Shown one piece after another: positions 1-64,000 of a stretch of 64,000 bases of DNA. The notes under the pieces were generated by a model. That model saw only the letters and a list, made by a program, of their open reading frames with translations. It searched no databases and was not told the DNA's origin. The DNA is taken from NCBI RefSeq assembly GCF_016862515.1, contig NZ_BONC01000029.1, positions 1 through 64,000 on the forward strand. The letters are read 5' to 3'. This stretch comes from Asanoa iriomotensis (GTDB lineage Bacteria > Actinomycetota > Actinomycetes > Mycobacteriales > Micromonosporaceae). Positions within the stretch are counted from its first letter, which is position 1, and each line of letters starts with the position of its first letter. The translations under genes were made by a program, and so were the position numbers.

Positions 1-321
1 CCAGTGCGGGAAACGGTCGCGGGTGTACCCGCTCATCGAGGCGGCCCGCGCGACGGCCAACTGGTCGAGCAGGCGGGTCGATTCAGTCGCTGTCGGGGCT
101 CCTGTGGTGCTTCGCGGTGTGCCCGACGGGCCGAGCGAACCGGGCTCAACCGGGACACACCCGGCCACTCCGACGAGGAGCAACGCGCTGGCAAGGACAT
201 TGACGATGATGCGGGGGGTACGCACCTCTTCAGCGTGCGCGACGCGCGCCAGCGAGGCCAGAACCACGCATCTCTCGGCGATTCGTTGGTAGTCCGGGAC
301 CGGGCGGGGCAGATTGGGCAC
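1..321. other. Upstream region, no supported gene
   Basis: Open frames exist on both strands here but none shows a recognisable domain, a good ribosome binding site or a plausible protein. The end of a gene lying mostly to the left of the window cannot be excluded. The MFS gene starts immediately after. Confidence 0.4.
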
Positions 322-1812
322 ATGACCACCCCCACGCCCCTGCGGCTGAAGTCGTCCGCCGGTCGTGGCGTGCTGTTCGCGACCATCCTCGCCTCCGGGA
401 TGGCCTTCCTCGACGGCACCATCGTCAACGTCGCGCTGCCGCACATCGGCGCCGACCTGAACTCGAGCGTTGCCGGTCTGCAGTGGACCGTCAACGGCTA
501 CCTGCTCACCCTGGCCGCGTTCGTGCTGCTCGGCGGGTCGCTCGGCGACCGCGTCGGCCGGCGCAAGATCTTCATTCTCGGCATCGTGTGGTTCACCGTG
601 GCGTCGCTGCTGTGTGCCATCTCGCCCACGATCGGCATGCTGATCGGCGCCCGCTTCCTGCAGGGCGCCGGCGCCGCGTTGCTCACCCCGGGTTCGTTGG
701 CGATCATCCAGGCCTCGTTCCAGGCCGACGAGCGCGGCAAGACGATCGGCCTGTGGTCCGGCTTCTCCGGCATCTCCACCGCCCTCGGCCCGTTCGTCGG
801 CGGGTTCCTGATCGACGCGCTCTCCTGGCGCTGGGCGTTCCTGATCAACCTGCCGCTCGGCGTCGTCGCCGTCCTGGCGGCGCTGCGTTGGGTGCCGGAG
901 AGCCGCGCGCCCAAGGAGGCGACCCGGTTCGACGTGTCCGGTGCCGCGCTCGCCGCGCTCGCCCTGGCCGGCATCACGTACGCGCTGATCGAGTCGCCGA
1001 ACCGCGGCTGGGGCTCACCGCTGGTGATCGGCGCACTCGGCATCGGCGTCGCCAGTGCCGTCGGCTTCGTGCTGGTCGAGCGCCACAAGGGCGACGCCGC
1101 GATGACCCCGCCCGCGCTGTTCCGCAGCCGGGTCTTCTCGATCCTCAACATCTACACCGTCGTCGTGTACGCGGCCCTCAGCGGCCAGAGCTTCTTCGTC
1201 GCCGTGACCCTCCAGAACGTCGCGGGCTACGACGCCTTCCAGACCGGCCTGGCCACGTTGCCCGCGACCGTGCTGATGCTGTTGCTCTCCGCCCGCTCCG
1301 GTGACCTGGCCACCCGGATCGGCCCGCGCTGGCAACTCGCCGTCGGCCCGATCGTCGCCGCCGTCGGGGTGCTCCTGCTGCGCCGGATCGGCCCGCACGC
1401 CAACTACCTCACCGACGTGCTGCCCGGTGTGCTGCTCTTCGGCCTCGGCCTGGTCACCCTCGTGGCGCCGTTGACCACCGCGGTGCTCGGCGCCGTCGAG
1501 ATGCGGCACTCCGGCATCGCCAGCGGGGTCAACAACGCCGCGGCCCGGGCCGGTGCGCTGGTCGCCATCGCCGCGTTGCCGCTGCTGGTCGGGCTGACCG
1601 GCGCGGCGTACGAGGTGCCGGCGCAACTGACCGCGTCGTTCCGGGAGGCGATGCTCTGGTGCGCCGGCCTGATGGTGGCCGGCTCGGGCCTGGCGGTCGT
1701 CTTCTGCGGCCGGCTGCCCAAGATCGCCTGGCACCGCGCGGTGACCACGATGACGACGGCCAGCCATTCGGTGCACCCGGTGCGCGAGACCACCTCCGAG
1801 CCGACGTCCTGA
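322..1812 (+). CDS. MFS multidrug exporter, DHA2 (EmrB/QacA) family
   Basis: The 496-residue product is a predicted 14-helix drug:proton antiporter of the inner membrane. The first helix carries the DHA2 signature FLDGTIVNVALP. Motif A follows as GDRVGRRK in the loop after helix 2, and an antiporter motif C-like stretch (SGISTALGPFVGG) sits near helix 5. The frame is open further upstream, but that part is arginine-rich and unlike a transporter; the ATG at 322 gives the normal length and N-terminus (MTTPTPLRLK). The substrate cannot be read from sequence. A strong terminator follows the stop, so it is probably monocistronic. Confidence 0.88.
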   Translation: MTTPTPLRLKSSAGRGVLFATILASGMAFLDGTIVNVALPHIGADLNSSVAGLQWTVNGYLLTLAAFVLLGGSLGDRVGRRKIFILGIVWFTVASLLCAISPTIGMLIGARFLQGAGAALLTPGSLAIIQASFQADERGKTIGLWSGFSGISTALGPFVGGFLIDALSWRWAFLINLPLGVVAVLAALRWVPESRAPKEATRFDVSGAALAALALAGITYALIESPNRGWGSPLVIGALGIGVASAVGFVLVERHKGDAAMTPPALFRSRVFSILNIYTVVVYAALSGQSFFVAVTLQNVAGYDAFQTGLATLPATVLMLLLSARSGDLATRIGPRWQLAVGPIVAAVGVLLLRRIGPHANYLTDVLPGVLLFGLGLVTLVAPLTTAVLGAVEMRHSGIASGVNNAAARAGALVAIAALPLLVGLTGAAYEVPAQLTASFREAMLWCAGLMVAGSGLAVVFCGRLPKIAWHRAVTTMTTASHSVHPVRETTSEPTS

Positions 1813-1817
1813 ACAGG

Positions 1818-1863
1818 CCGGAGCCCGGCACCCCGTGTTCGGGTGCCGGGCTCCGGTCTTTTC
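1818..1863. terminator. Strong, probably bidirectional terminator
   Basis: A perfect 16-bp stem (1818-1833 with 1841-1856) with a 7-nt loop is followed by TCTTTT. It lies between the convergent stops of the MFS gene (1812) and leuA (1876), so it probably serves both. Confidence 0.85.
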
Positions 1864-1875
1864 CGGGATCGCCGG

Positions 1876-3639
<1,764 letters not shown>

Positions 3640-3702
3640 TCATGGGCGCCGCCGGGCGGCTGGGTGATTTCAGGTGCGGTGCAGCGAGCGGACGGCGCGA
3701 TT

Positions 3703-3762
3703 CAGCTCCGCGACGGGGTGCCGGCCTTAGAGGGCCCCGTCGCGGCAGCGAAGCAGGAGCTG
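3703..3762 (-). promoter_or_regulatory. leuA attenuator hairpins
   Basis: On the minus strand an 11-nt segment inside the leader ORF (3745-3735, CCGCGACGGGG) is perfectly complementary to 3718-3708. An outer CAGCT/AGCTG pair (3762-3758 with 3707-3703) extends the stem over the Leu codons. A second short GC hairpin plus a pyrimidine-rich run follows before the leuA start. Ribosome position on the Leu codons would decide which pairing forms. LeuA leaders of this kind are known in Actinobacteria; the exact fold here is inferred. Confidence 0.65.
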
Positions 3763-3774
3763 CCGGTGCCACAT
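3727..3774 (-). CDS. leuA leader peptide (15 aa)
   Basis: A short ORF encodes MWHRQLLLRCRDGAL, with three consecutive Leu codons (CTC CTG CTT) and a fourth before the TAA. It ends 114 bp upstream of leuA and overlaps the predicted attenuator stem, the expected arrangement for transcription attenuation by leucine. The start codon lies close to a candidate promoter, so the mRNA may be nearly leaderless. Confidence 0.75.
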   Translation of the reverse strand: MWHRQLLLRCRDGAL

Positions 3775-3784
3775 GACAACGATC

Positions 3785-3815
3785 ACCCTACGTGACCCCG
3801 CCGTGATTTTGCCAA
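3785..3815 (-). promoter_or_regulatory. Candidate leuA leader promoter
   Basis: TTGGCA (3815-3810) and TAGGGT (3790-3785) are separated by 19 bp, a loose sigma-70-like match placed about 11 bp before the leader ATG. The spacing is long, so this is a guess supported mainly by position. Confidence 0.35.
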
Positions 3816-3846
3816 GGACCTTCCGGACTCTGAGACGCACGTCTCG

Positions 3847-4641
3847 TCAAGTTGCCGGGTGCGCACTCCCGGTGACCGTCGGGGTGGGGGTCGGCGGGGC
3901 CGCCATGCCGAGGGGCTTGTCGTCGGTGACCGGGCCCGGCAACGCGACGCTGGTGGGCGCCGGGCCGGGCGGGCCGGCGAGCACCAGGTCGCCGTAGTCG
4001 AGGCGGGCCGCGGTCAGCGTGCCGTCCTGGTCGTAGCAGTAGATGCCGACGTCCAGAGCGGCGTTGACCGAGGCCGTCGTGGTCTCCACGGCGAAGCACT
4101 GGCCCTTGGCACCGGCGATCCGGGCGGTCGTCGACACGTCCAGCGGCGCGTCCGGGTCGGTCAACACCTGGCGGACCGTGACCAGGGCCCGCTGCACATC
4201 GGGGTCGATGGCGCCGGGCACGTCGGCGTCCGGGCCACCGATCTTGACGCAGTTCGGCGTGACCGCCTGGTCGGCCGAGGGCAGGGCGCACTGGAACAGG
4301 CCGATCTCGTTGCGCACGATCGAGATGTCGACGGTGCCGCCGAGGGCCAGGTCGGGCACGTCGACCCGCCAGCTCCCGTCCTTGGCGATCGTCACGGAGA
4401 CGCTGCGCTCGTGGTTGCCGGCCTGGTACGTGTAGATCGCCGTCAGCGTGCGGTCCTGCGCGGCGGCGGCGAGGGCGGCGAGCTGGTCGCGGGCGTCGGC
4501 GGTCGTGGTGGGGGGCGCCGTGGTCGGGCCGGGGGTGTCCGGGGGCAGGTCGCCGCCACAGCCGGTGAGCAGGAGCACGGCGGCCAGCGCGCCGGCGAAC
4601 CGCCGACGCGGGCTCACCCCGTACGCCCACACGGGTCTCAT
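3847..4641 (-). CDS. Predicted lipoprotein of unknown function
   Basis: The 264-residue product has an arginine-rich N-terminus, a hydrophobic stretch and a lipobox LLTGC, so it should be lipidated on the outer face of the membrane. A Pro/Thr linker follows, then a globular domain with several cysteines, and a Pro/Thr tail. The overall plan resembles LppX/LprG-like actinobacterial lipoproteins, but no family is confidently recognised. It is divergent from lysC, sharing a 219-bp intergenic region. Confidence 0.75.
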   Translation of the reverse strand: MRPVWAYGVSPRRRFAGALAAVLLLTGCGGDLPPDTPGPTTAPPTTTADARDQLAALAAAAQDRTLTAIYTYQAGNHERSVSVTIAKDGSWRVDVPDLALGGTVDISIVRNEIGLFQCALPSADQAVTPNCVKIGGPDADVPGAIDPDVQRALVTVRQVLTDPDAPLDVSTTARIAGAKGQCFAVETTTASVNAALDVGIYCYDQDGTLTAARLDYGDLVLAGPPGPAPTSVALPGPVTDDKPLGMAAPPTPTPTVTGSAHPAT

Positions 4642-4860
4642 TGTGGCGGTGTTGGCATGTAGACCGGTCCATGCGTACCGGCGTGTCTTCGGTCGTGTCG
4701 AACTTCTGAATGTGAACGGTGCGTGACGGTCCGTCAGATGGTGGGATCGCGACTCCCCTCACACCCAGGCCGCCGGTACCCTGCAAAGGGAAAATCGCGC
4801 GCCGCCGGCGGCCAACCCGGCGGCGCTCGGCACGTTTGCTGTGAGAGGGAGCGACCCGCG

Positions 4861-6141
4861 GTGGCGCTTGTTGTGCAGAAATACGGCGGCTCGTCAGTCG
4901 CCGACGCCGAGCGAATCAAGCGGGTGGCCGAGCGGATCGTCGACGCGCGCAAGGCGGGCAACGACGTCGTGGTCGTCGTGTCGGCGATGGGCGACACCAC
5001 CGATGAGCTGCTCGACCTGGCCCACCAGGTCAGCCCGCTGCCGGCCGGGCGCGAGCTCGACATGCTGCTGACCGCCGGCGAGCGCATCTCGATGGCGCTG
5101 CTCGCGATGGCGATCCAGAACCTCGGCTACGAGGCGCGGTCCTACACGGGCTCGCAGGCGGGCGTGTTGACCACCTCGGTGCACGGGCGGGCGCGGATCA
5201 TCGATGTGACGCCGGGCCGGTTGCGCGGTGCGCTCGACGAGGGCGCGATCGCGATCGTGGCCGGCTTCCAGGGCGTGTCGCAGGACACCAAGGACATCAC
5301 GACCCTCGGCCGTGGCGGGTCCGACACCACCGCGGTCGCGCTCGCGGCTGCGCTGTCGGCGGACGTGTGCGAGATTTACACCGATGTTGACGGCGTCTTC
5401 ACGGCCGACCCGCGTATCGTGCCGAACGCACGCCACATCAAGCAGATCACCTACGAAGAGATGCTGGAGCTGGCCGCCTGCGGCGCCAAGGTGCTGATGC
5501 TGCGGTGCGTCGAATACGCGCGGCGCTTCAAGGTGCCGATCCATGTCCGCTCGTCGTACTCGCACAACACCGGCACAATCGTCACCGGATCGATGGAGGA
5601 TCTTCCCGTGGAGCAGGCACTGATCACCGGAGTCGCTCACGACCGGAGCGAAGCCAAGATCACGATTGTCTCGGTCCCGGACGAGCCCGGCGCGGCCGCC
5701 AAGATCTTCGAGACCGTCGCGGGTGCCGAGATCGACATCGACATGATCGTGCAGAACGTCTCGACCGGCCAGCCCGGCGCACACCAGACCGGCCGCACCG
5801 ACATCTCCTTCACGCTGCCGCGGGCCGACGGCCCGGTGGCGATGGCGGCCCTCAACCGGGTCCAGGCCGAGATCGGCTTCGAGACGCTGCTCTTCGACGA
5901 CCACGTCGGCAAGGTCTCCCTCATCGGCGCCGGCATGCGCTCGCACCCGGGCGTCGCGGCCAAGTTCTTCGGCGCCCTCGCCGAGGCGGGCGTCAACATC
6001 GAGATGATCTCCACCTCGGAGATCCGCGTCTCGGTCGTCTGCCGCGACACCGACCTCGACGACGCGGTCCGCGCCGTCCACGATGCCTTCGATCTTGGTG
6101 GCTCCGAGGAGGCCGTGGTCTACGCGGGGACCGGGAGGTGA
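4861..6141 (+). CDS. lysC: Aspartate kinase
   Basis: Phosphorylates aspartate in the first step to lysine, threonine, methionine and diaminopimelate. The 426-residue protein starts at a GTG ([12 protein letters not shown]) preceded by GAGAGGGAG; this start puts the KYGGSS nucleotide-binding motif at the N-terminus as in the family. The kinase domain covers about residues 1-245 and two ACT domains, which bind the feedback effectors, fill the rest. An internal GTG with its own ribosome binding site probably yields a separate beta subunit. asd follows directly, so the two form an operon. Confidence 0.96.
5608..6141 (+). CDS. lysC: Aspartate kinase beta subunit (in-frame internal start)
   Basis: Inside lysC, GGAGGA (5595-5600) lies 7 nt before an in-frame GTG at 5608. 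Translation from there gives a 177-residue protein beginning [17 protein letters not shown], made only of the ACT domains. In Corynebacterium glutamicum and Bacillus the kinase is an alpha2beta2 enzyme whose beta chain is made from such an internal start. The position and sequence fit that arrangement; expression is inferred. Confidence 0.65.
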
Positions 6142-6146
6142 GCCCG

Positions 6147-7208
6147 GTGTCCGGTCTGCCTTCCCTCGCGGTTGTCGGCGCGACCGGAGCCGTCGGCACG
6201 GTCATGTGCGAGCTGCTGTCGGCGCGCAAGAACGTGTGGGGCGAGATCCGCCTGCTGGCCTCGCCGCGGTCGGCGGGCAAGAAGGTCTACTGCCGCGGCG
6301 AGGAGCTGACGGTCCAGCCCCTGTCGGAGGAGTCGCTGGCCGGCGTCGACGTCGCGATGTTCGACGTGCCCGACGAGGTGTCGGCGGAGTGGGCACCGCG
6401 CGCGGCGGCCCTGGGCGCGGTCGCGGTCGACAACTCGGCCGCGTTCCGGATGGACCGCGACGTGCCGCTGGTGGTCCCGGAGATCAACCCGGAGCAGGTC
6501 CGCAACCGCCCGAAGGGCATCATCGCCAACGCGAACTGCACGACACTGACGATGATCGTGGCGATCGCCCCGCTGCATCGCGAATACGGTTTGCGCGAGC
6601 TGGTGCTGGCGTCCTACCAGGCGGTGTCGGGCGCGGGCCAGGTCGGCGTCGACACGCTGCACGACCAGCTGAGCAAGATCGCCGGAGACCGGGTGCTGGG
6701 TTCACGCTCGGGCAACGTCCGCCAGGCGGTGGGCGACGACCTGGGTCCTTTCCCGGCGCCGTTGGCTTTGAATGTCGTGCCATGGGCGGGTTCGCTGAAG
6801 GACGCGGGTTGGTCGTCGGAGGAGCTGAAGCTCCGCAACGAGTCCCGCAAGATCCTGGGCTTGCCCGATCTGAAGGTCTCGGCGACGTGCGTCCGGGTCC
6901 CGGTGGTGACGGGCCACTCGGTAGCGATCCACGCGGTCTTCGGCGCCGAGGTGACCTCGGAGGGCGCCCGTGAGGCGCTGCGCAACGCACCGAGCGTGAT
7001 CCTGGTCGACGACCCGGCGGCGGGCGAGTTCCCGATGCCGATCGACGCGGTGGGCACCGATCCGTCGTGGGTGGGGCGCATTCGACGGGCGATGGACGAC
7101 CCGCGGGCGTTGGACCTGTTCGTCACTGGTGACAACTTGCGTAAGGGTGCGGCTTTGAACACGGCCCAGATCGCGGAACTCGTCGCTGCGGAGCTAACGG
7201 CGAAGTAG
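6147..7208 (+). CDS. asd: Aspartate-semialdehyde dehydrogenase
   Basis: Reduces aspartyl phosphate to the semialdehyde, the step after LysC. The 353-residue protein has the N-terminal Rossmann motif VVGATGAVG, the catalytic-cysteine segment NANCTT, and the later conserved Gln in YQAVSGAGQ. Two GTG starts are possible: 6138 overlaps the lysC stop, but 6147 has GGGAGG at a proper 8-nt distance and gives the usual length. Either way it is translationally coupled to lysC. Confidence 0.95.
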
Positions 7209-7560
7209 TCGTGGCCTCGGCCGGAGATCCGGAGTAAGGCAAACTAGATCTCGATCTTGCCAGCGCCTGCCTCGATGAGACTGTCAGCGGGCTATTGCCG
7301 CCTAGTCAGTTGTCTCGAACGAGTGACTTCCGCGCAAGTTGACCAAGGAAGCGCTGGCTCTCTTGAGTTTGACCGAGCTTCTTCCGGTGGCGTCATGCAT
7401 GCGATCGAGCAACTTGTACTCGATGGGTTTTGTGGAGACGCCGCGACTGCTAGCGTTCGTGGGTGCCGATTGGCCTGTTCTCGTCTGGACAAACTTCGTA
7501 TGAATACCGACGCCAGAACAAGATCGCCATTGGGCGGTTTAGCTGGCGGGCCGTACCGTC
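7209..7560. other. Lower-GC spacer before the caspase gene
   Basis: About 350 bp with visibly lower GC than the asd side. Open frames crossing it have no recognisable domain and unfavourable codon use. It probably holds the promoter of the caspase-like gene; no clear motif was found. Confidence 0.4.
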
Positions 7561-9105
7561 GTGAGCGCGATGCCGCAGCGCCGACGAGCGCTGCTACTTG
7601 GCTGCGGGACGTATGGCGACCCCGCCCTCGCGCCGTTGAGATCTCCGCGCCGTGATGTTGATGAACTTGCGCGCGTGTTACGTCAGCCTGGATCTGAATA
7701 TGAGGTTTCTGTCGAGGTCGACCGTACAAGCCGTTCGGTGCAGCGGTCAATCGAGGAATTCCTATCTCAAGCGCGAGTCTCGGATAGCGTGAACCTCATC
7801 TACCTTTCGTGTCATGGTGTGCAGGACGCTGCGGGTAAGCTCTATTTCGCCTTCTCCGACACCGAGAAGTCATATCTGCGGTCTACGGCAGTATCTGCGG
7901 ACTGGGTTCGTGACCGCATCAACGAGAGTCGGTCTAGGGCAACGGTGGTTCTTGTCGACTGTTGCTTCAGCGGCGTGTTCATCAGGGGCATGCGGGCGCG
8001 CTCCGTTGCTGGACCTAATTTAGGCGCACTGGTCCAGGACCTGCCTCAAGGTAGCGGAGTGGCTATATTGACGGCGTCCGGCGAGATGGAGGTGAGCTTT
8101 GAAGAGGAAGATCCGTCCGCAGTCAGCTGTTCCTACTTCACCGCTGCCGTGATCGCTGGAATCTCGACCGGTGACGCCGACATGAATCGGGACGGACGAA
8201 TCACTGTCGACGAACTCTACGAATTCGTTTACGGATACGTCGTGAATGGACCGTCTCCGCAGCGACCGCGCAAGCTCGGCATGGGCGAGGGCTCTCTTGT
8301 GATCGCGAATGTTGCGCACTCGATTGAGGGGTCGTCGTTCAGCTCGGCCCAACGCAGCGGCGGGCGCGCCGGCGACGATTCACAGAGCCCGTTCATCGCG
8401 AAGCAACGAAACGGCGTCCAGCCAGAGCAACCCCGGCCGCACGAGCCTTCCGCAACCATGTCGAGCCCTCGCGTTAGCGGCGCGGAGACTCCGACGTCTT
8501 TCCACGGAATCGTGGTCTCGTCGGGCTATTCTGCTCCCGCGCGGCACTACCCGCAGGTGGTTCCACCCGTAGTCGGAGGACCACGGCCCGCATTGGGGAT
8601 ACCCCAGCCCGCTGCTCCTGGATGGCGACCCCCGAACTCTCCCCACCAATTCGTGTCCGATCCGAAGTCGGCGGGGCCTCGGCGCGGTATGTGGGGACGA
8701 GGTCCCGCAATTGTTGGAAATGTCACTCTTTGGGTGTTGGCCGTTTTTGTGGGTGCCATTATCAGCGCTGGTTCGACTGAGACAGTGGCTGAATTGATCG
8801 GTTACTCCAAGTCCACCAATCCGGTGTGGGCCGCCCTTTTTGCCTTGGGTTTTCTCGGCGCTTTGCTGTATCTCCTGGTTTGGTTGGTCAGTAGAAGGCC
8901 GATGCAAGGGGTATATTGCCTTGCAATCTCCTTGGCATTTCCCCTACTCATTCAAGCGATCGTTCTCGCGGCCGATGGCTTCGCCTGGTTTGGACTCCCC
9001 AGTATTCTTGTCTGGTTAGCGGTTCTGTGTGGATCGGTTGCGCTGTTCGTGAGAGATGTTCGCTCGTCGCGGATCCAACCCCACCATGACCAGCCGACCT
9101 TTTGA
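7561..9105 (+). CDS. Caspase-like (peptidase C14) protein with EF-hand loop and C-terminal membrane helices
   Basis: The 514-residue protein begins with a caspase fold: RRALLLGCGTYGD, catalytic His85 in YLSCHG, and the DCC-FSG segment with probable catalytic Cys135. Inside the domain a perfect 12-residue EF-hand-type loop runs from Asp207 to Glu218 (DMNRDGRITVDE), which suggests calcium control. A Pro/Ser-rich linker (about 255-380) leads to four hydrophobic segments (about 388-505). Start is the GTG at 7561 or the ATG at 7570. GC is lower than in neighbouring genes, suggesting transfer. Bacterial caspase-like proteases often act in stress or phage-triggered cell death; that role is inferred. 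Confidence 0.85.
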   Translation: MSAMPQRRRALLLGCGTYGDPALAPLRSPRRDVDELARVLRQPGSEYEVSVEVDRTSRSVQRSIEEFLSQARVSDSVNLIYLSCHGVQDAAGKLYFAFSDTEKSYLRSTAVSADWVRDRINESRSRATVVLVDCCFSGVFIRGMRARSVAGPNLGALVQDLPQGSGVAILTASGEMEVSFEEEDPSAVSCSYFTAAVIAGISTGDADMNRDGRITVDELYEFVYGYVVNGPSPQRPRKLGMGEGSLVIANVAHSIEGSSFSSAQRSGGRAGDDSQSPFIAKQRNGVQPEQPRPHEPSATMSSPRVSGAETPTSFHGIVVSSGYSAPARHYPQVVPPVVGGPRPALGIPQPAAPGWRPPNSPHQFVSDPKSAGPRRGMWGRGPAIVGNVTLWVLAVFVGAIISAGSTETVAELIGYSKSTNPVWAALFALGFLGALLYLLVWLVSRRPMQGVYCLAISLAFPLLIQAIVLAADGFAWFGLPSILVWLAVLCGSVALFVRDVRSSRIQPHHDQPTF

Positions 9106-9219
9106 TGTAAAGGATCCCGTGGTAACTGGATTTCGTCCGAGTTTCGATCGGCTACGCGGCCACCAGGTTTGATGGGCCGTCCGGTCCATTTCGCGATTTG
9201 ATGAAACCGGGACAACGAC

Positions 9220-9241
9220 GTCCGCTGCTTTGGCAGCGGAC
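9220..9241. terminator. Hairpin between convergent genes
   Basis: A perfect 9-bp stem (GTCCGCTGC / GCAGCGGAC) with a 4-nt loop lies between the caspase gene and the convergent ATPase gene. There is no T-run, which is common for actinobacterial terminators. Confidence 0.45.
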
Positions 9242-9261
9242 CGAAATCAAACCCGCTCGTC

Positions 9262-12200
9262 CTAGGCGACAGAGCGGCGTGGGGCGGTTGGGTGCAGGGA
9301 CGCCTGTAGGGCGTTCGCGCGGGGGCGTTCGCTGGTTTGTTCCGTTGAGAACGACAGGTCGACCGCCCGCTCGGCCGCGGCCATTGCCTCCGTGTGGCGG
9401 CCTGCCGTGTCCAGTGTGCGGGCCAGGACCTCCGCGCCGATCACTCGGCTGCGGACGTCTTCCGCCGGGACCGTTGCGGCTCGTTGGGCCCAGTCAAGCG
9501 CCTGCTCGCAGCGGCCTGCGGCCAGCAGCGCCGATGCGTAGGTCGCTAGCGCCTGCTGGCGCGAGAACAGCAGCGATGGCGCTCCGCTGGCTGACGCGAT
9601 CGGGGCCAGCAGGCCGATCGCGGTGGTGGTGTCGCCGGCTCGGGTGCGGGCCGCGGAGAGCAGCACCCGCGGGCCGACCTGGGCCGGTGCCAGCGGGTTG
9701 TGCGGCTCCACCGCTGTCATCACCGCTCGGGCGTCCGCTTCCGCTGCGTCGTTGTCGCCTCGGTCCAGGGCCACGAAACCTCGCAGCGTGCCCGCCATGC
9801 CCATCAGCAACGGGTGGCCGATGCGGTGCGCGTAGGTGACCGCGTCCGTCAGCAGGTCCGTCGCGTGTTGGGGCTCGCCCAGGCCGCGGGCGACGACTCC
9901 ACGGACCACCAGGGCGAAGCCCCGGCCCCAGTCGTCGGACGCCGCGGCGAAGTCGCGGTAGGCCCGCCGGGCCTCGCGGTCGGCCTCGGCCAGGTCGCCC
10001 AGCTCCGCCGCCGCGAAGGCCTCGACCGCGCGGAGCGTGCCCACCGCCCAGGCTTCGCCCACGCGTTCGCCGAACGGTAGGAAGATGCGCGCCAGGCGGC
10101 GGGCCTCCGAGAGTCGACCGGCCAGCAGGCGGGCATAGGCCGTCGTGCCGCGTAGCCACGCTCGGCCCACCGGGTCGCCGAGCTGGGCGAACAGGCGTGC
10201 CGCTCGGGCCAGGACCGCGTCCGCGCCCGAGAAGTCGCCGCGGGTGGTCGTCACCCACGCCAGGTTTTGCAGGGACCACGCCTGGCCGCGTTCGTCGCCC
10301 GCGGCGACGTTGACCTGGTAGGCCGCCGCGAAGCGGCTGCTGGCCTGGGCCAGCTTGCCCTGCAGGAAATCGGCCATGCCCAGGCGGCGCATCGCCTCCG
10401 CGCGCGGGCCCGGCAGGTTGGCGTCCGTCGCTACCTGTAGCGCGTCGCGCCACATGACTTGAGCTCTGGCGAAGTCGCCCAGCGAGCGGTGGGCGCGGCC
10501 CGCCAGCAACAGGGCGCCGGCTCGGGCGCTGGGTTCGGCCGAATTCGCGGCGATCTTTTCCGCGTACGCGAGGGCGTCGGCGACCCGGCCCGTCTGCTGC
10601 AGCGCGCGGGCGTGCACCAGGCGGTCGGCCGTCGGGAGCGCGTCGCCGGCCATGGCCGCTTCGCGTTCCGCGTATTCGACCGCCGTCGTGGGCTCGCCGG
10701 CCGCGGCCGCACGGCGGGCCGAACGGCTCAGGGCCGCTATGCCAAGCGGCACGACGTTGCGGGCGGCCGCGTCTGGGCGCAGGCCGACGACGTCGGCGAG
10801 GGCGACGGCCCGCTCCGAATGGTGGGCGATGAACTCGTCGCGGTCGCCGTCGGACCAGCTGCCCGGGTCGGCCGCGGCGCTGTCGACCGACACCGCTCGC
10901 CGGCCGACGACCACCTCGCCCGTGTTGGTCGGCGCCGCCCACTGGGCCAGGAACGCGTGCCGCTCGGCCAGGTCGGCCTTGCCGATGCCCGAATAGGCCG
11001 CCTCGTGCATCAGCGGCGTGCTGAACGCGTAGCCCGCCCGGGTGCGCTGCAGCATGCGCCGCTGCAGCAGCTCGTCGACCGCACGCTCCAACTCGACCGC
11101 GACCACCGCGGCCGGTCGGCCCGCGCGGCCGGCGTAGTGCTCGCGCAGCGCTTCCAGCGTGCCGCGCGGCACCTGGTCGCCGATGACCGCCGCGTCGCGA
11201 AGCACCGCGCGGGCGTCGCCCGGCAGGGCGTCGATGCGGGCGGCCAGCACCGCCGCCAGGTCGCGCGAGAGCAACCGGCTGGTCAGCGAGCCGGGTGCCA
11301 GGCGCCAACGCTTCTCGCCGGGCTCTCCGTCGACGCTGACCTTGGTCAGCGCGCCGCGCTCGATCAGCAGCGTGATCAGCTCGGCGAGGTAGAACGGGTT
11401 GCCCTGCGCCGTTGCCAGCAGGCCGTCGGTGTCGGGTTGCGGCAACTTGCCGCCGCTCAGGTAGGAGGAGAGCAGGCGGGACGCGTCGGCGCCGCGCAGC
11501 GGTGGCAGGTTGACCACCTCGGCGTCGGCCAGGCGGGTCAGCGCGCCGGCGGTGCGCACAAGCTCGGGGCGGCCGAGCAGGAGCACGAGGACGGGCCCGG
11601 CGAGGCGGGACAGCATCACGCCGAGCGCCTCGACGGTCTCCGGCGTGGCGTCGTGGAGGTCGTCGACGACCATCAGCAGCGGCGTCTCGGCGGCCAGGCC
11701 GCTCAGCAGCGCGGCGACCGCGCCGGGCACGGCGGCGGCGTCGGCGCCCGGAATGTCGCCGGACCATTCACCGGGGACGGGCTGCACCGCGGTCGGCAGC
11801 TCGCCGTAGCCCATCAGGGCCAGCAGCAGGTCGGACGCGACCGGCGGCGCGTCGGGGAGCCGGGCGAGGCGGGTCGTCAACCGGCGCAGGCGCTCCTCGA
11901 CCACCGCGCGGCTGGGTGGGGTGCCGTTGTCGGCGGGTGCGCCGATCGCGGCCCGGACCAGGTCGGCGAGGGGCGCGAGCCGGCGGCGCTCACCGAACGC
12001 GGCACAGCGCACGGAGAGCACCCGGGCCCCGGTGCGGGTGGCGAACCGGCCGGCGCCGACGTCGTAGCCGGCGGCCAGCCGCTCGGCCTCGCCGGCGAAC
12101 CGGGTCTTGCCGATGCCGGCCTCGGCGGTCATCAGCATGACCGTCGGCTGGCCCTGGTCGATGACCTCGGCCAGCCGGCCGGCGATCCGGCCGAGCTCGG

Positions 12201-12903
12201 CCTCGCGACCGACGAACGGCGCCTCGTCGCCGAGGCCCGACCGCGTGCCCGGGGCGTCGTGCAGGCCCAGCAGCTCGTAGGCCTCCACCGGGTCGCGCTT
12301 GCCCTTGAGCCGCAGCGGGCGGAGCTGCCGCCAGGACGCGACGCGGCGCGTGGCGGAGAACGTGCTGGCACCGGCGTAGACCGCGCCGACCGCGGCGGCG
12401 TCGGCCAGCCGGGCGGCGGTGTTGACCGTGTCGCCGATGACCGTGTATTCGATCGCGGCCTGGATGCCGGCGACCACGTCGCCGGTGTTGAGCCCGACCC
12501 GCAGGCCCAGCGGCGCACCGCCGCCGCGCTCGTCGTCGAGCACCCGGCGGACCGCCCGCTGCATGGACAGCGCGGCCCGGACGGCGCGCTCGGCGTCGTC
12601 CTCGTGCGCGACCGGTGCACCGAAGACGGCCATGATGCCGTCGCCGGTGAGCTTGTCGACGTGGCCGCCGAAGGTCTTCACCGCGCCCGCGAGCGCGGCC
12701 AGCACACGGTCGGTGACCGCGCCGACCCGCTCGGGGTCGACATTTTCCGACCACGAGGTGAAATCAGACAGATCGCCGAAGAGGACGGTAACCACCCGGC
12801 GCTCGGCTGCCGGGAGGCTCGCGGCCGCTGGCAGGGCCGCGCCGCAGTTGTGGCAGAAACGGGCGCCGGGTATGGCGACCGTGCCGCACACGGGACACGT
12901 CAC
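9262..12903 (-). CDS. Class III nucleotide cyclase - AAA-like ATPase - TPR regulator
   Basis: A 1213-residue multidomain protein. A zinc ribbon uses Cys3, Cys6, Cys17 and Cys20. A class III adenylate/guanylate cyclase domain follows (about 36-190) and keeps FGDLSDFT, DKLTGDG and GDTVNTAARL, so metal, substrate-specifying and transition-state residues appear intact. Next is a LuxR/MalT-type ATPase with Walker A AEAGIGKTR and Walker B LLMVVDDLHD. The C-terminal half is helical repeats of TPR type. The GTG at 12903 overlaps the upstream MBL gene stop (GTGA). The frame is open upstream, but the zinc ribbon marks the true start. Probably a cytosolic signalling protein; the ligand is unknown. Confidence 0.9.
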   Translation of the reverse strand: MTCPVCGTVAIPGARFCHNCGAALPAAASLPAAERRVVTVLFGDLSDFTSWSENVDPERVGAVTDRVLAALAGAVKTFGGHVDKLTGDGIMAVFGAPVAHEDDAERAVRAALSMQRAVRRVLDDERGGGAPLGLRVGLNTGDVVAGIQAAIEYTVIGDTVNTAARLADAAAVGAVYAGASTFSATRRVASWRQLRPLRLKGKRDPVEAYELLGLHDAPGTRSGLGDEAPFVGREAELGRIAGRLAEVIDQGQPTVMLMTAEAGIGKTRFAGEAERLAAGYDVGAGRFATRTGARVLSVRCAAFGERRRLAPLADLVRAAIGAPADNGTPPSRAVVEERLRRLTTRLARLPDAPPVASDLLLALMGYGELPTAVQPVPGEWSGDIPGADAAAVPGAVAALLSGLAAETPLLMVVDDLHDATPETVEALGVMLSRLAGPVLVLLLGRPELVRTAGALTRLADAEVVNLPPLRGADASRLLSSYLSGGKLPQPDTDGLLATAQGNPFYLAELITLLIERGALTKVSVDGEPGEKRWRLAPGSLTSRLLSRDLAAVLAARIDALPGDARAVLRDAAVIGDQVPRGTLEALREHYAGRAGRPAAVVAVELERAVDELLQRRMLQRTRAGYAFSTPLMHEAAYSGIGKADLAERHAFLAQWAAPTNTGEVVVGRRAVSVDSAAADPGSWSDGDRDEFIAHHSERAVALADVVGLRPDAAARNVVPLGIAALSRSARRAAAAGEPTTAVEYAEREAAMAGDALPTADRLVHARALQQTGRVADALAYAEKIAANSAEPSARAGALLLAGRAHRSLGDFARAQVMWRDALQVATDANLPGPRAEAMRRLGMADFLQGKLAQASSRFAAAYQVNVAAGDERGQAWSLQNLAWVTTTRGDFSGADAVLARAARLFAQLGDPVGRAWLRGTTAYARLLAGRLSEARRLARIFLPFGERVGEAWAVGTLRAVEAFAAAELGDLAEADREARRAYRDFAAASDDWGRGFALVVRGVVARGLGEPQHATDLLTDAVTYAHRIGHPLLMGMAGTLRGFVALDRGDNDAAEADARAVMTAVEPHNPLAPAQVGPRVLLSAARTRAGDTTTAIGLLAPIASASGAPSLLFSRQQALATYASALLAAGRCEQALDWAQRAATVPAEDVRSRVIGAEVLARTLDTAGRHTEAMAAAERAVDLSFSTEQTSERPRANALQASLHPTAPRRSVA

Positions 12904-13691
12904 GGTCCATCCAACCGTTGTGACCCCCGTCGCGATTCCCCGGATGGCACACCGAGATATGCGAGTTGGGCGCGGACCGACCACTCGGCCGCCGGCCAGA
13001 GGCTCCGGTCGACGTCGGCGTAGACGGCGGCAACGACTTCTTCGGCCGTTTTGGCGCCATTTGCGACAGCCTGCCGAACCTGCTCGAGCCGCGCCTGGCG
13101 GTGGGTCAGGTAGAACCGGGCCGCGACCGCGCAGTCGGCCAGCGCCGGGCCGTGGCCGGGCAGCACGAGGTGGCCTGGGTAGGCCGTGAGCAGCTCCAGG
13201 CTGGCGAGGTAGTCGCCGAGATCGCCGTCGGGATGCGCCACGACGGTCGTGCCCCGGCCGAGGATGGTGTCGCCGGTGAGGACCGCCCGCTCGCCGGCCG
13301 CCGAGACCACGAAACACACCGAGTCGGCGGTGTGGCCCGGCGTGGGGAGCGTGTCGACCAGGACGCCGGCCAGCTCGCGCTCGCCGAGGTCGCGGGCAAC
13401 GGTCGCACCGGTCAGCTCGGCGAACCGGTCGAGGCCCTCGACGTGGTCGTGGTGGCCGTGGGTGGCGAGCACGGTGCCGATGGGGCCGTGCTCGGCGATG
13501 GCCCGCAGGTGCCCCTCGTCGAGGGGCCCCGGGTCGACGACCACGGCCGGCGCACCGGGTGTGGCGCGCAGGACCCAGGTGTTGGTGCCGTCGAGGGTCA
13601 TCGGGCCCGGGTTGGGCGCCCGGACCAGCGTGGCCCACTCCGGCAGGCGTTCCGCCAGGGCCGCCGCCGGAGTGGTCACGTGGGCCGTCAT
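12900..13691 (-). CDS. MBL-fold metallo-hydrolase
   Basis: The 263-residue protein has the metallo-beta-lactamase motif HxHxDH at His78-His83 (THGHHDH) and later conserved His in LPGHGPA. It resembles the Rv3677c family, related to LACTB2/glyoxalase II-like hydrolases; the substrate is unknown. ATG at 13691 gives the family N-terminus; an upstream start at 13730 is also open. Its stop overlaps the cyclase/ATPase start by 4 bp. Neighbouring RidA and DUF4177-like genes repeat the mycobacterial order. Confidence 0.9.
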   Translation of the reverse strand: MTAHVTTPAAALAERLPEWATLVRAPNPGPMTLDGTNTWVLRATPGAPAVVVDPGPLDEGHLRAIAEHGPIGTVLATHGHHDHVEGLDRFAELTGATVARDLGERELAGVLVDTLPTPGHTADSVCFVVSAAGERAVLTGDTILGRGTTVVAHPDGDLGDYLASLELLTAYPGHLVLPGHGPALADCAVAARFYLTHRQARLEQVRQAVANGAKTAEEVVAAVYADVDRSLWPAAEWSVRAQLAYLGVPSGESRRGSQRLDGP

Positions 13692-13737
13692 GGGTGCGAT
13701 CGTACGACCGAGGTGCGACAGAACATTCACACCGCCG

Positions 13738-14202
13738 TTACGCGGTGGCGACCTCGACGATCGCCTCGACCTCGACCGGGGCGTTCAGCGGCAGCTCGGC
13801 GACGCCGACGGCGCTGCGGGCGTGCCGGCCGGCCTCGCCGAACACCTCGCCGAACAGCTCCGACGCGCCGTTGACGACGGTGGGCTGGCCGGTGAAGCCG
13901 GGCGCCGACGCGACGAAGCCGACCACCTTGACGACCTTGACGACGTACTCGAGGCCGACCAGGGCGTCGATCGCGGCCAGCACGTTGAGGCCGCACTGGC
14001 GGGCCAGGTCGCGGGCCTCCTCGGCGGTGACGTCGGCACCGACCTTGCCCTTGGCGAGCAGTTCGCCGCCGGCGATCGGGAGCTGGCCGGAGACGTAGAC
14101 GTAGACGCCCGACTGCACGGCCGGCACGTACGCGGCGACCGGCGGGACCACCTCGGGCAGGGTGAGGCCGAGCTCGGCCAGGCGCTCGTGCGGAGTCGTC
14201 AC
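13738..14202 (-). CDS. RidA/YjgF-family deaminase-like protein
   Basis: The 154-residue protein shows the RidA pattern, including SGQLPI and the central helix with Ala/Arg/Gln-rich sequence before CGLNVLAAI. RidA enzymes hydrolyse reactive enamine/imine intermediates; this longer Rv3678c-like subgroup lacks an established substrate. The GTG at 14202 overlaps the stop of the upstream DUF4177-like gene (GTGA), so the two are coupled. Confidence 0.88.
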   Translation of the reverse strand: MTTPHERLAELGLTLPEVVPPVAAYVPAVQSGVYVYVSGQLPIAGGELLAKGKVGADVTAEEARDLARQCGLNVLAAIDALVGLEYVVKVVKVVGFVASAPGFTGQPTVVNGASELFGEVFGEAGRHARSAVGVAELPLNAPVEVEAIVEVATA

Positions 14203-14354
14203 GACTTCGGCCGCTTCATGTAGGCGACCAGCTGTTCCGGGTTCGGGCCCGGGATCACGGAGACCAGCTCCCAGCCGTCTTCGCCCCAGTTGTCCAGAAT
14301 CTGCTTGGTCGCGTGGACCAACAGCGGCACGGTCGCGTACTCCCATTTCTGCAT
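14199..14354 (-). CDS. Small DUF4177-like protein (51 aa)
   Basis: The product starts MQKWEYATVPLL and contains the pattern LDNWGEDGWELVSV, typical of DUF4177 proteins (W-E-Y at the start, G-x-x-GWELV later). Function is unknown. It overlaps the RidA gene start and corresponds in position to Rv3678A of M. tuberculosis. Confidence 0.82.
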   Translation of the reverse strand: MQKWEYATVPLLVHATKQILDNWGEDGWELVSVIPGPNPEQLVAYMKRPKS

Positions 14355-14443
14355 GCGGCTGAGGTTACCGGTGCCGATCCGCGCGGCCCGAGGTCGGCTA
14401 CCCTGCTCGGCGACGGCTCGAACGGACAAAGCCTGGGGAGACG

Positions 14444-15331
14444 ATGACCGTGCCGCCCGACCGCGAGGAGAGCCGTCCGGCCGACGCCTCCGAGCCTGGC
14501 GACGAGGGCTCCGACAAGCCGCCTGTGCCGCCGCTGCCCCCGCCGCGGGATCTGCCCGCGCCGCCCCCACCGGAGGCCGCCGAGGAGGCGCCCGCGGTCG
14601 AGCCCGACCGGACCCAGGAGATAACAAGCGCCGCACCGGCACCACGGCCCATCAGCGCACCCCCGGCACCCCCGACACCAGCGGCGCCGCCCCTGTGGAC
14701 GCCGCCAGCGTGGAGCCCCGGAGCGCCGCCGCCAAGTGCCCCGCCGGTGCCGCCGGACACGCAGAGCTGGGCGACAACTGCCCCGTCGCCCCAGGACGCC
14801 GCACCGCCGTGGGCCCCGGTGCCCCCGATGCCCGGCCCCGGCCAGCAGGATTCCGTCGTGCCGTGGCCCGCCCCGCCGCGCGTACCCCCAAAAAAGAGAC
14901 GCGGACCGCTCGTTCTCGCGATCGTCCTCGCCGCGGTCCTGCTCTGTGGCGGTGGTGGCCTGGCCGCCTTCCTGATCGTGCGGGACGTGGAGACGGGCGA
15001 GGGCGCCGCCGATCCGGTGGCCGCCGTCGAGAGCTTCCTGAAGGCGATCTACGTCGACCAGAACGCCGCCGCGGCCACCGGCCTGGTCTGCACCGCGTCC
15101 CGCGACCAGCGCGCCATCCAGGACAAGGTCGAGGAGGTGCAGCGGTACGCGCGCACCTACCCGAACCCGCGGTACCGCTGGGACCCGCCCAAGGTCGAGC
15201 AGCAGGACGCCGATAAGGCCGTCGTCTCGACGAAGGTGACCGTGTTGACCGCCGACGACCGCAGCGCCGAGCAGCAGCTCCGCTTCACGCTCGTGCACCA
15301 GACCGGCTGGTGGGTCTGTGACGTGGGCTGA
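14444..15331 (+). CDS. Proline-rich membrane protein with extracytoplasmic NTF2-like domain
   Basis: The 295-residue product has a long Pro/Ala-rich cytoplasmic segment (about 1-145), a Lys/Arg patch, one transmembrane helix (about 150-175) and an outer domain of about 120 residues. That domain, with a Cys pair and a terminal WWVCDVG, resembles DUF4878/NTF2-like lipoprotein domains. GGGGAG precedes the ATG. It is co-directional with the ArsA pair 22 bp downstream. No function is known. Confidence 0.8.
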   Translation: MTVPPDREESRPADASEPGDEGSDKPPVPPLPPPRDLPAPPPPEAAEEAPAVEPDRTQEITSAAPAPRPISAPPAPPTPAAPPLWTPPAWSPGAPPPSAPPVPPDTQSWATTAPSPQDAAPPWAPVPPMPGPGQQDSVVPWPAPPRVPPKKRRGPLVLAIVLAAVLLCGGGGLAAFLIVRDVETGEGAADPVAAVESFLKAIYVDQNAAAATGLVCTASRDQRAIQDKVEEVQRYARTYPNPRYRWDPPKVEQQDADKAVVSTKVTVLTADDRSAEQQLRFTLVHQTGWWVCDVG

Positions 15332-15353
15332 CGCCTGCCCCTAGTCTGGGAGC

Positions 15354-16328
15354 GTGACGACTGCGACGGGCCGACGTGCCGATCTCTGGCCGGCGCGGCT
15401 CCATGTCGTGACCGGCAAGGGCGGCACCGGCAAGACGACCGTGGCCGCCGCGCTCGCCCTGGCGCTGGCCGCCGGCGGACGCCGCACGCTGCTGGTCGAG
15501 GTCGAGGGACGCCAGGGCGTCGCCCAGCTCTTCGGCACGCCGCCGCTGCCCTACGAGGAGCGGCGGATCACGGCCGCGGCCGGCGGCGGCGAGGTGCGCG
15601 TGCTGGCCATCGACGCCGAGGAAGCGCTGCTCGAATACCTCGAGATGTTCTACCGGCTCGGCGCCGCCGGTCGGGCCCTGCGCCGGCTGGGCGCGATCGA
15701 CTTCGCCACCACCATCGCCCCGGGCCTGCGCGACGTGCTGCTCACCGGCAAGGTCAAGGAGGCGACGACCAGGACCTCCAACGGCCATCGGGTGTACGAC
15801 GCCGTCGTGCTCGACGCACCACCGACCGGCCGCATCGGGCGGTTCCTCAACGTCACCGCCGAGACCGCCAAGCTGGCCAAGGTCGGGCCGATCAAGACCC
15901 AGAGTGACGGCGTCCAGGCCCTGCTCCGCTCGCCGATGACCGCTGTGCACGTGGTCACGCTGCTCGAGGAGATGCCGGTCCAGGAGACGGTCGACGCGAT
16001 CGAGGAGCTGGCCCGGCTGCGCATCCCGGTCGGGCACGTGATCGTCAACGAGGCACAGGAGCCGCTGACCTCGGTCGGCAAGGTCACACAGGCCGAGTTG
16101 CGGCGCGGGCTGGCCGCCGCGGGCCTGCCCACCGACAAGGCGACGGTCACCGGCCTGTACGCCGAGGTCCGCGATCACCGGACCCGCCAGGAGCTGGAGG
16201 ATTCCCTCCGCGGCGACCTCGCCGAGCTCGGCCGGCCGGTGCTGGAGCTGCCTCTGTTGAGCGGTGGAGTCGACCGGACCGGCCTCGACCTTCTCGCCGC
16301 CGCTCTGTTGGCTGCTCCGACCCCATAA
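15354..16328 (+). CDS. ArsA/Get3-like ATPase, first of a pair
   Basis: A 324-residue P-loop ATPase with the deviant Walker A GKGGTGKTT and a switch-like DAPPTGRIGRFL. It corresponds to Rv3679 of M. tuberculosis. The second partner begins 10 bp after its stop, and the two probably form a heteromer. No arsenic genes are near, so an arsenite role is unlikely. Start is GTG at 15354. Confidence 0.9.
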   Translation: MTTATGRRADLWPARLHVVTGKGGTGKTTVAAALALALAAGGRRTLLVEVEGRQGVAQLFGTPPLPYEERRITAAAGGGEVRVLAIDAEEALLEYLEMFYRLGAAGRALRRLGAIDFATTIAPGLRDVLLTGKVKEATTRTSNGHRVYDAVVLDAPPTGRIGRFLNVTAETAKLAKVGPIKTQSDGVQALLRSPMTAVHVVTLLEEMPVQETVDAIEELARLRIPVGHVIVNEAQEPLTSVGKVTQAELRRGLAAAGLPTDKATVTGLYAEVRDHRTRQELEDSLRGDLAELGRPVLELPLLSGGVDRTGLDLLAAALLAAPTP

Positions 16329-16338
16329 ACTCGGCCAT

Positions 16339-17484
16339 GTGTCTTCGGATCAGCACCCGCCGCGGCTGGACGTCGACCGGATCCTGAGTGATCCGGGCGT
16401 CCGGATCGTGGTCTGTTGCGGGTCGGGTGGGGTTGGCAAGACCACGACGGCCGCGGCGCTCGCGCTGCGGGCCGCCGAGCAGCACGGCCGGCGCACCGTC
16501 GTGCTCACCATCGACCCCGCCCGCCGCCTCGCCCAGTCGCTCGGCCTGACCGAGCTCGACAACACCCCCCGCCCCGTCAAGGGCGTCGGCGAGGGCAGCG
16601 ACGGCTCGCTGCACGCGATGATGCTCGATATGAAACGGACCTTCGACGAGGTCGTGCTGGCGCACACCGACCCGGCGAAGGCCGCGGAGATCTTCGCGAA
16701 CCCCTTCTACCAGGCGATGAGCTCGACCTTCTCCGGCACGCAGGAATACATGGCGATGGAGAAGCTCGGCCACCTGCACGCGCAGGGCGAGTGGGACCTG
16801 ATCGTGGTCGACACGCCGCCGTCCCGCTCGGCGCTGGACTTCCTCGACGCGCCCGCCCGGTTGGGCCGGTTTCTGGACGGCAAGATGCTGCGGCTGCTGC
16901 TGGCACCCGCGCGGGCCGGCGGGCGCAGCGTGTTCGGCCTGGTCACCGCGTCGTTCGGGGTCTTCTCCCGGGTCGTACAAAAAGTGCTCGGCGCGCAGCT
17001 CTTGACTGATTTGTCAGGTTTTGTCGCCGCGCTCGATTCCATGTTCGGCGGCTTCCGGCAGCGGGCCGAGCAGACCTTCCAGATCCTCCAGGCCGACGAG
17101 ACCGCGTTCCTGGTGGTGGCGACCCCGGAGCCGGACGCGATCCGCGAGGCGTCCTATTTCGCCCGGCGGCTCGGCGAGGAGCGCATGCCGCTGGCCGGGC
17201 TCGTGGTCAACCGGGTCCACACGGTCAAGGTGCCGGGGTTGACCGCCGATGCCAGCCTCTCCGGCGCGGCCGGGCTCGACGAGGCGGGCGAGCAGGTGCC
17301 CACCGCCGACGCGTTGCGCATTCACGCGGCGCTGGCGGCCCTCGCCGACCGGGAGCGGGCCGTGACGGCCGGCTTTGCCGCGGAGTTCCCCCACGTGCCG
17401 ACGGTGGCCGTAGCGGCGCAGCCCGCCGATGTGCACGACATCGACGGGCTGCGGATGATCGGCTCGGCCATCAGCCGGCCATGA
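16339..17484 (+). CDS. ArsA/Get3-like ATPase, second of a pair
   Basis: A 381-residue ATPase with the P-loop CGSGGVGKTTT and switch VDTPPSRSALDFLD, corresponding to Rv3680. The start is a GTG (VSSDQHPP); the longer open frame would run into the upstream gene. The last 14 bp overlap the 3' end of whiB on the other strand. The Rv3679/Rv3680 - whiB4 - ponA2 order is conserved in mycobacteria, linking this pair to envelope physiology. Confidence 0.9.
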   Translation: MSSDQHPPRLDVDRILSDPGVRIVVCCGSGGVGKTTTAAALALRAAEQHGRRTVVLTIDPARRLAQSLGLTELDNTPRPVKGVGEGSDGSLHAMMLDMKRTFDEVVLAHTDPAKAAEIFANPFYQAMSSTFSGTQEYMAMEKLGHLHAQGEWDLIVVDTPPSRSALDFLDAPARLGRFLDGKMLRLLLAPARAGGRSVFGLVTASFGVFSRVVQKVLGAQLLTDLSGFVAALDSMFGGFRQRAEQTFQILQADETAFLVVATPEPDAIREASYFARRLGEERMPLAGLVVNRVHTVKVPGLTADASLSGAAGLDEAGEQVPTADALRIHAALAALADRERAVTAGFAAEFPHVPTVAVAAQPADVHDIDGLRMIGSAISRP

Positions 17485-17767
17485 CCGGCGACTTGTCCTT
17501 GTTTCGCAGTGCGGCCTCGAACATCTTGCGCCAGCTCGCCACCTGCGGATGGCGGCGCAGCAGGGCGCGCCGCTCGCGCTCGGTCATGCCACCCCAGACG
17601 CCGAACTCGATGCGGTTGTCCAGCGCGTCGGCCAGGCACTCGTATCGCACAGGGCAGCTTCGGCAGATCCGCTTCGCGACGTTCTGCTCGGCGCCCTGTA
17701 CGAAAAGCGCGTCCGGGTCTCCGTTCTGGCATGCCGCCAATGTCGGCCAGTCTGTGATCATGCCCAT
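17471..17767 (-). CDS. WhiB-family [4Fe-4S] regulator (WhiB4-like position)
   Basis: The 98-residue protein has the four cluster cysteines Cys13, Cys35, Cys38 and Cys44 (C...CxxCx5C) and the G-V/I-W-G-G turn (GVWGGMTERERR) before a basic tail. WhiB proteins bind an oxygen- or NO-sensitive cluster and act with the sigma factor. ATG at 17767 has AAGGGGGG upstream; an alternative ATG lies 6 bp downstream. Convergent with the ArsA pair and adjacent to the PBP gene, as for whiB4 in M. tuberculosis; orthology is inferred from synteny. Confidence 0.93.
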   Translation of the reverse strand: MGMITDWPTLAACQNGDPDALFVQGAEQNVAKRICRSCPVRYECLADALDNRIEFGVWGGMTERERRALLRRHPQVASWRKMFEAALRNKDKSPVMAG

Positions 17768-18271
17768 CAGTCCACGTCCCCCCTTGCAGTCCGCTGCCGA
17801 ACCCCCCACATCAGTCGGACTCCCGACCTCGAATCGGCAGGTGTTGCCCCCGGTCACCCACCGATCCGTGTCCCCCGGGAGACGGCGGGTGGCGCGCGAT
17901 ACTCGCCGGACCATCATGCTCCGTAGTCGTCTGATTACGCAACGTTGTCAGATAAATACATCACAACTGGGACACTCTTCGCCTACCCCATAACAGGCGG
18001 TTGAAGATGCCTCGTACGCGGAAAATCTTGGTTGGATTCGGTCAAAAGCCAACACGAACCACAGCAGTCCGGCAGAATTCTCGATGCCGATACGCATCGG
18101 CTGCCGGAGCGTGCGCATAACACATCAACGACACCGGCTCCGGAAGGACGTGCTCGCGGGCGCGTCGTCTTTCGCGTTGTCCTCAGCCGGATCACCGCGC
18201 GTCCGGTCTCGTGCCCTTACCGCCACCAACGCGGGACGCGAGATTGTTGTGCATTCCCGTACCCTGGCGTG
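17768..18271. other. whiB / PBP divergent intergenic region
   Basis: About 500 bp with no supported gene. It contains an AT-rich island around 17925-18060, unusual for this genome, likely to hold the divergent promoters of whiB and the PBP. No clear operator was identified. Confidence 0.5.
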
Positions 18272-20758
18272 GTGAGTGAGCGGACTGCGAAGGCTGTGAA
18301 GCCGCGCAAAAAGAGCTGGATGCGGCGACGTGATCACAACATCTTCGCCAACGCCGCATCGCTGGTGATCTGTGGCGTGCTCGCCGGCGTGGTGGTCGCG
18401 GCTGCCGCGTTCCCGGCCGTCGCGATGTCCGGCCTCGCCGCGAAGGCCGGCGTCGAGACCTTCGACAAGCTGCCCACGGAGCTGACCCTCAAGCGCCCGC
18501 CGCAGATCAGCTACATCTACGCCCGCAACGGCAAGACGCCGCTGGCGACGATGTACGACGAGAACCGGCGCGACGTCCCGCTCAAAGACGTCTCCAAGAC
18601 GATGCAGCAGGCGATGATCGCCGCCGAGGACCACGACTTCTACAAGCACAACGGCGTCGACATCAAGGGCATCGGCCGGGCGTTCGTCGCCAACAACCAG
18701 GCCGGCGAGACCACCCAGGGTGCCTCGACGCTGACGATGCAATACGTGCGGCTGGCCATCGCCTACTCCGCGACCGACCCGCAGGACGTGGTTGCCGCAA
18801 CCGAGGACACCCCGCAGCGCAAGGTCCGGGAGATGCGGTACGCGCTCCAGATCGACAAAGAGCTGGGCAAGGACGAGATCCTCGAGCGCTACCTCAACAC
18901 CGCGCCGTTCGGCAACGGTGCCTACGGCGTCTACGCCGCGGCCCAGGTCTACTTCGCCAAGCTGCCCAAGGACCTCACGATCGACGAGTCCGCGATGCTC
19001 GCCGGCATGGTGAAGGCGCCGTCGGAGTTCGACCCGACCACCGACACCGGTTACCCGCAGGCCGTGGCCCGGCGCGACTACGTCATCGACAACATGTTCA
19101 AGATCGGGCAGATCACCGCCGAGCAGCGCGACAAGGCCAAGGCGGTCAAGCTGACCGTCAAGGGCAAGCGCGCGCCCAACGGCTGTGTGGCCACCACCAA
19201 GAACAGCTGGGGCTTCTTCTGCGACTTCTTCTACCGCTGGTGGATGGACCAGGAGGCGTTCGGAGCCACGTCGTACGACCGTGAGCGGCGGCTCAAGAGC
19301 GGCGGCTACAAGATCGTCACCTCGCTCGACCCGGGAGTCCAGGACGCCGCGAAGGCCAACGTCGAGCAGTACTACAAGACCGCCAAGAACCATCCCAACG
19401 CGCTGATGGTCGCCGCGATCGAGCCGGGCACCGGCTACGTCCGGGCGCTCGCGGTCAACCGCAACTACAAGCTCGACTCGACCGACAAACCGCAGAACGG
19501 CATCTCCACCGACCCGGCCAAGAAGAAGCGCAAGGTCCGGGGCACCTACCCCAACACGACCAACCCGCTGCTGACCGGCGGCGGCGACATCACGGGTTAC
19601 CAGGCCGGCTCGACGTTCAAGATCTTCACGCTGGTCGCGGCCCTGGAGAAGGGCTATCCGCTCGGCTACACGATCAAGGCCGAGGAAAAATACACCTCGA
19701 AGTACATCGTCGAGTTCAACGGACCGAGTGCCTGCCCGGGCACCAACAAATACTGTCCCGAGAACGCCAACAAGAGCATGGCCGGCGTCCACACGATGTG
19801 GGGCGCGTTCGGTCGCTCGGTCAACACCTACTTCGTCCCGCTCGAAGAGCGGGCCGGCGCGGCCAACGTCGTTGACGCGGCCAAGCGGATGGGCATCAAG
19901 TTCCGCTCCAAGAGCGACGCCCGGTTCGCCAACAACAAGGACTACGCCGACGGGTGGGGCGCCTTCACGCTGGGCGTCTCGGCCACGACGCCGCTCGACC
20001 TGGCCAACGCGTACGCGACCCTGGCAGCCGACGGCACCTTCTGCGAGCCCAACCCCGTGCAGGAGATCATCGCTCCCGACGGCGCCAAGCTCGACGTCGC
20101 CGACTCCCGGTGCAAGAAGGTGCTCGACGTCCAGGTCGCCCGCGCGGCCGTCGACGCGGCCCGCTGCCCGCTTGGCGACCGGTCCTCGACCTCCCGCTGC
20201 ACCGGCGCCACCGCGGGCGGGGTGCGCGGCACCGTCGGCTACCCGGTGGCCGGCAAGTCCGGCACCACCGACGGCGAGAAGACCGCGTCGCTGGTGACGA
20301 TGACCAAGCAGCTCTCGGTCGCCGGCATCCTGGCCGACCCGGACTACGCCGAAACGCCGCACGACATGGAGCACGACATCGTCAACCCGGCGGTGTACGA
20401 GACCCTGCGCGACGGCATGAAGGCGATGAAGGCGCCGAAGAAGGAGTTCACGGCGCCGAGCACCGGCAAGATGATCAACGGTGACCAGCGCTCGATCCCG
20501 AACGTCGAGTGCGCGTCGGTCGACACGGCCCGGTCCCGGATCAGCGCGGCCGGCTTCGACGTCGAGGTCGACAACCTGCCGGTCGACTCCAAGTGCCCGG
20601 CGGGCTCCGTGGCCGGCACGTCGCCGGAGGGTCGCACGATCAAGGGTGGCGTGGTCGTCATCCAGGTCAGCAACGGCAAGGGCGGCGCTCCGGCGGGCCC
20701 CGGTGGCAACCAGCCGGGCAACGGGCCAGGCCGCGGCCCCGGTCGCGGCGGGGGCTGA
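18272..20758 (+). CDS. ponA2: Class A penicillin-binding protein with PASTA domain (PonA2-like)
   Basis: Bifunctional peptidoglycan synthase of 828 residues. A basic N-terminus precedes a transmembrane helix (about 27-51). The GT51 glycosyltransferase domain has AAEDHDFYKH and QGASTLTMQ (about 120-160). The transpeptidase has S447xxK (GSTFK), S516VN and K662SGTT. One PASTA domain lies at about 743-805, followed by a Gly/Pro-rich tail. Start is the GTG at 18272 (or the adjacent GTG at 18269). Next to whiB as ponA2 is next to whiB4 in mycobacteria. Confidence 0.94.
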   Translation: MSERTAKAVKPRKKSWMRRRDHNIFANAASLVICGVLAGVVVAAAAFPAVAMSGLAAKAGVETFDKLPTELTLKRPPQISYIYARNGKTPLATMYDENRRDVPLKDVSKTMQQAMIAAEDHDFYKHNGVDIKGIGRAFVANNQAGETTQGASTLTMQYVRLAIAYSATDPQDVVAATEDTPQRKVREMRYALQIDKELGKDEILERYLNTAPFGNGAYGVYAAAQVYFAKLPKDLTIDESAMLAGMVKAPSEFDPTTDTGYPQAVARRDYVIDNMFKIGQITAEQRDKAKAVKLTVKGKRAPNGCVATTKNSWGFFCDFFYRWWMDQEAFGATSYDRERRLKSGGYKIVTSLDPGVQDAAKANVEQYYKTAKNHPNALMVAAIEPGTGYVRALAVNRNYKLDSTDKPQNGISTDPAKKKRKVRGTYPNTTNPLLTGGGDITGYQAGSTFKIFTLVAALEKGYPLGYTIKAEEKYTSKYIVEFNGPSACPGTNKYCPENANKSMAGVHTMWGAFGRSVNTYFVPLEERAGAANVVDAAKRMGIKFRSKSDARFANNKDYADGWGAFTLGVSATTPLDLANAYATLAADGTFCEPNPVQEIIAPDGAKLDVADSRCKKVLDVQVARAAVDAARCPLGDRSSTSRCTGATAGGVRGTVGYPVAGKSGTTDGEKTASLVTMTKQLSVAGILADPDYAETPHDMEHDIVNPAVYETLRDGMKAMKAPKKEFTAPSTGKMINGDQRSIPNVECASVDTARSRISAAGFDVEVDNLPVDSKCPAGSVAGTSPEGRTIKGGVVVIQVSNGKGGAPAGPGGNQPGNGPGRGPGRGGG

Positions 20759-20800
20759 CGAACGGCTCGAGTCGCGGGAGCGGCTGACAAAGCAGCAGGT

Positions 20801-20837
20801 CAACGGGTCCGCCGGCAGTTGCCCGGCGGGCCCGTTG
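20801..20837 (+). terminator. Terminator after the PBP gene
   Basis: A 15-bp stem with a single G-T wobble (20801-20815 with 20823-20837) and a 7-nt loop, 43 bp after the stop. No T-run. Confidence 0.7.
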
Positions 20838-20990
20838 CCGTCTGCGCAACAGGGGTGACACCGCTCACCCAGCATCCGGGATGGCCGGGTTCGTCCCGAT
20901 GCCGACGGCAACGATCCGGATACAGTCGGTAGGCTGCCGAAGATTTTTCTTCTTCGTCGCAGCAACCCGATTCCTGCCCAGAAAGTTGCC

Positions 20991-22439
20991 GTGCGACTGG
21001 ATCACGAACGCATCGTCAGCGCCGTGACGGCGCGCCTGACCCGGGCATCGTCCGCCGAAGAAGCCTGCCGGGTCGCGGTCAACACGATCAGCGCCGAGAC
21101 GGGCGCGATGGCGGCCGCGCTGCTGCCCGTACGAGATCATCTCCGGTGCGTCGCCGCCGCCGGCTCCTGGCACGTCTTCACCGCCGTGCAGACCGGTCGT
21201 GGTGTCTCCGGCCGGGCCTTCCGCACCGGGCGGACACAGACCGTCACGGCCGTCCGCGAGGACCCCGACTACATCCCGGTCGGCATCGCCGACGTGACGC
21301 TCGAGGTTTGCGCGCCCCTCGTCGACACCGACGGCCAGCCGATCGGCGTGTTCGACGTCGAGTGGTGTGACCCCACCGACGTCGCCGCCGCCCGGGCCTG
21401 CATCGAGGAGGTCGCGGCGTGCCTCGGCGACCGGATCACCCGCCTCGGCGGGCCACCGGCCGAGAACAGCAGCGAGAAGCTGCTCCGGCACGCCGGCGCG
21501 CTGACCGCCGCGGCCACCGAGTGGGAACTGATGGCGGCAGCCAACGACGCGGCCCGCGACGTCTCGGGCCTGTGCGCCGCAGTGCTCGTGGTCAGCGAAG
21601 GCCAACGGATCCGGGTCGGCATGCCGACGGCGCTGCCGGACGAGTTCGAGGCGAACCTGCGCGACGTGCTGACCACGGTGCCCGAGTCGGCGCTGCTGGA
21701 ACTGGTCACGCTGGCACACCGGCACGGCTCGTCGCACACCCTCGGCGAGACGGGCCACACGGTGCCGCCGGTCTACCGCCCACTGCTGGACGCGGGCGTG
21801 GCAACACTGATCACGGTGCCGGTCGGCCCACCCGGCGAAGGCGGCGTGATGCTGATCGCCGACGACCGCACCCTCGAGCCGGACTCGTCGACGGTCAACC
21901 TGATGGAGTTGCTGGCGGCGCAGGCCTGGGCGTGCCTGGACCGCCTGCGCACGCTGGCGGCGCTCCGCGAGCTGGCGATGTCGGACCCGCTGACGGGGTT
22001 GCGGCACCAGGGCCCGTTCGGCGAACGCATCCGCAACGCGGTGCCGGGCCGCACGGCGCTGCTGGCAATCGACATCGACCAGTTCAAGTACATCAACGAC
22101 ACGTACGGCCACCAGGAAGGCGACGCGGTCCTGGTGTCACTGGCCCGCGCGCTGCAAGGCGCCCTGCGCCGGGTGGACGAACTGTTCCGCCTGGGCGGCG
22201 ACGAGTTCGTGGCGGTGCTGGACGTGCGCCACCCGAGCGAGGCGATGACGATCGCGGACCGGCTGACGGACGCGGCCCGGGCGATCGGGCGCACGGTGAG
22301 CATCGGGGTCGCGCTGGTGGCCGACGAGGAACCACCGGAACGCACCCTGCGCCGAGCGGACGCGGCCATGTACGCGGTCAAACGCGACGGCCGCGACGGT
22401 GCCCGCCTGGCCCCCGCGTCGGCGACGGCTGACACGTGA
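20991..22439 (+). CDS. GAF-GGDEF diguanylate cyclase
   Basis: A 482-residue cytosolic protein with two GAF-like sensor domains (about 1-160 and 165-310) followed by a GGDEF domain. The active-site loop is RLGGDEF and the metal-binding Asp lies in AIDIDQFK, so c-di-GMP synthesis is expected. No upstream inhibitory RxxD motif was recognised. It ends 4 bp from the convergent DinB gene. The ligand of the GAF domains is unknown. Confidence 0.92.
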   Translation: MRLDHERIVSAVTARLTRASSAEEACRVAVNTISAETGAMAAALLPVRDHLRCVAAAGSWHVFTAVQTGRGVSGRAFRTGRTQTVTAVREDPDYIPVGIADVTLEVCAPLVDTDGQPIGVFDVEWCDPTDVAAARACIEEVAACLGDRITRLGGPPAENSSEKLLRHAGALTAAATEWELMAAANDAARDVSGLCAAVLVVSEGQRIRVGMPTALPDEFEANLRDVLTTVPESALLELVTLAHRHGSSHTLGETGHTVPPVYRPLLDAGVATLITVPVGPPGEGGVMLIADDRTLEPDSSTVNLMELLAAQAWACLDRLRTLAALRELAMSDPLTGLRHQGPFGERIRNAVPGRTALLAIDIDQFKYINDTYGHQEGDAVLVSLARALQGALRRVDELFRLGGDEFVAVLDVRHPSEAMTIADRLTDAARAIGRTVSIGVALVADEEPPERTLRRADAAMYAVKRDGRDGARLAPASATADT

Positions 22440-22443
22440 CGGC

Positions 22444-23163
22444 TCAGCCGCCGGAGCTCGCATCGAGGTCTCGGACGGCGAACCGGTGGTGTTCCCACTC
22501 CTCTTCGAGGATCACGTGCAGGCACGAGCGGACGGTTTCCGGATGCTCCGGGTTGTGCGGGTTCTCGCGCACCGCGACGAGATCCTCCGGCGTGACCGCG
22601 GCCAGGAAGTCGCGCACCATGGCGACGCGGCCGGCCCGGACCGCGAGCACTTCGGCGTAGGTCGGCGTTTCCGACCCGTCGCCCCCGTCCGCCAGCCCTA
22701 ATGGGTGGAACGGCTGCTCCAACTTCATGATCGCCCGCCCCAGCCACACGTCCGTCGCGTGCACCAGATGCCGGAGCGTCTGGGCGAAGGACCACTCGCC
22801 TGCGACTCGGATGTCAACGGTGCCGGCGGGCGCCGCCGCCGCGCGGGCGAGGGTGGCCGCCCAGGTTTTCTCGAGCGCTGCCCAGGCCGCTCGCAGGCCG
22901 TCGGGATCTTCGGCCCGCCGTTGGGCACGACCGGGGAAGCGCAGGTTCAGCTCGGCATCGACGAAGGGTGCCACGTCGACACCGTTGACCCGCAGACCGC
23001 TCCCATCCTCGAAGAGCCAGGGTGCGTCGATGTCGGCACCCGCGATGTCGACACCGCGCATCACCACGCCGGACAGGTCTGACTCGACGAACCGCGCGCC
23101 GTTTAGGGTGACGCCGCGGAATTCGGCTTTCCGCAGGTCATCGGACCGGTCGAAGGTCTTCAT
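22444..23163 (-). CDS. Pentapeptide-repeat / DinB-like fusion protein
   Basis: The 239-residue protein opens with about seven pentapeptide-like repeats (A-D/N-L-x-x pattern, about residues 10-50), then a DinB/MDMPI-like four-helix domain with the HLVHATDVWL and EEEWEHHRFA His-bearing helices that normally hold the metal. DinB enzymes are often thiol-dependent transferases. ATG at 23163 has GGGAGGG 5 nt upstream; a longer frame to 23220 exists but lacks a site. Last host gene before the integrated element. Confidence 0.85.
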   Translation of the reverse strand: MKTFDRSDDLRKAEFRGVTLNGARFVESDLSGVVMRGVDIAGADIDAPWLFEDGSGLRVNGVDVAPFVDAELNLRFPGRAQRRAEDPDGLRAAWAALEKTWAATLARAAAAPAGTVDIRVAGEWSFAQTLRHLVHATDVWLGRAIMKLEQPFHPLGLADGGDGSETPTYAEVLAVRAGRVAMVRDFLAAVTPEDLVAVRENPHNPEHPETVRSCLHVILEEEWEHHRFAVRDLDASSGG

Positions 23164-23258
23164 GAAGTCCCTCCCGTCGAGTGCCGCCAGGACTCGGAGC
23201 ATAGGGACACCCACCGACACTCGCGGTCCCGACCGCGACCCGCTCGACGGAAACGAGT

Positions 23259-23293
23259 CAGGGCCGGTCCCTCTCGTGAGGAAACCGACCCTG
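23259..23293 (-). terminator. Displaced host terminator of tRNA-Pro
   Basis: A hairpin (CAGGGCCGGT... pairing with ...ACCGACCCTG) 13 bp beyond the attL core. A 32/35-identical copy sits at 39455-39489, 15 bp beyond the attR core. The left copy is the original host terminator, cut off from the tRNA by the insertion. Confidence 0.65.
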
Positions 23294-23306
23294 TGGCGGT
23301 GCTATG

Positions 23307-23352
23307 TGGTCGGGGTGGCCGGATTTGAACCGACGACCTCTTCGTCCCGAAC
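23307..23352. repeat. attL core (46 bp)
   Basis: Identical to 39505-39550. It contains the tRNA-Pro 3' half from the anticodon loop to the CCA, without the 5' half, so this copy is a tRNA remnant rather than a functional gene. Confidence 0.95.
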
Positions 23353-23452
23353 TAGGTCAGGCCCGGCCCATTACATGGGCATCTGGCTATACATACTGGT
23401 CGGCCTCGTTGTTCCTGTAAGTCTACGAAGGCTGGCGTGGCAGCGAACGACA

Positions 23453-23475
23453 AGATCGTCTCCCAGACTTCTCCC
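23453..23475. repeat. Candidate arm-type integrase site, left
   Basis: AGATCGTCTCCCAGA-N-TTCTCCC, matching 39410-39432 at 22 of 23 positions in direct orientation. It sits about 100 bp inside attL; its partner sits about 72 bp inside attR. In the excised circle the two would flank the core, as arm-type Int sites do in pSAM2. Confidence 0.6.
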
Positions 23476-23500
23476 AACCTGGCGATTCGCGTTCCGGGGG

Positions 23501-24262
23501 CTATCCGGTCTCCGGCCGCGCGGTCATGAGGTCGAGCAGGCGTGCGTTCTCCACGGTGATTGTTGCCGGTGGCGGCCATGCAAGCGCCCGGTTTGTCGGC
23601 GGCCAAATTGCTCCGACGAGTCCAGCACGCTCAGCGGCTGGTATGTACCTCGCACCGTCAAAGCTGTGGACGTACTGGGCCGCGAGTCGTCCGATCACCA
23701 GCGTGGCCGTGTACGCCAGCCACGTCCCACGAGTGCCTCCCGACTTCGCGGGCGGGGTTCCCGGTTGCGGACCGACAGGAAGGTGTTGGCCGGCAGCGGA
23801 CTCGTCCAGCGCTCCAATGTAGATCCAGCACCGCGCGGACGGGGTGCCCTCGACTCGAAACCGCCGGTACTCGGCCACAGGTATCAGCGCTGTCGGCGTT
23901 CGGTCTACCAGCGCGCGCATCAAGACCGTTTTAGCGATCCAACGCGCGATGAGGTCTACGGCCGTCGCGGGCATGGTATGCGCCTGCCCGGCGATCAACG
24001 GGATGAGGATGGGCTTGGCCGGGTTCTCGTACTGGCTGTTCATCCACCCATTGCATGTCTTGCAGACGGCTCGCGTCACGGAGGCCGGTGGTCGCTTCCC
24101 AGCGTATGGCGTGCCTCGATCCCACCCGGTGAACTGCTCGGCGACTTGCGCGGCGGCGTGGTTGCGTACCCAATTGGGCAACGCATCTTCCTTCGACACC
24201 TGGCCGGACGAGCCACACAGTCGGCATCCGTGTTCTTGGCTGCGTCGCCTTGGCGTATTCAC
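23501..24262 (-). CDS. HNH-like zinc protein, hypothetical cargo gene
   Basis: A 253-residue protein with a CxxC at Cys13/Cys16 (CRLCG) and a second at Cys67/Cys70 in VCKTCNGWMN, the spacing and C-x-x-C-N pattern of HNH-type zinc-finger nucleases. The middle Trp/His segment could complete the fold, but the catalytic His is not certain. Start is GTG at 24262. First element gene after attL, transcribed towards it. Nuclease or defence function is inferred. Confidence 0.65.
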   Translation of the reverse strand: MNTPRRRSQEHGCRLCGSSGQVSKEDALPNWVRNHAAAQVAEQFTGWDRGTPYAGKRPPASVTRAVCKTCNGWMNSQYENPAKPILIPLIAGQAHTMPATAVDLIARWIAKTVLMRALVDRTPTALIPVAEYRRFRVEGTPSARCWIYIGALDESAAGQHLPVGPQPGTPPAKSGGTRGTWLAYTATLVIGRLAAQYVHSFDGARYIPAAERAGLVGAIWPPTNRALAWPPPATITVENARLLDLMTARPETG

Positions 24263-24348
24263 GACGTGACGGTACGCCGCTGTCCATTAAGAGTGCCCGA
24301 GGTCTGGGCCTGTATGGCATCCCGTCGCGCAGGCTTCGCCCAACCGGG

Positions 24349-24412
24349 CCGCGCCCACCTGGTCCAGGTGGAGCGCCCCACTGGACGAACGACCTGGACC
24401 AGGTGGGCGCGG
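24349..24412. repeat. 21-bp perfect inverted repeat with nested palindromes
   Basis: Arms 24349-24369 and 24392-24412 are perfectly complementary with a 22-nt loop. Each arm contains its own near-palindrome (ACCTGGTCCAGGT and ACCTGGACCAGGT), so two protein-binding half-sites lie about 36 bp apart. Confidence 0.75.
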
Positions 24413-24520
24413 TCTGGCTGCCTGTGGTGTGCGACGGGCGCACCGATCGTGCCGGCCATCCCAGAGCCGCCGAGGGTCCAGGGGCGAGTAGCCCCGGCCG
24501 CCGGAGGCCATCTCCGGGTC

Positions 24521-24539
24521 GTAGGGCCGGAGGCCCTAC
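24521..24539. repeat. Tight hairpin GTAGGGCC-gga-GGCCCTAC
   Basis: An 8-bp perfect stem with a 3-nt loop. The motif GCCGGAGGC is repeated three times around it between 24499 and 24550. Confidence 0.6.
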
Positions 24540-24801
24540 CCGCCGGAGGCGTGACCCTGGTCGACGCGCGACCGCGAGCCGCGCAAGGTGGCCGGCGTCC
24601 GCCGTAACCGCGCCCCGGTGATGGCCGGCCGCCCGGTGACTGCGATGGTTCGTAGTCGCCGGGCTTCGGCGTGCCCGCTGTCGGTTACGCGCCCCGCCGG
24701 GCCGGCGCGCCGCGAGCGAAGCGGCAAGGCGTGCCGTGTCCGGCTAGGGCGCGAGCGGCCGCTTGCGGCCGCCTTGAAGACGTATAGAAAGTTCTCACCG
24801 G

Positions 24802-24832
24802 CATCAGGTGGGACTCGACATCAGGTGGGACT
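24802..24832. repeat. 14-bp direct repeat upstream of the DUF5131 gene
   Basis: CATCAGGTGGGACT occurs at 24802 and 24819, a 17-bp period, 124 bp before the DUF5131 start. It could be a regulator site or promoter duplication. Confidence 0.55.
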
Positions 24833-24955
24833 AGACAATCGGGTGGCCGTGCGCTCGCGCAGATGAGATGAATTCGCTATCGGCGCGCCTGTGTGTGACG
24901 CCCTGCCCGCCTTCGGTAACCTACGCCCGACCGACACAAGACATCGGAGGCGGGA

Positions 24956-25702
24956 ATGGCAGACGGGTCGGCAATTGAGTGGACTCAGGCCACCTGGAAC
25001 CCGACCACGGGATGTGATCGGATATCGGCTGGATGCGACAATTGTTACGCTTTGACCTTGTCCAAGCGCCTCAAGGCGATGGGTCAGGCGAAGTATCAGA
25101 ACGACGGGGATGCGCGAACCTCCGGGCCGGGCTTCGGTCTGACGGTGCACCGGGATGCGCTTGACATTCCCCGCAAGTGGCGCGCACCGCGCCTGGTGTT
25201 CGTGAATTCTATGAGCGATCTCTTTCACGGCAAAGTGCCCCTGCCGTTCATTCGGGAGGTTTTTGAGACCATGGAGGCCTGCCCGCAGCACACCTTTCAG
25301 GTTCTGACGAAGCGCGCTCGGCGCCTACGCCGACTCGCCCCCAATTTGCCTTGGCCAAAGAACGTGTGGATGGGCGTTTCGGTCGAGTCCAGCCGTGAGG
25401 CGCACCGGATTGACGAGTTGCGTGGCGTGCCGGCGGCGGTCCGGTTCCTCTCTTGCGAGCCCCTCTTGGCATCGCTCGGTCAGATCGACTTGAGCGGTAT
25501 TGGATGGGTGATTGCCGGCGGCGAAAGCGGACCCAACTATCGCCCGGTCGATGTGCGCTGGGTTGCGGAACTGCGCGATAGGTGCACTCAGGGACATGTT
25601 CCCTTCTTTTTTAAGCAATGGGGCGGTCGGACGCCGAAGGAAGCTGGTCGCAATCTGGACGGGCGTACCTGGGATGAGATGCCTGCCCGAGTAGCTGTTT
25701 AG
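24956..25702 (+). CDS. DUF5131 (phage Gp37/Gp68-like) three-Cys-motif protein
   Basis: The 248-residue protein has the three-cysteine signature Cys20, Cys27, Cys30 (GCDRISAGCDNCYA), reminiscent of a radical-SAM-like cluster site though with different spacing, and the family blocks VFVNSMSDLFHG, VLTKR, NVWMGVSVE and GGESGPNYRPV. A GGAGG site precedes the ATG. It overlaps tail-to-tail by 4 bp with the TcmP gene, its known genomic partner. Biochemical role is not established; nucleic acid modification is a guess. Confidence 0.88.
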   Translation: MADGSAIEWTQATWNPTTGCDRISAGCDNCYALTLSKRLKAMGQAKYQNDGDARTSGPGFGLTVHRDALDIPRKWRAPRLVFVNSMSDLFHGKVPLPFIREVFETMEACPQHTFQVLTKRARRLRRLAPNLPWPKNVWMGVSVESSREAHRIDELRGVPAAVRFLSCEPLLASLGQIDLSGIGWVIAGGESGPNYRPVDVRWVAELRDRCTQGHVPFFFKQWGGRTPKEAGRNLDGRTWDEMPARVAV

Positions 25703-26835
25703 TTGAACTCGGCCTGGTCCGCATCGCGGAGGTCAGCTTCAGAGTAGAATCTGACGGTGCATCCTTCGGGCCACGGAGTCGTCGCTTCGAGCGGCTCGAC
25801 TCTGAAAGCCAAGCCCGTCATGCGAAGTTCCTGGAGGCCTGCCCGCAGGAGCCTATCGGATTGGCCCGCCTGCATTGCATCGATCCGCATTTGCTGCCAC
25901 GTCTTCTCTTGCCCGGCATAGCCACGGAGTATCTCAACCATTGTCGACGTTATCGCAATGCCGTCGAAGAGGGTTGGTGCATCGATGGAAGCCGGAGATG
26001 CGCCCCGTCCTAAGACTGGGTCGATCCTGCGCTGCATCTTGGTCCAGCACTCAAGGCCCCGTTCCGCGTGCGTGAGAAAGACGAGATGGTATCGCGCAGT
26101 TTCATTCGGCACTCTTATCGCGAAGTAGCTAGCGTAGAGGCCTGTGGAACGCCAGTCGGAACAGTACGCCTCGACAAGGGCCGTCATCCCCTCCGGTTGG
26201 GATTGGTGGTCTAACACCGTTCGCCATGAGTTCGTTCCGAAGTGACGCTGCATCGCGGTTTGCCACGTGCTTACAGTCTTGCGCTGGTGCATCTCTTTAC
26301 TGAAGAACGAGATTATTGCCTCGTCGCGTGGCCCGCTATCTAGGCACGCTCTCACACTCTCCGCCGCGAGGTCTGCAGGGCCGTATGGGTCCAGCAACCA
26401 AAGAACCGGGTCCCCGTCATTTTCTCGATGGGTGTAGTCACGAAGCTTCTGGGCATTCTCGGCGAATGATCCGGGCGGCAGCACCCGCCATTTGAGTTGC
26501 GCAGCGGACGGCACCTTTTGTCGCTGCCGTTCCAGTTCGGCGGCTCGATCGGGTCGCTCCTCCAGTGAGAGGAGACGAAGGGTTCCCCGAAAGCGTTGGA
26601 GTCGTGAATGACCAAGAAGAGTTTTAGCCACGACCACAGATGAACCTGGGTCGCCTTGGCTGTATATTCCGGCGCCCGCAAACGCGTCGACTACCGTGGC
26701 GGTGTCGCGCGTCTGAAGAAAGACGGGAAGCCAGCAGTTTAAGTAATGGGCATACGAGCGGTGCTTGATAAATGTGTATGGGTCACTTGGGTAGATCGTT
26801 TGTTGCATCTGACTGCGACGACTCCGCAGGTGCAT
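25699..26835 (-). CDS. tcmP: Three-Cys-motif partner protein (TcmP family)
   Basis: The 378-residue protein has the TcmP opening YTFIKHRSYAHYLNCWLPVF and a methyltransferase-like glycine motif at Asp50 (VVDAFAGAG). A later LLDPYGP resembles motif IV of nucleic-acid methyltransferases. The C-terminal third may be a winged-helix domain. ATG at 26835 has GGAG at 6 nt. TcmP genes are defined by proximity to three-Cys-motif (DUF5131) genes; here the two are convergent with overlapping stops. Function is unknown; phage defence or modification is inferred from cargo context. Confidence 0.88.
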   Translation of the reverse strand: MHLRSRRSQMQQTIYPSDPYTFIKHRSYAHYLNCWLPVFLQTRDTATVVDAFAGAGIYSQGDPGSSVVVAKTLLGHSRLQRFRGTLRLLSLEERPDRAAELERQRQKVPSAAQLKWRVLPPGSFAENAQKLRDYTHRENDGDPVLWLLDPYGPADLAAESVRACLDSGPRDEAIISFFSKEMHQRKTVSTWQTAMQRHFGTNSWRTVLDHQSQPEGMTALVEAYCSDWRSTGLYASYFAIRVPNETARYHLVFLTHAERGLECWTKMQRRIDPVLGRGASPASIDAPTLFDGIAITSTMVEILRGYAGQEKTWQQMRIDAMQAGQSDRLLRAGLQELRMTGLAFRVEPLEATTPWPEGCTVRFYSEADLRDADQAEFN

Positions 26836-26986
26836 GACAAACTCCGACCGGGGGGCGATGGGCCTCCCAGAGTACCGATGCGCTCACCCAGTGTCACGCT
26901 CCCGCCGCGAGAGCACGCAAAGTCCACAACGGCGCGGTGTCACCTTGAACGCTCTGGTTCGCCGGAATGGGCGTTTCGGCGTCGGC

Positions 26987-27340
26987 CTACTCAGCGTCTG
27001 CGTCTGCTGGCGGGGGGTCAGCCCATCGCAGGAAGCGGTCGAAGATTGCGGCGGGTTCTGGCAGCTTGTGGGGACGCAGCCGGTGGAGATCGGCCATCGC
27101 CTCGAAGAGCTGGCCTGCGAGATATACAGAGAGGGCCGGGCGATCATCGCCGTACTCCGTGAGCAGGGTTGCCCTGGCGTCTCTACAGGGCCATTCCTGA
27201 CCGTCCTCCTGGCAGAGCCAGATCGGGCGTGCTGGCAGATGCGCCCGCGGCTGGCTGGGGCTCGGCTGATGCAGAAGCGGCCACGGCGACCACGCCGGAG
27301 GCGCCGAGGCGCGACGTGCCCAGTTAGGCTGCGATGTCAT
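26987..27340 (-). CDS. Small actinobacterial protein with CxxxxxxWPC motif, unknown function
   Basis: The 117-residue product has a Pro-rich N-terminus and a conserved-looking core (RPIWLCQEDGQEWPC, then LLTEYGDDRPALSVYLAGQL). Proteins of this pattern recur in actinobacterial genomes near mobile elements, without a known function. The ATG at 27340 is preferred; the open frame continues upstream but with poor composition. It lies upstream of tcmP on the same strand. Confidence 0.6.
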   Translation of the reverse strand: MTSQPNWARRASAPPAWSPWPLLHQPSPSQPRAHLPARPIWLCQEDGQEWPCRDARATLLTEYGDDRPALSVYLAGQLFEAMADLHRLRPHKLPEPAAIFDRFLRWADPPPADADAE

Positions 27341-27445
27341 GGCATTACGTTGACGGACGACCACAGCATAGGTCAAGAGCAGACGTCGCGTTGACGTTCG
27401 CCATGATGACGTACGCCCTCGTGACGGCTGCCTACGGTCAGGGTC

Positions 27446-27655
27446 ATGGCACCGAAGCGGAAGCGCGAGCGGCTGATGATGTCGCACGAGATCCGCATGC
27501 GGCTTGGTGGGATCAGCCGCCAGCGCGTCTATGCGATTACGAGTCACAAGAACTTCCCGGACCCGGTCGCCGAGTTGGCTGCGGGGAAGATCTGGGCGAC
27601 GGATGACGTCGAAGCGTGGATCAAGGAATACCGGCCCGAGTTGGGCGAGGACTGA
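27446..27655 (+). CDS. Small HTH protein (AlpA/MerR-like)
   Basis: A 69-residue protein with a basic start and a winged-helix-type pattern (ISRQRVYAITSHKNFPDPVAEL...IWATDDVEAWI) as in AlpA-like DNA-binding and excisionase-like proteins. It probably regulates element genes. Another Xis-like protein stands next to int, so this is more likely a transcription factor. Confidence 0.75.
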   Translation: MAPKRKRERLMMSHEIRMRLGGISRQRVYAITSHKNFPDPVAELAAGKIWATDDVEAWIKEYRPELGED

Positions 27656-27683
27656 CCCCAAAGGTTGGTTGGCAGCGAGCTTC

Positions 27684-28085
27684 TTACCGTTCTTGCCTGC
27701 GGTCGAGTAGTTCTGGGAAGACAGGCTCCAAGACGCAGATCTCGTTGCCCCACGGGTCGCGCATCACCCAGAAGTCGAACCCGCGTGCCTGCTGGTGGTC
27801 GTAGCGGCGCGCGCCGAGGGTCTCAAGTCGCTGCACCTCAGCCTCGACGTCCTCCACCTCCAGGTCCAGGTGCATGCGCTCCTTCGACAACTTGGCGTCG
27901 GCCGTGTGCTGAAGTAGGACCCGGATCTCTGAGTCCGGTAGGCGTAGCCGTCGGTAGATGTGGCGGCTTTGGTCCGCCACGGGTTCCTCCGTGGCGTCGA
28001 GCGCCGCCGACCAGAACTGAACAGCTCCGTCCAGGTCGTCGCAGTCGATCACGAAATGACACACGCGACTCTTATGGGCGGTCAT
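27684..28085 (-). CDS. VOC (glyoxalase/bleomycin-resistance-like) protein
   Basis: The 133-residue protein has two beta-alpha-beta-beta-beta modules with likely metal ligands His in VCHFVID, His in MHLDLE and Glu in EICVLEP, and the DPWGNE loop. VOC proteins include glyoxalase I, ring-cleavage dioxygenases and antibiotic-binding proteins; the substrate here is open. ATG at 28085 overlaps the CutA stop by 4 bp, placing it last in the XRE-CutA-VOC operon. Confidence 0.85.
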   Translation of the reverse strand: MTAHKSRVCHFVIDCDDLDGAVQFWSAALDATEEPVADQSRHIYRRLRLPDSEIRVLLQHTADAKLSKERMHLDLEVEDVEAEVQRLETLGARRYDHQQARGFDFWVMRDPWGNEICVLEPVFPELLDRRQER

Positions 28086-28420
28086 GACTGCGACCCCGGC
28101 TCTCTGGTCTCCGAGATGATCCACGAGATGTACGTCGGGTTGCCGCTCTCGATCGGCCATGCGACGACGCAGGGGACTTCGTAGGGATGCCGCTCGTTCG
28201 TCAGGCGCACGATCTCGGAGACGTGGGCGGTCCTTGTGTGCAGTGCGACCCTCGCCTCTTGCACCTCGTTGACCTCGCCACGCCACCGAAAGACAGAGCT
28301 GATCTCGTTGATCGTGTGGCCGCCTGCACACAACCGCAGGTCGACCAACTCGCGAGCGAACGAAGCGAGCCAGTTTGGGTCCGGTGCCGTAATCACAACC
28401 TCGCAGACCTGTTCAGGCAC
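28082..28420 (-). CDS. CutA-like protein
   Basis: The 112-residue protein shows the CutA1 pattern: short strand VCEVVITAPDP, a helix with LASFARELV, the INEISSVFRWRGEV core and the terminal PYEVPCVVAWPIES...YISWI. CutA proteins form PII-like trimers and bind divalent metals. It is unusual cargo in an AICE. GTG at 28420 overlaps the upstream XRE stop by 8 bp and its stop overlaps the VOC start, indicating tight coupling. Confidence 0.88.
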   Translation of the reverse strand: MPEQVCEVVITAPDPNWLASFARELVDLRLCAGGHTINEISSVFRWRGEVNEVQEARVALHTRTAHVSEIVRLTNERHPYEVPCVVAWPIESGNPTYISWIISETREPGSQS

Positions 28421-29024
28421 GCGCCACCTCCGACGCCTTGAGTTCCTCGATCGTCGCAGTCGCTGTTTCCTGATCACGAGCCATGGCGCCCCAACCGGTG
28501 ACCACGCTGCCGTCGTAGCTGAGACCGACCCACCGGCCGGACATGTACTGACCGTGCGGGTGCAGCACGAAATACATCGTGCCCTTCGACCGGACGGCGC
28601 CGTCGGTGGCTGCATACCAGCCCATGACGATCTCGTTGTCCCACAGCCGCAGTTCGCCTCGCCAGTGGTAGCCGCCCTCTTCGACGTCGAGGCCCCGCGT
28701 GGTCGTCTCGACGTCGATCCGCTCGCCTTCCTGCCGGAATCGCACCTCTTGAAGCGTGACGATTTCCTCGCCGTCCTTGAAGGTCTGCCATGAAGCCCAC
28801 CAGTCCCCCGACAGGTGGATGCGGTGACTCGCGAGTCCCGCTAGCTCACCTACGGAGATGTCCAGGGCGTTAGCGATCGCGACCGCGACCGACAGGACGG
28901 GCTGCTGTTCGCCGGCCTCATATCGCCGGATTTGCCGGCGGTCGACGCCGGCCGCGTCGGCTAGCTCGGCCTGTGACATTCCAAGTTCTGACCTGCGTCG
29001 ACGCAGGACTTCCGCCATTTCCAC
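28413..29024 (-). CDS. XRE-type HTH regulator with C-terminal beta-rich domain
   Basis: The 203-residue protein starts with a classic XRE helix-turn-helix (MSQAELADAAGVDRRQIRRYEAGEQQP, residues about 14-40). The rest (about 68-195) is Trp/Gly-rich alternating sequence suggestive of a calycin-like beta-barrel that could bind a ligand. It heads an operon with CutA and VOC genes and faces the transfer genes across a six-site operator array. Probably it represses both itself and the transfer operon. GTG at 29024 is used; ATG at 29018 is possible. Confidence 0.87.
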   Translation of the reverse strand: MEMAEVLRRRRSELGMSQAELADAAGVDRRQIRRYEAGEQQPVLSVAVAIANALDISVGELAGLASHRIHLSGDWWASWQTFKDGEEIVTLQEVRFRQEGERIDVETTTRGLDVEEGGYHWRGELRLWDNEIVMGWYAATDGAVRSKGTMYFVLHPHGQYMSGRWVGLSYDGSVVTGWGAMARDQETATATIEELKASEVARA

Positions 29025-29037
29025 CTGCCCATTGTGT

Positions 29038-29160
29038 AGGACGTATCAGTCCTAGCCAAGGGACCCCTTGGTCACATCGGGACTCATTGGTCCTTGACTG
29101 GGACTCAACAGTCCCCATATCATCGGACTATCTAGTCCCATCAAGGGACTCATGAGTCAC
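29038..29160. promoter_or_regulatory. Array of six 16-bp palindromic operators
   Basis: Six copies of NGGAC-N6-GTCNN occur at 29038, 29060, 29079, 29100, 29124 and 29145; consensus GGGACTCANNAGTCCC. Start-to-start distances are 22, 19, 21, 24 and 21 bp, about two helical turns, so bound proteins would sit on one DNA face. The array fills almost the whole space between the divergent XRE operon and transfer operon. The XRE protein is the obvious binding candidate. Confidence 0.85.
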
Positions 29161-29176
29161 ACTGGAGGTGATGCAA

Positions 29177-30019
29177 GTGGCAGGAGCGAACCTCTTCGAC
29201 CGGCCGGGCACGGTCGCGGTCGTTGAGGCGCCGGTGTCTGCGGCGTACGCAAGGCGGGCACGCCTGGCTTTCGTTGGCGTGTCGCTGTTGGTGGCGGTGC
29301 TGACCGGCGCAGTGTCGGCGTTGTTCTGGCATCCACTGTTGGCGGTGGTCTTGGGCCTGGCTGCTGGCCTGGCCTGTGGCTGTGCGGCTGCGGCGCTGGT
29401 CTTCGTTTGGCCGGTGCTGCGGGCGCTATGGCGCTGGTCGTTCGAGCTAGCGGCGCTGACGGTACTGACGGTGGGTCCGGCTCTGCTGGTCAGGGCCGTC
29501 AACGTGTGGTCTGCGCTCACGATCGTGCTGGCGGTGTTGGTCCTCGCGTTCGCGGTGCGGCCGGTCCGGCGTCGGTTGTCGGCCTGGTCGTGGTGTCTGG
29601 TTGTTCGGCACCGGCTGCGGGTCGTGTTCGCGCAGCTCGTGCATTCGGCTTCGCGGTCATCGGGTGCGTTGCCGCTGATCCTGTGGGCGCGGCCTACTCC
29701 GGCCGGCGAGCGGGTCTGGGTGTGGCTTCGCCCGGGTCTGGATCTGTCTGACCTGGAGGGCAAGGCCGGCAAGGTCGCTGTGACCTGTTGGGCCGGTGAA
29801 GCCCGCGTGGTCCGGGCCTCGGCACGGTTCGCGGCGCTGGTCCGTGTGGACCTGACTCGTCGTGACCCGCTGGCCAACTTGGTGCCGTCTCCGTTGGCGG
29901 CGCTGCTCGCGCAGGTGCGCGAGCCCCGGCCATCGCTGTCTGCGGTGGTGTCCCCGGTCGGCCTGGACCTGGCCGACGTCCCCGAACCGGTGGAGCAGCC
30001 GCGGGCAGGTCGACGGTGA
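29177..30019 (+). CDS. AICE transfer membrane protein (N-terminal half of a split FtsK-like translocase)
   Basis: The 280-residue protein has four hydrophobic segments within about residues 25-140, then a soluble C-terminal region with [13 protein letters not shown]. In many actinobacterial elements a membrane part like this is fused to or paired with the FtsK/TraB ATPase; here the ATPase is a separate gene 0.5 kb downstream. GTG at 29177 has GGAGG at 8 nt; starts at 29168 or 29171 would be too close to that site. Its promoter lies under the operator array. Confidence 0.75.
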
Positions 30020-30074
30020 CCACCCGAACCGCTTCCACCGGACCCGATCTGTTTCGAGACAAGGAGAGCCAGTA

Positions 30075-30557
30075 ATGGCAGCAGGAGACACCACGATCAC
30101 GGTGATCGGGAACCTGACCGATGACCCGGAGTTGCGGTTCACCCCGGCAGGGGCCGCCGTCGCGAAGTTCCGGGTGGCGTCCACGCCTCGGTTCATGGAC
30201 CGCGAGTCGGGGCAGTGGAAGGACGGCGAGCCGCTGTTCCTGACCTGCACGGCGTGGCGGGACATGGCCGAACACGTGGCCGAGTCCCTCACCCGGGGCA
30301 CGCGGGTGGTCGTCTACGGGCGGCTGCGCCTGTCCCGCTGGGAGGACAAGGACACCGGCGAGAAGCGGTCGATGTTCCAACTCGACGTGGACGAGATCGG
30401 CCCGTCACTGAAGTTCGCTCAGGCGAAGGTCACCAAGATGAACCGGGCACGGGCCTCCGACGGGTTCACCCCGGATCAGGTGCCGGACGACCCTTGGAAC
30501 ACCGCCACCCCGGCCAACACGGCGGGTTCGGCGGCTGAGTCCCGGCCGGCGGCGTGA
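30075..30557 (+). CDS. ssb: Single-stranded DNA-binding protein
   Basis: A 160-residue OB-fold protein: [28 protein letters not shown], and [27 protein letters not shown]. The usual acidic C-terminal tip (DDDIPF-like) is missing; it ends SRPAA. It would protect single strands made by RepSA-driven rolling-circle replication. AAGGAG precedes the ATG. Its stop overlaps the FtsK-like gene by 4 bp. Confidence 0.93.
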
Positions 30558-31453
30558 CCGCCATGCCCACGCTCGTCGCTGACACCGGACCGGGAAGCCA
30601 GCCGGTCACTCTTGGCCCGGTCCTGTCGATCTTCGACCCGGTGCATATCGGGATCGATGAGTTCGGGCAGCCGGTCCGGGTGCCGCTGATCTACCGGAAC
30701 ATGCTCATCGGCGGCGAGCCGGGCGCGGGCAAGTCGGCGTTGTTGAACGCGGTCGTCGCGCACGCGGCGCTGTCGTTGGACTGCCGGCTAGTCCTGCTCG
30801 ACGGCAAGCTGGTCGAGCTCGGGCAATGGCGGGCTTGCGCCGAACCGGGCGGGTTCGTCGGCCCTGACCTGGACGCCGCGAACAAGCTGTTGAAGCGGCT
30901 TCAGATCATGATGGACCGCCGGTACGCGTACCTAGTCGACTGCGAACGACGCAAAGTCGCCGCAGGCGATGCGTTCATGCCGTACGTGGTCGCGATCGAT
31001 GAGATCGCCTACTTCTCGGCCACGGTCGGTAAGAAGCAGGATCGCGAAGAGTTCGCGGCGCTGCTGCGGGACTTGGTCGCCCGGGGTCGTGCGGTCGGGA
31101 TCATCGTGATCGCGGCGACGCAGCGACCGTCCTCGGACATCATCCCCACCTCGTTGCGGGATCTGTTCGCGTGGCGGTTCGCGGGCCGGTGCACCAGCCA
31201 CTCAAGCTCCGACATTGTCCTCGGACACGGCTGGGCGCAACAGGGCTGGACAGCCAACAGCATCAGCCCCACCAACCCGGGTGTTGGTCTGCTGATCGCC
31301 GAGGGCGGCACCCCACAGCTCGTCAAGACCGCGTACCTGGACGACGCCACTTGCGCGGCGATCGCCCGCTACGCGGCCACTCTCCGCACCACCGTCAACC
31401 GCCAGGCTGCCACCGACACCGGCCAGCAGCCGGGCGCGGCAGACGCTGCCTGA
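30554..31453 (+). CDS. FtsK/SpoIIIE-like DNA translocase for conjugation (TraSA/TraB-like)
   Basis: The 299-residue ATPase has Walker [13 protein letters not shown], Walker [12 protein letters not shown], and the [25 protein letters not shown] segment typical of the family. AICE translocases move double-stranded DNA between mycelial cells. It lacks its own transmembrane helices, which the separate upstream membrane protein would supply. GTG at 30554 overlaps ssb. Confidence 0.92.
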
Positions 31454-31480
31454 CCAACCAACCCATAGGGAGGGCCACTC

Positions 31481-31870
31481 ATGGCCAAGCAACTGCCGGT
31501 ACAGCAGCCGGCGGCAGTCCGGATCATCCACTACATCGACCCAGCCACGGGCGGCGGCGACCTCCAGACGCTGACTGAGCGGGAGCTGATCGCGAAGCGT
31601 CAGCGGGACCAGATCGTCTACGCCCGCTGGCTCCAGCGCCGCGCCGTGATCGCGGAGCGGGACCGTAAGGTCCGCCGGTTTTGGCTCGGCTTCGGGATCG
31701 TGTTCGGGCTCGGCGCCCTGGCCGTCATCGGCGGCGTCGTGTGGTTCCTGTTCAACATGACCGCAGCCCTCGGCCTCGGCCTGCTCAGCATCCCCGTCGC
31801 GATCCTCGCGCTCGCGGGCCTGGCGGTCGGCGGTCACCGCTGCGTGACCATCGTCCAGCACTGGCACTGA
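31481..31870 (+). CDS. Small membrane protein of the transfer operon
   Basis: A 129-residue protein with a soluble basic N-terminus (about 1-65) and two hydrophobic helices (about 68-90 and 95-118). It probably belongs to the Spd (spread) or mating class by position, but no family is recognised. GGGAGG precedes the ATG. Confidence 0.7.
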   Translation: MAKQLPVQQPAAVRIIHYIDPATGGGDLQTLTERELIAKRQRDQIVYARWLQRRAVIAERDRKVRRFWLGFGIVFGLGALAVIGGVVWFLFNMTAALGLGLLSIPVAILALAGLAVGGHRCVTIVQHWH

Positions 31871-31967
31871 TCCCGCCCGGACGGCCAGCCCACCTCCGCC
31901 AAGAAGTCGCCGACCGTCCGGCCTAACAGCCACCGATTCCCCACAAATTGGAAGGGAGGTAGCTGCG

Positions 31968-32759
31968 ATGCAGCCTACCCAAAACCAGGCCGAGCAGACC
32001 TCGGCCACCCCGTTCCGCCGCTGGGACAGGGCACCGGAGACCCCCTCGGACAGCAGGTTCTTCGACCTGCGCGAGGCCGGCTACCTGGGCTGGATCGACC
32101 AGGACGGCTACGCCGTCCAGGAGTTCACTGAGGTCGACCCCGACCCGGCCACGGCCACCCCGGCGATCCGGCTGCGTACTGCGGCGTGCTACTTGCGCCG
32201 GCACGGCTGGCACCAGGGCGACATGTTCGCCGACCCGGACGCGCCGTACCCGGCGGCCTGCGCCCTCGGCGCGATCCGCATGGCCGTCTACGGCACCTCG
32301 GTCATCGACGCTGACGCGCCTAAGGGTGCCGAGGCGTTCGAGGCCACGGTGTGCGTTTTGGCGGACTACCTGGTGATGCACCTCGACGTCCCCGACCCGT
32401 CGGACGCTCTGGCGGCCGGCTACGGCGAGGACCTCGAGGAACTCGTCGGCGGCTGGAACGACGACCCGGCCCGCAACGTCTCGCACGTCATCGCCGCCTT
32501 CTACGGCGCCGCTGACGAGTGGGACCGTATCCAGCGGAAGCGGTCGGTACCGGTCTGCTGCGGTGCCCCGATGGCGGAAGACAACGCTCTGTCGCCGTCG
32601 GCGTCGTGCTTCCCTGGCGACGGCGTTCGGGTGGAACGGGTCTACCGATGCGGCCTGTGCGACAAGTGGAAGGCCGTCGAGGTCACCGACCCCGACGAAG
32701 CTGACCGGCTGTTCGGGCAGGCCCTCAACGGCGACGTTGACCCAGGCGGTGCACGATGA
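31968..32759 (+). CDS. AICE protein resembling DUF6197, with C-terminal zinc-finger-like segment
   Basis: A 263-residue protein. The middle (RTAACYLRRHGWHQGDMF, then CALGAIRMAVYG) has the pattern of DUF6197 proteins of actinobacterial mobile elements. The last third has paired cysteines (PVCCGAP and YRCGLCDKW) that may bind zinc. AGGGAGGT precedes the ATG, and its stop overlaps the next gene. Function unknown. Confidence 0.72.
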   Translation: MQPTQNQAEQTSATPFRRWDRAPETPSDSRFFDLREAGYLGWIDQDGYAVQEFTEVDPDPATATPAIRLRTAACYLRRHGWHQGDMFADPDAPYPAACALGAIRMAVYGTSVIDADAPKGAEAFEATVCVLADYLVMHLDVPDPSDALAAGYGEDLEELVGGWNDDPARNVSHVIAAFYGAADEWDRIQRKRSVPVCCGAPMAEDNALSPSASCFPGDGVRVERVYRCGLCDKWKAVEVTDPDEADRLFGQALNGDVDPGGAR

Positions 32760-33427
32760 CCGACCGGACCAGCAAGCCGCGGAGCACCCGCAAGCGGGCC
32801 AAGCAGTTCACGGAAACGACGGAGTTCGACGCGTTCGCGCGGCGGATCCTGCGGGCCTACGGCCGCCGTGTCTCTGCCGGCGACGTCGAAGCATTGCAGT
32901 CACTGGCAGACCTCGCTTCCGAGGTGGACGCGGTTACCCGGCTCGCCGTGGTGAGCCTCCGCAAGCCGCCCTACCGCTACTCGTGGGACGAGATCGGCCA
33001 ACGACTCGGCGTCACCCGGCAGGCCGCACAAGCCCGCTTCGGCGAGCGTCCTGACCGGCCCGGCGCCATGGACGCGCGTTTGGTCCAGGCCGGGCAGCTC
33101 GTCACGGTCGCGACGTTGGCCGAGGTGTTCGCCGACCATCACCCGGGCCGCCCGGCACGATCCGTGTGCCCCGGCTGCGGGTTCCGCTACACCGACAACA
33201 TCACCGAATGCCCAACCCTGGCCACCGCCCGGCCGCTGCTCTACCGGCGGCGCGCCGAAGACCAGAAAGCCATCGGCCGGCTGACCGGTGACCAGCTCGA
33301 CTACCTCATCGGCACCCGGTCGGCCCGCAAACCTGGGGCGACCGCACGCCGCACCTTCAACCCGAACCGTCCGCCTGAGCAGGGGCCACCGTCCCTGTTC
33401 CCGATCAGCGTTCCCGGCGGTGCGTGA
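32756..33427 (+). CDS. HTH protein with zinc-finger-like motif
   Basis: A 223-residue basic protein with a helix-turn-helix-like stretch (YSWDEIGQRLGVTRQAAQARFG, about 80-102), a CPGCG...C cluster at about 142-155, and an Arg-rich tail. It is probably a DNA-binding protein of the element. ATGA overlap with the upstream gene and overlap with the following GIY-YIG gene show coupling. Confidence 0.72.
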   Translation: MTDRTSKPRSTRKRAKQFTETTEFDAFARRILRAYGRRVSAGDVEALQSLADLASEVDAVTRLAVVSLRKPPYRYSWDEIGQRLGVTRQAAQARFGERPDRPGAMDARLVQAGQLVTVATLAEVFADHHPGRPARSVCPGCGFRYTDNITECPTLATARPLLYRRRAEDQKAIGRLTGDQLDYLIGTRSARKPGATARRTFNPNRPPEQGPPSLFPISVPGGA

Positions 33428-33798
33428 TGGCCGCTACCGGGACCGTGTATCTGCTCCACTTCGACCGTCCGTACGGCCACGCCGGTCACTACACCGGCTG
33501 GACCACGAACCTGACCGCACGCCTGGCCGACCACGCATCCGGTCGCGGTGCCCGCCTCATGGCAGTCATCAGCGCAGCCGGCATCGGGTTCACCCTCGCG
33601 CGGACCTGGCCCGGCACCCGCTCACTGGAGCGGGCTCTCAAACGACAAGGCGGCGCGTCGCGTCGCTGCCCGCTATGCGGGATCACCCCTGCCACCCGTG
33701 CCGCCACTGCTGCGGCAACCACCCGGGCGGCCAGGGGATCGACCCCCTTCCGCCCGACACCTGTGCACCACCCGTCGAACGGAAGGGGAAACCGATGA
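33424..33798 (+). CDS. GIY-YIG-like nuclease domain protein
   Basis: The 124-residue protein has VYLLHF...HYTGWTTNLTARLADHASGRG followed by LARTWPGTRSLERALKRQ, matching a diverged GIY-YIG core: the two Tyr-bearing strands, the Arg helix and a family-like R-W pattern. The tail is Arg/Thr-rich with a CPLC pair. It may nick or trim DNA during transfer or act on competing elements; this is inferred. Confidence 0.72.
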   Translation: MMAATGTVYLLHFDRPYGHAGHYTGWTTNLTARLADHASGRGARLMAVISAAGIGFTLARTWPGTRSLERALKRQGGASRRCPLCGITPATRAATAAATTRAARGSTPFRPTPVHHPSNGRGNR

Positions 33799-34016
33799 CC
33801 CAGACCCGCTACTTCGTCTCCTACATGTACCAGGCCGGCGCCGGTCTCGGCGTCGGGAACTGCGAGGTGACCTGGCCCAAGCCGATCACCTCCATGACAG
33901 ATGTCCGTGAACTGACCGCATTCCTTGACCGGCAGGGGCTCAACAACCCGACGGTCCTGTCGTTCTGCCCGCTGGACGCAACCAGCGGCGGCAAGCCGGG
34001 TGGGGGTGCGGCATGA
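33795..34016 (+). CDS. Small hypothetical AICE protein (73 aa)
   Basis: Starts MTQTRYFVSYMYQAG and resembles small conserved AICE proteins of beta-rich type. GGAAGGGGA lies just upstream of the ATG. It overlaps its neighbours by 4 bp at both ends, so it is translated as part of the coupled chain. Function unknown. Confidence 0.7.
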   Translation: MTQTRYFVSYMYQAGAGLGVGNCEVTWPKPITSMTDVRELTAFLDRQGLNNPTVLSFCPLDATSGGKPGGGAA

Positions 34017-34312
34017 CCATGTCGCCAGCCCTGCGGGCCGCGCTCGCAGAGAACGCGAGAACCCTCTACGAGCTGCTGCTCGCCGACCCTCACGTCCAGC
34101 CATGCGCGTTCGTCTATGACGGCGACCGCGTCATCACCGCTGGACCGGTCACGGTCCGTTTCACCCCGGCCGCCGTCGAGATCGCCTTCGCGGACCTCGA
34201 TGACGACCCGGCCGACTCGGTGACCGTCACCGTCGGCGGCTACCGCTGGAACTTCCGACACCTCGCAGCGGTGGTTAAGGGCCTGCTCCACACGCTGGCG
34301 GTGCCGTCATGA
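34013..34312 (+). CDS. Small hypothetical AICE protein (99 aa)
   Basis: No family recognised. The sequence is acidic with a helix at the start, a beta-rich middle (VTVRFTPAAVEIAF) and a closing helix. It overlaps both neighbours by 4 bp. Confidence 0.68.
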   Translation: MTMSPALRAALAENARTLYELLLADPHVQPCAFVYDGDRVITAGPVTVRFTPAAVEIAFADLDDDPADSVTVTVGGYRWNFRHLAAVVKGLLHTLAVPS

Positions 34313-34848
34313 CGACGAATCCTCATGTCGAGCCGTCCGCGACCGTCATCGGATGTCCGGTGTGCGGGTCGACGCGGCCGGACCTGATCGCCGCTGGTGT
34401 CTGCTACACGTGCGAGTTCTGGCAGGAGCAGTTCGCCAACCCTGGCGGGCTGATCATCGATGGCCACCATTACCGCATCGGTGCGGAGCCACCCGGCGAG
34501 AAACTCGCCGTCTTCCCGAAGGGATACGGCTGCTACGGCACCGGGTTCCTCATCCGCCGTGTCGACGGCACGGAGATCGTCACCCACAACCTGTGGCACC
34601 AAGGCGAGATTCCGCCCGGTTTGGTGCGCCCGGACAACGCCGCGTTCGTCGCGGTCGGCGACCAGGTACCCAAGCCGGAACCGTCACACCGACACGCAGA
34701 TCACCTACACCACTACACGAACGTTCCGGACTCCTTCGTCTATCAGTGCTGGTTCGACGATTGCGGCAACTGGTTCACCTCGCCTGAGGAAGCCGCTGCG
34801 ACCGACGACCGCGTCATGGCCTACCTCCGAAACGGAGGCACGGCATGA
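34309..34848 (+). CDS. Hypothetical AICE protein with zinc-finger-like cysteines (179 aa)
   Basis: The N-terminus has CPVCG and CYTCEFW, a likely zinc ribbon (about 16-37). The remainder is rich in aromatic residues and His (GYGCYGTGFLI, HNLWHQGEIP, SHRHADHLHHY). No known function. Coupled by 4-bp overlaps to neighbours. Confidence 0.7.
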   Translation: MTTNPHVEPSATVIGCPVCGSTRPDLIAAGVCYTCEFWQEQFANPGGLIIDGHHYRIGAEPPGEKLAVFPKGYGCYGTGFLIRRVDGTEIVTHNLWHQGEIPPGLVRPDNAAFVAVGDQVPKPEPSHRHADHLHHYTNVPDSFVYQCWFDDCGNWFTSPEEAAATDDRVMAYLRNGGTA

Positions 34849-35888
34849 CAACGACAAACAATCACGGTGAGCCGCGTCTGGCGTCGGTGGCGTCGTGGGC
34901 GGTGCTGGCGGCCTCGTTCGGGCTGTCCGCTACCACCTGGGTCGCCCTGGCCGAACTGGCCGGCTTCACCGCAACCCTCTCGATTGCCGATCTCGTGTTG
35001 CGGCTGGCGTGGCTGATGCCCGTCGCGGTTGACGGCTATGTCGTCGTCGCGCTGGTGCTGTGGATGTCCCCTGTCCCGCCGAAGGTCGCAGCGTTCGCGA
35101 AGAAGAACACCTACGGTGCGGCTGGTATCGGGATCGCCGCTCAGTCGGCGTACCACCTGCTGCACACCGCATCCACGACCGACCAACTCTGGCGCGTGGT
35201 CCTGGCCGCGATCGTCGGCGCTCTACCGCCTGCCGTCGCTGCCCTGGCCGTGCACATGCGCGCCCTGATCCGCCGGGAAGGCGCCAATACGCCGACCCCG
35301 GCACCGACCACATCCGTACCCGCCGCACCCGCCGTCACCGACGCCGGACCGGCCCTGACCCCAACCGTCACCGACCCGGTACCGCCGGTCCGGCAGGCAC
35401 CGCAACCGGTGCCCACCCCGGAACCGACCCCGGTCCCGGCAACGGTGACGGAGGCCCGGCCGCAGGTTCCGACTCCGGCCGAGGTCGCTTCCCGGATCAC
35501 CCCGACACCGACGGCTGGCACGGCCATCCGGCCGGCGACCGTTGACGAGCGGCGCACCGCGCCACCCCGACCCCACAAGGCACGTCCTGGTACCCCGGCA
35601 CCTGCGCTGGCACCGTCCGCCACTGACACTCGTGTCTCCGCGCCCGACGCTGCACAGCTCACCTTGCCGGTCGTATCACCGGACGTGTTCAACAGGGCCA
35701 CCGAGGCGGCACGCGCGTACCGCTCCGAACACGGCACGCCGATCACTGCTGGCAAGCTCGCCGTCGAGCTTCGGATCACATCGAAGGAAGCGGCTCAAGC
35801 CATCGCACAGATGGACCTGCTGCCCGATAGCCCGACCGAACCTGCTCCGACCGTCAACGGCAACCGTCCCGCACGGGCGGCCCGGTGA
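34845..35888 (+). CDS. DUF2637 membrane protein with Pro-rich linker and C-terminal helical domain (SpdB2-like)
   Basis: A 347-residue protein. Four transmembrane helices (about 15-130) with the DUF2637-type segment LAWLMPVAVDGYVVVALVLWM. A long Pro/Thr/Ala linker (about 145-265) follows, then a soluble domain of about 60 residues (FNRATEAARAYRSEH...LAVELRITSKEAAQAIAQM) that looks like a small HTH. DUF2637 proteins sit upstream of repSA in AICEs and are linked to plasmid spread. It overlaps repSA by 4 bp. Confidence 0.85.
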   Translation: MTTTNNHGEPRLASVASWAVLAASFGLSATTWVALAELAGFTATLSIADLVLRLAWLMPVAVDGYVVVALVLWMSPVPPKVAAFAKKNTYGAAGIGIAAQSAYHLLHTASTTDQLWRVVLAAIVGALPPAVAALAVHMRALIRREGANTPTPAPTTSVPAAPAVTDAGPALTPTVTDPVPPVRQAPQPVPTPEPTPVPATVTEARPQVPTPAEVASRITPTPTAGTAIRPATVDERRTAPPRPHKARPGTPAPALAPSATDTRVSAPDAAQLTLPVVSPDVFNRATEAARAYRSEHGTPITAGKLAVELRITSKEAAQAIAQMDLLPDSPTEPAPTVNGNRPARAAR

Positions 35889-37465
35889 CCGTCTCGACGC
35901 TGACCGTCGTACCCGAGACTCACGTCTCGGGTACGGCCCCATGCGCCGAGCCAACCACCATGGCGCCGCCGTGGTACGTGCGCTCCACCGACGTCCGTTT
36001 GCAGGCCATCGCTCGGGCGGTCCGTGACGACTACCCGGACTGGCTTGACCACGTTCGCTCGGCGGCGGCGTGCGTGCGCCCGGTCCGCCTCGCCGGCGCC
36101 ATCGCGACGGTGGAAGCCGACACCGGCCGGATCCTGTCCACGGTGTCGACGGCGACGATGCCGGACGGGGTGATCTACAAGGCGTGCGGGAACCGGCGGG
36201 AGACGGTCTGCCCCGCCTGCTCGCAGCGGTACAAGGGCGACGCGTACCAGGTCGTGCGGTCCGGGCTGATCGGCGGCAAGGGCGTGCCGGAGCAGGTCGC
36301 CACCCACCCGGCCGTGTTCCCGACCTTCACCGCGCCGTCGTTCGGGCCGGTCCACACCCGCCACATCAAACGCCACACCTGCGGGCGGCGGGCATCTTGC
36401 GACTGCCGCCCGGAACCCTGCCACCCCCGCCGCGACGCCGCGTGGTGTGAACACGGCCGGCGGCTGGTCTGCTTCGCCCGCCACGCAGACAGTGACCGCG
36501 CCCTAGGTACGCCGTTGTGTCTGGACTGCTACGACCACGATGCCCAGGTCGTGTGGAACCTGCAGGCTGGGGAACTCTGGCGCCGGACCACCATCGCGAT
36601 CAACCGGTACATGCGGCGGCTGGCCCGCGAGCGGGGGATTCCTGACGTCCAGGTCGTCACCGTGCGGGACGGGAAGGTCCGGGTCCGCAGTGTGGCGCCG
36701 TTCCGGCTCTCGTTCGGCAAAGCCGCCGAGATGCAGCGCCGAGCCGCGGTTCACTTCCACGCCATCATCCGTCTTGACGGCTTCGACCCCGACGACCGAG
36801 ACGCGATCCTCCCGCCTCCGGCCGGACTCGACGCGGGCGACCTGAAAGCGGCGGTGGACCACGCAGCGGGGACGGTGGGGTTCACGACCGGCGACCACCC
36901 GGCACGACCCGAAGGTTGGCCGATCGCCTGGGGTCCGCAGACCCTCACCAAACTGATCACCGTCGCGGCCGACGGTGAGGTCACCGATGGCATGGTCGCT
37001 GCGTACCTCGCGAAGTACGCCACCAAGTCGACGGAGATCACGGGTCACGCCTCCAGCCGCCTGAACGACGACACGATCGGCGTCTACGCCGACCCGGACG
37101 GCACCCACACCGAACGCCTCGTAGAAGCGTGCTGGATCCTCGGCCGGCCCAGCGACTGGCGACGCCTACGACGCTGGGCACACATGCTCGGCTTCGGCGG
37201 CCACTTCCTCACCAAGTCCCGCCGCTACTCGGTCACCTTCACCGTCCTACGCGCCGAACGCGCCACCTGGCAACGCGTCCAAAACAGCGGCCCCGAGGTC
37301 ACCGAACCCGGCGAGGAACCGACGACCCTAGTCGTCAACTTCCTTCAGTTCGTTGGTGCCGGGTGGCATACGACCGCTGACGCCCTGATGGCCAACACAT
37401 CCGCAGCGCTCGCTAGAGAACATCAACAACTCGCCCGCACGGACCTAGTAGCCCTGGCTGCGTAA
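35885..37465 (+). CDS. repSA: Rolling-circle replication initiator RepSA
   Basis: The 526-residue protein is the size of the pSAM2 RepSA family. It has a zinc-binding-like cysteine block (CPACSQRYKGDAYQ and CxC, C...H pairs, about 105-200). The HUH motif is His290-Phe-His292 (AAVHFHAIIRLDG), and the candidate nicking tyrosines are Tyr374 and Tyr378 (YLAKYATKS). It would nick the element's replication origin after excision. GTG start overlaps the DUF2637 gene. Confidence 0.94.
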   Translation: MTVSTLTVVPETHVSGTAPCAEPTTMAPPWYVRSTDVRLQAIARAVRDDYPDWLDHVRSAAACVRPVRLAGAIATVEADTGRILSTVSTATMPDGVIYKACGNRRETVCPACSQRYKGDAYQVVRSGLIGGKGVPEQVATHPAVFPTFTAPSFGPVHTRHIKRHTCGRRASCDCRPEPCHPRRDAAWCEHGRRLVCFARHADSDRALGTPLCLDCYDHDAQVVWNLQAGELWRRTTIAINRYMRRLARERGIPDVQVVTVRDGKVRVRSVAPFRLSFGKAAEMQRRAAVHFHAIIRLDGFDPDDRDAILPPPAGLDAGDLKAAVDHAAGTVGFTTGDHPARPEGWPIAWGPQTLTKLITVAADGEVTDGMVAAYLAKYATKSTEITGHASSRLNDDTIGVYADPDGTHTERLVEACWILGRPSDWRRLRRWAHMLGFGGHFLTKSRRYSVTFTVLRAERATWQRVQNSGPEVTEPGEEPTTLVVNFLQFVGAGWHTTADALMANTSAALAREHQQLARTDLVALAA

Positions 37466-37519
37466 GTCGATTCACTGTCAAACCCGCCTTGACACCCGAT
37501 CGGAGAGGAACCAGCGAGC

Positions 37520-37849
37520 GTGGACAGGCAAACGTCGGCTCCGACGACGTTTTACCGCCCGGCCGAGGTGGCTGAGCGGTTGCGCTGCTCCGTGTGGTGG
37601 GTCAAGGAACAGGCAAGGCGGCGGCGCATTCCGTACTGCTGGATCGGCGGCAGCTACAGGTTCACCGAAGAGCACATCAGCGAGATCGCCCGCCTCTTCG
37701 AAGTCGAACCGCTCGACGTATCTACCTCGGTCCCACGCCGCCCACAGACGGTCAGACCGGCGACTCCTACGAACGGTGAGCCGGTCGTGCAGCTCAATGC
37801 ACGCATCCCACGTCGCGCCCGCACCAGTACGCCGCACGCGGCGGCGTGA
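37520..37849 (+). CDS. xis: Excisionase-like HTH protein
   Basis: A 109-residue protein with an AlpA/excisionase HTH: FYRPAEVAERLRCSVWWVKEQARRRRIPYCWIGGSYRF. Its position directly before int is standard for AICE xis. GGAGAGG lies before the GTG start. Confidence 0.9.
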   Translation: MDRQTSAPTTFYRPAEVAERLRCSVWWVKEQARRRRIPYCWIGGSYRFTEEHISEIARLFEVEPLDVSTSVPRRPQTVRPATPTNGEPVVQLNARIPRRARTSTPHAAA

Positions 37850-37872
37850 CCGAAGAAAGGAGGCAGCTACCA

Positions 37873-39402
37873 ATGGGGTACGCCGAAAAACGCGGAGACT
37901 ACTGGCGTGGCCGGTACAAGGTCGGTCCTGGCAAGTACGACACCGTCAAGGACTCGTCCGGCGCCACGCTCCGCTTCCGCACTCGCCGGGAGGCCGAGCA
38001 GGCGGCCAACGACGCTGAGGCCAAGGTCCGGGCCGGCACCCGTCGGCGCGACCCGGCGGCGCGCCGCGTGTCGTTCGGTGAGTACGTGAACCGCTGGTAT
38101 GCGGCGCTGGATCTGGCGGCCTCGACCATGCAGAACTACCGGCGTCACATCGAGGAGCACTTGCTGCCCACCTTCGAAAGGGTGGCGGTGGCCGATATCC
38201 TGCCGTTCGACGTGGCCGCTTGGGAGAAGCGTGAGCGGGCCGCCGGCTACGCCGAGTCGAGCATCAAGACCTGGCGGTCGACTCTGCACCTGATCCTTGC
38301 TGACGCGGTTGAGGAAGGGCTGCGCGACTCCAACCCGGCGTCGCGCCGTCGCGGCCGGGGGAAGCGGGCGGGTCGGTCGCGCACTCGGGGTCCGGAGAAG
38401 GTCGTGACAACGGCACTGGGCGTCCTGCTCATCGCGGAACGCGCAGCCCTGCTCTCCGGTCGGGATGACGAGTTCGCCGCGATCATCACTAAGGGGTTCA
38501 CCGGGATGCGTTGGGGTGAGCTGGTGGGACTGGAAACTAGGTACCTCCGCCCGGCCGGGGTTCGCGTCGAATGGCAGCTATATGAACTCGACACGGGCGA
38601 GCTGCGCCGCTGCCCACCGAAAGATGACTCACACCGCACGATCGACCTGCCTGGGTGGCTGAGCGGCCTCATCGCCGACCACGTCGCCAAGGTCGCTCCC
38701 AAGCCCTGCGCCTGCCATGGGCTGACCTACGCCTTCCGTGGCTACGGCGTCGCCAACTCGACGGCCAGGCGCTCGGGCGTGCGGTTGGTCGATGTGGCTC
38801 GCCGGGCTGGTGTGTCGGTGGGGACGGTCTCGGCGGCGTTGAATCGGCCGGAGTCTCTGCCGGAGGCGACCCGGGCGCGGGTGGAAGCGGCTGCTGCCGA
38901 TCTCGGCTACGTGCATGGTGGTCCGGCCGGAGACCCGGCGGCGCATTGGCGGCGTAACGGCTTCGCGACCTGGTTGTTTCAGCCGGCCGCGTCGGGCCGC
39001 TACCCGAGGAAGGCGCCACAAGTCGCGCGGCCTGTCCCAGTGCTCGCCGAGCCGTGGCCGGGTATCCCTGTGCGTGGTCGGAACGCGTCCGGGCGAGCTG
39101 ACGCCTGCTGGGTGTCGATAGCGGCGGGGCTGACTCCACACGGGCTCCGTCACACCCACAAGACCCTGATGGAGGAGCTGGGCACCCCGCCCAAGCTGAT
39201 GGATGAGCGGATGGGGCACGAGGACGGATCGGTTCAGGCTCGGTACTCGCACGTCACCGCCGGGATGCGGGTCAGGCTTCTCGACGGCCTCACGGCGGCC
39301 TGGCTTGGCGCGCTGGACGCCCGGCTGACGTTCGCTCCAGGTTCGCCGGTCGCTGCCCTGGATCGCTTGCTGGAAGCCCGGCGGGGAGAGGTGGGGAGAT
39401 GA
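37873..39402 (+). CDS. int: Tyrosine recombinase (AICE integrase) with internal LacI-type HTH
   Basis: The 509-residue integrase has an SAM-like core-binding domain (about 60-160) and a catalytic domain with Arg213 (GMRWGE), Lys in PPKDDSHRTI, His423-Arg426 (HGLRHTH), His449 (MGHEDG) and Tyr458 (ARYSHV). Between the Lys and HxxR blocks, residues about 304-348 form a LacI-type headpiece (VDVARRAGVSVGTVSAALNRP). ATG at 37873 has AAAGGAGG at 9 nt; a GTG at 37846 overlapping xis is possible. Catalyses insertion at tRNA-Pro. Confidence 0.94.
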   Translation: MGYAEKRGDYWRGRYKVGPGKYDTVKDSSGATLRFRTRREAEQAANDAEAKVRAGTRRRDPAARRVSFGEYVNRWYAALDLAASTMQNYRRHIEEHLLPTFERVAVADILPFDVAAWEKRERAAGYAESSIKTWRSTLHLILADAVEEGLRDSNPASRRRGRGKRAGRSRTRGPEKVVTTALGVLLIAERAALLSGRDDEFAAIITKGFTGMRWGELVGLETRYLRPAGVRVEWQLYELDTGELRRCPPKDDSHRTIDLPGWLSGLIADHVAKVAPKPCACHGLTYAFRGYGVANSTARRSGVRLVDVARRAGVSVGTVSAALNRPESLPEATRARVEAAAADLGYVHGGPAGDPAAHWRRNGFATWLFQPAASGRYPRKAPQVARPVPVLAEPWPGIPVRGRNASGRADACWVSIAAGLTPHGLRHTHKTLMEELGTPPKLMDERMGHEDGSVQARYSHVTAGMRVRLLDGLTAAWLGALDARLTFAPGSPVAALDRLLEARRGEVGR

Positions 39403-39409
39403 CGAGGAA

Positions 39410-39432
39410 AGATCGTCTCCCAGAATTCTCCC
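39410..39432. repeat. Candidate arm-type integrase site, right
   Basis: Matches 23453-23475 at 22 of 23 positions, 8 bp after the int stop. See the left copy. Confidence 0.6.
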
Positions 39433-39454
39433 CAGAAGGGTCATGGAAGCAGTT

Positions 39455-39489
39455 CAGGACCGGTCCCTCTGGTGAGGAAACCGGCCCTG
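39455..39489 (-). terminator. Element-borne copy of the tRNA-Pro terminator
   Basis: Hairpin CAGGACCGGT...ACCGGCCCTG, 32/35 identical to the host copy at 23259-23293. It lies just beyond the restored tRNA 3' end, so the tRNA keeps a terminator after insertion. Confidence 0.65.
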
Positions 39490-39504
39490 AGCTGGTGTCT
39501 TACA

Positions 39505-39581
<77 letters not shown>

Positions 39582-39638
39582 AGCGTGCCGAGCAATACTA
39601 GCCCACCGCCCACCCGGGTCAAATTCGGTATCCCCGGG

Positions 39639-40532
39639 CTACCGGGGGATGAGCGTGAGCAGAGTCGCTTCCGGGCGGCAGGCGAATCGGATGGGAGCCG
39701 TGGGGTGTGTGCCGAGGCCCGCCGAGACGTGGAGCCACGCGCTGCTGCCCGGCCAGTGGTGCAGGCCGCGGGCCATCGAGCGGGGCAGGCCGCAGTTGGT
39801 CACCAGGGCGCCCACGAACGGGACGCAGACCTGGCCTCCGTGCGTGTGGCCAGCCAGGAGCAGGTCGAAGCCGTCCTCGGCCATCGCGTCCAGGACGCGC
39901 GGCTCCGGGGTGTGTGTCAGGGCCACCCGCAGGTCTGCCGCCGGTGACGCCGGGCCCGCCACCGACGGGTAGTCGTCGCGTTCCACGTGTGGGTCGTCGA
40001 CCCCGACCAGTTCCAGCAGGCGGCCGCCCGCCTTCAGCGTCGTGCGGGCGTTGTTCAGGTCCGCCCAGCCCGCGCCGACCAGGACCTCGCGGAGCTCCTC
40101 GCTCGGCAGCTCCACGCCCTGTACGTATTCGCGGTCCTTGTCGAAGTAGGTGAACGGGTTCTTGAAGACCGGCCCGCGGTAGTCGTTGGAGCCGAAGACG
40201 AACGCGCCCGGCACGTCGAGGAGCGGCTGCAGCGCGCGCATCACACCAGGCACGGCGCCCGGGTTGGCCATGTTGTCGCCCGTCACCACGACCAGGTCCG
40301 GGTCGGTGCCCGCGAGCGCGGCCACCCACCGCTGCTTGCGGCGCTGGTCCGGCATCATGTGCAGGTCGGAGAGGTGCAGGATGCGCAGCGGCTCGGCGTC
40401 CGTGGCCAGCACCGGCACCTCGTACCGCCGGAGGGTGAACAGGTTGCGTTCGACGAGCGCCGCATAGGCGAACGTCGCCGCGCCGGCCATCGCCGTGCCG
40501 GCCGCCAGTCGGTATACCGTGCGCTTTCGCAT
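39639..40532 (-). CDS. Metallophosphoesterase (Rv3683/YkuE-like)
   Basis: The 297-residue protein has an N-terminal hydrophobic anchor and the calcineurin-like motifs HLSDLHM, VVTGDNM, FGSNDY and AGHTHGGQ. It corresponds in context to Rv3683, the gene after ponA2, from which it is separated here by the GGDEF gene, the DinB gene and the AICE. Substrate unknown; related YkuE binds the envelope. ATG at 40532 gives a normal start. Confidence 0.92.
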
Positions 40533-40557
40533 GGCCACCAGGGTAGTTTGTGGCTTC

Positions 40558-41007
40558 ATGAGCACGCTGAAGGACGTCCTCACCACCGACATGCGGGCCG
40601 CGCTCAAGGCCCGCGACGAGATGACGACGTCGACGCTGCGGATGGCGCTGGCCGCGATCGGCAACGCCGAGGTGGCCGGCAAGGAGAAGCGCGAGCTGAG
40701 CGACGACGAGATCCTCGCCGTGCTCACCCGCGAGTCCAAGAAGCGCCGCGAGGCCGCGACCGCGTTCGCCGACGCCGGGCGGGCAGAGCAGGCCGCCAAG
40801 GAGACCGCCGAGGGTGAGGTGCTGGACCGCTACCTGCCCAAGCAGCTCTCCGACGCCGAGCTCGCCGACGTGGTCGGCAAGGCCCTGGAAGGGTTCAACG
40901 GCAAAGCACAGATGGGTCCGGCGATGAAGGCCGCCCAGGGCGCGGTGGCCGGTCGGGCCGAGGGCGGCCGCGTCGCCGCCGAGGTCCGCCGCCAGCTAGG
41001 CGCCTAA
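40558..41007 (+). CDS. GatB/YqeY-family protein
   Basis: The 149-residue protein matches the YqeY domain (LKDVLTTDMRAALKARDEMTTSTLRMALAAI...; LDRYLPKQLSDAEL; GRAEGGRVAAEVRRQL), related to the tRNA-binding tail domain of GatB. Function uncertain. It is divergent from the metallophosphoesterase and its stop overlaps the kinase stop. Confidence 0.93.
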   Translation: MSTLKDVLTTDMRAALKARDEMTTSTLRMALAAIGNAEVAGKEKRELSDDEILAVLTRESKKRREAATAFADAGRAEQAAKETAEGEVLDRYLPKQLSDAELADVVGKALEGFNGKAQMGPAMKAAQGAVAGRAEGGRVAAEVRRQLGA

Positions 41008-42497
41008 CGCGACAGGGCGGGTCCGTCGAGGGCATCAGGGCCACGACCGGCCAGGCAGCGGTACGTGCGGTCGCCGGCTGCCAGGGCCGCGGCGGAGGGT
41101 GGGAGCACGTCGAACGTCCAGCCCTGCGGGTTCATCAGCAGCGTCACCGCCGCGAAGCTGGATTGGCCACACAGCTGGCGGACCGAGGGGTCCGCGCGCA
41201 GGGTCGCCCGGTTGACAGTGGTCAGGGATGTGGGCACGTCACCGACGGCGAAGGCCTCCCAGGTGTGCGTGCCGGCGCAGTCGACCAGCCGGGCGTCGCC
41301 GCTGTAGCACTCGAGGCCTTCCGGGCACCGCCCGCCGGCCGGGAGCGCGATGCACCCGTTCAGCGGCTCGCTCCCGAGCGTGACGCTCTGGGTCCGCTCC
41401 GGGGAGCCGGTCGGGTCCGTGTCCGGCGCCCTGTTGGCGTACCACATGGTCAAGCCGCCGATCGCCAGCACGGCGACCATCCCGAGACCGCCGAGCCACC
41501 AGCGGCGGCGGCCGCGCCGGCTCGCGCCCGGCACGGTCGGATGATCGCCGGGGCCCGGCGGCGGCGTGTAGGAGCGCGCGACGTAGACGGACGGCCCACC
41601 CGAGACCGGCTGCGACGGCGACGGCCCGCCGGAGACCGGGGCCCCTGACACCGGCCGCGGCGCGCCGAAGGCGTCCATCTGCAGGCCGGCCAGCCGGTCG
41701 CGCAGTTCCTCGGCCGACGGGCGGGCAGCCGGGTCGTTGGCCATGCCCTGCCGCAGCAACTCCAGGTAGGCCGGCGGCACGCCCGGCAGGTCCGGAACCC
41801 GCTCCGTGAACATCTCCATCAGCGTGACCAGGCTCGGGTCCCGGTCCTCGCGCCAGCGCGGCGGCTTGCCGCGCATGATCGCGTAGAGGGTCGCGCAGAG
41901 GGCGTAGACGTCGACCGCCGGCGACGGCTCGCTGTGCCGGAACATCTCGGGCGCGGCGTACGCGGGAGTCAGCACCTCCAGCGTCACCGAGGAGTCGCGC
42001 ACCTCGGCGAGCACCGCCAGCCCGAAGTCGGCCAGCGCCGGCTCGTTGAACCGCGAGTAGAGGATGTTGGCCGGCTTGACGTCGCGGTGCAGAACGCCCA
42101 GTTGGTGCGCGTCGGCCAGCGCATCAGCGATCTTGACGCCGACGTCGCGGGATTCGGCTGCCGACAGCGGGGAGCTCTTCATCCGTTCGGCGTACGAGCC
42201 GTCGCAGAGCTCCATGATCAGGTACGGGTGGCGGTCCTCGGTCATGCCGGCGTCGAAGAGGTCGACGACGTGCGGGTGCGACGACATGCGGCCGGCGGCG
42301 CGCGCCTCGCGGAGGAAGCGCCGTTGGTCGCGCTCGGTGTCGAGCGTGCGATTTTCGACCTTGACGGCCACCTCGCGGCCGACCGATGCCTGCGTCGCCC
42401 GGTAGACGGTCGCGTAACCGCCCCGCGCGAACACCGACAAATCGGTTAATCCAGGCACAACTGGCAGAGGAAGTGCGCCAGGTGATGTGCCGTTCAC
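41004..42497 (-). CDS. Transmembrane Ser/Thr protein kinase with Cys-rich outer domain
   Basis: The 497-residue kinase has Gly-rich loop FARGGYATVYRA, Lys46 (VAVKVEN), His137-Arg-Asp139 (HRDVKPANIL) and the DFG Asp157; it lacks the classic long activation-loop pattern but looks active. A Pro/Ser linker leads to one transmembrane helix (about 335-357) and an extracytoplasmic domain with at least six cysteines, likely a sensor. A membrane protein gene overlaps its start by 4 bp. Confidence 0.93.
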   Translation of the reverse strand: MNGTSPGALPLPVVPGLTDLSVFARGGYATVYRATQASVGREVAVKVENRTLDTERDQRRFLREARAAGRMSSHPHVVDLFDAGMTEDRHPYLIMELCDGSYAERMKSSPLSAAESRDVGVKIADALADAHQLGVLHRDVKPANILYSRFNEPALADFGLAVLAEVRDSSVTLEVLTPAYAAPEMFRHSEPSPAVDVYALCATLYAIMRGKPPRWREDRDPSLVTLMEMFTERVPDLPGVPPAYLELLRQGMANDPAARPSAEELRDRLAGLQMDAFGAPRPVSGAPVSGGPSPSQPVSGGPSVYVARSYTPPPGPGDHPTVPGASRRGRRRWWLGGLGMVAVLAIGGLTMWYANRAPDTDPTGSPERTQSVTLGSEPLNGCIALPAGGRCPEGLECYSGDARLVDCAGTHTWEAFAVGDVPTSLTTVNRATLRADPSVRQLCGQSSFAAVTLLMNPQGWTFDVLPPSAAALAAGDRTYRCLAGRGPDALDGPALSR

Positions 42498-42940
42498 GGG
42501 TTAGAAGGTACCGAAGTCTTCCGCTTTCGTTCGAACCACAATGCGACACCCGTGGCGACCGCGCCGAGTCCTTCCCATGCCGCGACTCCGAAGAACCGGG
42601 CCGGGGCGGCTTCGGTGACCACCAGGCCCGTGAACACCGTGCAGGTCACCAGCCGGAAGACGACCGTGAACAGGTAGAACGGCCGCCACTCGGTGGCGAC
42701 GGCGACCAGGTAGTAGACGCCCATGTTGAACGACGCCATCGACGACGCCGCCATGAACGTCTTCGTGTAGTCACCCGGCGGTCGCGAGCCGAGCACCTCG
42801 AAGCCCAGGCTCTTCAGCAGAGTGTCGGGGCTGAGCAGGCCGACCACGCCCATGATGATCGCGAGGACGCCGAAGACGGCCATGGTCCAGCCGGCCGGAG
42901 AGCGAGGAAGCCTCATATTCGAGGATCCAAGCATCTCCAC
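42494..42940 (-). CDS. Small four-helix membrane protein
   Basis: The 148-residue product has four hydrophobic segments and a short Lys/Arg tail. It resembles small DoxX/DUF4345-like membrane proteins without a clear match. Its stop overlaps the kinase start, so the two are coupled. Start could be GTG at 42940 or ATG at 42934 or 42916. Confidence 0.75.
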   Translation of the reverse strand: MEMLGSSNMRLPRSPAGWTMAVFGVLAIIMGVVGLLSPDTLLKSLGFEVLGSRPPGDYTKTFMAASSMASFNMGVYYLVAVATEWRPFYLFTVVFRLVTCTVFTGLVVTEAAPARFFGVAAWEGLGAVATGVALWFERKRKTSVPSNP

Positions 42941-42949
42941 CCATGATGA

Positions 42950-44590
42950 TCAATGATCTCTGAACTGACGGGCGACGCGAAACGCCTTCAACGACCGCCA
43001 GCGCGGCTCTTCGTCCGCTTCGCGATAGACGATCAGGCGGATCCCGACGGTGCTGCGGGGCCCACCACGGACCTGTCTGGACAGACGCCGGAAACCTTGA
43101 CAGTCGACCCACGCGGGTGGCGTCCAGTACGAGCCACCGGCGATCCGGAAGGCGGCCTCGAACCGCTGGTCGGTCTCGAAGCGCTCGTGCGGAAGCTCCC
43201 GGACGATCTCGTGCACGCCACCGCAGCAGTCGTAGACGCCGGCCTTGGTCTTCCCCTCGAGGAACGTCTCCACCGGGCTCAGCCGGCTCTCGACGGTCCA
43301 CTTGAGATTGGCGTGCTTCGGCGTCGGCGGTTCCCAACCCCACGGGTACGGCTGGTCGACGCAGTCGGCGAGGGTCAGCCACTCGGCGACGGTCGGGATG
43401 TCCCAGCGCCATTTCCCTTCGTCCTCGAAGGGCGGCACCGAGCTGATGATCCGGGTCAGCTCCTGCGACAGCCCGCGGAAGGCGTCGTCGCCCGGCGGTT
43501 GGTCGAGCACGAACGGCAGCGCCGGACCGCCGTCGAGCGGGCGACCCAGGATCGCCTCGACGTCGGCGACGCGCAGCGGATACCGCATCGCGCGGAACTC
43601 GTAGGGACGGACCTCTGTCGGCGGGAAGGGCACGAGCTTGTCGCGGAACGCCAGCTCGCCCTCGGTGTAGTGGTCGTGGTCGGCGCCGACGATGAGCACC
43701 CGCAGCTTTCCGAGCATCTTGGGGCCAGCCCCGTCGGCCCGCAGCTCGTCGTCGCGGCGTTGCAGCGCCGCGCGGATGAGCTGCACCGAGGGCGGGTCCT
43801 TCTTGGCCACGTCGAGCAGCAACGAAAGGCCGCGGTACAACCGGTTGTGGTCGTCGCCGGCCGCACCTATCGCCTCGTCGACGAACCATTCCAGCAGGCC
43901 GTCGGCGCTCGAGCGCAGGTACGTGTCGAACGTCCATTGCCAGACTTCGCGTACGCGCTCGAACTCCTCCGGGTGCCGGCGTTTGACCTCGTCGGTCGTG
44001 CTGAGCAGCCACCGCCGCTCACCGACGCGGTCGCCGGTGAGGATCGAGTCGACCAGCATGACGATCCAGAACATGGCGGCCGAGTCGACCCTGAACACCC
44101 GGGACTGAAAGGCGGTCTGCACGTCGAGCTGGATCGCCGGCAGTGAACCGCGGACGAACGCGTCGAGCTCCGCGAGGTCCGGCTCGACGTCGCCGGCCGG
44201 CAAGCCGCGCAGCAGGCCCTCGGAGACGCCCGTGCGCGCGAGGACCGGAAACCAGGCCTCTGTGTTGACCCGGACGTGGGCGGGGCGCGCCTTGGCCGGA
44301 ACCTCGGGTCTGCGCTGACCCGCCGCGGTGTGCAGAGCCTCGAACATGGCCTTGTCGCCGCCGAGCGCCGCCACCACTTTCCGCAACGACTCCAACTGAG
44401 GCAACCGCTCGCATTTCAGCACCGCGTCGACAGTGGTGTAGGTGATGCCGTCCGGGCCGGTGCGTTTCGCGATCTCCCGCAGCGAGGTGTGGCCCTGATA
44501 GTCACGCCGCAGCTCGGCCAGGCGATCGCGCAGCTCAGCCAGTCGGGCGCTCGGATCCTCGGCCTGGGGGGCCGGCAATCCGGGTGGCAT
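42950..44590 (-). CDS. HTH protein fused to a degenerate FGE/sulfatase-modifying-factor-like domain
   Basis: A 546-residue protein. The N-terminus is an XRE-like HTH (HTSLREIAKRTG...TTVDAVLKCERLP, about 35-75). A helical middle (about 100-330) is unassigned. The C-terminal part has the FGE fold signature: IPTVAEWLTLAD, PYPWGWEPP, AN-like KHANLKW, SPVETFL, GVYDCCGGVHEIV and IAGGSYW...GIRLIVYRE. The paired copper-binding cysteines of active FGE are not seen at the C-terminal end, so a binding or sensor role is more likely than formylglycine formation. Confidence 0.8.
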   Translation of the reverse strand: MPPGLPAPQAEDPSARLAELRDRLAELRRDYQGHTSLREIAKRTGPDGITYTTVDAVLKCERLPQLESLRKVVAALGGDKAMFEALHTAAGQRRPEVPAKARPAHVRVNTEAWFPVLARTGVSEGLLRGLPAGDVEPDLAELDAFVRGSLPAIQLDVQTAFQSRVFRVDSAAMFWIVMLVDSILTGDRVGERRWLLSTTDEVKRRHPEEFERVREVWQWTFDTYLRSSADGLLEWFVDEAIGAAGDDHNRLYRGLSLLLDVAKKDPPSVQLIRAALQRRDDELRADGAGPKMLGKLRVLIVGADHDHYTEGELAFRDKLVPFPPTEVRPYEFRAMRYPLRVADVEAILGRPLDGGPALPFVLDQPPGDDAFRGLSQELTRIISSVPPFEDEGKWRWDIPTVAEWLTLADCVDQPYPWGWEPPTPKHANLKWTVESRLSPVETFLEGKTKAGVYDCCGGVHEIVRELPHERFETDQRFEAAFRIAGGSYWTPPAWVDCQGFRRLSRQVRGGPRSTVGIRLIVYREADEEPRWRSLKAFRVARQFRDH

Positions 44591-44743
44591 ACGAACAAGG
44601 ATCGCAAGGGTGTCAAGGAACGCGGAAACGAGCCCGTTGTCAGGAGTCGTTGTCAGCTGTCAGACCTCGTTTCGGCCACGGGACTCTGACGCGATCCGAC
44701 AGGCAATGTGGACGCATCCCGCCACCACCGAGAGGAAAAGGCG

Positions 44744-44878
44744 ATGCGTTCTCTGATTATCGGCCTGGTCCCGCTGAGCATCGTCGTCACCGCGCTGGCC
44801 GCGGTGCACCTCTGGTCAGGAGACGCGGGCCGGCGCCGGCGCGCCATGGACCTGTTGCGACTGCTGCTGCGACGATGA
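44744..44878 (+). CDS. Small membrane protein (44 aa)
   Basis: A short ORF, MRSLIIGLVPLSIVV..., with one hydrophobic helix (about 4-24) followed by an Arg-rich tail. AGAGGAAAAGG precedes the ATG. Nothing similar is recognised; expression is plausible but unproven. Confidence 0.5.
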   Translation: MRSLIIGLVPLSIVVTALAAVHLWSGDAGRRRRAMDLLRLLLRR

Positions 44879-44879
44879 G

Positions 44880-44952
44880 CGCGCCCGGGAGGATTTGAAC
44901 GCTCCGACCTTTGGCTCCGAAGGCCAATGCTCTACCTCTGAGCTACGGGCGC
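44880..44952 (-). tRNA. tRNA-Arg(UCG)-like gene, atypical
   Basis: Acceptor GCGCCCG/CGGGCGC is perfect, D stem GCTC/GAGC with a short loop, anticodon stem TTGGC/GCCAA with loop CTTCGGA, anticodon TCG. The T arm reads GGAGCG-TTCAAAT-CCTCC, pairing properly only if one C is bulged. No CCA is encoded. It may be a functional odd tRNA or a decaying one. Confidence 0.65.
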
Positions 44953-44976
44953 TTTCCGACGAGACTAGCGGCACCG

Positions 44977-46137
44977 TCAATAAGACTTCTCCTGGCCGAG
45001 TACGTGCTGCGAGACGAAGTTGAGGATCATCTCCCGGCTGACCGGCGCGATCCGGCCGGCGCGCACGGCACCGAGCAGGGTTGCCACCCCGTACTCCGTT
45101 GTCATGCCGTTGCCGCCGTGCACCTGGATGGCCGTGTCGACCGCCAGCGCCGCGGCATCGGCGGTCGCGTACTTGGCCATGTTGGCCGCCACCCCCGCCT
45201 CCAGGTCCCGACCCGCGTCGTAGAGCGCGGCCGCCTTGTAGACCATCAGCCGGGCCAGTTCGACCTGGATCGCCGCGTGCGCCAGCGGGTGCGCGACGCC
45301 CTGGTGCGCCCCGATCGACCGACCCCAGACCTGCCGGGTCGCGGTGTATTTCGAAGCCCGCTCCAGCGCGTAGCGCCCAGTGCCGGCGCTCATCGCCGCG
45401 ACCGTGATCCGCTCCGGGTTCAGGCCCGCGAACAGCGCCGGCAACCCCGCGTCCGCGGAACCGCCGACGAGGGCGGAAGCCGGCAGCCGGACGTCGTCGA
45501 GGTAGAGCAGGAACTGCTTCTCCGGGGACACGATCTCCATGTCGAGCTGCGACTTCGTCAGGCCGGGTGCGTCGGTGGGCACGAGGAACAGCGCCGGCAT
45601 CAACCGGCCGCTCGCGGCGTCCTGTGTGCGGGCCACCACGAGCACGTAGTCGGCGTGGTCGACGCCGGAGATGAAGCACTTGCGGCCGTTGAGCACCCAG
45701 TCGTCGCCGTCGCGCCGGGCGACCGTGCCGAGCCGGTGGAAGTTGGAGCCCGCCTCGGGTTCGGTGATCGCGAACGCGATGAGCAGCGAGCCGTCGGCCA
45801 GCCGGGGCAGGAACTCGACGCGCTGTGCCTCGGTGCCGTGCTTGGCGATGATCGTCGCGACGATCGCGGGGGAGACCACGAGCAGCAGCAGCGGCGAGCC
45901 GGTCGCGGACAGCTCCTCGCAGACGATGGTCAGCTCGGTGATGCCGCCACCACCGCCGCCGTACTCGACGGGGATGTTGACGCCGAGGTAGCCCAGCTTG
46001 CCGGCCTCGGCCCACAGCTCGGTGGTGTGCTCGCCGGCCTTGGCTTTGCCGATGAAGTACTCGTGGCCGTAGCGGCGGCCGAGCGCCGACACGGCGTCGC
46101 GCAGGTCGCTCTGCTCGGGGGTCAGGTCGAAGTTCAT
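44977..46137 (-). CDS. Acyl-CoA dehydrogenase
   Basis: The 386-residue flavoprotein has the ACAD patterns (AFAITEPEAGSN, GRKCFISG) and the C-terminal IQVHGGNGMTTEYG region with the likely catalytic Glu. It oxidises an acyl-CoA to the 2-enoyl-CoA. Last gene of the TetR-led operon, 30 bp after the biotin carboxylase; the partners suggest a branched-chain or isoprenoid acyl-CoA. Confidence 0.94.
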   Translation of the reverse strand: MNFDLTPEQSDLRDAVSALGRRYGHEYFIGKAKAGEHTTELWAEAGKLGYLGVNIPVEYGGGGGGITELTIVCEELSATGSPLLLLVVSPAIVATIIAKHGTEAQRVEFLPRLADGSLLIAFAITEPEAGSNFHRLGTVARRDGDDWVLNGRKCFISGVDHADYVLVVARTQDAASGRLMPALFLVPTDAPGLTKSQLDMEIVSPEKQFLLYLDDVRLPASALVGGSADAGLPALFAGLNPERITVAAMSAGTGRYALERASKYTATRQVWGRSIGAHQGVAHPLAHAAIQVELARLMVYKAAALYDAGRDLEAGVAANMAKYATADAAALAVDTAIQVHGGNGMTTEYGVATLLGAVRAGRIAPVSREMILNFVSQHVLGQEKSY

Positions 46138-46167
46138 GAGGGGTGGCCTCCGACTCTCGGGTGCGGG

Positions 46168-48192
46168 TTACTCGGGACTAAGTACCGCCAGCACGGCACC
46201 GGTTTCCACTTGCGAGCCGGGGCCGACCGGCAGCGCGGACACGTAGCCGGCGGATGGCGCGTACACGGGGTGCTCGAGCTTCATCGCCTCGAGCGTCATC
46301 AGCAGCTCGCCCGGGCGGACCCGCTGGCCGGGCACCACCATGACCCGGCTGACGTGGCCGGGCAGCGGTGCCACGAGCGAGCCCTCGGCCAGCCGGGCGG
46401 ACGGAAGCGGGAACCGGGGCAGCTCGTGCAGGGCGACGGAGCCCTCCGGACTGTCGACGTAGGACACGTCGCCGACCCGGCGGACGGTGAACATCAGCCG
46501 GATGCCGTTGACGTCGAGGGCGACGGCATCCGGTGTGGCCGAGACGACCTGCGCCGGCGGGTGGTCGTCGGTGGCCGGTGGCTGGCCGAGCCCGCCGAGA
46601 TCCGGGTCGTCCGGGTCGACCGCGCGGACCCACCAGTTGACGAGGTCGCCGGAGCGGTCGAGCCGGTAGCCGACCTCGACCGGGCCGGCCGGGCCGTCGT
46701 ACACGGTGGTCTGTGATCGTGACGGCACGTTGCGCCAACCGGACGGCAGCGTGCCGAGCACCGTCGTGCCACCGCGTCGTTCCGCCGCGCCCGCCAGCGC
46801 GGCGGCCAGGCAGGACACCCGCACCGCGTCGACCGAGGAGAGCAGCGGCGCGAACACCTCGGGATGCCGTTCGAGGAACGCGGTGTCGGTGTCGCCGGCG
46901 CGGTAGGACGGGTGCCGCAGCGTACGCACGAGCAGGTCGCGGTTGGTCGTCACGCCGTGGATCTCGGCGCGGGCCAGCGCACCGGCGAGCAACCGGGCCG
47001 CATCCGCGCGGGTCGGCGCCCACGCGATCAGCTTGGCCAGCATCGAGTCGTAGTGCACGCCGACCACGGAACCGTCGCGCACGCCCGCGTCGAGCCGCAG
47101 ACCGGGCACGGAGAGCGGCTTGAACTCGGCGGCCACCCCCGGGATGTGGAAACGGTGCATGGTGCCCGTGGACGGCAGCCAGTTGGCGGCCGGGTCCTCG
47201 GCGCAGATCCGCACCTCGATGGCGTGGCCGCGCATCGGCGGCGGGGCGTTGAGCGGCAACGGGTTGCCCTCGGCCACCATGAGCTGCAGCTGGACCAGGT
47301 CAAAGCCCGTGATCAGCTCGGTGACGGCGTGCTCGACCTGCAGCCGGGTGTTCATCTCCAGGAAGTAGAAGCCGCCGCCGACCGCGTCGACCAGGAACTC
47401 GACGGTGCCGGCGCCGACGTAGCCGACCGCCCGGGCCGCGGTCGCCGCCGCCGCGCAGAGTTGCTCGCGCAACTGGGCGGTGACCACCGGCGAGGGTGCC
47501 TCCTCGAGGACCTTCTGGTAGCGGCGCTGGATCGAGCACTCCCGCTCGCCGAACGGCACCACGGTGCCGTGGTTGTCGGCGAAGATCTGCACCTCGATGT
47601 GGCGCGCGCTCTCGACGTAACGCTCCAGGAACACGGTGCCGTCGCCGAACGCGAGCGCCGCCTCGCGCCGCGCGGACGCGATCGCGTCGGGCAGCGACTC
47701 GCGGTCGTGCACGATCCGCATGCCCCGGCCGCCGCCGCCGGCCGACGCCTTGACCAGCACCGGGAACTCGGTGACGCGGTCCGGGTCGAACCAGGTCGGC
47801 AGCATCGGGATGCCGGCGTCGGCCAGCAACTGCTTCGCCTCGATCTTCGAGCCCATCGTGGCGATCACCTTCGCCGGCGGCCCGACCCAGGTCAGCCCCG
47901 AGTCGATGACGGCCGCGGCGAAGTCGGCGTTCTCCGACAGGAACCCGTACCCCGGATGGATCGCGTCCGCACCGGTCTTCCGCGCGGCGCCGATCATCAG
48001 GTCGCCGCGCAGGTAGGTCGCGGTCGGCGCGTTGCCGGGCAGGTGGACGGCGTAGTCCGCCTCGGCCACGTGCGGCGAGTCGCCGTCGGCGTCGGAGTAG
48101 ACGGCGACCGTCTCGATGCCGACCAGCCGGCACGAGGCGAAGATCCGGCGGGCGATCTCACCCCGGTTGGCCACGAGCAGTCTGCGGATCAT
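46168..48192 (-). CDS. Biotin carboxylase / BCCP subunit of an acyl-CoA carboxylase
   Basis: The 674-residue alpha subunit has the biotin carboxylase ATP-grasp domain (VANRGEIARRI, KASAGGGGRGMRI, FLEMNTRLQVEH) and a C-terminal biotinyl domain with EAMKLEH, whose Lys is biotinylated. Size fits methylcrotonyl/geranyl-CoA carboxylase alpha. ATG at 48192 has GAGGG upstream; a GTG at 48207 overlapping the carboxyltransferase stop is an alternative. Confidence 0.95.
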   Translation of the reverse strand: MIRRLLVANRGEIARRIFASCRLVGIETVAVYSDADGDSPHVAEADYAVHLPGNAPTATYLRGDLMIGAARKTGADAIHPGYGFLSENADFAAAVIDSGLTWVGPPAKVIATMGSKIEAKQLLADAGIPMLPTWFDPDRVTEFPVLVKASAGGGGRGMRIVHDRESLPDAIASARREAALAFGDGTVFLERYVESARHIEVQIFADNHGTVVPFGERECSIQRRYQKVLEEAPSPVVTAQLREQLCAAAATAARAVGYVGAGTVEFLVDAVGGGFYFLEMNTRLQVEHAVTELITGFDLVQLQLMVAEGNPLPLNAPPPMRGHAIEVRICAEDPAANWLPSTGTMHRFHIPGVAAEFKPLSVPGLRLDAGVRDGSVVGVHYDSMLAKLIAWAPTRADAARLLAGALARAEIHGVTTNRDLLVRTLRHPSYRAGDTDTAFLERHPEVFAPLLSSVDAVRVSCLAAALAGAAERRGGTTVLGTLPSGWRNVPSRSQTTVYDGPAGPVEVGYRLDRSGDLVNWWVRAVDPDDPDLGGLGQPPATDDHPPAQVVSATPDAVALDVNGIRLMFTVRRVGDVSYVDSPEGSVALHELPRFPLPSARLAEGSLVAPLPGHVSRVMVVPGQRVRPGELLMTLEAMKLEHPVYAPSAGYVSALPVGPGSQVETGAVLAVLSPE

Positions 48193-48203
48193 TGGCGAAG
48201 CCC

Positions 48204-49796
48204 TCACATCCGGAAGACGCCGAAGCCCTCGGCGCCCTTGATCGGTCCGTTGTGGATTGCCGAGAGGCAGAGTCCGAGGACGGTACGGGTGTCGCGGGGG
48301 TCGATGATCCCGTCGTCGTAGAGCCGGCCGGAGAGGAACAGCGCGGTCGACTGGCTCTCGATCTGCTGCTCGACCATCATCCGCATGGCCTGGTCGGAGT
48401 CCTCGTCATAGTGCTGGCCCTTGGCCTCGGCGGCCTGCCGCGCCACGATCGAGAGCACGCCGGCGAGCTGGGTCGGGCCCATCACCGCGGACTTCGCGTT
48501 GGGCCAGGTGAACAGGAACCGCGGTTCGTAGGCGCGGCCGCACATGCCGTAGTTGCCGGCACCGTACGAGGCGCCCAGGTTGACCGTGATGTGCGGGACC
48601 CGCGAGTTGGACACCGCGTTGATCATCAGGGCGCCGTGCTTGATGATGCCGCGCTGCTCGTACTCGGCGCCGACCATGTAGCCCGTCGTGTTCTGCAGGA
48701 ACAGCAGCGGCGTGTCGGTCGCGTTGGCGAGCTGGATGAACTGGGCGGCCTTCTGCGACTCCGCGGAGAACAGCACGCCGCGGGCGTTGGCCAGCACACC
48801 GACCGGGTAGCCGTGCAGCTCGCCCCAGCCGGTCACCAGCGCGGCGCCGTAGCCGGGCTTGAACTCGTCGAACTCGCTGCCGTCGAGGATCCGGGCCAGC
48901 ACCTCGCGGGGGTCGAACGGGGTGCGCTGGTCCGCGGAGGCGATGGCGAGCAGGTCTTCGGTGTCGAGCTTCGGCGGCGCCGGCTGCGGGTTTCGGGGCC
49001 TCGGGCCGAGCTTGCGCCAGTTGAGCCTGCTGACCACCTGGCGGGCCAGGCGCAGGCCGTCGCGCTCGTCCTCGGCGAGGTAGTCGGCGAGCCCGCTCGT
49101 GCCCGCGTGCATCGCGGCGCCGCCGAGCGACTCGTCGTCGGTGATCTCGCCGGTGGCCATCCGGACCAGGGGCGGGCCGGCGAGGAAGACCTTCGCCTGG
49201 TGCCGCACCATGATCGTGTAGTCGGACATTCCGGGCACGTAGGCGCCGCCGGCGGTGGCGTTGCCGAAGACCACCGAGATGGTCGGGATGCCGGCCGCGG
49301 AGAGCCGGGTCAGGTCGCGGAAGACACCGCCGCCCGGAATGAAGATCTCGGCCTGGGTTGGCAGGTCGGCGCCGCCGGACTCGACCAGGTTGACCAGGGG
49401 CAACCGGTTGGCCAGGGCGATCTCGCCGGCCCGCTGGGTCTTCTTCAACGCGTACGGGTTGATCGCGCCGCCGCGCACGGTCGGGTCGTTGGCGATGATC
49501 ACGCACTCGACGCCCTCGATCACGCCGATGCCGCTGACCACGCTCGCGCCGACCGGGAAGTCGGTGCCCCAGGCCGCCGTCGGTGACAGCTCCAGGAACG
49601 GGGCGTCCTGGTCGAGCAGCAGCTCGATCCGTTCGCGGGGGAGCAGCTTGCCGCGGGCGTGATGGCGGGACACGTACTTGTCGCCGCCGCCGGCCCGCGC
49701 GTCGTCCAGCGCGTCCTCGTACTCGTGGAGGCGCTCCAGCATCGCCGAGCGATTTTCCAGATAGGACGGGTTGCGCGGGTCGACCGAGGTCTCCAT
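48204..49796 (-). CDS. Acyl-CoA carboxylase carboxyltransferase subunit (MccB-like)
   Basis: The 530-residue beta subunit shows ESGGADLPTQAEIF, GNATAGGAYVPGMSDY and the C-terminal NLGASYGAGNYGMCGRAYEPRF segments of methylcrotonyl/geranyl-CoA carboxyltransferases. It transfers CO2 from biotin to an acyl-CoA. Starts at 49805 or 49811 are possible; ATG 49796 (METSVDPRNP) gives the usual N-terminus. Confidence 0.93.
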   Translation of the reverse strand: METSVDPRNPSYLENRSAMLERLHEYEDALDDARAGGGDKYVSRHHARGKLLPRERIELLLDQDAPFLELSPTAAWGTDFPVGASVVSGIGVIEGVECVIIANDPTVRGGAINPYALKKTQRAGEIALANRLPLVNLVESGGADLPTQAEIFIPGGGVFRDLTRLSAAGIPTISVVFGNATAGGAYVPGMSDYTIMVRHQAKVFLAGPPLVRMATGEITDDESLGGAAMHAGTSGLADYLAEDERDGLRLARQVVSRLNWRKLGPRPRNPQPAPPKLDTEDLLAIASADQRTPFDPREVLARILDGSEFDEFKPGYGAALVTGWGELHGYPVGVLANARGVLFSAESQKAAQFIQLANATDTPLLFLQNTTGYMVGAEYEQRGIIKHGALMINAVSNSRVPHITVNLGASYGAGNYGMCGRAYEPRFLFTWPNAKSAVMGPTQLAGVLSIVARQAAEAKGQHYDEDSDQAMRMMVEQQIESQSTALFLSGRLYDDGIIDPRDTRTVLGLCLSAIHNGPIKGAEGFGVFRM

Positions 49797-49884
49797 GACA
49801 GTCACGCGCACCCCTCACAGACGTCCTTGGCCATTGCCACCTCCGTAACGAGCGTCTCGGTGGGCGCGACACGCATGTCGCACG

Positions 49885-51552
49885 TCACGTGGCGTCCAGC
49901 AGCTTCGCCGGCACCTCGGCGACGCGGGCGCGGAACAGCTCGCCCAGCGCCTTGGCCTGCGGGTCGAACCGGGTCGACGCGGCCACGCCGGCGCCGAGCA
50001 GGCCGCGGATCACGAAGTTGACCGCGCGCAGGTTGGGCAACTCGTGCCGCTCGACGGTCAACGGCGCCGTCTCGGGCAGCAACTCCTTGAGCCGGTCGAC
50101 AGTCAGCCAGCCGAGCAGCCAGTCGGCGGCCGAGTCGGTGCGCGCCCAGACGCCGAGGTTGGCGTCGCCGCCCTTGTCGCCGGAGCGGGCGCCGAGGATC
50201 GCGCCCAGGGAGATCCTGGTGGTCTTGCCCAGGTCCTTGAGCTTTGCCTGGTGTTGCGGGGTCGCGTGATATTCCGCCGTCCGGATCGGCGGGCGGATCG
50301 TGACCCGCTTGCCGTCGGGCAGCACGGCGGTGTGGTTGACGCCGTCCTGCGGCATCGTGTCGGCGCTGAACACCCCGAACGGGGCGGCGTCACCCGGCGG
50401 GGTGGTCAAGGTGCAACCCGGATAAGAGGCCAGAGCGAGCTCGACCGCGGCGGCCGAGAACGCCCGCCCGGCCCGCTTCGGGTCCTGGTCCTTCAGGTGT
50501 ACGTGCAGCAGGGCGCTGGCCGCCTCGGTGTCGACCGCGTCGGGGTGGTCGGTGCGGGCGAGCGTGAACCCCAGGCCCTCCTTGCCGACCTCGTCCTCGA
50601 GCTGTGCCCGGACCAGGGCCGCCTTCTCCTCGATGGCCAGCCCGCAGAGGACGAAGGTCATCGAGTTGCGGAAGCCGCCGAGGTTGGCGACGCCGACCTT
50701 GAGGGTGGGTGGCGGCGGTGTGCCCTTGACGCCGGTGATCGCGACCCGATCGGGGCCCAACTGGCGCAGGACGGCCGTGTCCAGCCGGGTGACCACGTCG
50801 GGGCCGAGGTAGCCGGGGGCGTCGATCTCGTACAGGAGCTGCGCCGTGACCGTCTCGACCGTGACCGCGCCGCCGGTGCCCGGGTGCTTGGTGATCACAC
50901 AGCTGCCGTCCTCGGCGACCTCCGCGATCGGGAAGCCGGGGCGGCGCGCGCCGTCGGGCAACTCGGTGAAGAAGCTGAAGTTGCCACCGGTCGCCTGTGC
51001 GCCGCACTCGATCACGTGGCCGGCGACGGTCGCGCCGGCCAGGGCGTCGAAGTCGTCGCGGGACCAGCCGTAGCGCGCCGCCGCGGGGCCGACCACCAGC
51101 GCGGCGTCGGTGACCCGGCCGGTGACCACGATGTCGGCCCCGGCGTCCAGGCAGGCCGCGATGCCGAACGCGCCGAGGTAGGCGTTGGCGGTCAGCGCGT
51201 CGGGGTGCGGGATCGCGTCGCCCTCGACGTACCCGATGCGGGGGTGCAGGCCGTGCTTCTCCGCCAGTGTCTCGATCGCCTGCGCCAGCCCGGCCGGATG
51301 GAGGCCGCCCGCGTTCGTGACCAGCTTGACGCCCTTGTCGAGGGCGGTGCCGAGGGTGGTCTCGAGCTGGCGGAGGAACGTGCGGGCATAGCCGAGCGCG
51401 GGGTCCCGGGCCCGGTCGCGGCCAAGGATCAGCATGGTCAGCTCGGCCAGGTAGTCGCCGGTCAACACGTCGAGGTCGCCGCCGTCGAGCATCTCGCGCC
51501 AGGCGGAGAAGCGGTCGCCGTAGAAGCCGGAGGCGTTGCCGATGCGGATCAT
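49885..51552 (-). CDS. AtuA-like (DUF1446) acyl-CoA catabolism protein
   Basis: A 555-residue protein with the AtuA N-terminal domain (IRIGNASGFYGDR, VTNAGGLHP, VTGRVTDAALVVGPA) and the C-terminal domain found fused in many actinobacteria (LGARSGDKGGDANLGVW). AtuA is required for citronellol/geraniol breakdown in Pseudomonas, with unknown chemistry. Beside a carboxylase pair it points to terpene or leucine/isovalerate catabolism. Its start overlaps the TIGR03084-like gene by 4 bp. Confidence 0.92.
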   Translation of the reverse strand: MIRIGNASGFYGDRFSAWREMLDGGDLDVLTGDYLAELTMLILGRDRARDPALGYARTFLRQLETTLGTALDKGVKLVTNAGGLHPAGLAQAIETLAEKHGLHPRIGYVEGDAIPHPDALTANAYLGAFGIAACLDAGADIVVTGRVTDAALVVGPAAARYGWSRDDFDALAGATVAGHVIECGAQATGGNFSFFTELPDGARRPGFPIAEVAEDGSCVITKHPGTGGAVTVETVTAQLLYEIDAPGYLGPDVVTRLDTAVLRQLGPDRVAITGVKGTPPPPTLKVGVANLGGFRNSMTFVLCGLAIEEKAALVRAQLEDEVGKEGLGFTLARTDHPDAVDTEAASALLHVHLKDQDPKRAGRAFSAAAVELALASYPGCTLTTPPGDAAPFGVFSADTMPQDGVNHTAVLPDGKRVTIRPPIRTAEYHATPQHQAKLKDLGKTTRISLGAILGARSGDKGGDANLGVWARTDSAADWLLGWLTVDRLKELLPETAPLTVERHELPNLRAVNFVIRGLLGAGVAASTRFDPQAKALGELFRARVAEVPAKLLDAT

Positions 51553-52337
51553 CGGCCGGCCCCCGCCACCCGCTTGACCCCGGGCGGGCCGGCGAACGCC
51601 TGCGCCACCTGGAGCCATTCGGTCGCGACCGGGCCGGTGGCGACCAGGGCCAGGTCGGCGGGGTTGCGGCGCTGGGTGACCAGGAGGCAGAAGTCCTGGG
51701 CGGGGCCGGTCACCCGGTCGGTCGCCGTGTCCGGGCCGAACGCCCACACGCTGCCGTCCGGCGCGATCAGCTCGACCCGGACGGGTGTCTGCGGTGCGGG
51801 CCGGCCGTGTGCCAGGAACGAGTGGCCGAGGGTACGGAAGCCGAGGAACGCGACGTGCCTTAGTCGATCGGTCGGTGTGCTGTGCGCTCCGAGCGCCTCG
51901 GCGATGTCGAGGCCGTGTGCCCAGGTCTCCATCAGGCGGGCGGTGGCCATGGACTGCGGCGTGAGCAGGTTGCCGAACCAGGGGATCCGCTTGCCGGCCG
52001 GCGTCGACCGCAACGCTTCGACGAGCTCGCGGTGGCCGGCGATCCAGCGTTGCCGCAACTCGTCGGGCGGGGCCAGGAAACCTTCGGCTCCCTTGTCGAC
52101 GAGGTGGTCCGGGTCGTCGGCGAGCGGTGCGAGCAGCGCGACGAACTGGGCGTCGTCGGTCGTGGCGAGCAGGGCGGCCCGGTCGGTCCAGGCGAGGTGG
52201 GCGATCTGGTGCGCGACGGTCCAGCCGGGGCTCGGGGTCGGCCGCGCCCAGTCTTCGTCGGGCCGGTCGGCCAACAGGGTGTCGACCGCGGCCGTCTCCG
52301 CGTCGAGATCGGTGAGCAGGTCGGCGAGCTCCACCAC
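51549..52337 (-). CDS. TIGR03084-like DinB/MDMPI-fold metal-binding protein
   Basis: The 262-residue protein has the PTPSPGWTVAHQIAHLAW opening with a metal-ligand His and the later METWAHGLDI His, as in TIGR03084/mycothiol-dependent enzyme folds, plus a C-terminal domain. It is commonly found with AtuA-type genes. GTG at 52337 has GGAGG at 5 nt. Confidence 0.88.
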   Translation of the reverse strand: MVELADLLTDLDAETAAVDTLLADRPDEDWARPTPSPGWTVAHQIAHLAWTDRAALLATTDDAQFVALLAPLADDPDHLVDKGAEGFLAPPDELRQRWIAGHRELVEALRSTPAGKRIPWFGNLLTPQSMATARLMETWAHGLDIAEALGAHSTPTDRLRHVAFLGFRTLGHSFLAHGRPAPQTPVRVELIAPDGSVWAFGPDTATDRVTGPAQDFCLLVTQRRNPADLALVATGPVATEWLQVAQAFAGPPGVKRVAGAGR

Positions 52338-52348
52338 GTGGGCCTCCT

Positions 52349-52939
52349 TCAGGCGCGGATCACGGCGGCGAGGTGGCGTTTCCACTCGCGCAGCAGGGCG
52401 GCGCGGCGGGCGGCGTCGTCGGAGAGCAGGTTGGCGACGCCGAGGCCGCGCATGAGGTCGAGGGTGGCCTGGACCGATTCGCGTACGCCGGGGCGGCGCT
52501 CGTCGGCGCCGAGCAGCTCGACGGTGAGACGGTGCAGCTCGCGGCCGACCCGGGCCTCGACGGGCACCAGCGCGGTGCGCAGCTCGGGATCGGTGCGGGC
52601 GGCGACCCAGACCTCCAGGGCTGCGGCGTAGAGCGGGCCGGTGAACGCGGCGGCCAGCATGTCGATGACCCGGTCGACCCGTTGCGCTCCGGTCGGCAGG
52701 CTGGCCGCCTCGGCTCGGATCTCGGCGGCCCGGCGGTCGGCGAGGTGCTCGACGGCGGCCATGACCAGGGCGGCCTTGGTGGGGTAGTGGTGCAGCTGGG
52801 CGCCCCGGGAGACACCGGCGCGCTCGGCTATCACCGTGGTGGTGGTGCCGGCCCAGCCCAGCTCGACCAGGCTGTCGACGGCCGCGTCGAGGAGGCGCGC
52901 CTGGGTGGCCCGGCTGCGTTCCTGCTGCGGGGTCCGCAT
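52349..52939 (-). CDS. TetR-family regulator of the acyl-CoA catabolic operon
   Basis: A 196-residue regulator with the TetR HTH (TTTVIAERAGVSRGAQLHHYPTKAAL) and a helical ligand domain. It is the first gene of the six-gene operon and lies 22 bp after a perfect-armed palindrome, so it probably represses itself and the operon until an acyl-CoA binds. The frame opens further to 52966 but the ATG at 52939 (MRTPQQERSRA) fits the family. Confidence 0.92.
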   Translation of the reverse strand: MRTPQQERSRATQARLLDAAVDSLVELGWAGTTTTVIAERAGVSRGAQLHHYPTKAALVMAAVEHLADRRAAEIRAEAASLPTGAQRVDRVIDMLAAAFTGPLYAAALEVWVAARTDPELRTALVPVEARVGRELHRLTVELLGADERRPGVRESVQATLDLMRGLGVANLLSDDAARRAALLREWKRHLAAVIRA

Positions 52940-52960
52940 TTCCTGAGCATGGCTGCGCTG

Positions 52961-52986
52961 AAACAAACAGTCAAGCCTGCTTGTTT
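52961..52986. promoter_or_regulatory. TetR operator
   Basis: A 26-bp palindrome, AAACAARCAG-N6-CTGYTTGTTT, with one mismatch between the 10-bp arms. It overlaps the region just before the TetR start, typical for autoregulation. Confidence 0.75.
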
Positions 52987-52996
52987 CTGCCTGTTC

Positions 52997-54181
52997 CTAT
53001 GCGTCCGGTGGGGTGATCTTGCCGGCGTTGTCGAACTTCGGACCCGTACGCGGGAAGTCTTTGTTGCTCAGGTCTTTGATCATGGCCAGGCTGTCGCCGT
53101 CGGTGTCCGTGATCGGCTTGCCGGCGGCGTTCATCGAGGTGGAGACCACCTCGCCGTCGACCCAGGTGCCGTCCTTGGTCAGCTCGACCTTGAGGACCGC
53201 GCCGAGCCCGAGCGGCCCGTCGCGGCGGAGCGTGCCGCCGCCGCCAGCGAAGTTGCCCAGGCTGTAGGCGATCAACCGACCCTTGTAGAACTCCATCGCC
53301 CGCAACACGTGCGGGCCGTGACCGACGATCAGGTCCGCGCCAGCGTCGATCATGGAGCGGGCGAACTTGACCGGGTCGCCGCGGTTCTCGCCGAGGAACA
53401 TCTCGGTGCCCGGCTTGACCCGGGTCTTGCCCGAACCCTCCGCACCCATGTGCACCTGGACGACGACGAGGTCGGCCTGCTTCGCGGCCTTGGCGATGAG
53501 CTTCTTGCCAGCCTCGATGTCGATCAGGCTGTTGTTCCAGGGGTACGAGGAGAAGCCGACGACGGCGACCTTGATGCCCTTGACGTCGACCACGGTGATC
53601 TGGTCGACGGCGCCGGTGTGCTTCAGCCCGTATTTCTCCAGTGCGTCCTGTGTGTTCTTGTAGCCGTCCGCGCCGTAGTCGTTGCCGTGGTTGTTGGCCT
53701 GGTTGAGCAACTGGAAGCCGGCGTCCTTGAGGTGCTTGGCGTAGCCCGGCGGCGCCCGGAACTGGTGGCAGCCGGTCGAGTCGGGCCCGCACTTGGACCG
53801 GCCGGTGTCCTCGGTGAGCGGCTCCTCGAGGTTGCCCATCACGAGGTCGGCGGCGAGGTCGCGCTTGACGCCGTCGAAGAAGCCCTTGCCGCCGTTGGAC
53901 GGGAGGCTGCTCGGTGCGTTGCCCATCACGATGTCGCCTGTGGCGGACAGCGAGATCGCTTCCTCCTCCTCGGCGGCCTCCTGGGTCGGGGACTCCTGCT
54001 CGGCCGGGGTCGACTGGGTTGGCGCGACCCACACGGCGGGCTGGCTGGTCTCGCCTCTGGCGACGGCGGCAACGGCGGCGCCTGCCACGCCGAGCAGCGC
54101 CGCGACGGCGACACCGGCCACGATGGCCGGACGCCAGGTGCGTTTGTTCGGCGTGTCGAGGGGATACACGCGGGGGAACAT
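52997..54181 (-). CDS. CapA-family metallophosphatase-like protein
   Basis: The 394-residue product has a transmembrane anchor (about 18-42), an acidic linker and a CapA domain with GDIVMG, NLEEPLT, NQANNHGNDYG, VHMGAEG and VGHGPHV. CapA proteins are tied to poly-gamma-glutamate or polymer export, but many actinobacterial ones have no proven role. Start is ATG at 54181. It is not obviously part of the TetR operon. Confidence 0.88.
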   Translation of the reverse strand: MFPRVYPLDTPNKRTWRPAIVAGVAVAALLGVAGAAVAAVARGETSQPAVWVAPTQSTPAEQESPTQEAAEEEEAISLSATGDIVMGNAPSSLPSNGGKGFFDGVKRDLAADLVMGNLEEPLTEDTGRSKCGPDSTGCHQFRAPPGYAKHLKDAGFQLLNQANNHGNDYGADGYKNTQDALEKYGLKHTGAVDQITVVDVKGIKVAVVGFSSYPWNNSLIDIEAGKKLIAKAAKQADLVVVQVHMGAEGSGKTRVKPGTEMFLGENRGDPVKFARSMIDAGADLIVGHGPHVLRAMEFYKGRLIAYSLGNFAGGGGTLRRDGPLGLGAVLKVELTKDGTWVDGEVVSTSMNAAGKPITDTDGDSLAMIKDLSNKDFPRTGPKFDNAGKITPPDA

Positions 54182-54225
54182 ACCGTTCTCGCGCCACTCG
54201 TGGATACCTCCGTGAGTAGGATGGG

Positions 54226-54885
54226 CTAGCGCTCCGACCAGGGGATCTTGGGCCTGGTGGCGCCCTCCTTGATCGCTCGGTGCGCGGCCCGGGCGGCGTG
54301 CGAGCCCCAGCGCGACAGCGGGCCGCCGTAAGGCTCCTCGGGGCCTTCCCGTGGGCAGAGCACCGTGACCGCGTCGGTGGCGGTGCCGGTGGCGGCGAGG
54401 CCGATTTCCCAGAGGGCCTGTGCCTTCGCTTCTGTGATGGTCGCGACAGCGTTGACCAGGGCGGCGTCGCTGTGCCTGACCGGGAGGAAGGCGACGATAT
54501 TGATCGTGCCGGGGGTGGGCTGGCGGGGTATCTCGCTGGCCGGTGTCGCGGCGGCCAGGATGGGCTTGCCGAGGCCGACGGTGGCCCACACCTCGACCGC
54601 ACCATCGGTTGCGGCAACCCGTTCCGTCACGTCGACGCCGGTCAACAAACCGACACCGGGCCCGGTCAGGGTCAACTCGCTCGCAAGTTCTCGCAGGTGC
54701 GTGTGTGGGTCATTCCGGGCGTACGACATGGGCACGGTCGCGTTGATGACCCATTCGCGGTCGCCGATCCCGCCGCCCAGCGGGCCGGAGCTGATACCGC
54801 GCATCGGGGTGGGTAGGCGCCAGAGCAGCAGGGGGATGCTTTCGCCGTCCTCCTGACGCGCGGTAAGAATGGGCTTGAACGGCAC
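54226..54885 (-). CDS. cbiZ: Adenosylcobinamide amidohydrolase CbiZ
   Basis: The 219-residue protein shows the CbiZ pattern: GPLGGGIGDREWVINATVP, GLLTGVDV, PGTINIVAFLP, and TATDAVTVLCP followed by a small C-terminal helix. CbiZ removes the aminopropanol side chain of salvaged cobinamide so that it re-enters cobalamin synthesis. No other cobalamin gene or B12 riboswitch is seen nearby. Confidence 0.85.
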   Translation of the reverse strand: MPFKPILTARQEDGESIPLLLWRLPTPMRGISSGPLGGGIGDREWVINATVPMSYARNDPHTHLRELASELTLTGPGVGLLTGVDVTERVAATDGAVEVWATVGLGKPILAAATPASEIPRQPTPGTINIVAFLPVRHSDAALVNAVATITEAKAQALWEIGLAATGTATDAVTVLCPREGPEEPYGGPLSRWGSHAARAAHRAIKEGATRPKIPWSER

Positions 54886-55021
54886 GCGCTGACGATAAGG
54901 CAGGTGGCCACCGGGGGTCGGGCTTGATCACGATCCGGGGGTTGCCGGGCCGGTTCGCCGATGCGTACGCCTAGACTGACTGCGCGCGGTTTCCGCGCCA
55001 TTCGTGGAACTGAGGTGCGCG

Positions 55022-55699
55022 ATGGATGAGGTTCTGGCCCGTAGCGGCATCTTCCAGGGTGTCGACCCGGAGGCAGCCGAAGCGCTCGCCAAGGACATGG
55101 AGACCATCGAGGCCCGCAAGGGCGAGATCGTCTTCAACGAGGGCGAACCCGGCGACAGCCTTTACATCGTGCTGAGCGGGAAGATCAAGGTTGGCCGGCG
55201 TGCGGCCGACGGACGTCAGAACCTGATCGCGGTGATGGGCCCATCCGACATGGTGGGCGAGCTGTCGCTGTTCGACCCGGGCCCCCGCACGGCGACCGCC
55301 ACGGCGGTCACCGACACCCGCCTGGCCCGCCTCCGCAAGCAGGCGCTGCGGCCGTGGCTCAACAACAGGCCGGAAATCGCCGAGCAGCTACTGCGGGTGC
55401 TGGCGCGCCGACTGCGGCGCACCAACGACGCCTTGGCCGACCTGATCTTCACCGACGTGCCGGGCCGCGTTGCCAAGAACCTGCTGCAGATGGCCGGTCG
55501 CTTCGGGACCCGGGACGGCGGGGTGTTGCGGGTCACCCACGACCTGACGCAGGAAGAGATCGCTCAGCTGGTCGGTGCGTCGCGGGAGACCGTGAACAAG
55601 GCACTGGCCGACTTCGCCTCGCGCGGTTGGCTGCGGTTGGACGGGAAGTCGATCATCATCCTTGATCCGGAGAGGTTGGCTCGGCGGGCTCGGGTCTGA
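55022..55699 (+). CDS. crp: CRP/FNR-family cAMP-type regulator (GlxR/Rv3676-like)
   Basis: The 225-residue protein has the cyclic nucleotide domain ([39 protein letters not shown]) with the Arg/Thr pocket, and the [23 protein letters not shown]. Actinobacterial GlxR/Crp is a global regulator binding cAMP. It stands alone between cbiZ and nth, as crp does near nth in mycobacteria. Confidence 0.94.
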
Positions 55700-55729
55700 G
55701 GTTGTCTCCCTTGTCTTTGGTTGCGGTCT

Positions 55730-55815
55730 AGGGCGGGGGAGGATGTTGTGAGTGCCGACCGGTCGCAAAGAGCGCGCCCCTTATAGTCGGCACTCACAAC
55801 ATCCTCCCCCGCCCT
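55730..55815. repeat. 30-bp perfect inverted repeat
   Basis: Arms 55730-55759 and 55786-55815 are perfectly complementary over 30 bp with a 26-nt loop. It lies just after crp. It is much longer than a usual terminator stem and could be a MITE/REP-like element that also terminates crp. Confidence 0.85.
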
Positions 55816-56725
55816 GACTCAGTTCGGCCCGGGTTTACTCCGGTGCCTGGTCGTGGGTCACAGTCCATTGGCTGGGCTTCGTTGGGGGTTCGCCCGCGGT
55901 TGGTCGCGCTGCCTGGGTCGGCGACTGGCCACGAGCGAGCGCTCCGACTGGGGCCAGGCCAGAGCGTGCTCCGGTCGTGGACGGTCGGGCCTGCCGGGGA
56001 CTGTTCCGCCATCTCTGACCTTCCGCAATGCTGGTCCGGCGAGCTCCCGGTCGCCCTGGCGCTTGGCTGCCCACGTCGAGCCATCTGTGCCGCTTCCTTC
56101 CGGCGGCGGTGAGGCAGAGCCCGGGTGCTCCGTCATTGCCTCGCCGCCCGCGGCGGCGCGTGCCTGCTCTCGGCATCTCGGCCTTGTCCCGCCCTGCGCC
56201 GCCCCCGCTCAGTCCGTGCCAACCAACCCGCCCCCGCGTTGCGCTGCGTCCGTGCCGTCCAGTGCTGCGCGCTGCGCCACGTCCGTCCGCGCAAGCTCTG
56301 CGCCCGTGCCAGCCGCGTGCCCGAGCCAGCTCTATGCCCGCGCCAGCCTGCGCCCACGCCTGCGCGGTGCCGCTACCCTCGCCGCCTGTGTCGCCGCGTG
56401 TGTGCCGCGCGCCGCGCCGCGGTGCGTCGGTCCGCTCTAGGCCCGCGCCTGTTCCGCGCCCGGCCTGTTTCCGTGCCGCGCGCCGCGCACGCCGCACCTG
56501 ACCACTTGCGCCGCGCTGTGCCTGCGCGTTGCGCTGCGGTTTTGCGGGTGGGCTTGTGGCGCGGAGGTGGCAGCGATGCGGAGCGAGCGGTGGCCGGCGG
56601 GAGCGACGGTCGTGCGCACCGCGTACCCGGGAGAAGAATTTGGTTCAGGTGGTTTGGGGTAAGTCGGGCCGACTGGGTGGATGGGTGGCCGCAGGTTGTC
56701 GGTGGCGCGGAATAGTCTTTGGCAC
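55816..56725. other. C-rich, gene-less spacer between crp and nth
   Basis: About 900 bp of low-complexity sequence. From about 56000 to 56550 the plus strand is strongly biased to C over G (short words such as GCCCGCGCC, CCGCGC). Open frames cross it in several phases but encode only Arg/Pro/Ala-rich junk. Nothing functional is recognised. Confidence 0.6.
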
Positions 56726-57514
56726 GTGACTAAGACAGCCGCCTTCGAGGCGGAGACCGAGCTTGGGCGCAAGCGGCGGGCCCGTCGGATGGGGCGCATT
56801 CTGGCCGAGACGCATCCCGACGCGCACTGTGAGCTTGATTTTCGCACCCCGCTTGAGCTGGCGGTCGCGACGATCTTGTCTGCGCAGGCCACCGACAAGA
56901 AGGTCAACGAGGTCACGCCCAAGGTGTTTGCGCAATATCCGACGGCGGCTGACTACGCGGCGGCTGATCGGGGTGAGCTTGAGGTCACGCTGAAGCCGAC
57001 CGGGTTCTTCCGCAACAAGACCGACTCGGTCATCAAGCTGGGTCAGCAGCTTGTCGAGCGGTTCGACGGCGAGGTGCCGAGCAACATGGCCGACCTGGTG
57101 AGCCTGCCGGGCATCGGGCGCAAGACCGCCAACGTGATCCTGGGCAACGCCTTCGACGTGCCGGGCATCACCGTCGACACGCACTTTCAGCGGCTCGTCG
57201 GGCGGTGGCGGTGGACCGCGGAGACCGACCCGGTGAAGATCGAGCACGCGATCGGCGGGCTGTTCGACAAGCGTGACTGGACCATGCTGTCGCATCGCGT
57301 GATCTTCCACGGGCGGCGGGTGTGTCATGCGCGCAAGCCCGCTTGTGGGGCCTGCACGCTGGCCAAGCTATGTCCGTCCTACGGCACCGGGCCGACCGAT
57401 CCGGTGCAGGCGGCCAAGCTGCTCAAGGGGCCGCGGGCCGCGCAACTGGCCGAGGCCGTCGGGGTCGACCCGTCGGTCGTTCCGCAGCAGGCGCTCGCGG
57501 CGGACGTGCCGTGA
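56726..57514 (+). CDS. nth: Endonuclease III
   Basis: The 262-residue DNA glycosylase/AP lyase has the HhH motif [13 protein letters not shown] with the catalytic Lys, the catalytic Asp in [10 protein letters not shown], and the [4Fe-4S] loop C-x6-C-x2-C-x5-C ([17 protein letters not shown]). Removes oxidised pyrimidines. GTG start; its stop overlaps the thioredoxin-like gene by 4 bp. Confidence 0.96.
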
Positions 57515-58146
57515 AGCGCTACCTGCCGCTGGTCGTGCTGCTGGTCGTCGGCGTGCTCGCCGGCGTCGGTGTGCGGGCCTGCTCCAACAAGCCGTCGTCC
57601 TCGTCCGACAGCGCAGAGCCGGTCGGGTCGGCGGGGCCGCCCGCGACGTCGTTCGCCGACTGCCGGGCGTTGACCGCGCCGCCGAAGGAGGCGTCCGCAG
57701 GCAAGGGCACCGCGGCCACCGACATCGCCCTGCCGGCGGCCGAACTGTCCTGTTTCGGCGGAGGCAACCTGCGGCTCGCCGACGTCCGCGGCCCGGCGGT
57801 GATCAACCTTTGGGGTTCGTGGTGCACGCCGTGCCGCGAGGAGCTACCCGCGGTCAACGCGGTCGCGCAACGCACCACCGGCCTCGTGCACTTCCTCGGG
57901 GTCGACACCCGCGACCTGCGCTCCGACGGCGAGGCGATGGTCAGCGAGTTCGGGCTCACCTATCCGAACGTGTTCGACAACGGCGAGCGGGCCCGCATCG
58001 GGCTCAAGCTGGCGGGCATCCCGGCGACCCTGTTCGTCGACAAGGCGGGCAAGGTGGTCCACCTCTACAACGGCGCGCCGCTCGATGAAGCGGGCCTCGC
58101 CGACCTGGTCAAGCGGCACCTCGGGGTGGCGGTCCCGGTTGGCTGA
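57511..58146 (+). CDS. Membrane-anchored thioredoxin-like protein (Rv3673c/TlpA-like)
   Basis: The 211-residue protein has an N-terminal anchor, a Ser-rich stalk and a TlpA-type thioredoxin fold with W-C-T-P-C and the cis-Pro segment [10 protein letters not shown]. It acts outside the membrane as a thiol-disulphide reductase. GTG start overlaps nth; its end overlaps the Nudix gene. Confidence 0.93.
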
Positions 58147-58945
58147 GGCAGGGCGCGACGGCATCTGGGTCAACGGGGGCGCGCCGAAGGACGGGCCGCG
58201 GCTGTTCCCGGGCGTAGGCGCGAGCCTGCCACCCGGGGTAGGCGCGCGCCGCCGACCCGAGGACGCCGACGAGCTGGCGCTGCCAACCTGGTTCGACCCG
58301 TTGCTGGGGAGCCTGCACGGTGCGCGGGCCGAGGACTTCACCCGGTTGCCTACCCCGGAGCGGGCAGGCCGCGACAGCGCGGTCCTGGTGCTGCTCGGCG
58401 AGGAGGAAGACGGCGGTCCGGACATCCTGATGCTGCAACGGGCGGCGACGTTGCGGAACCACGCGGGCCAGCCGGCCTTCCCGGGCGGCGTAGCGGACCC
58501 GGGCGACGCCGACCCGGCGGCCACCGCACTGCGCGAGGCCGACGAGGAGGTCGGCCTCGACCCGAGCAGCGTGACCTTGCTGGCCGAGCTGCCGCGCCTC
58601 TGGATCCCGGCAAGCGACTTCCTGGTCACGCCGGTGCTGGCATGGTGGCACCGCCCGCACCCGGTCGCCCCACGCGACGCCGCCGAGGTGGCCCACGTGG
58701 CCCGCCTGCCGGTAGCCGAGCTGGCGGAACCCACCAACCGCCTGCGGCTGCGGCACCCGAGCGGCTGGATCGGGCCGGCTTTCGAGGTGCGGGGGATGTT
58801 GGTCTGGGGTTTCACCGCCGGGGTGGTGTCGACGTTGCTCGACATGGCGGGGTGGTCACGGCCATGGCCGCAGGACCGGATCGGCGAGCTCCCGCCCAGC
58901 ACTTCGCCGTCAGCGACATCCGCCGACCCAACCGAGCCGGCATAG
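58139..58945 (+). CDS. Nudix hydrolase (CoA pyrophosphohydrolase-like, Rv3672c-type)
   Basis: The 268-residue protein has the Nudix box GGVADPGDADPAATALREADEEVGL, read in short blocks GG...ALREADEE-VG. Probably cleaves a CoA or nucleotide pyrophosphate. No ATG or GTG lies at the expected start, so a TTG at 58139, overlapping the thioredoxin-like stop by 8 bp, is chosen; ATG at 58085 would overlap heavily. Confidence 0.9.
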   Translation: MAEAGRDGIWVNGGAPKDGPRLFPGVGASLPPGVGARRRPEDADELALPTWFDPLLGSLHGARAEDFTRLPTPERAGRDSAVLVLLGEEEDGGPDILMLQRAATLRNHAGQPAFPGGVADPGDADPAATALREADEEVGLDPSSVTLLAELPRLWIPASDFLVTPVLAWWHRPHPVAPRDAAEVAHVARLPVAELAEPTNRLRLRHPSGWIGPAFEVRGMLVWGFTAGVVSTLLDMAGWSRPWPQDRIGELPPSTSPSATSADPTEPA

Positions 58946-59273
58946 CCGAACCGGCCGGCACACGCCGCCACCGCGTTGTCGCCGTCTGTTGGGGCAGGGT
59001 TGGCGTTACTGAACTGGCCGGCGGCGCCGATCGAGGGGGTCAGCGGACGCGGTGTCGTTCGTGCCGCGCCCAGTTGACTCCCCGGTGCATCCATGAGCTG
59101 GCTTGACCAACTCGTCATGCCGGCCGCTGGGACGGGCGGGCTGGCTTTGGGCAAATCCGACTTATCCGTTGACGGGCTGACTGTCCGTATTCGACGGTGC
59201 GGCGGTCAGCAGAAGGGCGTGTGAGTGTCGCGGGGCTGAAGCGTGGGTGGCCGGACGCCCGTACCCTGTCAGG
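58946..59273. other. Intergenic region before marP
   Basis: About 330 bp without a supported gene, presumably containing the marP promoter. No operator or RNA structure is evident. Confidence 0.4.
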
Positions 59274-60452
59274 GTGTCCGCCGTCGACCTTGTCCTGGTT
59301 CTGCTCATGGTCGTGTTCGCGATCAGCGGCTACCGGCAGGGGTTCGTGATCGGTGTCCTGTCGTTCTTCGGTTTCTTCGGCGGTGCTCTGATCGGGCTTC
59401 AGGTCGGGCCCCTGGTCGCCCAACGCTTCTCTGACGGCGCGCTTCGCGTCGTCATTTCGTTGGTGGCGATCTTCGGGCTCGCGGTGCTCGGGCAGGCGCT
59501 CACCGGGTGGGTCGGCGCGCACCTCCGGCACGCGATCACCAGCCGTGCCGGCCGCCGGGTCGACGACGCAGGCGGTGCGGTCGTGTCGATGCTGGCCGTG
59601 CTGATCGTTGCCTGGCTGGTGGCGGTGCCGCTCGGGTCGTCGTCGGTGCCCTGGCTGGCCAGTTCCGTGCGCAACAGCGCGCTGCTGCACGGCGTTGACA
59701 ATGTGTTGCCAGAGCAGGCGCAGTCCTTGTCCGAGTCGTTGCGGGACACGGTCGACACGCGCGGGTTCCCCGACGTGTTCGGCGGTCTGACCGCGACCCG
59801 CGCCCGCGAGGTGGCGGCGCCTGATCCGGCCCTCGCCGGGTCGCAGGTCGTGATCAACTCGCGGCGGTCGGTGGTCAAGGTGCTCGGGTCCGCGCAAAGC
59901 TGCGGGCGGCGGATCGAGGGCTCAGGATTCGTGTACGCGCCACAGCGCGTGATGACCAACGCACACGTGGTGGCCGGCACCGACCGGGTGCAGGTCGAGG
60001 TGAACGGCGAGCGCGAGAGCGGCCGGGTGGTCGTCTACGACCCACACCGGGACCTCGCCGTGATCTACGTGCCCGACCTGAACGCCCCGGTGATGCCGTT
60101 CGCCCCCAGCAACGCCCGCGCCGAGGCCGACGCGATCGTGCTGGGCTATCCGCTGGACGGTCCGTACAACGCGCAGTCCGCCCGCATCCGGGACGTCGGC
60201 AACATCACGGGCCCGGACATCTACGAGTCGGGCGAGGTAACCCGGGAGATCTACACCATCCGGGCGCTGGTCCGCAGCGGCAACTCCGGAGGCCCGCTGA
60301 TCACCCCGAACGGGGTGGTCCTGGGCGTGATCTTCGCGGCGGCGGCCGACGACCGCAACACCGGCTTCGCCGTGACCGCGGACGAGGCATCGACCGTAGC
60401 CACGGCCGGCGCCGAACGCACCCGAGCGACCGCCACCGGCGAGTGCGTCTAG
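59274..60452 (+). CDS. marP: MarP-like membrane serine protease (CvpA-trypsin fusion)
   Basis: The 392-residue protein has four N-terminal helices of the CvpA/colicin V type and a periplasmic trypsin-like domain. The triad is His231 (TNAHVV), Asp260 (RDLAVI) and Ser338 (SGNSGGPL). Cys in SAQSCGRR and in the terminal GECV match the disulphide of mycobacterial MarP, which is needed for acid-stress survival. GTG at 59274 fits; the longer frame lacks a site. Confidence 0.94.
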   Translation: MSAVDLVLVLLMVVFAISGYRQGFVIGVLSFFGFFGGALIGLQVGPLVAQRFSDGALRVVISLVAIFGLAVLGQALTGWVGAHLRHAITSRAGRRVDDAGGAVVSMLAVLIVAWLVAVPLGSSSVPWLASSVRNSALLHGVDNVLPEQAQSLSESLRDTVDTRGFPDVFGGLTATRAREVAAPDPALAGSQVVINSRRSVVKVLGSAQSCGRRIEGSGFVYAPQRVMTNAHVVAGTDRVQVEVNGERESGRVVVYDPHRDLAVIYVPDLNAPVMPFAPSNARAEADAIVLGYPLDGPYNAQSARIRDVGNITGPDIYESGEVTREIYTIRALVRSGNSGGPLITPNGVVLGVIFAAAADDRNTGFAVTADEASTVATAGAERTRATATGECV

Positions 60453-61125
60453 CCGCACGTCCAGGCCCCATCGGCGCCAGCCGCCATCGTTTCTGCACCG
60501 ATCCGCTTCGCTCCACGAAGGTCGACGGCTGCTCTCAGCCCGAGCCCGCCTCCCGCACACAGCGAAAGACGGCTCCTGCATCGCGCGGTTCCCGAGTCCA
60601 CTCGAGCCCAGCTGGTGCTCCCAGGCCCTGAGCGTCTTCGACGACTTCCTGCACGGAGATCGCCACCTTGCGGAAGCGGATCAAGAAACCGCTGCCGGCG
60701 AGTGGATCTAGCAGCAACGCCGGGGGCTTGTCGGGGGCGGGTGCGCTCATCGTTCCGCACCAGCCGCGCGGTTCCACGGAGATCGAGCGTTGCCCTTCCC
60801 GGCTCGACGACTTCTCCGCGGGAGATCGCCAGCTCGCGGAAGCCGATCAATAGACCGCTGCCGGCGAGTGGATCTAGCCGCATCGCCGGCCTCGCCCGGG
60901 GCTTGTCCGCGGCGAAGGCCGCGCTCATCGTTCCGCACCGGCCGCGCGCTTCCACGAGGATTAAGCGTTGCTCTTCCAGGCCTTGACGACTTCGCGCCGG
61001 GAGTGCAGCTGGGTTACCCGTCCACGGCATGTCCGCCGGGCTGGGACGAATCGGCACGGCCCGCCACCGAAACCAGGAGGCAACACCGGGACCCGAATCG
61101 GCTCGCGCTGATCCGTCGGTGGGAG
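60453..61125. repeat. Imperfect tandem repeats between marP and mycP
   Basis: A unit of about 166-179 bp is repeated: the word GACGACTTC occurs at 60640, 60806 and 60985, each followed by closely related sequence (GGAGATCGCC, CGCTGCCGGCGAGTGGATCTAGC, GCTCATCGTTCCGCAC shared between copies). Fragments spread to both sides. Translation of either strand gives only repeated low-quality peptides. No gene is supported. Confidence 0.75.
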
Positions 61126-62526
61126 CTAGTGGCGGTCTTCTGGTGTGAGGGTTGGCGGGCGGGCGCCGCGGGAGGAGCGTTTGGAAAGGAGCGCCATCGC
61201 TGGGTGGCGGGAGAAGAGGATCAGGCAGGCTACGCCTGCGGCCAGGACGAGCATCGCTATCGCCGTGGCTATGCGCCAACCCATCGGGTTGCTCTGGTGT
61301 GCCGGGGTGGCCGAGCGTTGGGCGGCCGCGCCCGACGCTCCCACCGTGCCCTGGGCCGTGGTCTTGCTGTCCAGCGCGCCGCCGCCCGTGACCGAGTCAG
61401 TTCCGCGGCCCGGGGCCGGGCCGAAGCCCGCGACACCCGGCGACTTGTTGTCGTCCAGCGGGTTGCGGGTGACCTGCGGCATTGGGGCCGTCAGCGCCGC
61501 CACCGGGTCCACCCGGCCGAAGCCGTAGGTGTCGTCGCGGCCCGGAGCGCCCAGGTCGTCGGCCGTGCGGATCAGGCGGTTGACCACCTCGCCCGCCGGC
61601 ATGCCGGGCCAGCGGGACCGGACCAGGGCCGCGGCGGCCGAGACCAGCGGCGCCGCGAAGCTTGTGCCGCGGACCCGCCAGAAGCCGCCCGTCTTCGCGC
61701 CCACCAGGTCGGTTGCCGGGGCCGTCAGCACCGTCGCGCTTCCGGTGATCGAGCCGTTCCAGAGGACGTCGGTTTCCTTCTCAAGGCCCGCGACGGCGAT
61801 CACGCCGGGCTCGCGGGCCGGGTACCAGACGCTCGTCGTCGACTGTGGCAGCACGTTGCCGGTGCAGGCGACGACGACCACGTCGCGGGCGAAGGCGTAG
61901 TCCAGGGCCGCGGCCAGGGCCGGGCTCGTGCCGCTGCCGCCCAGGGACAGGTTGACCACCTTGGCGCCGCTGTCGACGGCCCAGCGGACCGCGCGGGCCA
62001 CGATCATCGCGTCGTCGTAGCGGTTGTCGGCGTCCAGGACGCGTACCGGCAGGATCTTGGCGTTGGGGGCCAGGCCCATCACGCCGTTGTTGTCGTCGGC
62101 GCGGCCCGCGATCAGGCCCGCGACCGTGGTGCCGTGGCCGACCGGGTCGGTGTGGCCGTCGCCGCCTTCCGGCTTGACCAGGTCTTTGCCCGGCAGGACC
62201 TGGCCGGCCAGGTCTTCGTGGCTGGCGTCGACGCCGGAGTCGATCACGGCGACGACGACGCCGGCGCCGGTCGAGTAGCGCCACGCCGTCCGGGCCCGCA
62301 ACTCGGCCAGCTGCCACTGTTCGTCGCGGACCGAGTCGGCCGCGATCGGCAGTGTCGCGGGCATCGCGCCGGCCTGGCCCCCGGTGGAGGCAGCGAGCAT
62401 CGGGGCATGGGGTATCGGCAGCGGCGCGGCTGTCAGGGCCATCGCCGCCGTCATGGCGACCAGCGCCGTCCCGCCTAGCCGTGGGACGGCGCTCCGGCGC
62501 TGGTGCGTCAGCCTCGTCACCCTCAC
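61126..62526 (-). CDS. mycP: Mycosin (type VII secretion subtilisin-like protease)
   Basis: The 466-residue protein has a signal peptide, a short propeptide and an S8 domain with Asp96 (VAVIDSGVD), His131 (GHGTTVAG), Asn224 and Ser289 (GTSFAAP). A long Gly/Pro linker ends in a transmembrane helix (about 420-440) and Arg-rich tail, the mycosin plan. Mycosins anchor and process type VII secretion. The eccC gene lies upstream on the same strand. Confidence 0.94.
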   Translation of the reverse strand: MRVTRLTHQRRSAVPRLGGTALVAMTAAMALTAAPLPIPHAPMLAASTGGQAGAMPATLPIAADSVRDEQWQLAELRARTAWRYSTGAGVVVAVIDSGVDASHEDLAGQVLPGKDLVKPEGGDGHTDPVGHGTTVAGLIAGRADDNNGVMGLAPNAKILPVRVLDADNRYDDAMIVARAVRWAVDSGAKVVNLSLGGSGTSPALAAALDYAFARDVVVVACTGNVLPQSTTSVWYPAREPGVIAVAGLEKETDVLWNGSITGSATVLTAPATDLVGAKTGGFWRVRGTSFAAPLVSAAAALVRSRWPGMPAGEVVNRLIRTADDLGAPGRDDTYGFGRVDPVAALTAPMPQVTRNPLDDNKSPGVAGFGPAPGRGTDSVTGGGALDSKTTAQGTVGASGAAAQRSATPAHQSNPMGWRIATAIAMLVLAAGVACLILFSRHPAMALLSKRSSRGARPPTLTPEDRH

Positions 62527-62685
62527 GGCCTTCTCACCCCGGGAGTTCCTGTGGTGGGAGGTTACCCCGACCGCCCACCCCCGCGGGACACAGAATGTGC
62601 GAGGAGTTCGCCATCGTCCGAGGTGGGAGGCCGTTGACCTCGGACGTGTGCGGAGCGTTACCCACCGATCTCCGACTCGCCCGGT

Positions 62686-64000
62686 TCAGGGTGCGGAAAG
62701 GTGGGCGAGTTGCACAAGGCGTACGCCCTCCTTGCGGGTGACCAGGCGACCACGTCCGGGTGGCAGCGGGCCCGGCCGGACCTGGCCGACCAACGGGCCC
62801 TCGTCCGGATCGCCCGACATCACCAGGCCCGCCGCCGCCAACTCGCGGAGCCGCTGGATGATCGGGTCGTAGAGGGACCGGGCCGCGCCGCCCGTGCGCC
62901 TGGTCAACACCAGGTGCAGGCCGATGTCCCTGGCCTGCGGCAGGAACTCCGCCAGTGCACCCAGCGGGTTGCGCGGCGCGGCCGCCACCAGGTCGTAGTC
63001 GTCGACCAGGACGAACAGCTCCGGCCCGGTCCACCAGTTGCGCTCGCGCAGCTGCTCCGGTGTCACGTCGGGCGGCGGGAGCCGGCGACGCATGTAGCCG
63101 GCCACCGACTCGATCAGCTCCTCGGTGCCGGCCGCCGCGGTGCCGTAGCCGATCAGGTGGTCGGTCCGCACGGCGCCGAGCAGGCTGCGCCGGTAGTCGA
63201 CCACGATGAGGCGGGCCTCGTGCGGCTGGAAGCGGTGCGTGACGGTGGTGGCCAGGGCGCGCAGGAACGACGATTTGCCGCACTCGGTGTCGCCGAAGAG
63301 GACGACGTGCGGGTCGGCCGCGAAGTCGACCGCGACCGGGCGCAGGTCGGACTCGGCGATGCCGATCGGCAGGGTCAGCCCGGTCGTCTCGGTCAGATCG
63401 ATCGAGGTGTACGGAACCGACGCCGGCAGCAGGCGCACCGGCGGCGCAGGCAGCCCCGTCCACGCGGCCGCCACGGCCTGCTCCAACGGCACGTCGCCGG
63501 TCTGCGACGGCCGCAGGACCAGGAGGTGGAGGCCCTCGCTGGTGATGCCCCGGCCAGGCGAGTCGGCGGGGACGTCGGCGGCGGCCTTGCGGGAGATCAT
63601 CGAGTCGCTCGGGTCGCCCAGGCGCAGCTCCAGCCGGGCGGCGAACAGGTCGCGGGTGGCCGGGCGGAAGTCGAGCCAGCGGGCGGCCGAGGCGAGGACG
63701 TGGACGCGGTAGGCGAGGCCCCGCCCCGCCAGGTCGGACACCAGCGGCTCCAGGTCGTCGAAGTCACCGCGCAAGGTCGACCAGCCGTCGACGACCAGGA
63801 ACACGTGCGGCTCGGTGCCGGCGAACCCGCGTTCCCGTTCGGCGAGCAGGGTGGTCAGCTCGCCGACCGTGCGGCGCACCGCGGCCGGCTCCAGCCGACT
63901 CGCCACTCCGCCGACGTGCGGCAGGTCGCGCAGCACGGCCAGGCTGCCGCCGCCGAAGTCGAGGCAGTAGAACCGCGCCTCCGCCGGCGTGTGCGCCAGC
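62686..64000 (-). CDS. eccC: EccC type VII secretion ATPase, C-terminal part (partial)
   Basis: The frame is open to the window edge and has no stop there, so only the C-terminal 438 residues are seen (beginning LAHTPAEARFYCLDFGGG). Features are FYCLDFGGGSL, PHVGGV, the RRTVGEL region, then an FtsK/EccC ATPase repeat with VVLFGDTECGKSSFL and Walker B FVLVDDYDLV. Motor of the type VII secretion system. A GTG at 63936 is internal, not the true start. Confidence 0.93.
   Translation of the reverse strand, partial: LAHTPAEARFYCLDFGGGSLAVLRDLPHVGGVASRLEPAAVRRTVGELTTLLAERERGFAGTEPHVFLVVDGWSTLRGDFDDLEPLVSDLAGRGLAYRVHVLASAARWLDFRPATRDLFAARLELRLGDPSDSMISRKAAADVPADSPGRGITSEGLHLLVLRPSQTGDVPLEQAVAAAWTGLPAPPVRLLPASVPYTSIDLTETTGLTLPIGIAESDLRPVAVDFAADPHVVLFGDTECGKSSFLRALATTVTHRFQPHEARLIVVDYRRSLLGAVRTDHLIGYGTAAAGTEELIESVAGYMRRRLPPPDVTPEQLRERNWWTGPELFVLVDDYDLVAAAPRNPLGALAEFLPQARDIGLHLVLTRRTGGAARSLYDPIIQRLRELAAAGLVMSGDPDEGPLVGQVRPGPLPPGRGRLVTRKEGVRLVQLAHLSAP

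Follow-up and report, generated by a model that had tools for sequence, protein, structure and literature searches.

A six-operator array beside an XRE/beta-barrel gene as the putative control region of a pSAM2-type AICE in Asanoa iriomotensis

Six palindromes of the GGAC-N6-GTCC type were found at positions 29038 to 29160 of the window (the whole 64,000-nucleotide stretch analyzed, on contig 29 of the 8.57-Mb, 187-contig genome of Asanoa iriomotensis), between the divergent XRE gene and transfer operon of an AICE. Judging from the sequence comparisons reported here, the array is very probably the operator region of a self-contained cassette, composed of the operators, an XRE/beta-barrel repressor, and a CutA1-family protein, which would control this pSAM2-type element by autoregulated occlusion.

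RESULTS

The element and its operator array

The array lies in a 16.2-kb AICE bounded by identical 46-bp repeats, one of them within tRNA-Pro (Table 1). The element is integrated at a tRNA 3' end between direct att repeats and carries genes for Int, Xis, RepSA, and an FtsK-like pump, the features that characterize the pSAM2 type. The AICE context proposed in the earlier note was therefore borne out by RepSA, Xis, and Int and by the tRNA-Pro att repeats. The available text on pACPL of Actinoplanes places that element likewise in a proline tRNA gene (PMC3364876).

Table 1. Coordinates of the array and of the surrounding AICE features in the window
Feature	Position	Strand	Matrix score	Remarks
att repeat, 46 bp	23307..23352	.		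identical to 39505-39550
Glyoxalase/VOC-family gene	27684..28100	-		third in XRE operon
CutA1-family gene	28082..28408	-		directly 3' of XRE; presumed GTG start; Pfam CutA1, E 6.4e-27
XRE repressor gene (putative)	28413..29024	-		Cro/CI-type HTH (HTH_3), predicted 8-stranded beta-barrel, C-terminal helix
Operator 1 AGGACGTATCAGTCCT	29038..29053		18.6	between -35-like TTGGCT and -10-like CACAAT of presumed XRE promoter
Operator 2 GGGACCCCTTGGTCAC	29060..29075		9.6	weakest of six
Operator 3 GGGACTCATTGGTCCT	29079..29094		16.7	abuts transfer -35
Operator 4 GGGACTCAACAGTCCC	29100..29115		16.7	occupies transfer promoter spacer
Operator 5 CGGACTATCTAGTCCC	29124..29139		18.0	at expected transfer-operon transcription start
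Operator 6 GGGACTCATGAGTCAC	29145..29160		13.6	immediately 5' of SD
Transfer promoter TTGACT-18-TATCAT	29094..29123	+		sole promoter-like match in 28950-29250 (shuffles: mean 0.1)
SD of first transfer gene	29164..29170	+
First transfer-operon gene	29177..30019	+		no Pfam match; hydrophobic by eye; homologue in sibling AICE L127
SSB and FtsK/TraSA-like DNA pump genes	30080..31453	+
RepSA, Xis, tyrosine integrase genes	35885..39402	+
att repeat in tRNA-Pro (39505-39581, -)	39505..39550	.

The array takes up 123 of the approximately 152 bp separating the XRE start (29024) from the first transfer gene, whose GTG is at 29177, with start-to-start steps between its 16-mers of 22, 19, 21, 24, and 21 bp. 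Four copies of the common core GGAC-N6-GTCC are exact, and the sites at 29060 and 29145 each deviate from it by one base in one half. A site matrix trained on 30 relatives, with the window excluded, recovered all six sites (scores of 9.6 to 18.6), while no window position outside the array scored 12 or more. Six sites scoring at least 9 fell within 130 bp, compared with a maximum of two in any of 100 shuffled windows. Two further candidates were rejected: one within the XRE gene (28824-28839; score, 7.9) scored lower than several window matches elsewhere, and one near xis (37441; score, 10.7) was one of four scores of at least 10 outside the array. The six palindromes 19 to 24 bp apart that the earlier note had described in this divergent gap were thus recovered both in the sequence and with the relatives' matrix. 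The longer 16-bp consensus proposed there fared differently: it fits only the site at 29100 exactly and, with up to three mismatches allowed, gave 10 matches across the window versus 8.0 expected, i.e., no enrichment, and it was replaced by GGAC-N6-GTCC.

Genome-wide, single copies of GGAC-N6-GTCC were found at 510 places, versus 639 for the reversed control, and hence were not enriched. Pairs of exact copies 3 to 13 bp apart gave two matches in the window's genome, both within the array (reversed control, one match). Across 200 genomes of the family, 77 had some close pairs, often no more than the control, and among the matches listed, those on G000, G084 contig 133, G088 (1323020-1323077), and G107 were XRE loci. 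As for the random genome-wide spread that the earlier note named as a refuting condition, single copies were scattered through the window's genome, and close exact pairs occurred in the array only.

It had also been proposed that the sites lie on one DNA face. In the window, phase coherence (R) was 0.73 at 10.5 bp per turn, a value reached by 2.4% of random gap sets (16 to 31 bp), but mean R was 0.43 over all arrays with at least five sites and no gap above 35 bp, the window included. The 97 adjacent steps with gaps of up to 35 bp averaged 22.5 ± 1.9 bp, or about 44 degrees per step. The case for a one-face arrangement is weak, and the phasing is not conserved across arrays.

Conservation of the array in relatives

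The XRE protein had 20 relatives in one genome scan. A match was present in 21 of 354 genomes of the family and in 18 of 394 genomes of the class, the window's own included in both counts; 13 of the latter 18 matched via the barrel only. Of the profile matches with an E value of ≤1e-80 (46 rows), 13 were removed because their upstream regions were nearly identical and two because they were additional copies of the window, which left a set of 31 loci (window included); L021 and the weaker matches L076 to L090 lie outside this set. In the 180 bp upstream of the 30 relatives (window excluded), GGAC-N6-GTCC was the commonest 4-base gapped palindrome, with 69 copies in 28 of the 30 regions, compared with no more than 6 copies of any palindrome in 100 shuffles. 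The runner-up, GTCC-N9-GGAC (23 copies in the 30 regions), probably represents the gap between adjacent sites.

Site positions were nearly constant among the loci. Six sites were present in, e.g., L002, L003, L006 to L008, L026, and L027, four in each of the five Pseudonocardia loci kept, and up to seven per array at a threshold of 5; several arrays had three sites only, or long gaps. XRE loci with arrays were found in four actinobacterial families (a tree of the XRE proteins, in which many forks were weak, served for family names only). Two loci, L012 and L020, carried the XRE gene with a single weak site each (scores of 6.8 and 9.8). A divergent HTH at L012 was considered and dropped; the recognition helix there resembles those of the others, so an XRE gene without an array does exist. 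Conversely, sites scoring 10.5, 14.1, and 20.2 were found at L021, which has kept the HTH and lost the barrel. Eleven genomes of another family (L076 to L086) had a related barrel in open frames of 300 to 492 aa, joined to an HTH of a different kind, and site clusters were absent from these 11 loci.

Outside the arrays, the loci of 18 relatives contained 12 sites scoring at least 11 in 205,766 bp (0.58 per 10 kb, versus 0.39 in shuffled windows), six of which fell within a single conserved part of the XRE coding sequence (6 of the 18 loci; position 6378-6384, in L017 2748). These six overlap codons of a conserved WDN stretch, are probably coding, and were rejected as operators. With the off-array density near that of shuffled sequence and half of the sites on this stretch, a second target was not found in these loci. 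The three matches to the XRE protein in viral contigs and those among the matches listed in phage records (20 of 21) covered the HTH only. Among plasmids, 18 records matched, five of them over at least 80% of the query at 31 to 40% identity.

Promoters overlapped by the operators

In the transfer direction, the only promoter-like sequence in the gap holds operator 4 in its spacer (Table 1). In 24 of the 31 loci, TTGAC in the transfer direction (GTCAA on the other strand) lies immediately next to an operator core. The same scan of 28950-29250 found no promoter on the XRE strand. An operator is centered 18 to 31 bp 5' of the XRE start in 24 of the 31 loci, and the operators before this start have a weak TTG ahead of them (62, 83, and 54%) and are followed by a partly conserved segment that ends in AT. 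From this weak conservation, and from hexamers picked by eye (TTGGCT and CACAAT), we infer an XRE promoter with an operator in its spacer; the XRE mRNA would probably be leaderless. The coverage of both promoters by the XRE protein that the earlier note inferred would fit these overlaps of the array, with the transfer promoter on one side and with conserved sequence ahead of the XRE gene on the other. With regard to a multioperator layout of the ImmR type, six sites and the overlap with the transfer promoter were observed, and the XRE promoter is presumed.

The XRE protein

The regulator encoded at the window has a Cro/CI-type HTH domain (HTH_3), and its barrel part had no match in Pfam. An AlphaFold2 model (mean pLDDT, 90; pTM, 0.64) consisted of the HTH, eight strands, and a C-terminal helix. 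Structure matches of the HTH were P22 c2, 434 Cro, SinR, and ImmR, and those of the predicted barrel were designed barrels, Cap15, a quinohemoprotein domain, and nitrobindin. The beta-barrel C terminus suggested earlier is thus predicted by AlphaFold2, and its fold resembles ligand-binding barrels, Cap15 among them. Cap15 is a cyclic-dinucleotide receptor of CBASS; the match of the window barrel to it is one of predicted fold, at 12 to 14% identity, and designed barrels give matches just as good. The model therefore makes a ligand for the barrel plausible but does not point to any particular one.

Exchange of the repressor block in sibling elements

A second AICE in the same genome (L127, on G000 contig 110) has an alike transfer operon, preceded by a GntR-UTRA (KorSA-like) gene in place of XRE. 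Amino acid identity to the window was 77% for T1 and SSB, 88% for FtsK, 50% for the product of the DUF6197 gene, and 67% (partial) for RepSA, and DNA homology begins at window position 29164, which is the Shine-Dalgarno sequence. No site scoring at least 9 with the relatives' matrix was found across the 10.95 kb of L127. An inverted repeat, GACTCGT...ACGAGTC, was spotted by eye just 5' of its transfer operon.

We also sampled 20 further sibling operons without this XRE gene, as stretches of 5 to 6 kb from the best-scoring genomes, leaving out G060 (which has this XRE), second matches per genome, and G030, which ranked above the remaining untaken genomes. No array was present in any of the 20, which had at most one site scoring at least 9 per 130 bp, and a related GntR gene was found in seven of them. 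An upstream scan of 29 FtsK relatives was discarded as a control, as its 1,500-bp flank often missed the region, even in the known positives L099 and L122. Among relatives of the XRE protein, the XRE block adjoins differing genes; in L006, L009, L011, and L016, the nearest window-like gene is RepSA.

In the sequences compared, the array goes with the XRE gene and not with the transfer operon. This agrees with the assignment of the array to the adjacent XRE regulator in the earlier note, the arrays occurring with the XRE gene and being absent from L127 and from the 20 sibling operons lacking it. A natural reading would be that transfer operons of this kind can be preceded by either of two interchangeable repressor blocks, the XRE block or a GntR (KorSA-like) one. 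The GntR HTH plus UTRA combination of KorSA was found in the L127 regulator, and the window regulator has HTH_3 instead. Phage immunity regions provide an analogy for exchangeable repressor blocks, and such an exchange should let related elements differ in their presumed immunity.

CutA1 and other companion genes

CutA1 directly follows XRE in 29 of the 31 loci, the two exceptions being the array-poor L012 and L020. The window gene is a full-length member of the family (PF03091, positions 5 to 97 of 99) with relatives in the PDB, but it is placed in the regulator operon of a mobile element. One to four CutA1 genes were found in 75 of 101 genomes of the window's family and none in 26 (E value, 0.001); the window's genome has this one only. 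Because CutA1 genes are so few in these genomes, the adjacency of XRE and CutA1 is not due to chance. L021 has sites and lacks a CutA1 match, and therefore the link between CutA1 and the array is not a strict one. The VOC gene adjoins XRE or CutA1 in four of the 31 loci only (window, L002, L006, and L020). Both the regular CutA1 companion and the GntR block exchange in the sibling element had been missed in the earlier note.

A distant CutA1 match (26 to 27%) lies 5' of the transfer operon in three of the 20 sibling operons (L139 to L141). At L139 (2618-3184), it is part of a 188-aa protein in which an HTH_17-like N terminus (E value, 3e-5, just under the Pfam cutoff) precedes the CutA1 domain; the neighboring 438-aa protein has a start that looks XRE-like by eye and no Pfam HTH match. 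This HTH_17-CutA1 protein, encoded among the regulatory genes of a different AICE lineage, would fit the two-part sensor considered in the Discussion, and CutA1 may have a regulatory role at the window locus. In the accessible part of one report, an AICE CutA1 (FeuI6863) was read as possible heavy-metal resistance (PMC3218068), and in that of another, CutA was unlinked to metal tolerance in a cyanobacterium (PMC7694984).

DISCUSSION

In the mechanism that we propose, dimers of the XRE HTH would bind GGAC-N6-GTCC, and adjacent dimers about two helical turns apart, possibly cooperating, would cover both divergent promoters, with one operator between the transfer -35 and -10 and one in a like place 5' of the XRE gene. 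RNA polymerase would thereby be excluded from the transfer operon, and the repressor would hold down its own production. Once the barrel, perhaps together with CutA1, sensed a signal, the DNA would be freed and transfer would start. It is doubtful, if conceivable, that the barrel and the PII-like CutA1 form a two-part sensor of a small nucleotide-type signal, jointly releasing the six-site repression; if they did, CutA1 would gain a defined role as a regulator of mobile-element transfer.

The XRE protein could instead be a dual regulator, repressing transfer while activating or switching the promoter of its own gene through the distal operators, a behavior known from lambda CI and RcoLS20. Divergent genes with operators throughout the gap fit such a regulator, the lack of a strong XRE promoter in our scan would suit a need for activation, and RcoLS20, in the available text, stimulates its own promoter (PMC4207663). 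The operator centered close to the XRE start in most loci favors occlusion, however, and we regard dual regulation as improbable. That a host-encoded factor rather than the neighboring XRE protein binds the array is more improbable by far: another dimeric protein could read the motif, but close exact pairs in the window's genome occur only in the array, and arrays occur alongside the XRE gene in members of four actinobacterial families and are absent from the 21 sibling operons lacking it. Least credible of all is a function in cis, with the repeats serving transfer or replication (as clt/TraB repeats or iterons). Loci of the clt/TraB-repeat type do occur in Streptomyces plasmids, and clustered repeats here adjoin transfer genes. 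The sites, however, are palindromes within a promoter, they track the regulator and not the DNA pump or RepSA, and the sibling element L127, with an alike pump and Rep, has none. Occlusion by the XRE protein thus remains the reading that we prefer.

Several features of this arrangement have counterparts in other conjugative systems. The available portions of two reports describe six binding regions for ImmR of ICEBs1, three near each of two divergent promoters about 130 bp apart (PMC4207663, PMC8960796). ICEBs1 (ImmR/ImmA) of Bacillus subtilis and the window have in common an HTH repressor (putative at the window), an integrative conjugative element, six operators (predicted at the window), and a partner gene in the operon, but the ImmA-like metallopeptidase partner is absent at the window, where the neighbors of XRE match the CutA1 and VOC families. 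As ImmR already has six sites, the view that six sites make an unusual design was not supported. RcoLS20 of pLS20, as described in the portion available, is similarly an HTH repressor whose operators cluster at divergent promoters of conjugation genes, but it uses two operators 75 bp apart, a DNA loop, and a switch set by quorum sensing (PMC4207663). According to the accessible text on KorSA of pSAM2, this GntR-HutC AICE repressor binds its own promoter and acts through pra, and two sites are described for its relative SCO3932, in the intergenic region of a divergent gene pair (PMC8584621). Both differ from the window regulator in family (GntR versus XRE), and SCO3932 differs in its two sites versus six; at L127, a KorSA-like gene holds the very place of XRE.

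A literature search over titles and abstract openings, with few subscription journals covered, returned no description of such an array or of an XRE-CutA1 pair. What is new to us is the cassette itself, in which a barrel repressor is combined with its motif and a CutA1 partner in an exchangeable block; an arrangement of six operators at divergent promoters was already known. In the portions of the literature available, AICE control has so far been mainly of the KorSA/Pra type, and the present cassette (array, XRE-barrel, and CutA1) is a recognizable AICE repressor cassette with a searchable operator. The pair of elements in this genome, which are alike in their transfer genes and differ in their repressor blocks, allows a test of whether regulators are swapped to escape mutual repression, and the regular association of XRE with CutA1 provides a tractable setting in which to probe CutA1 function.

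Three minor observations concern other genes of the element and pump matches in other genomes. Matches to the FtsK-like pump at 70 to 71% identity, each with one in-frame TGA, were present in five genomes of the window's family (L110 to L114). The stretch 24956-26835 of the AICE holds a DUF5131 gene (+) beside an opposite-strand gene (25699-26835) matching the PADLOC candidate defense families PDC-M30/PDC-M41, a pair that is possible defense cargo. The tyrosine integrase (37846-39402, +) has a LacI-type HTH (PF00356, aa 314 to 356; E value, 2.5e-13) between its integrase parts and perhaps binds DNA via this inserted repressor domain.
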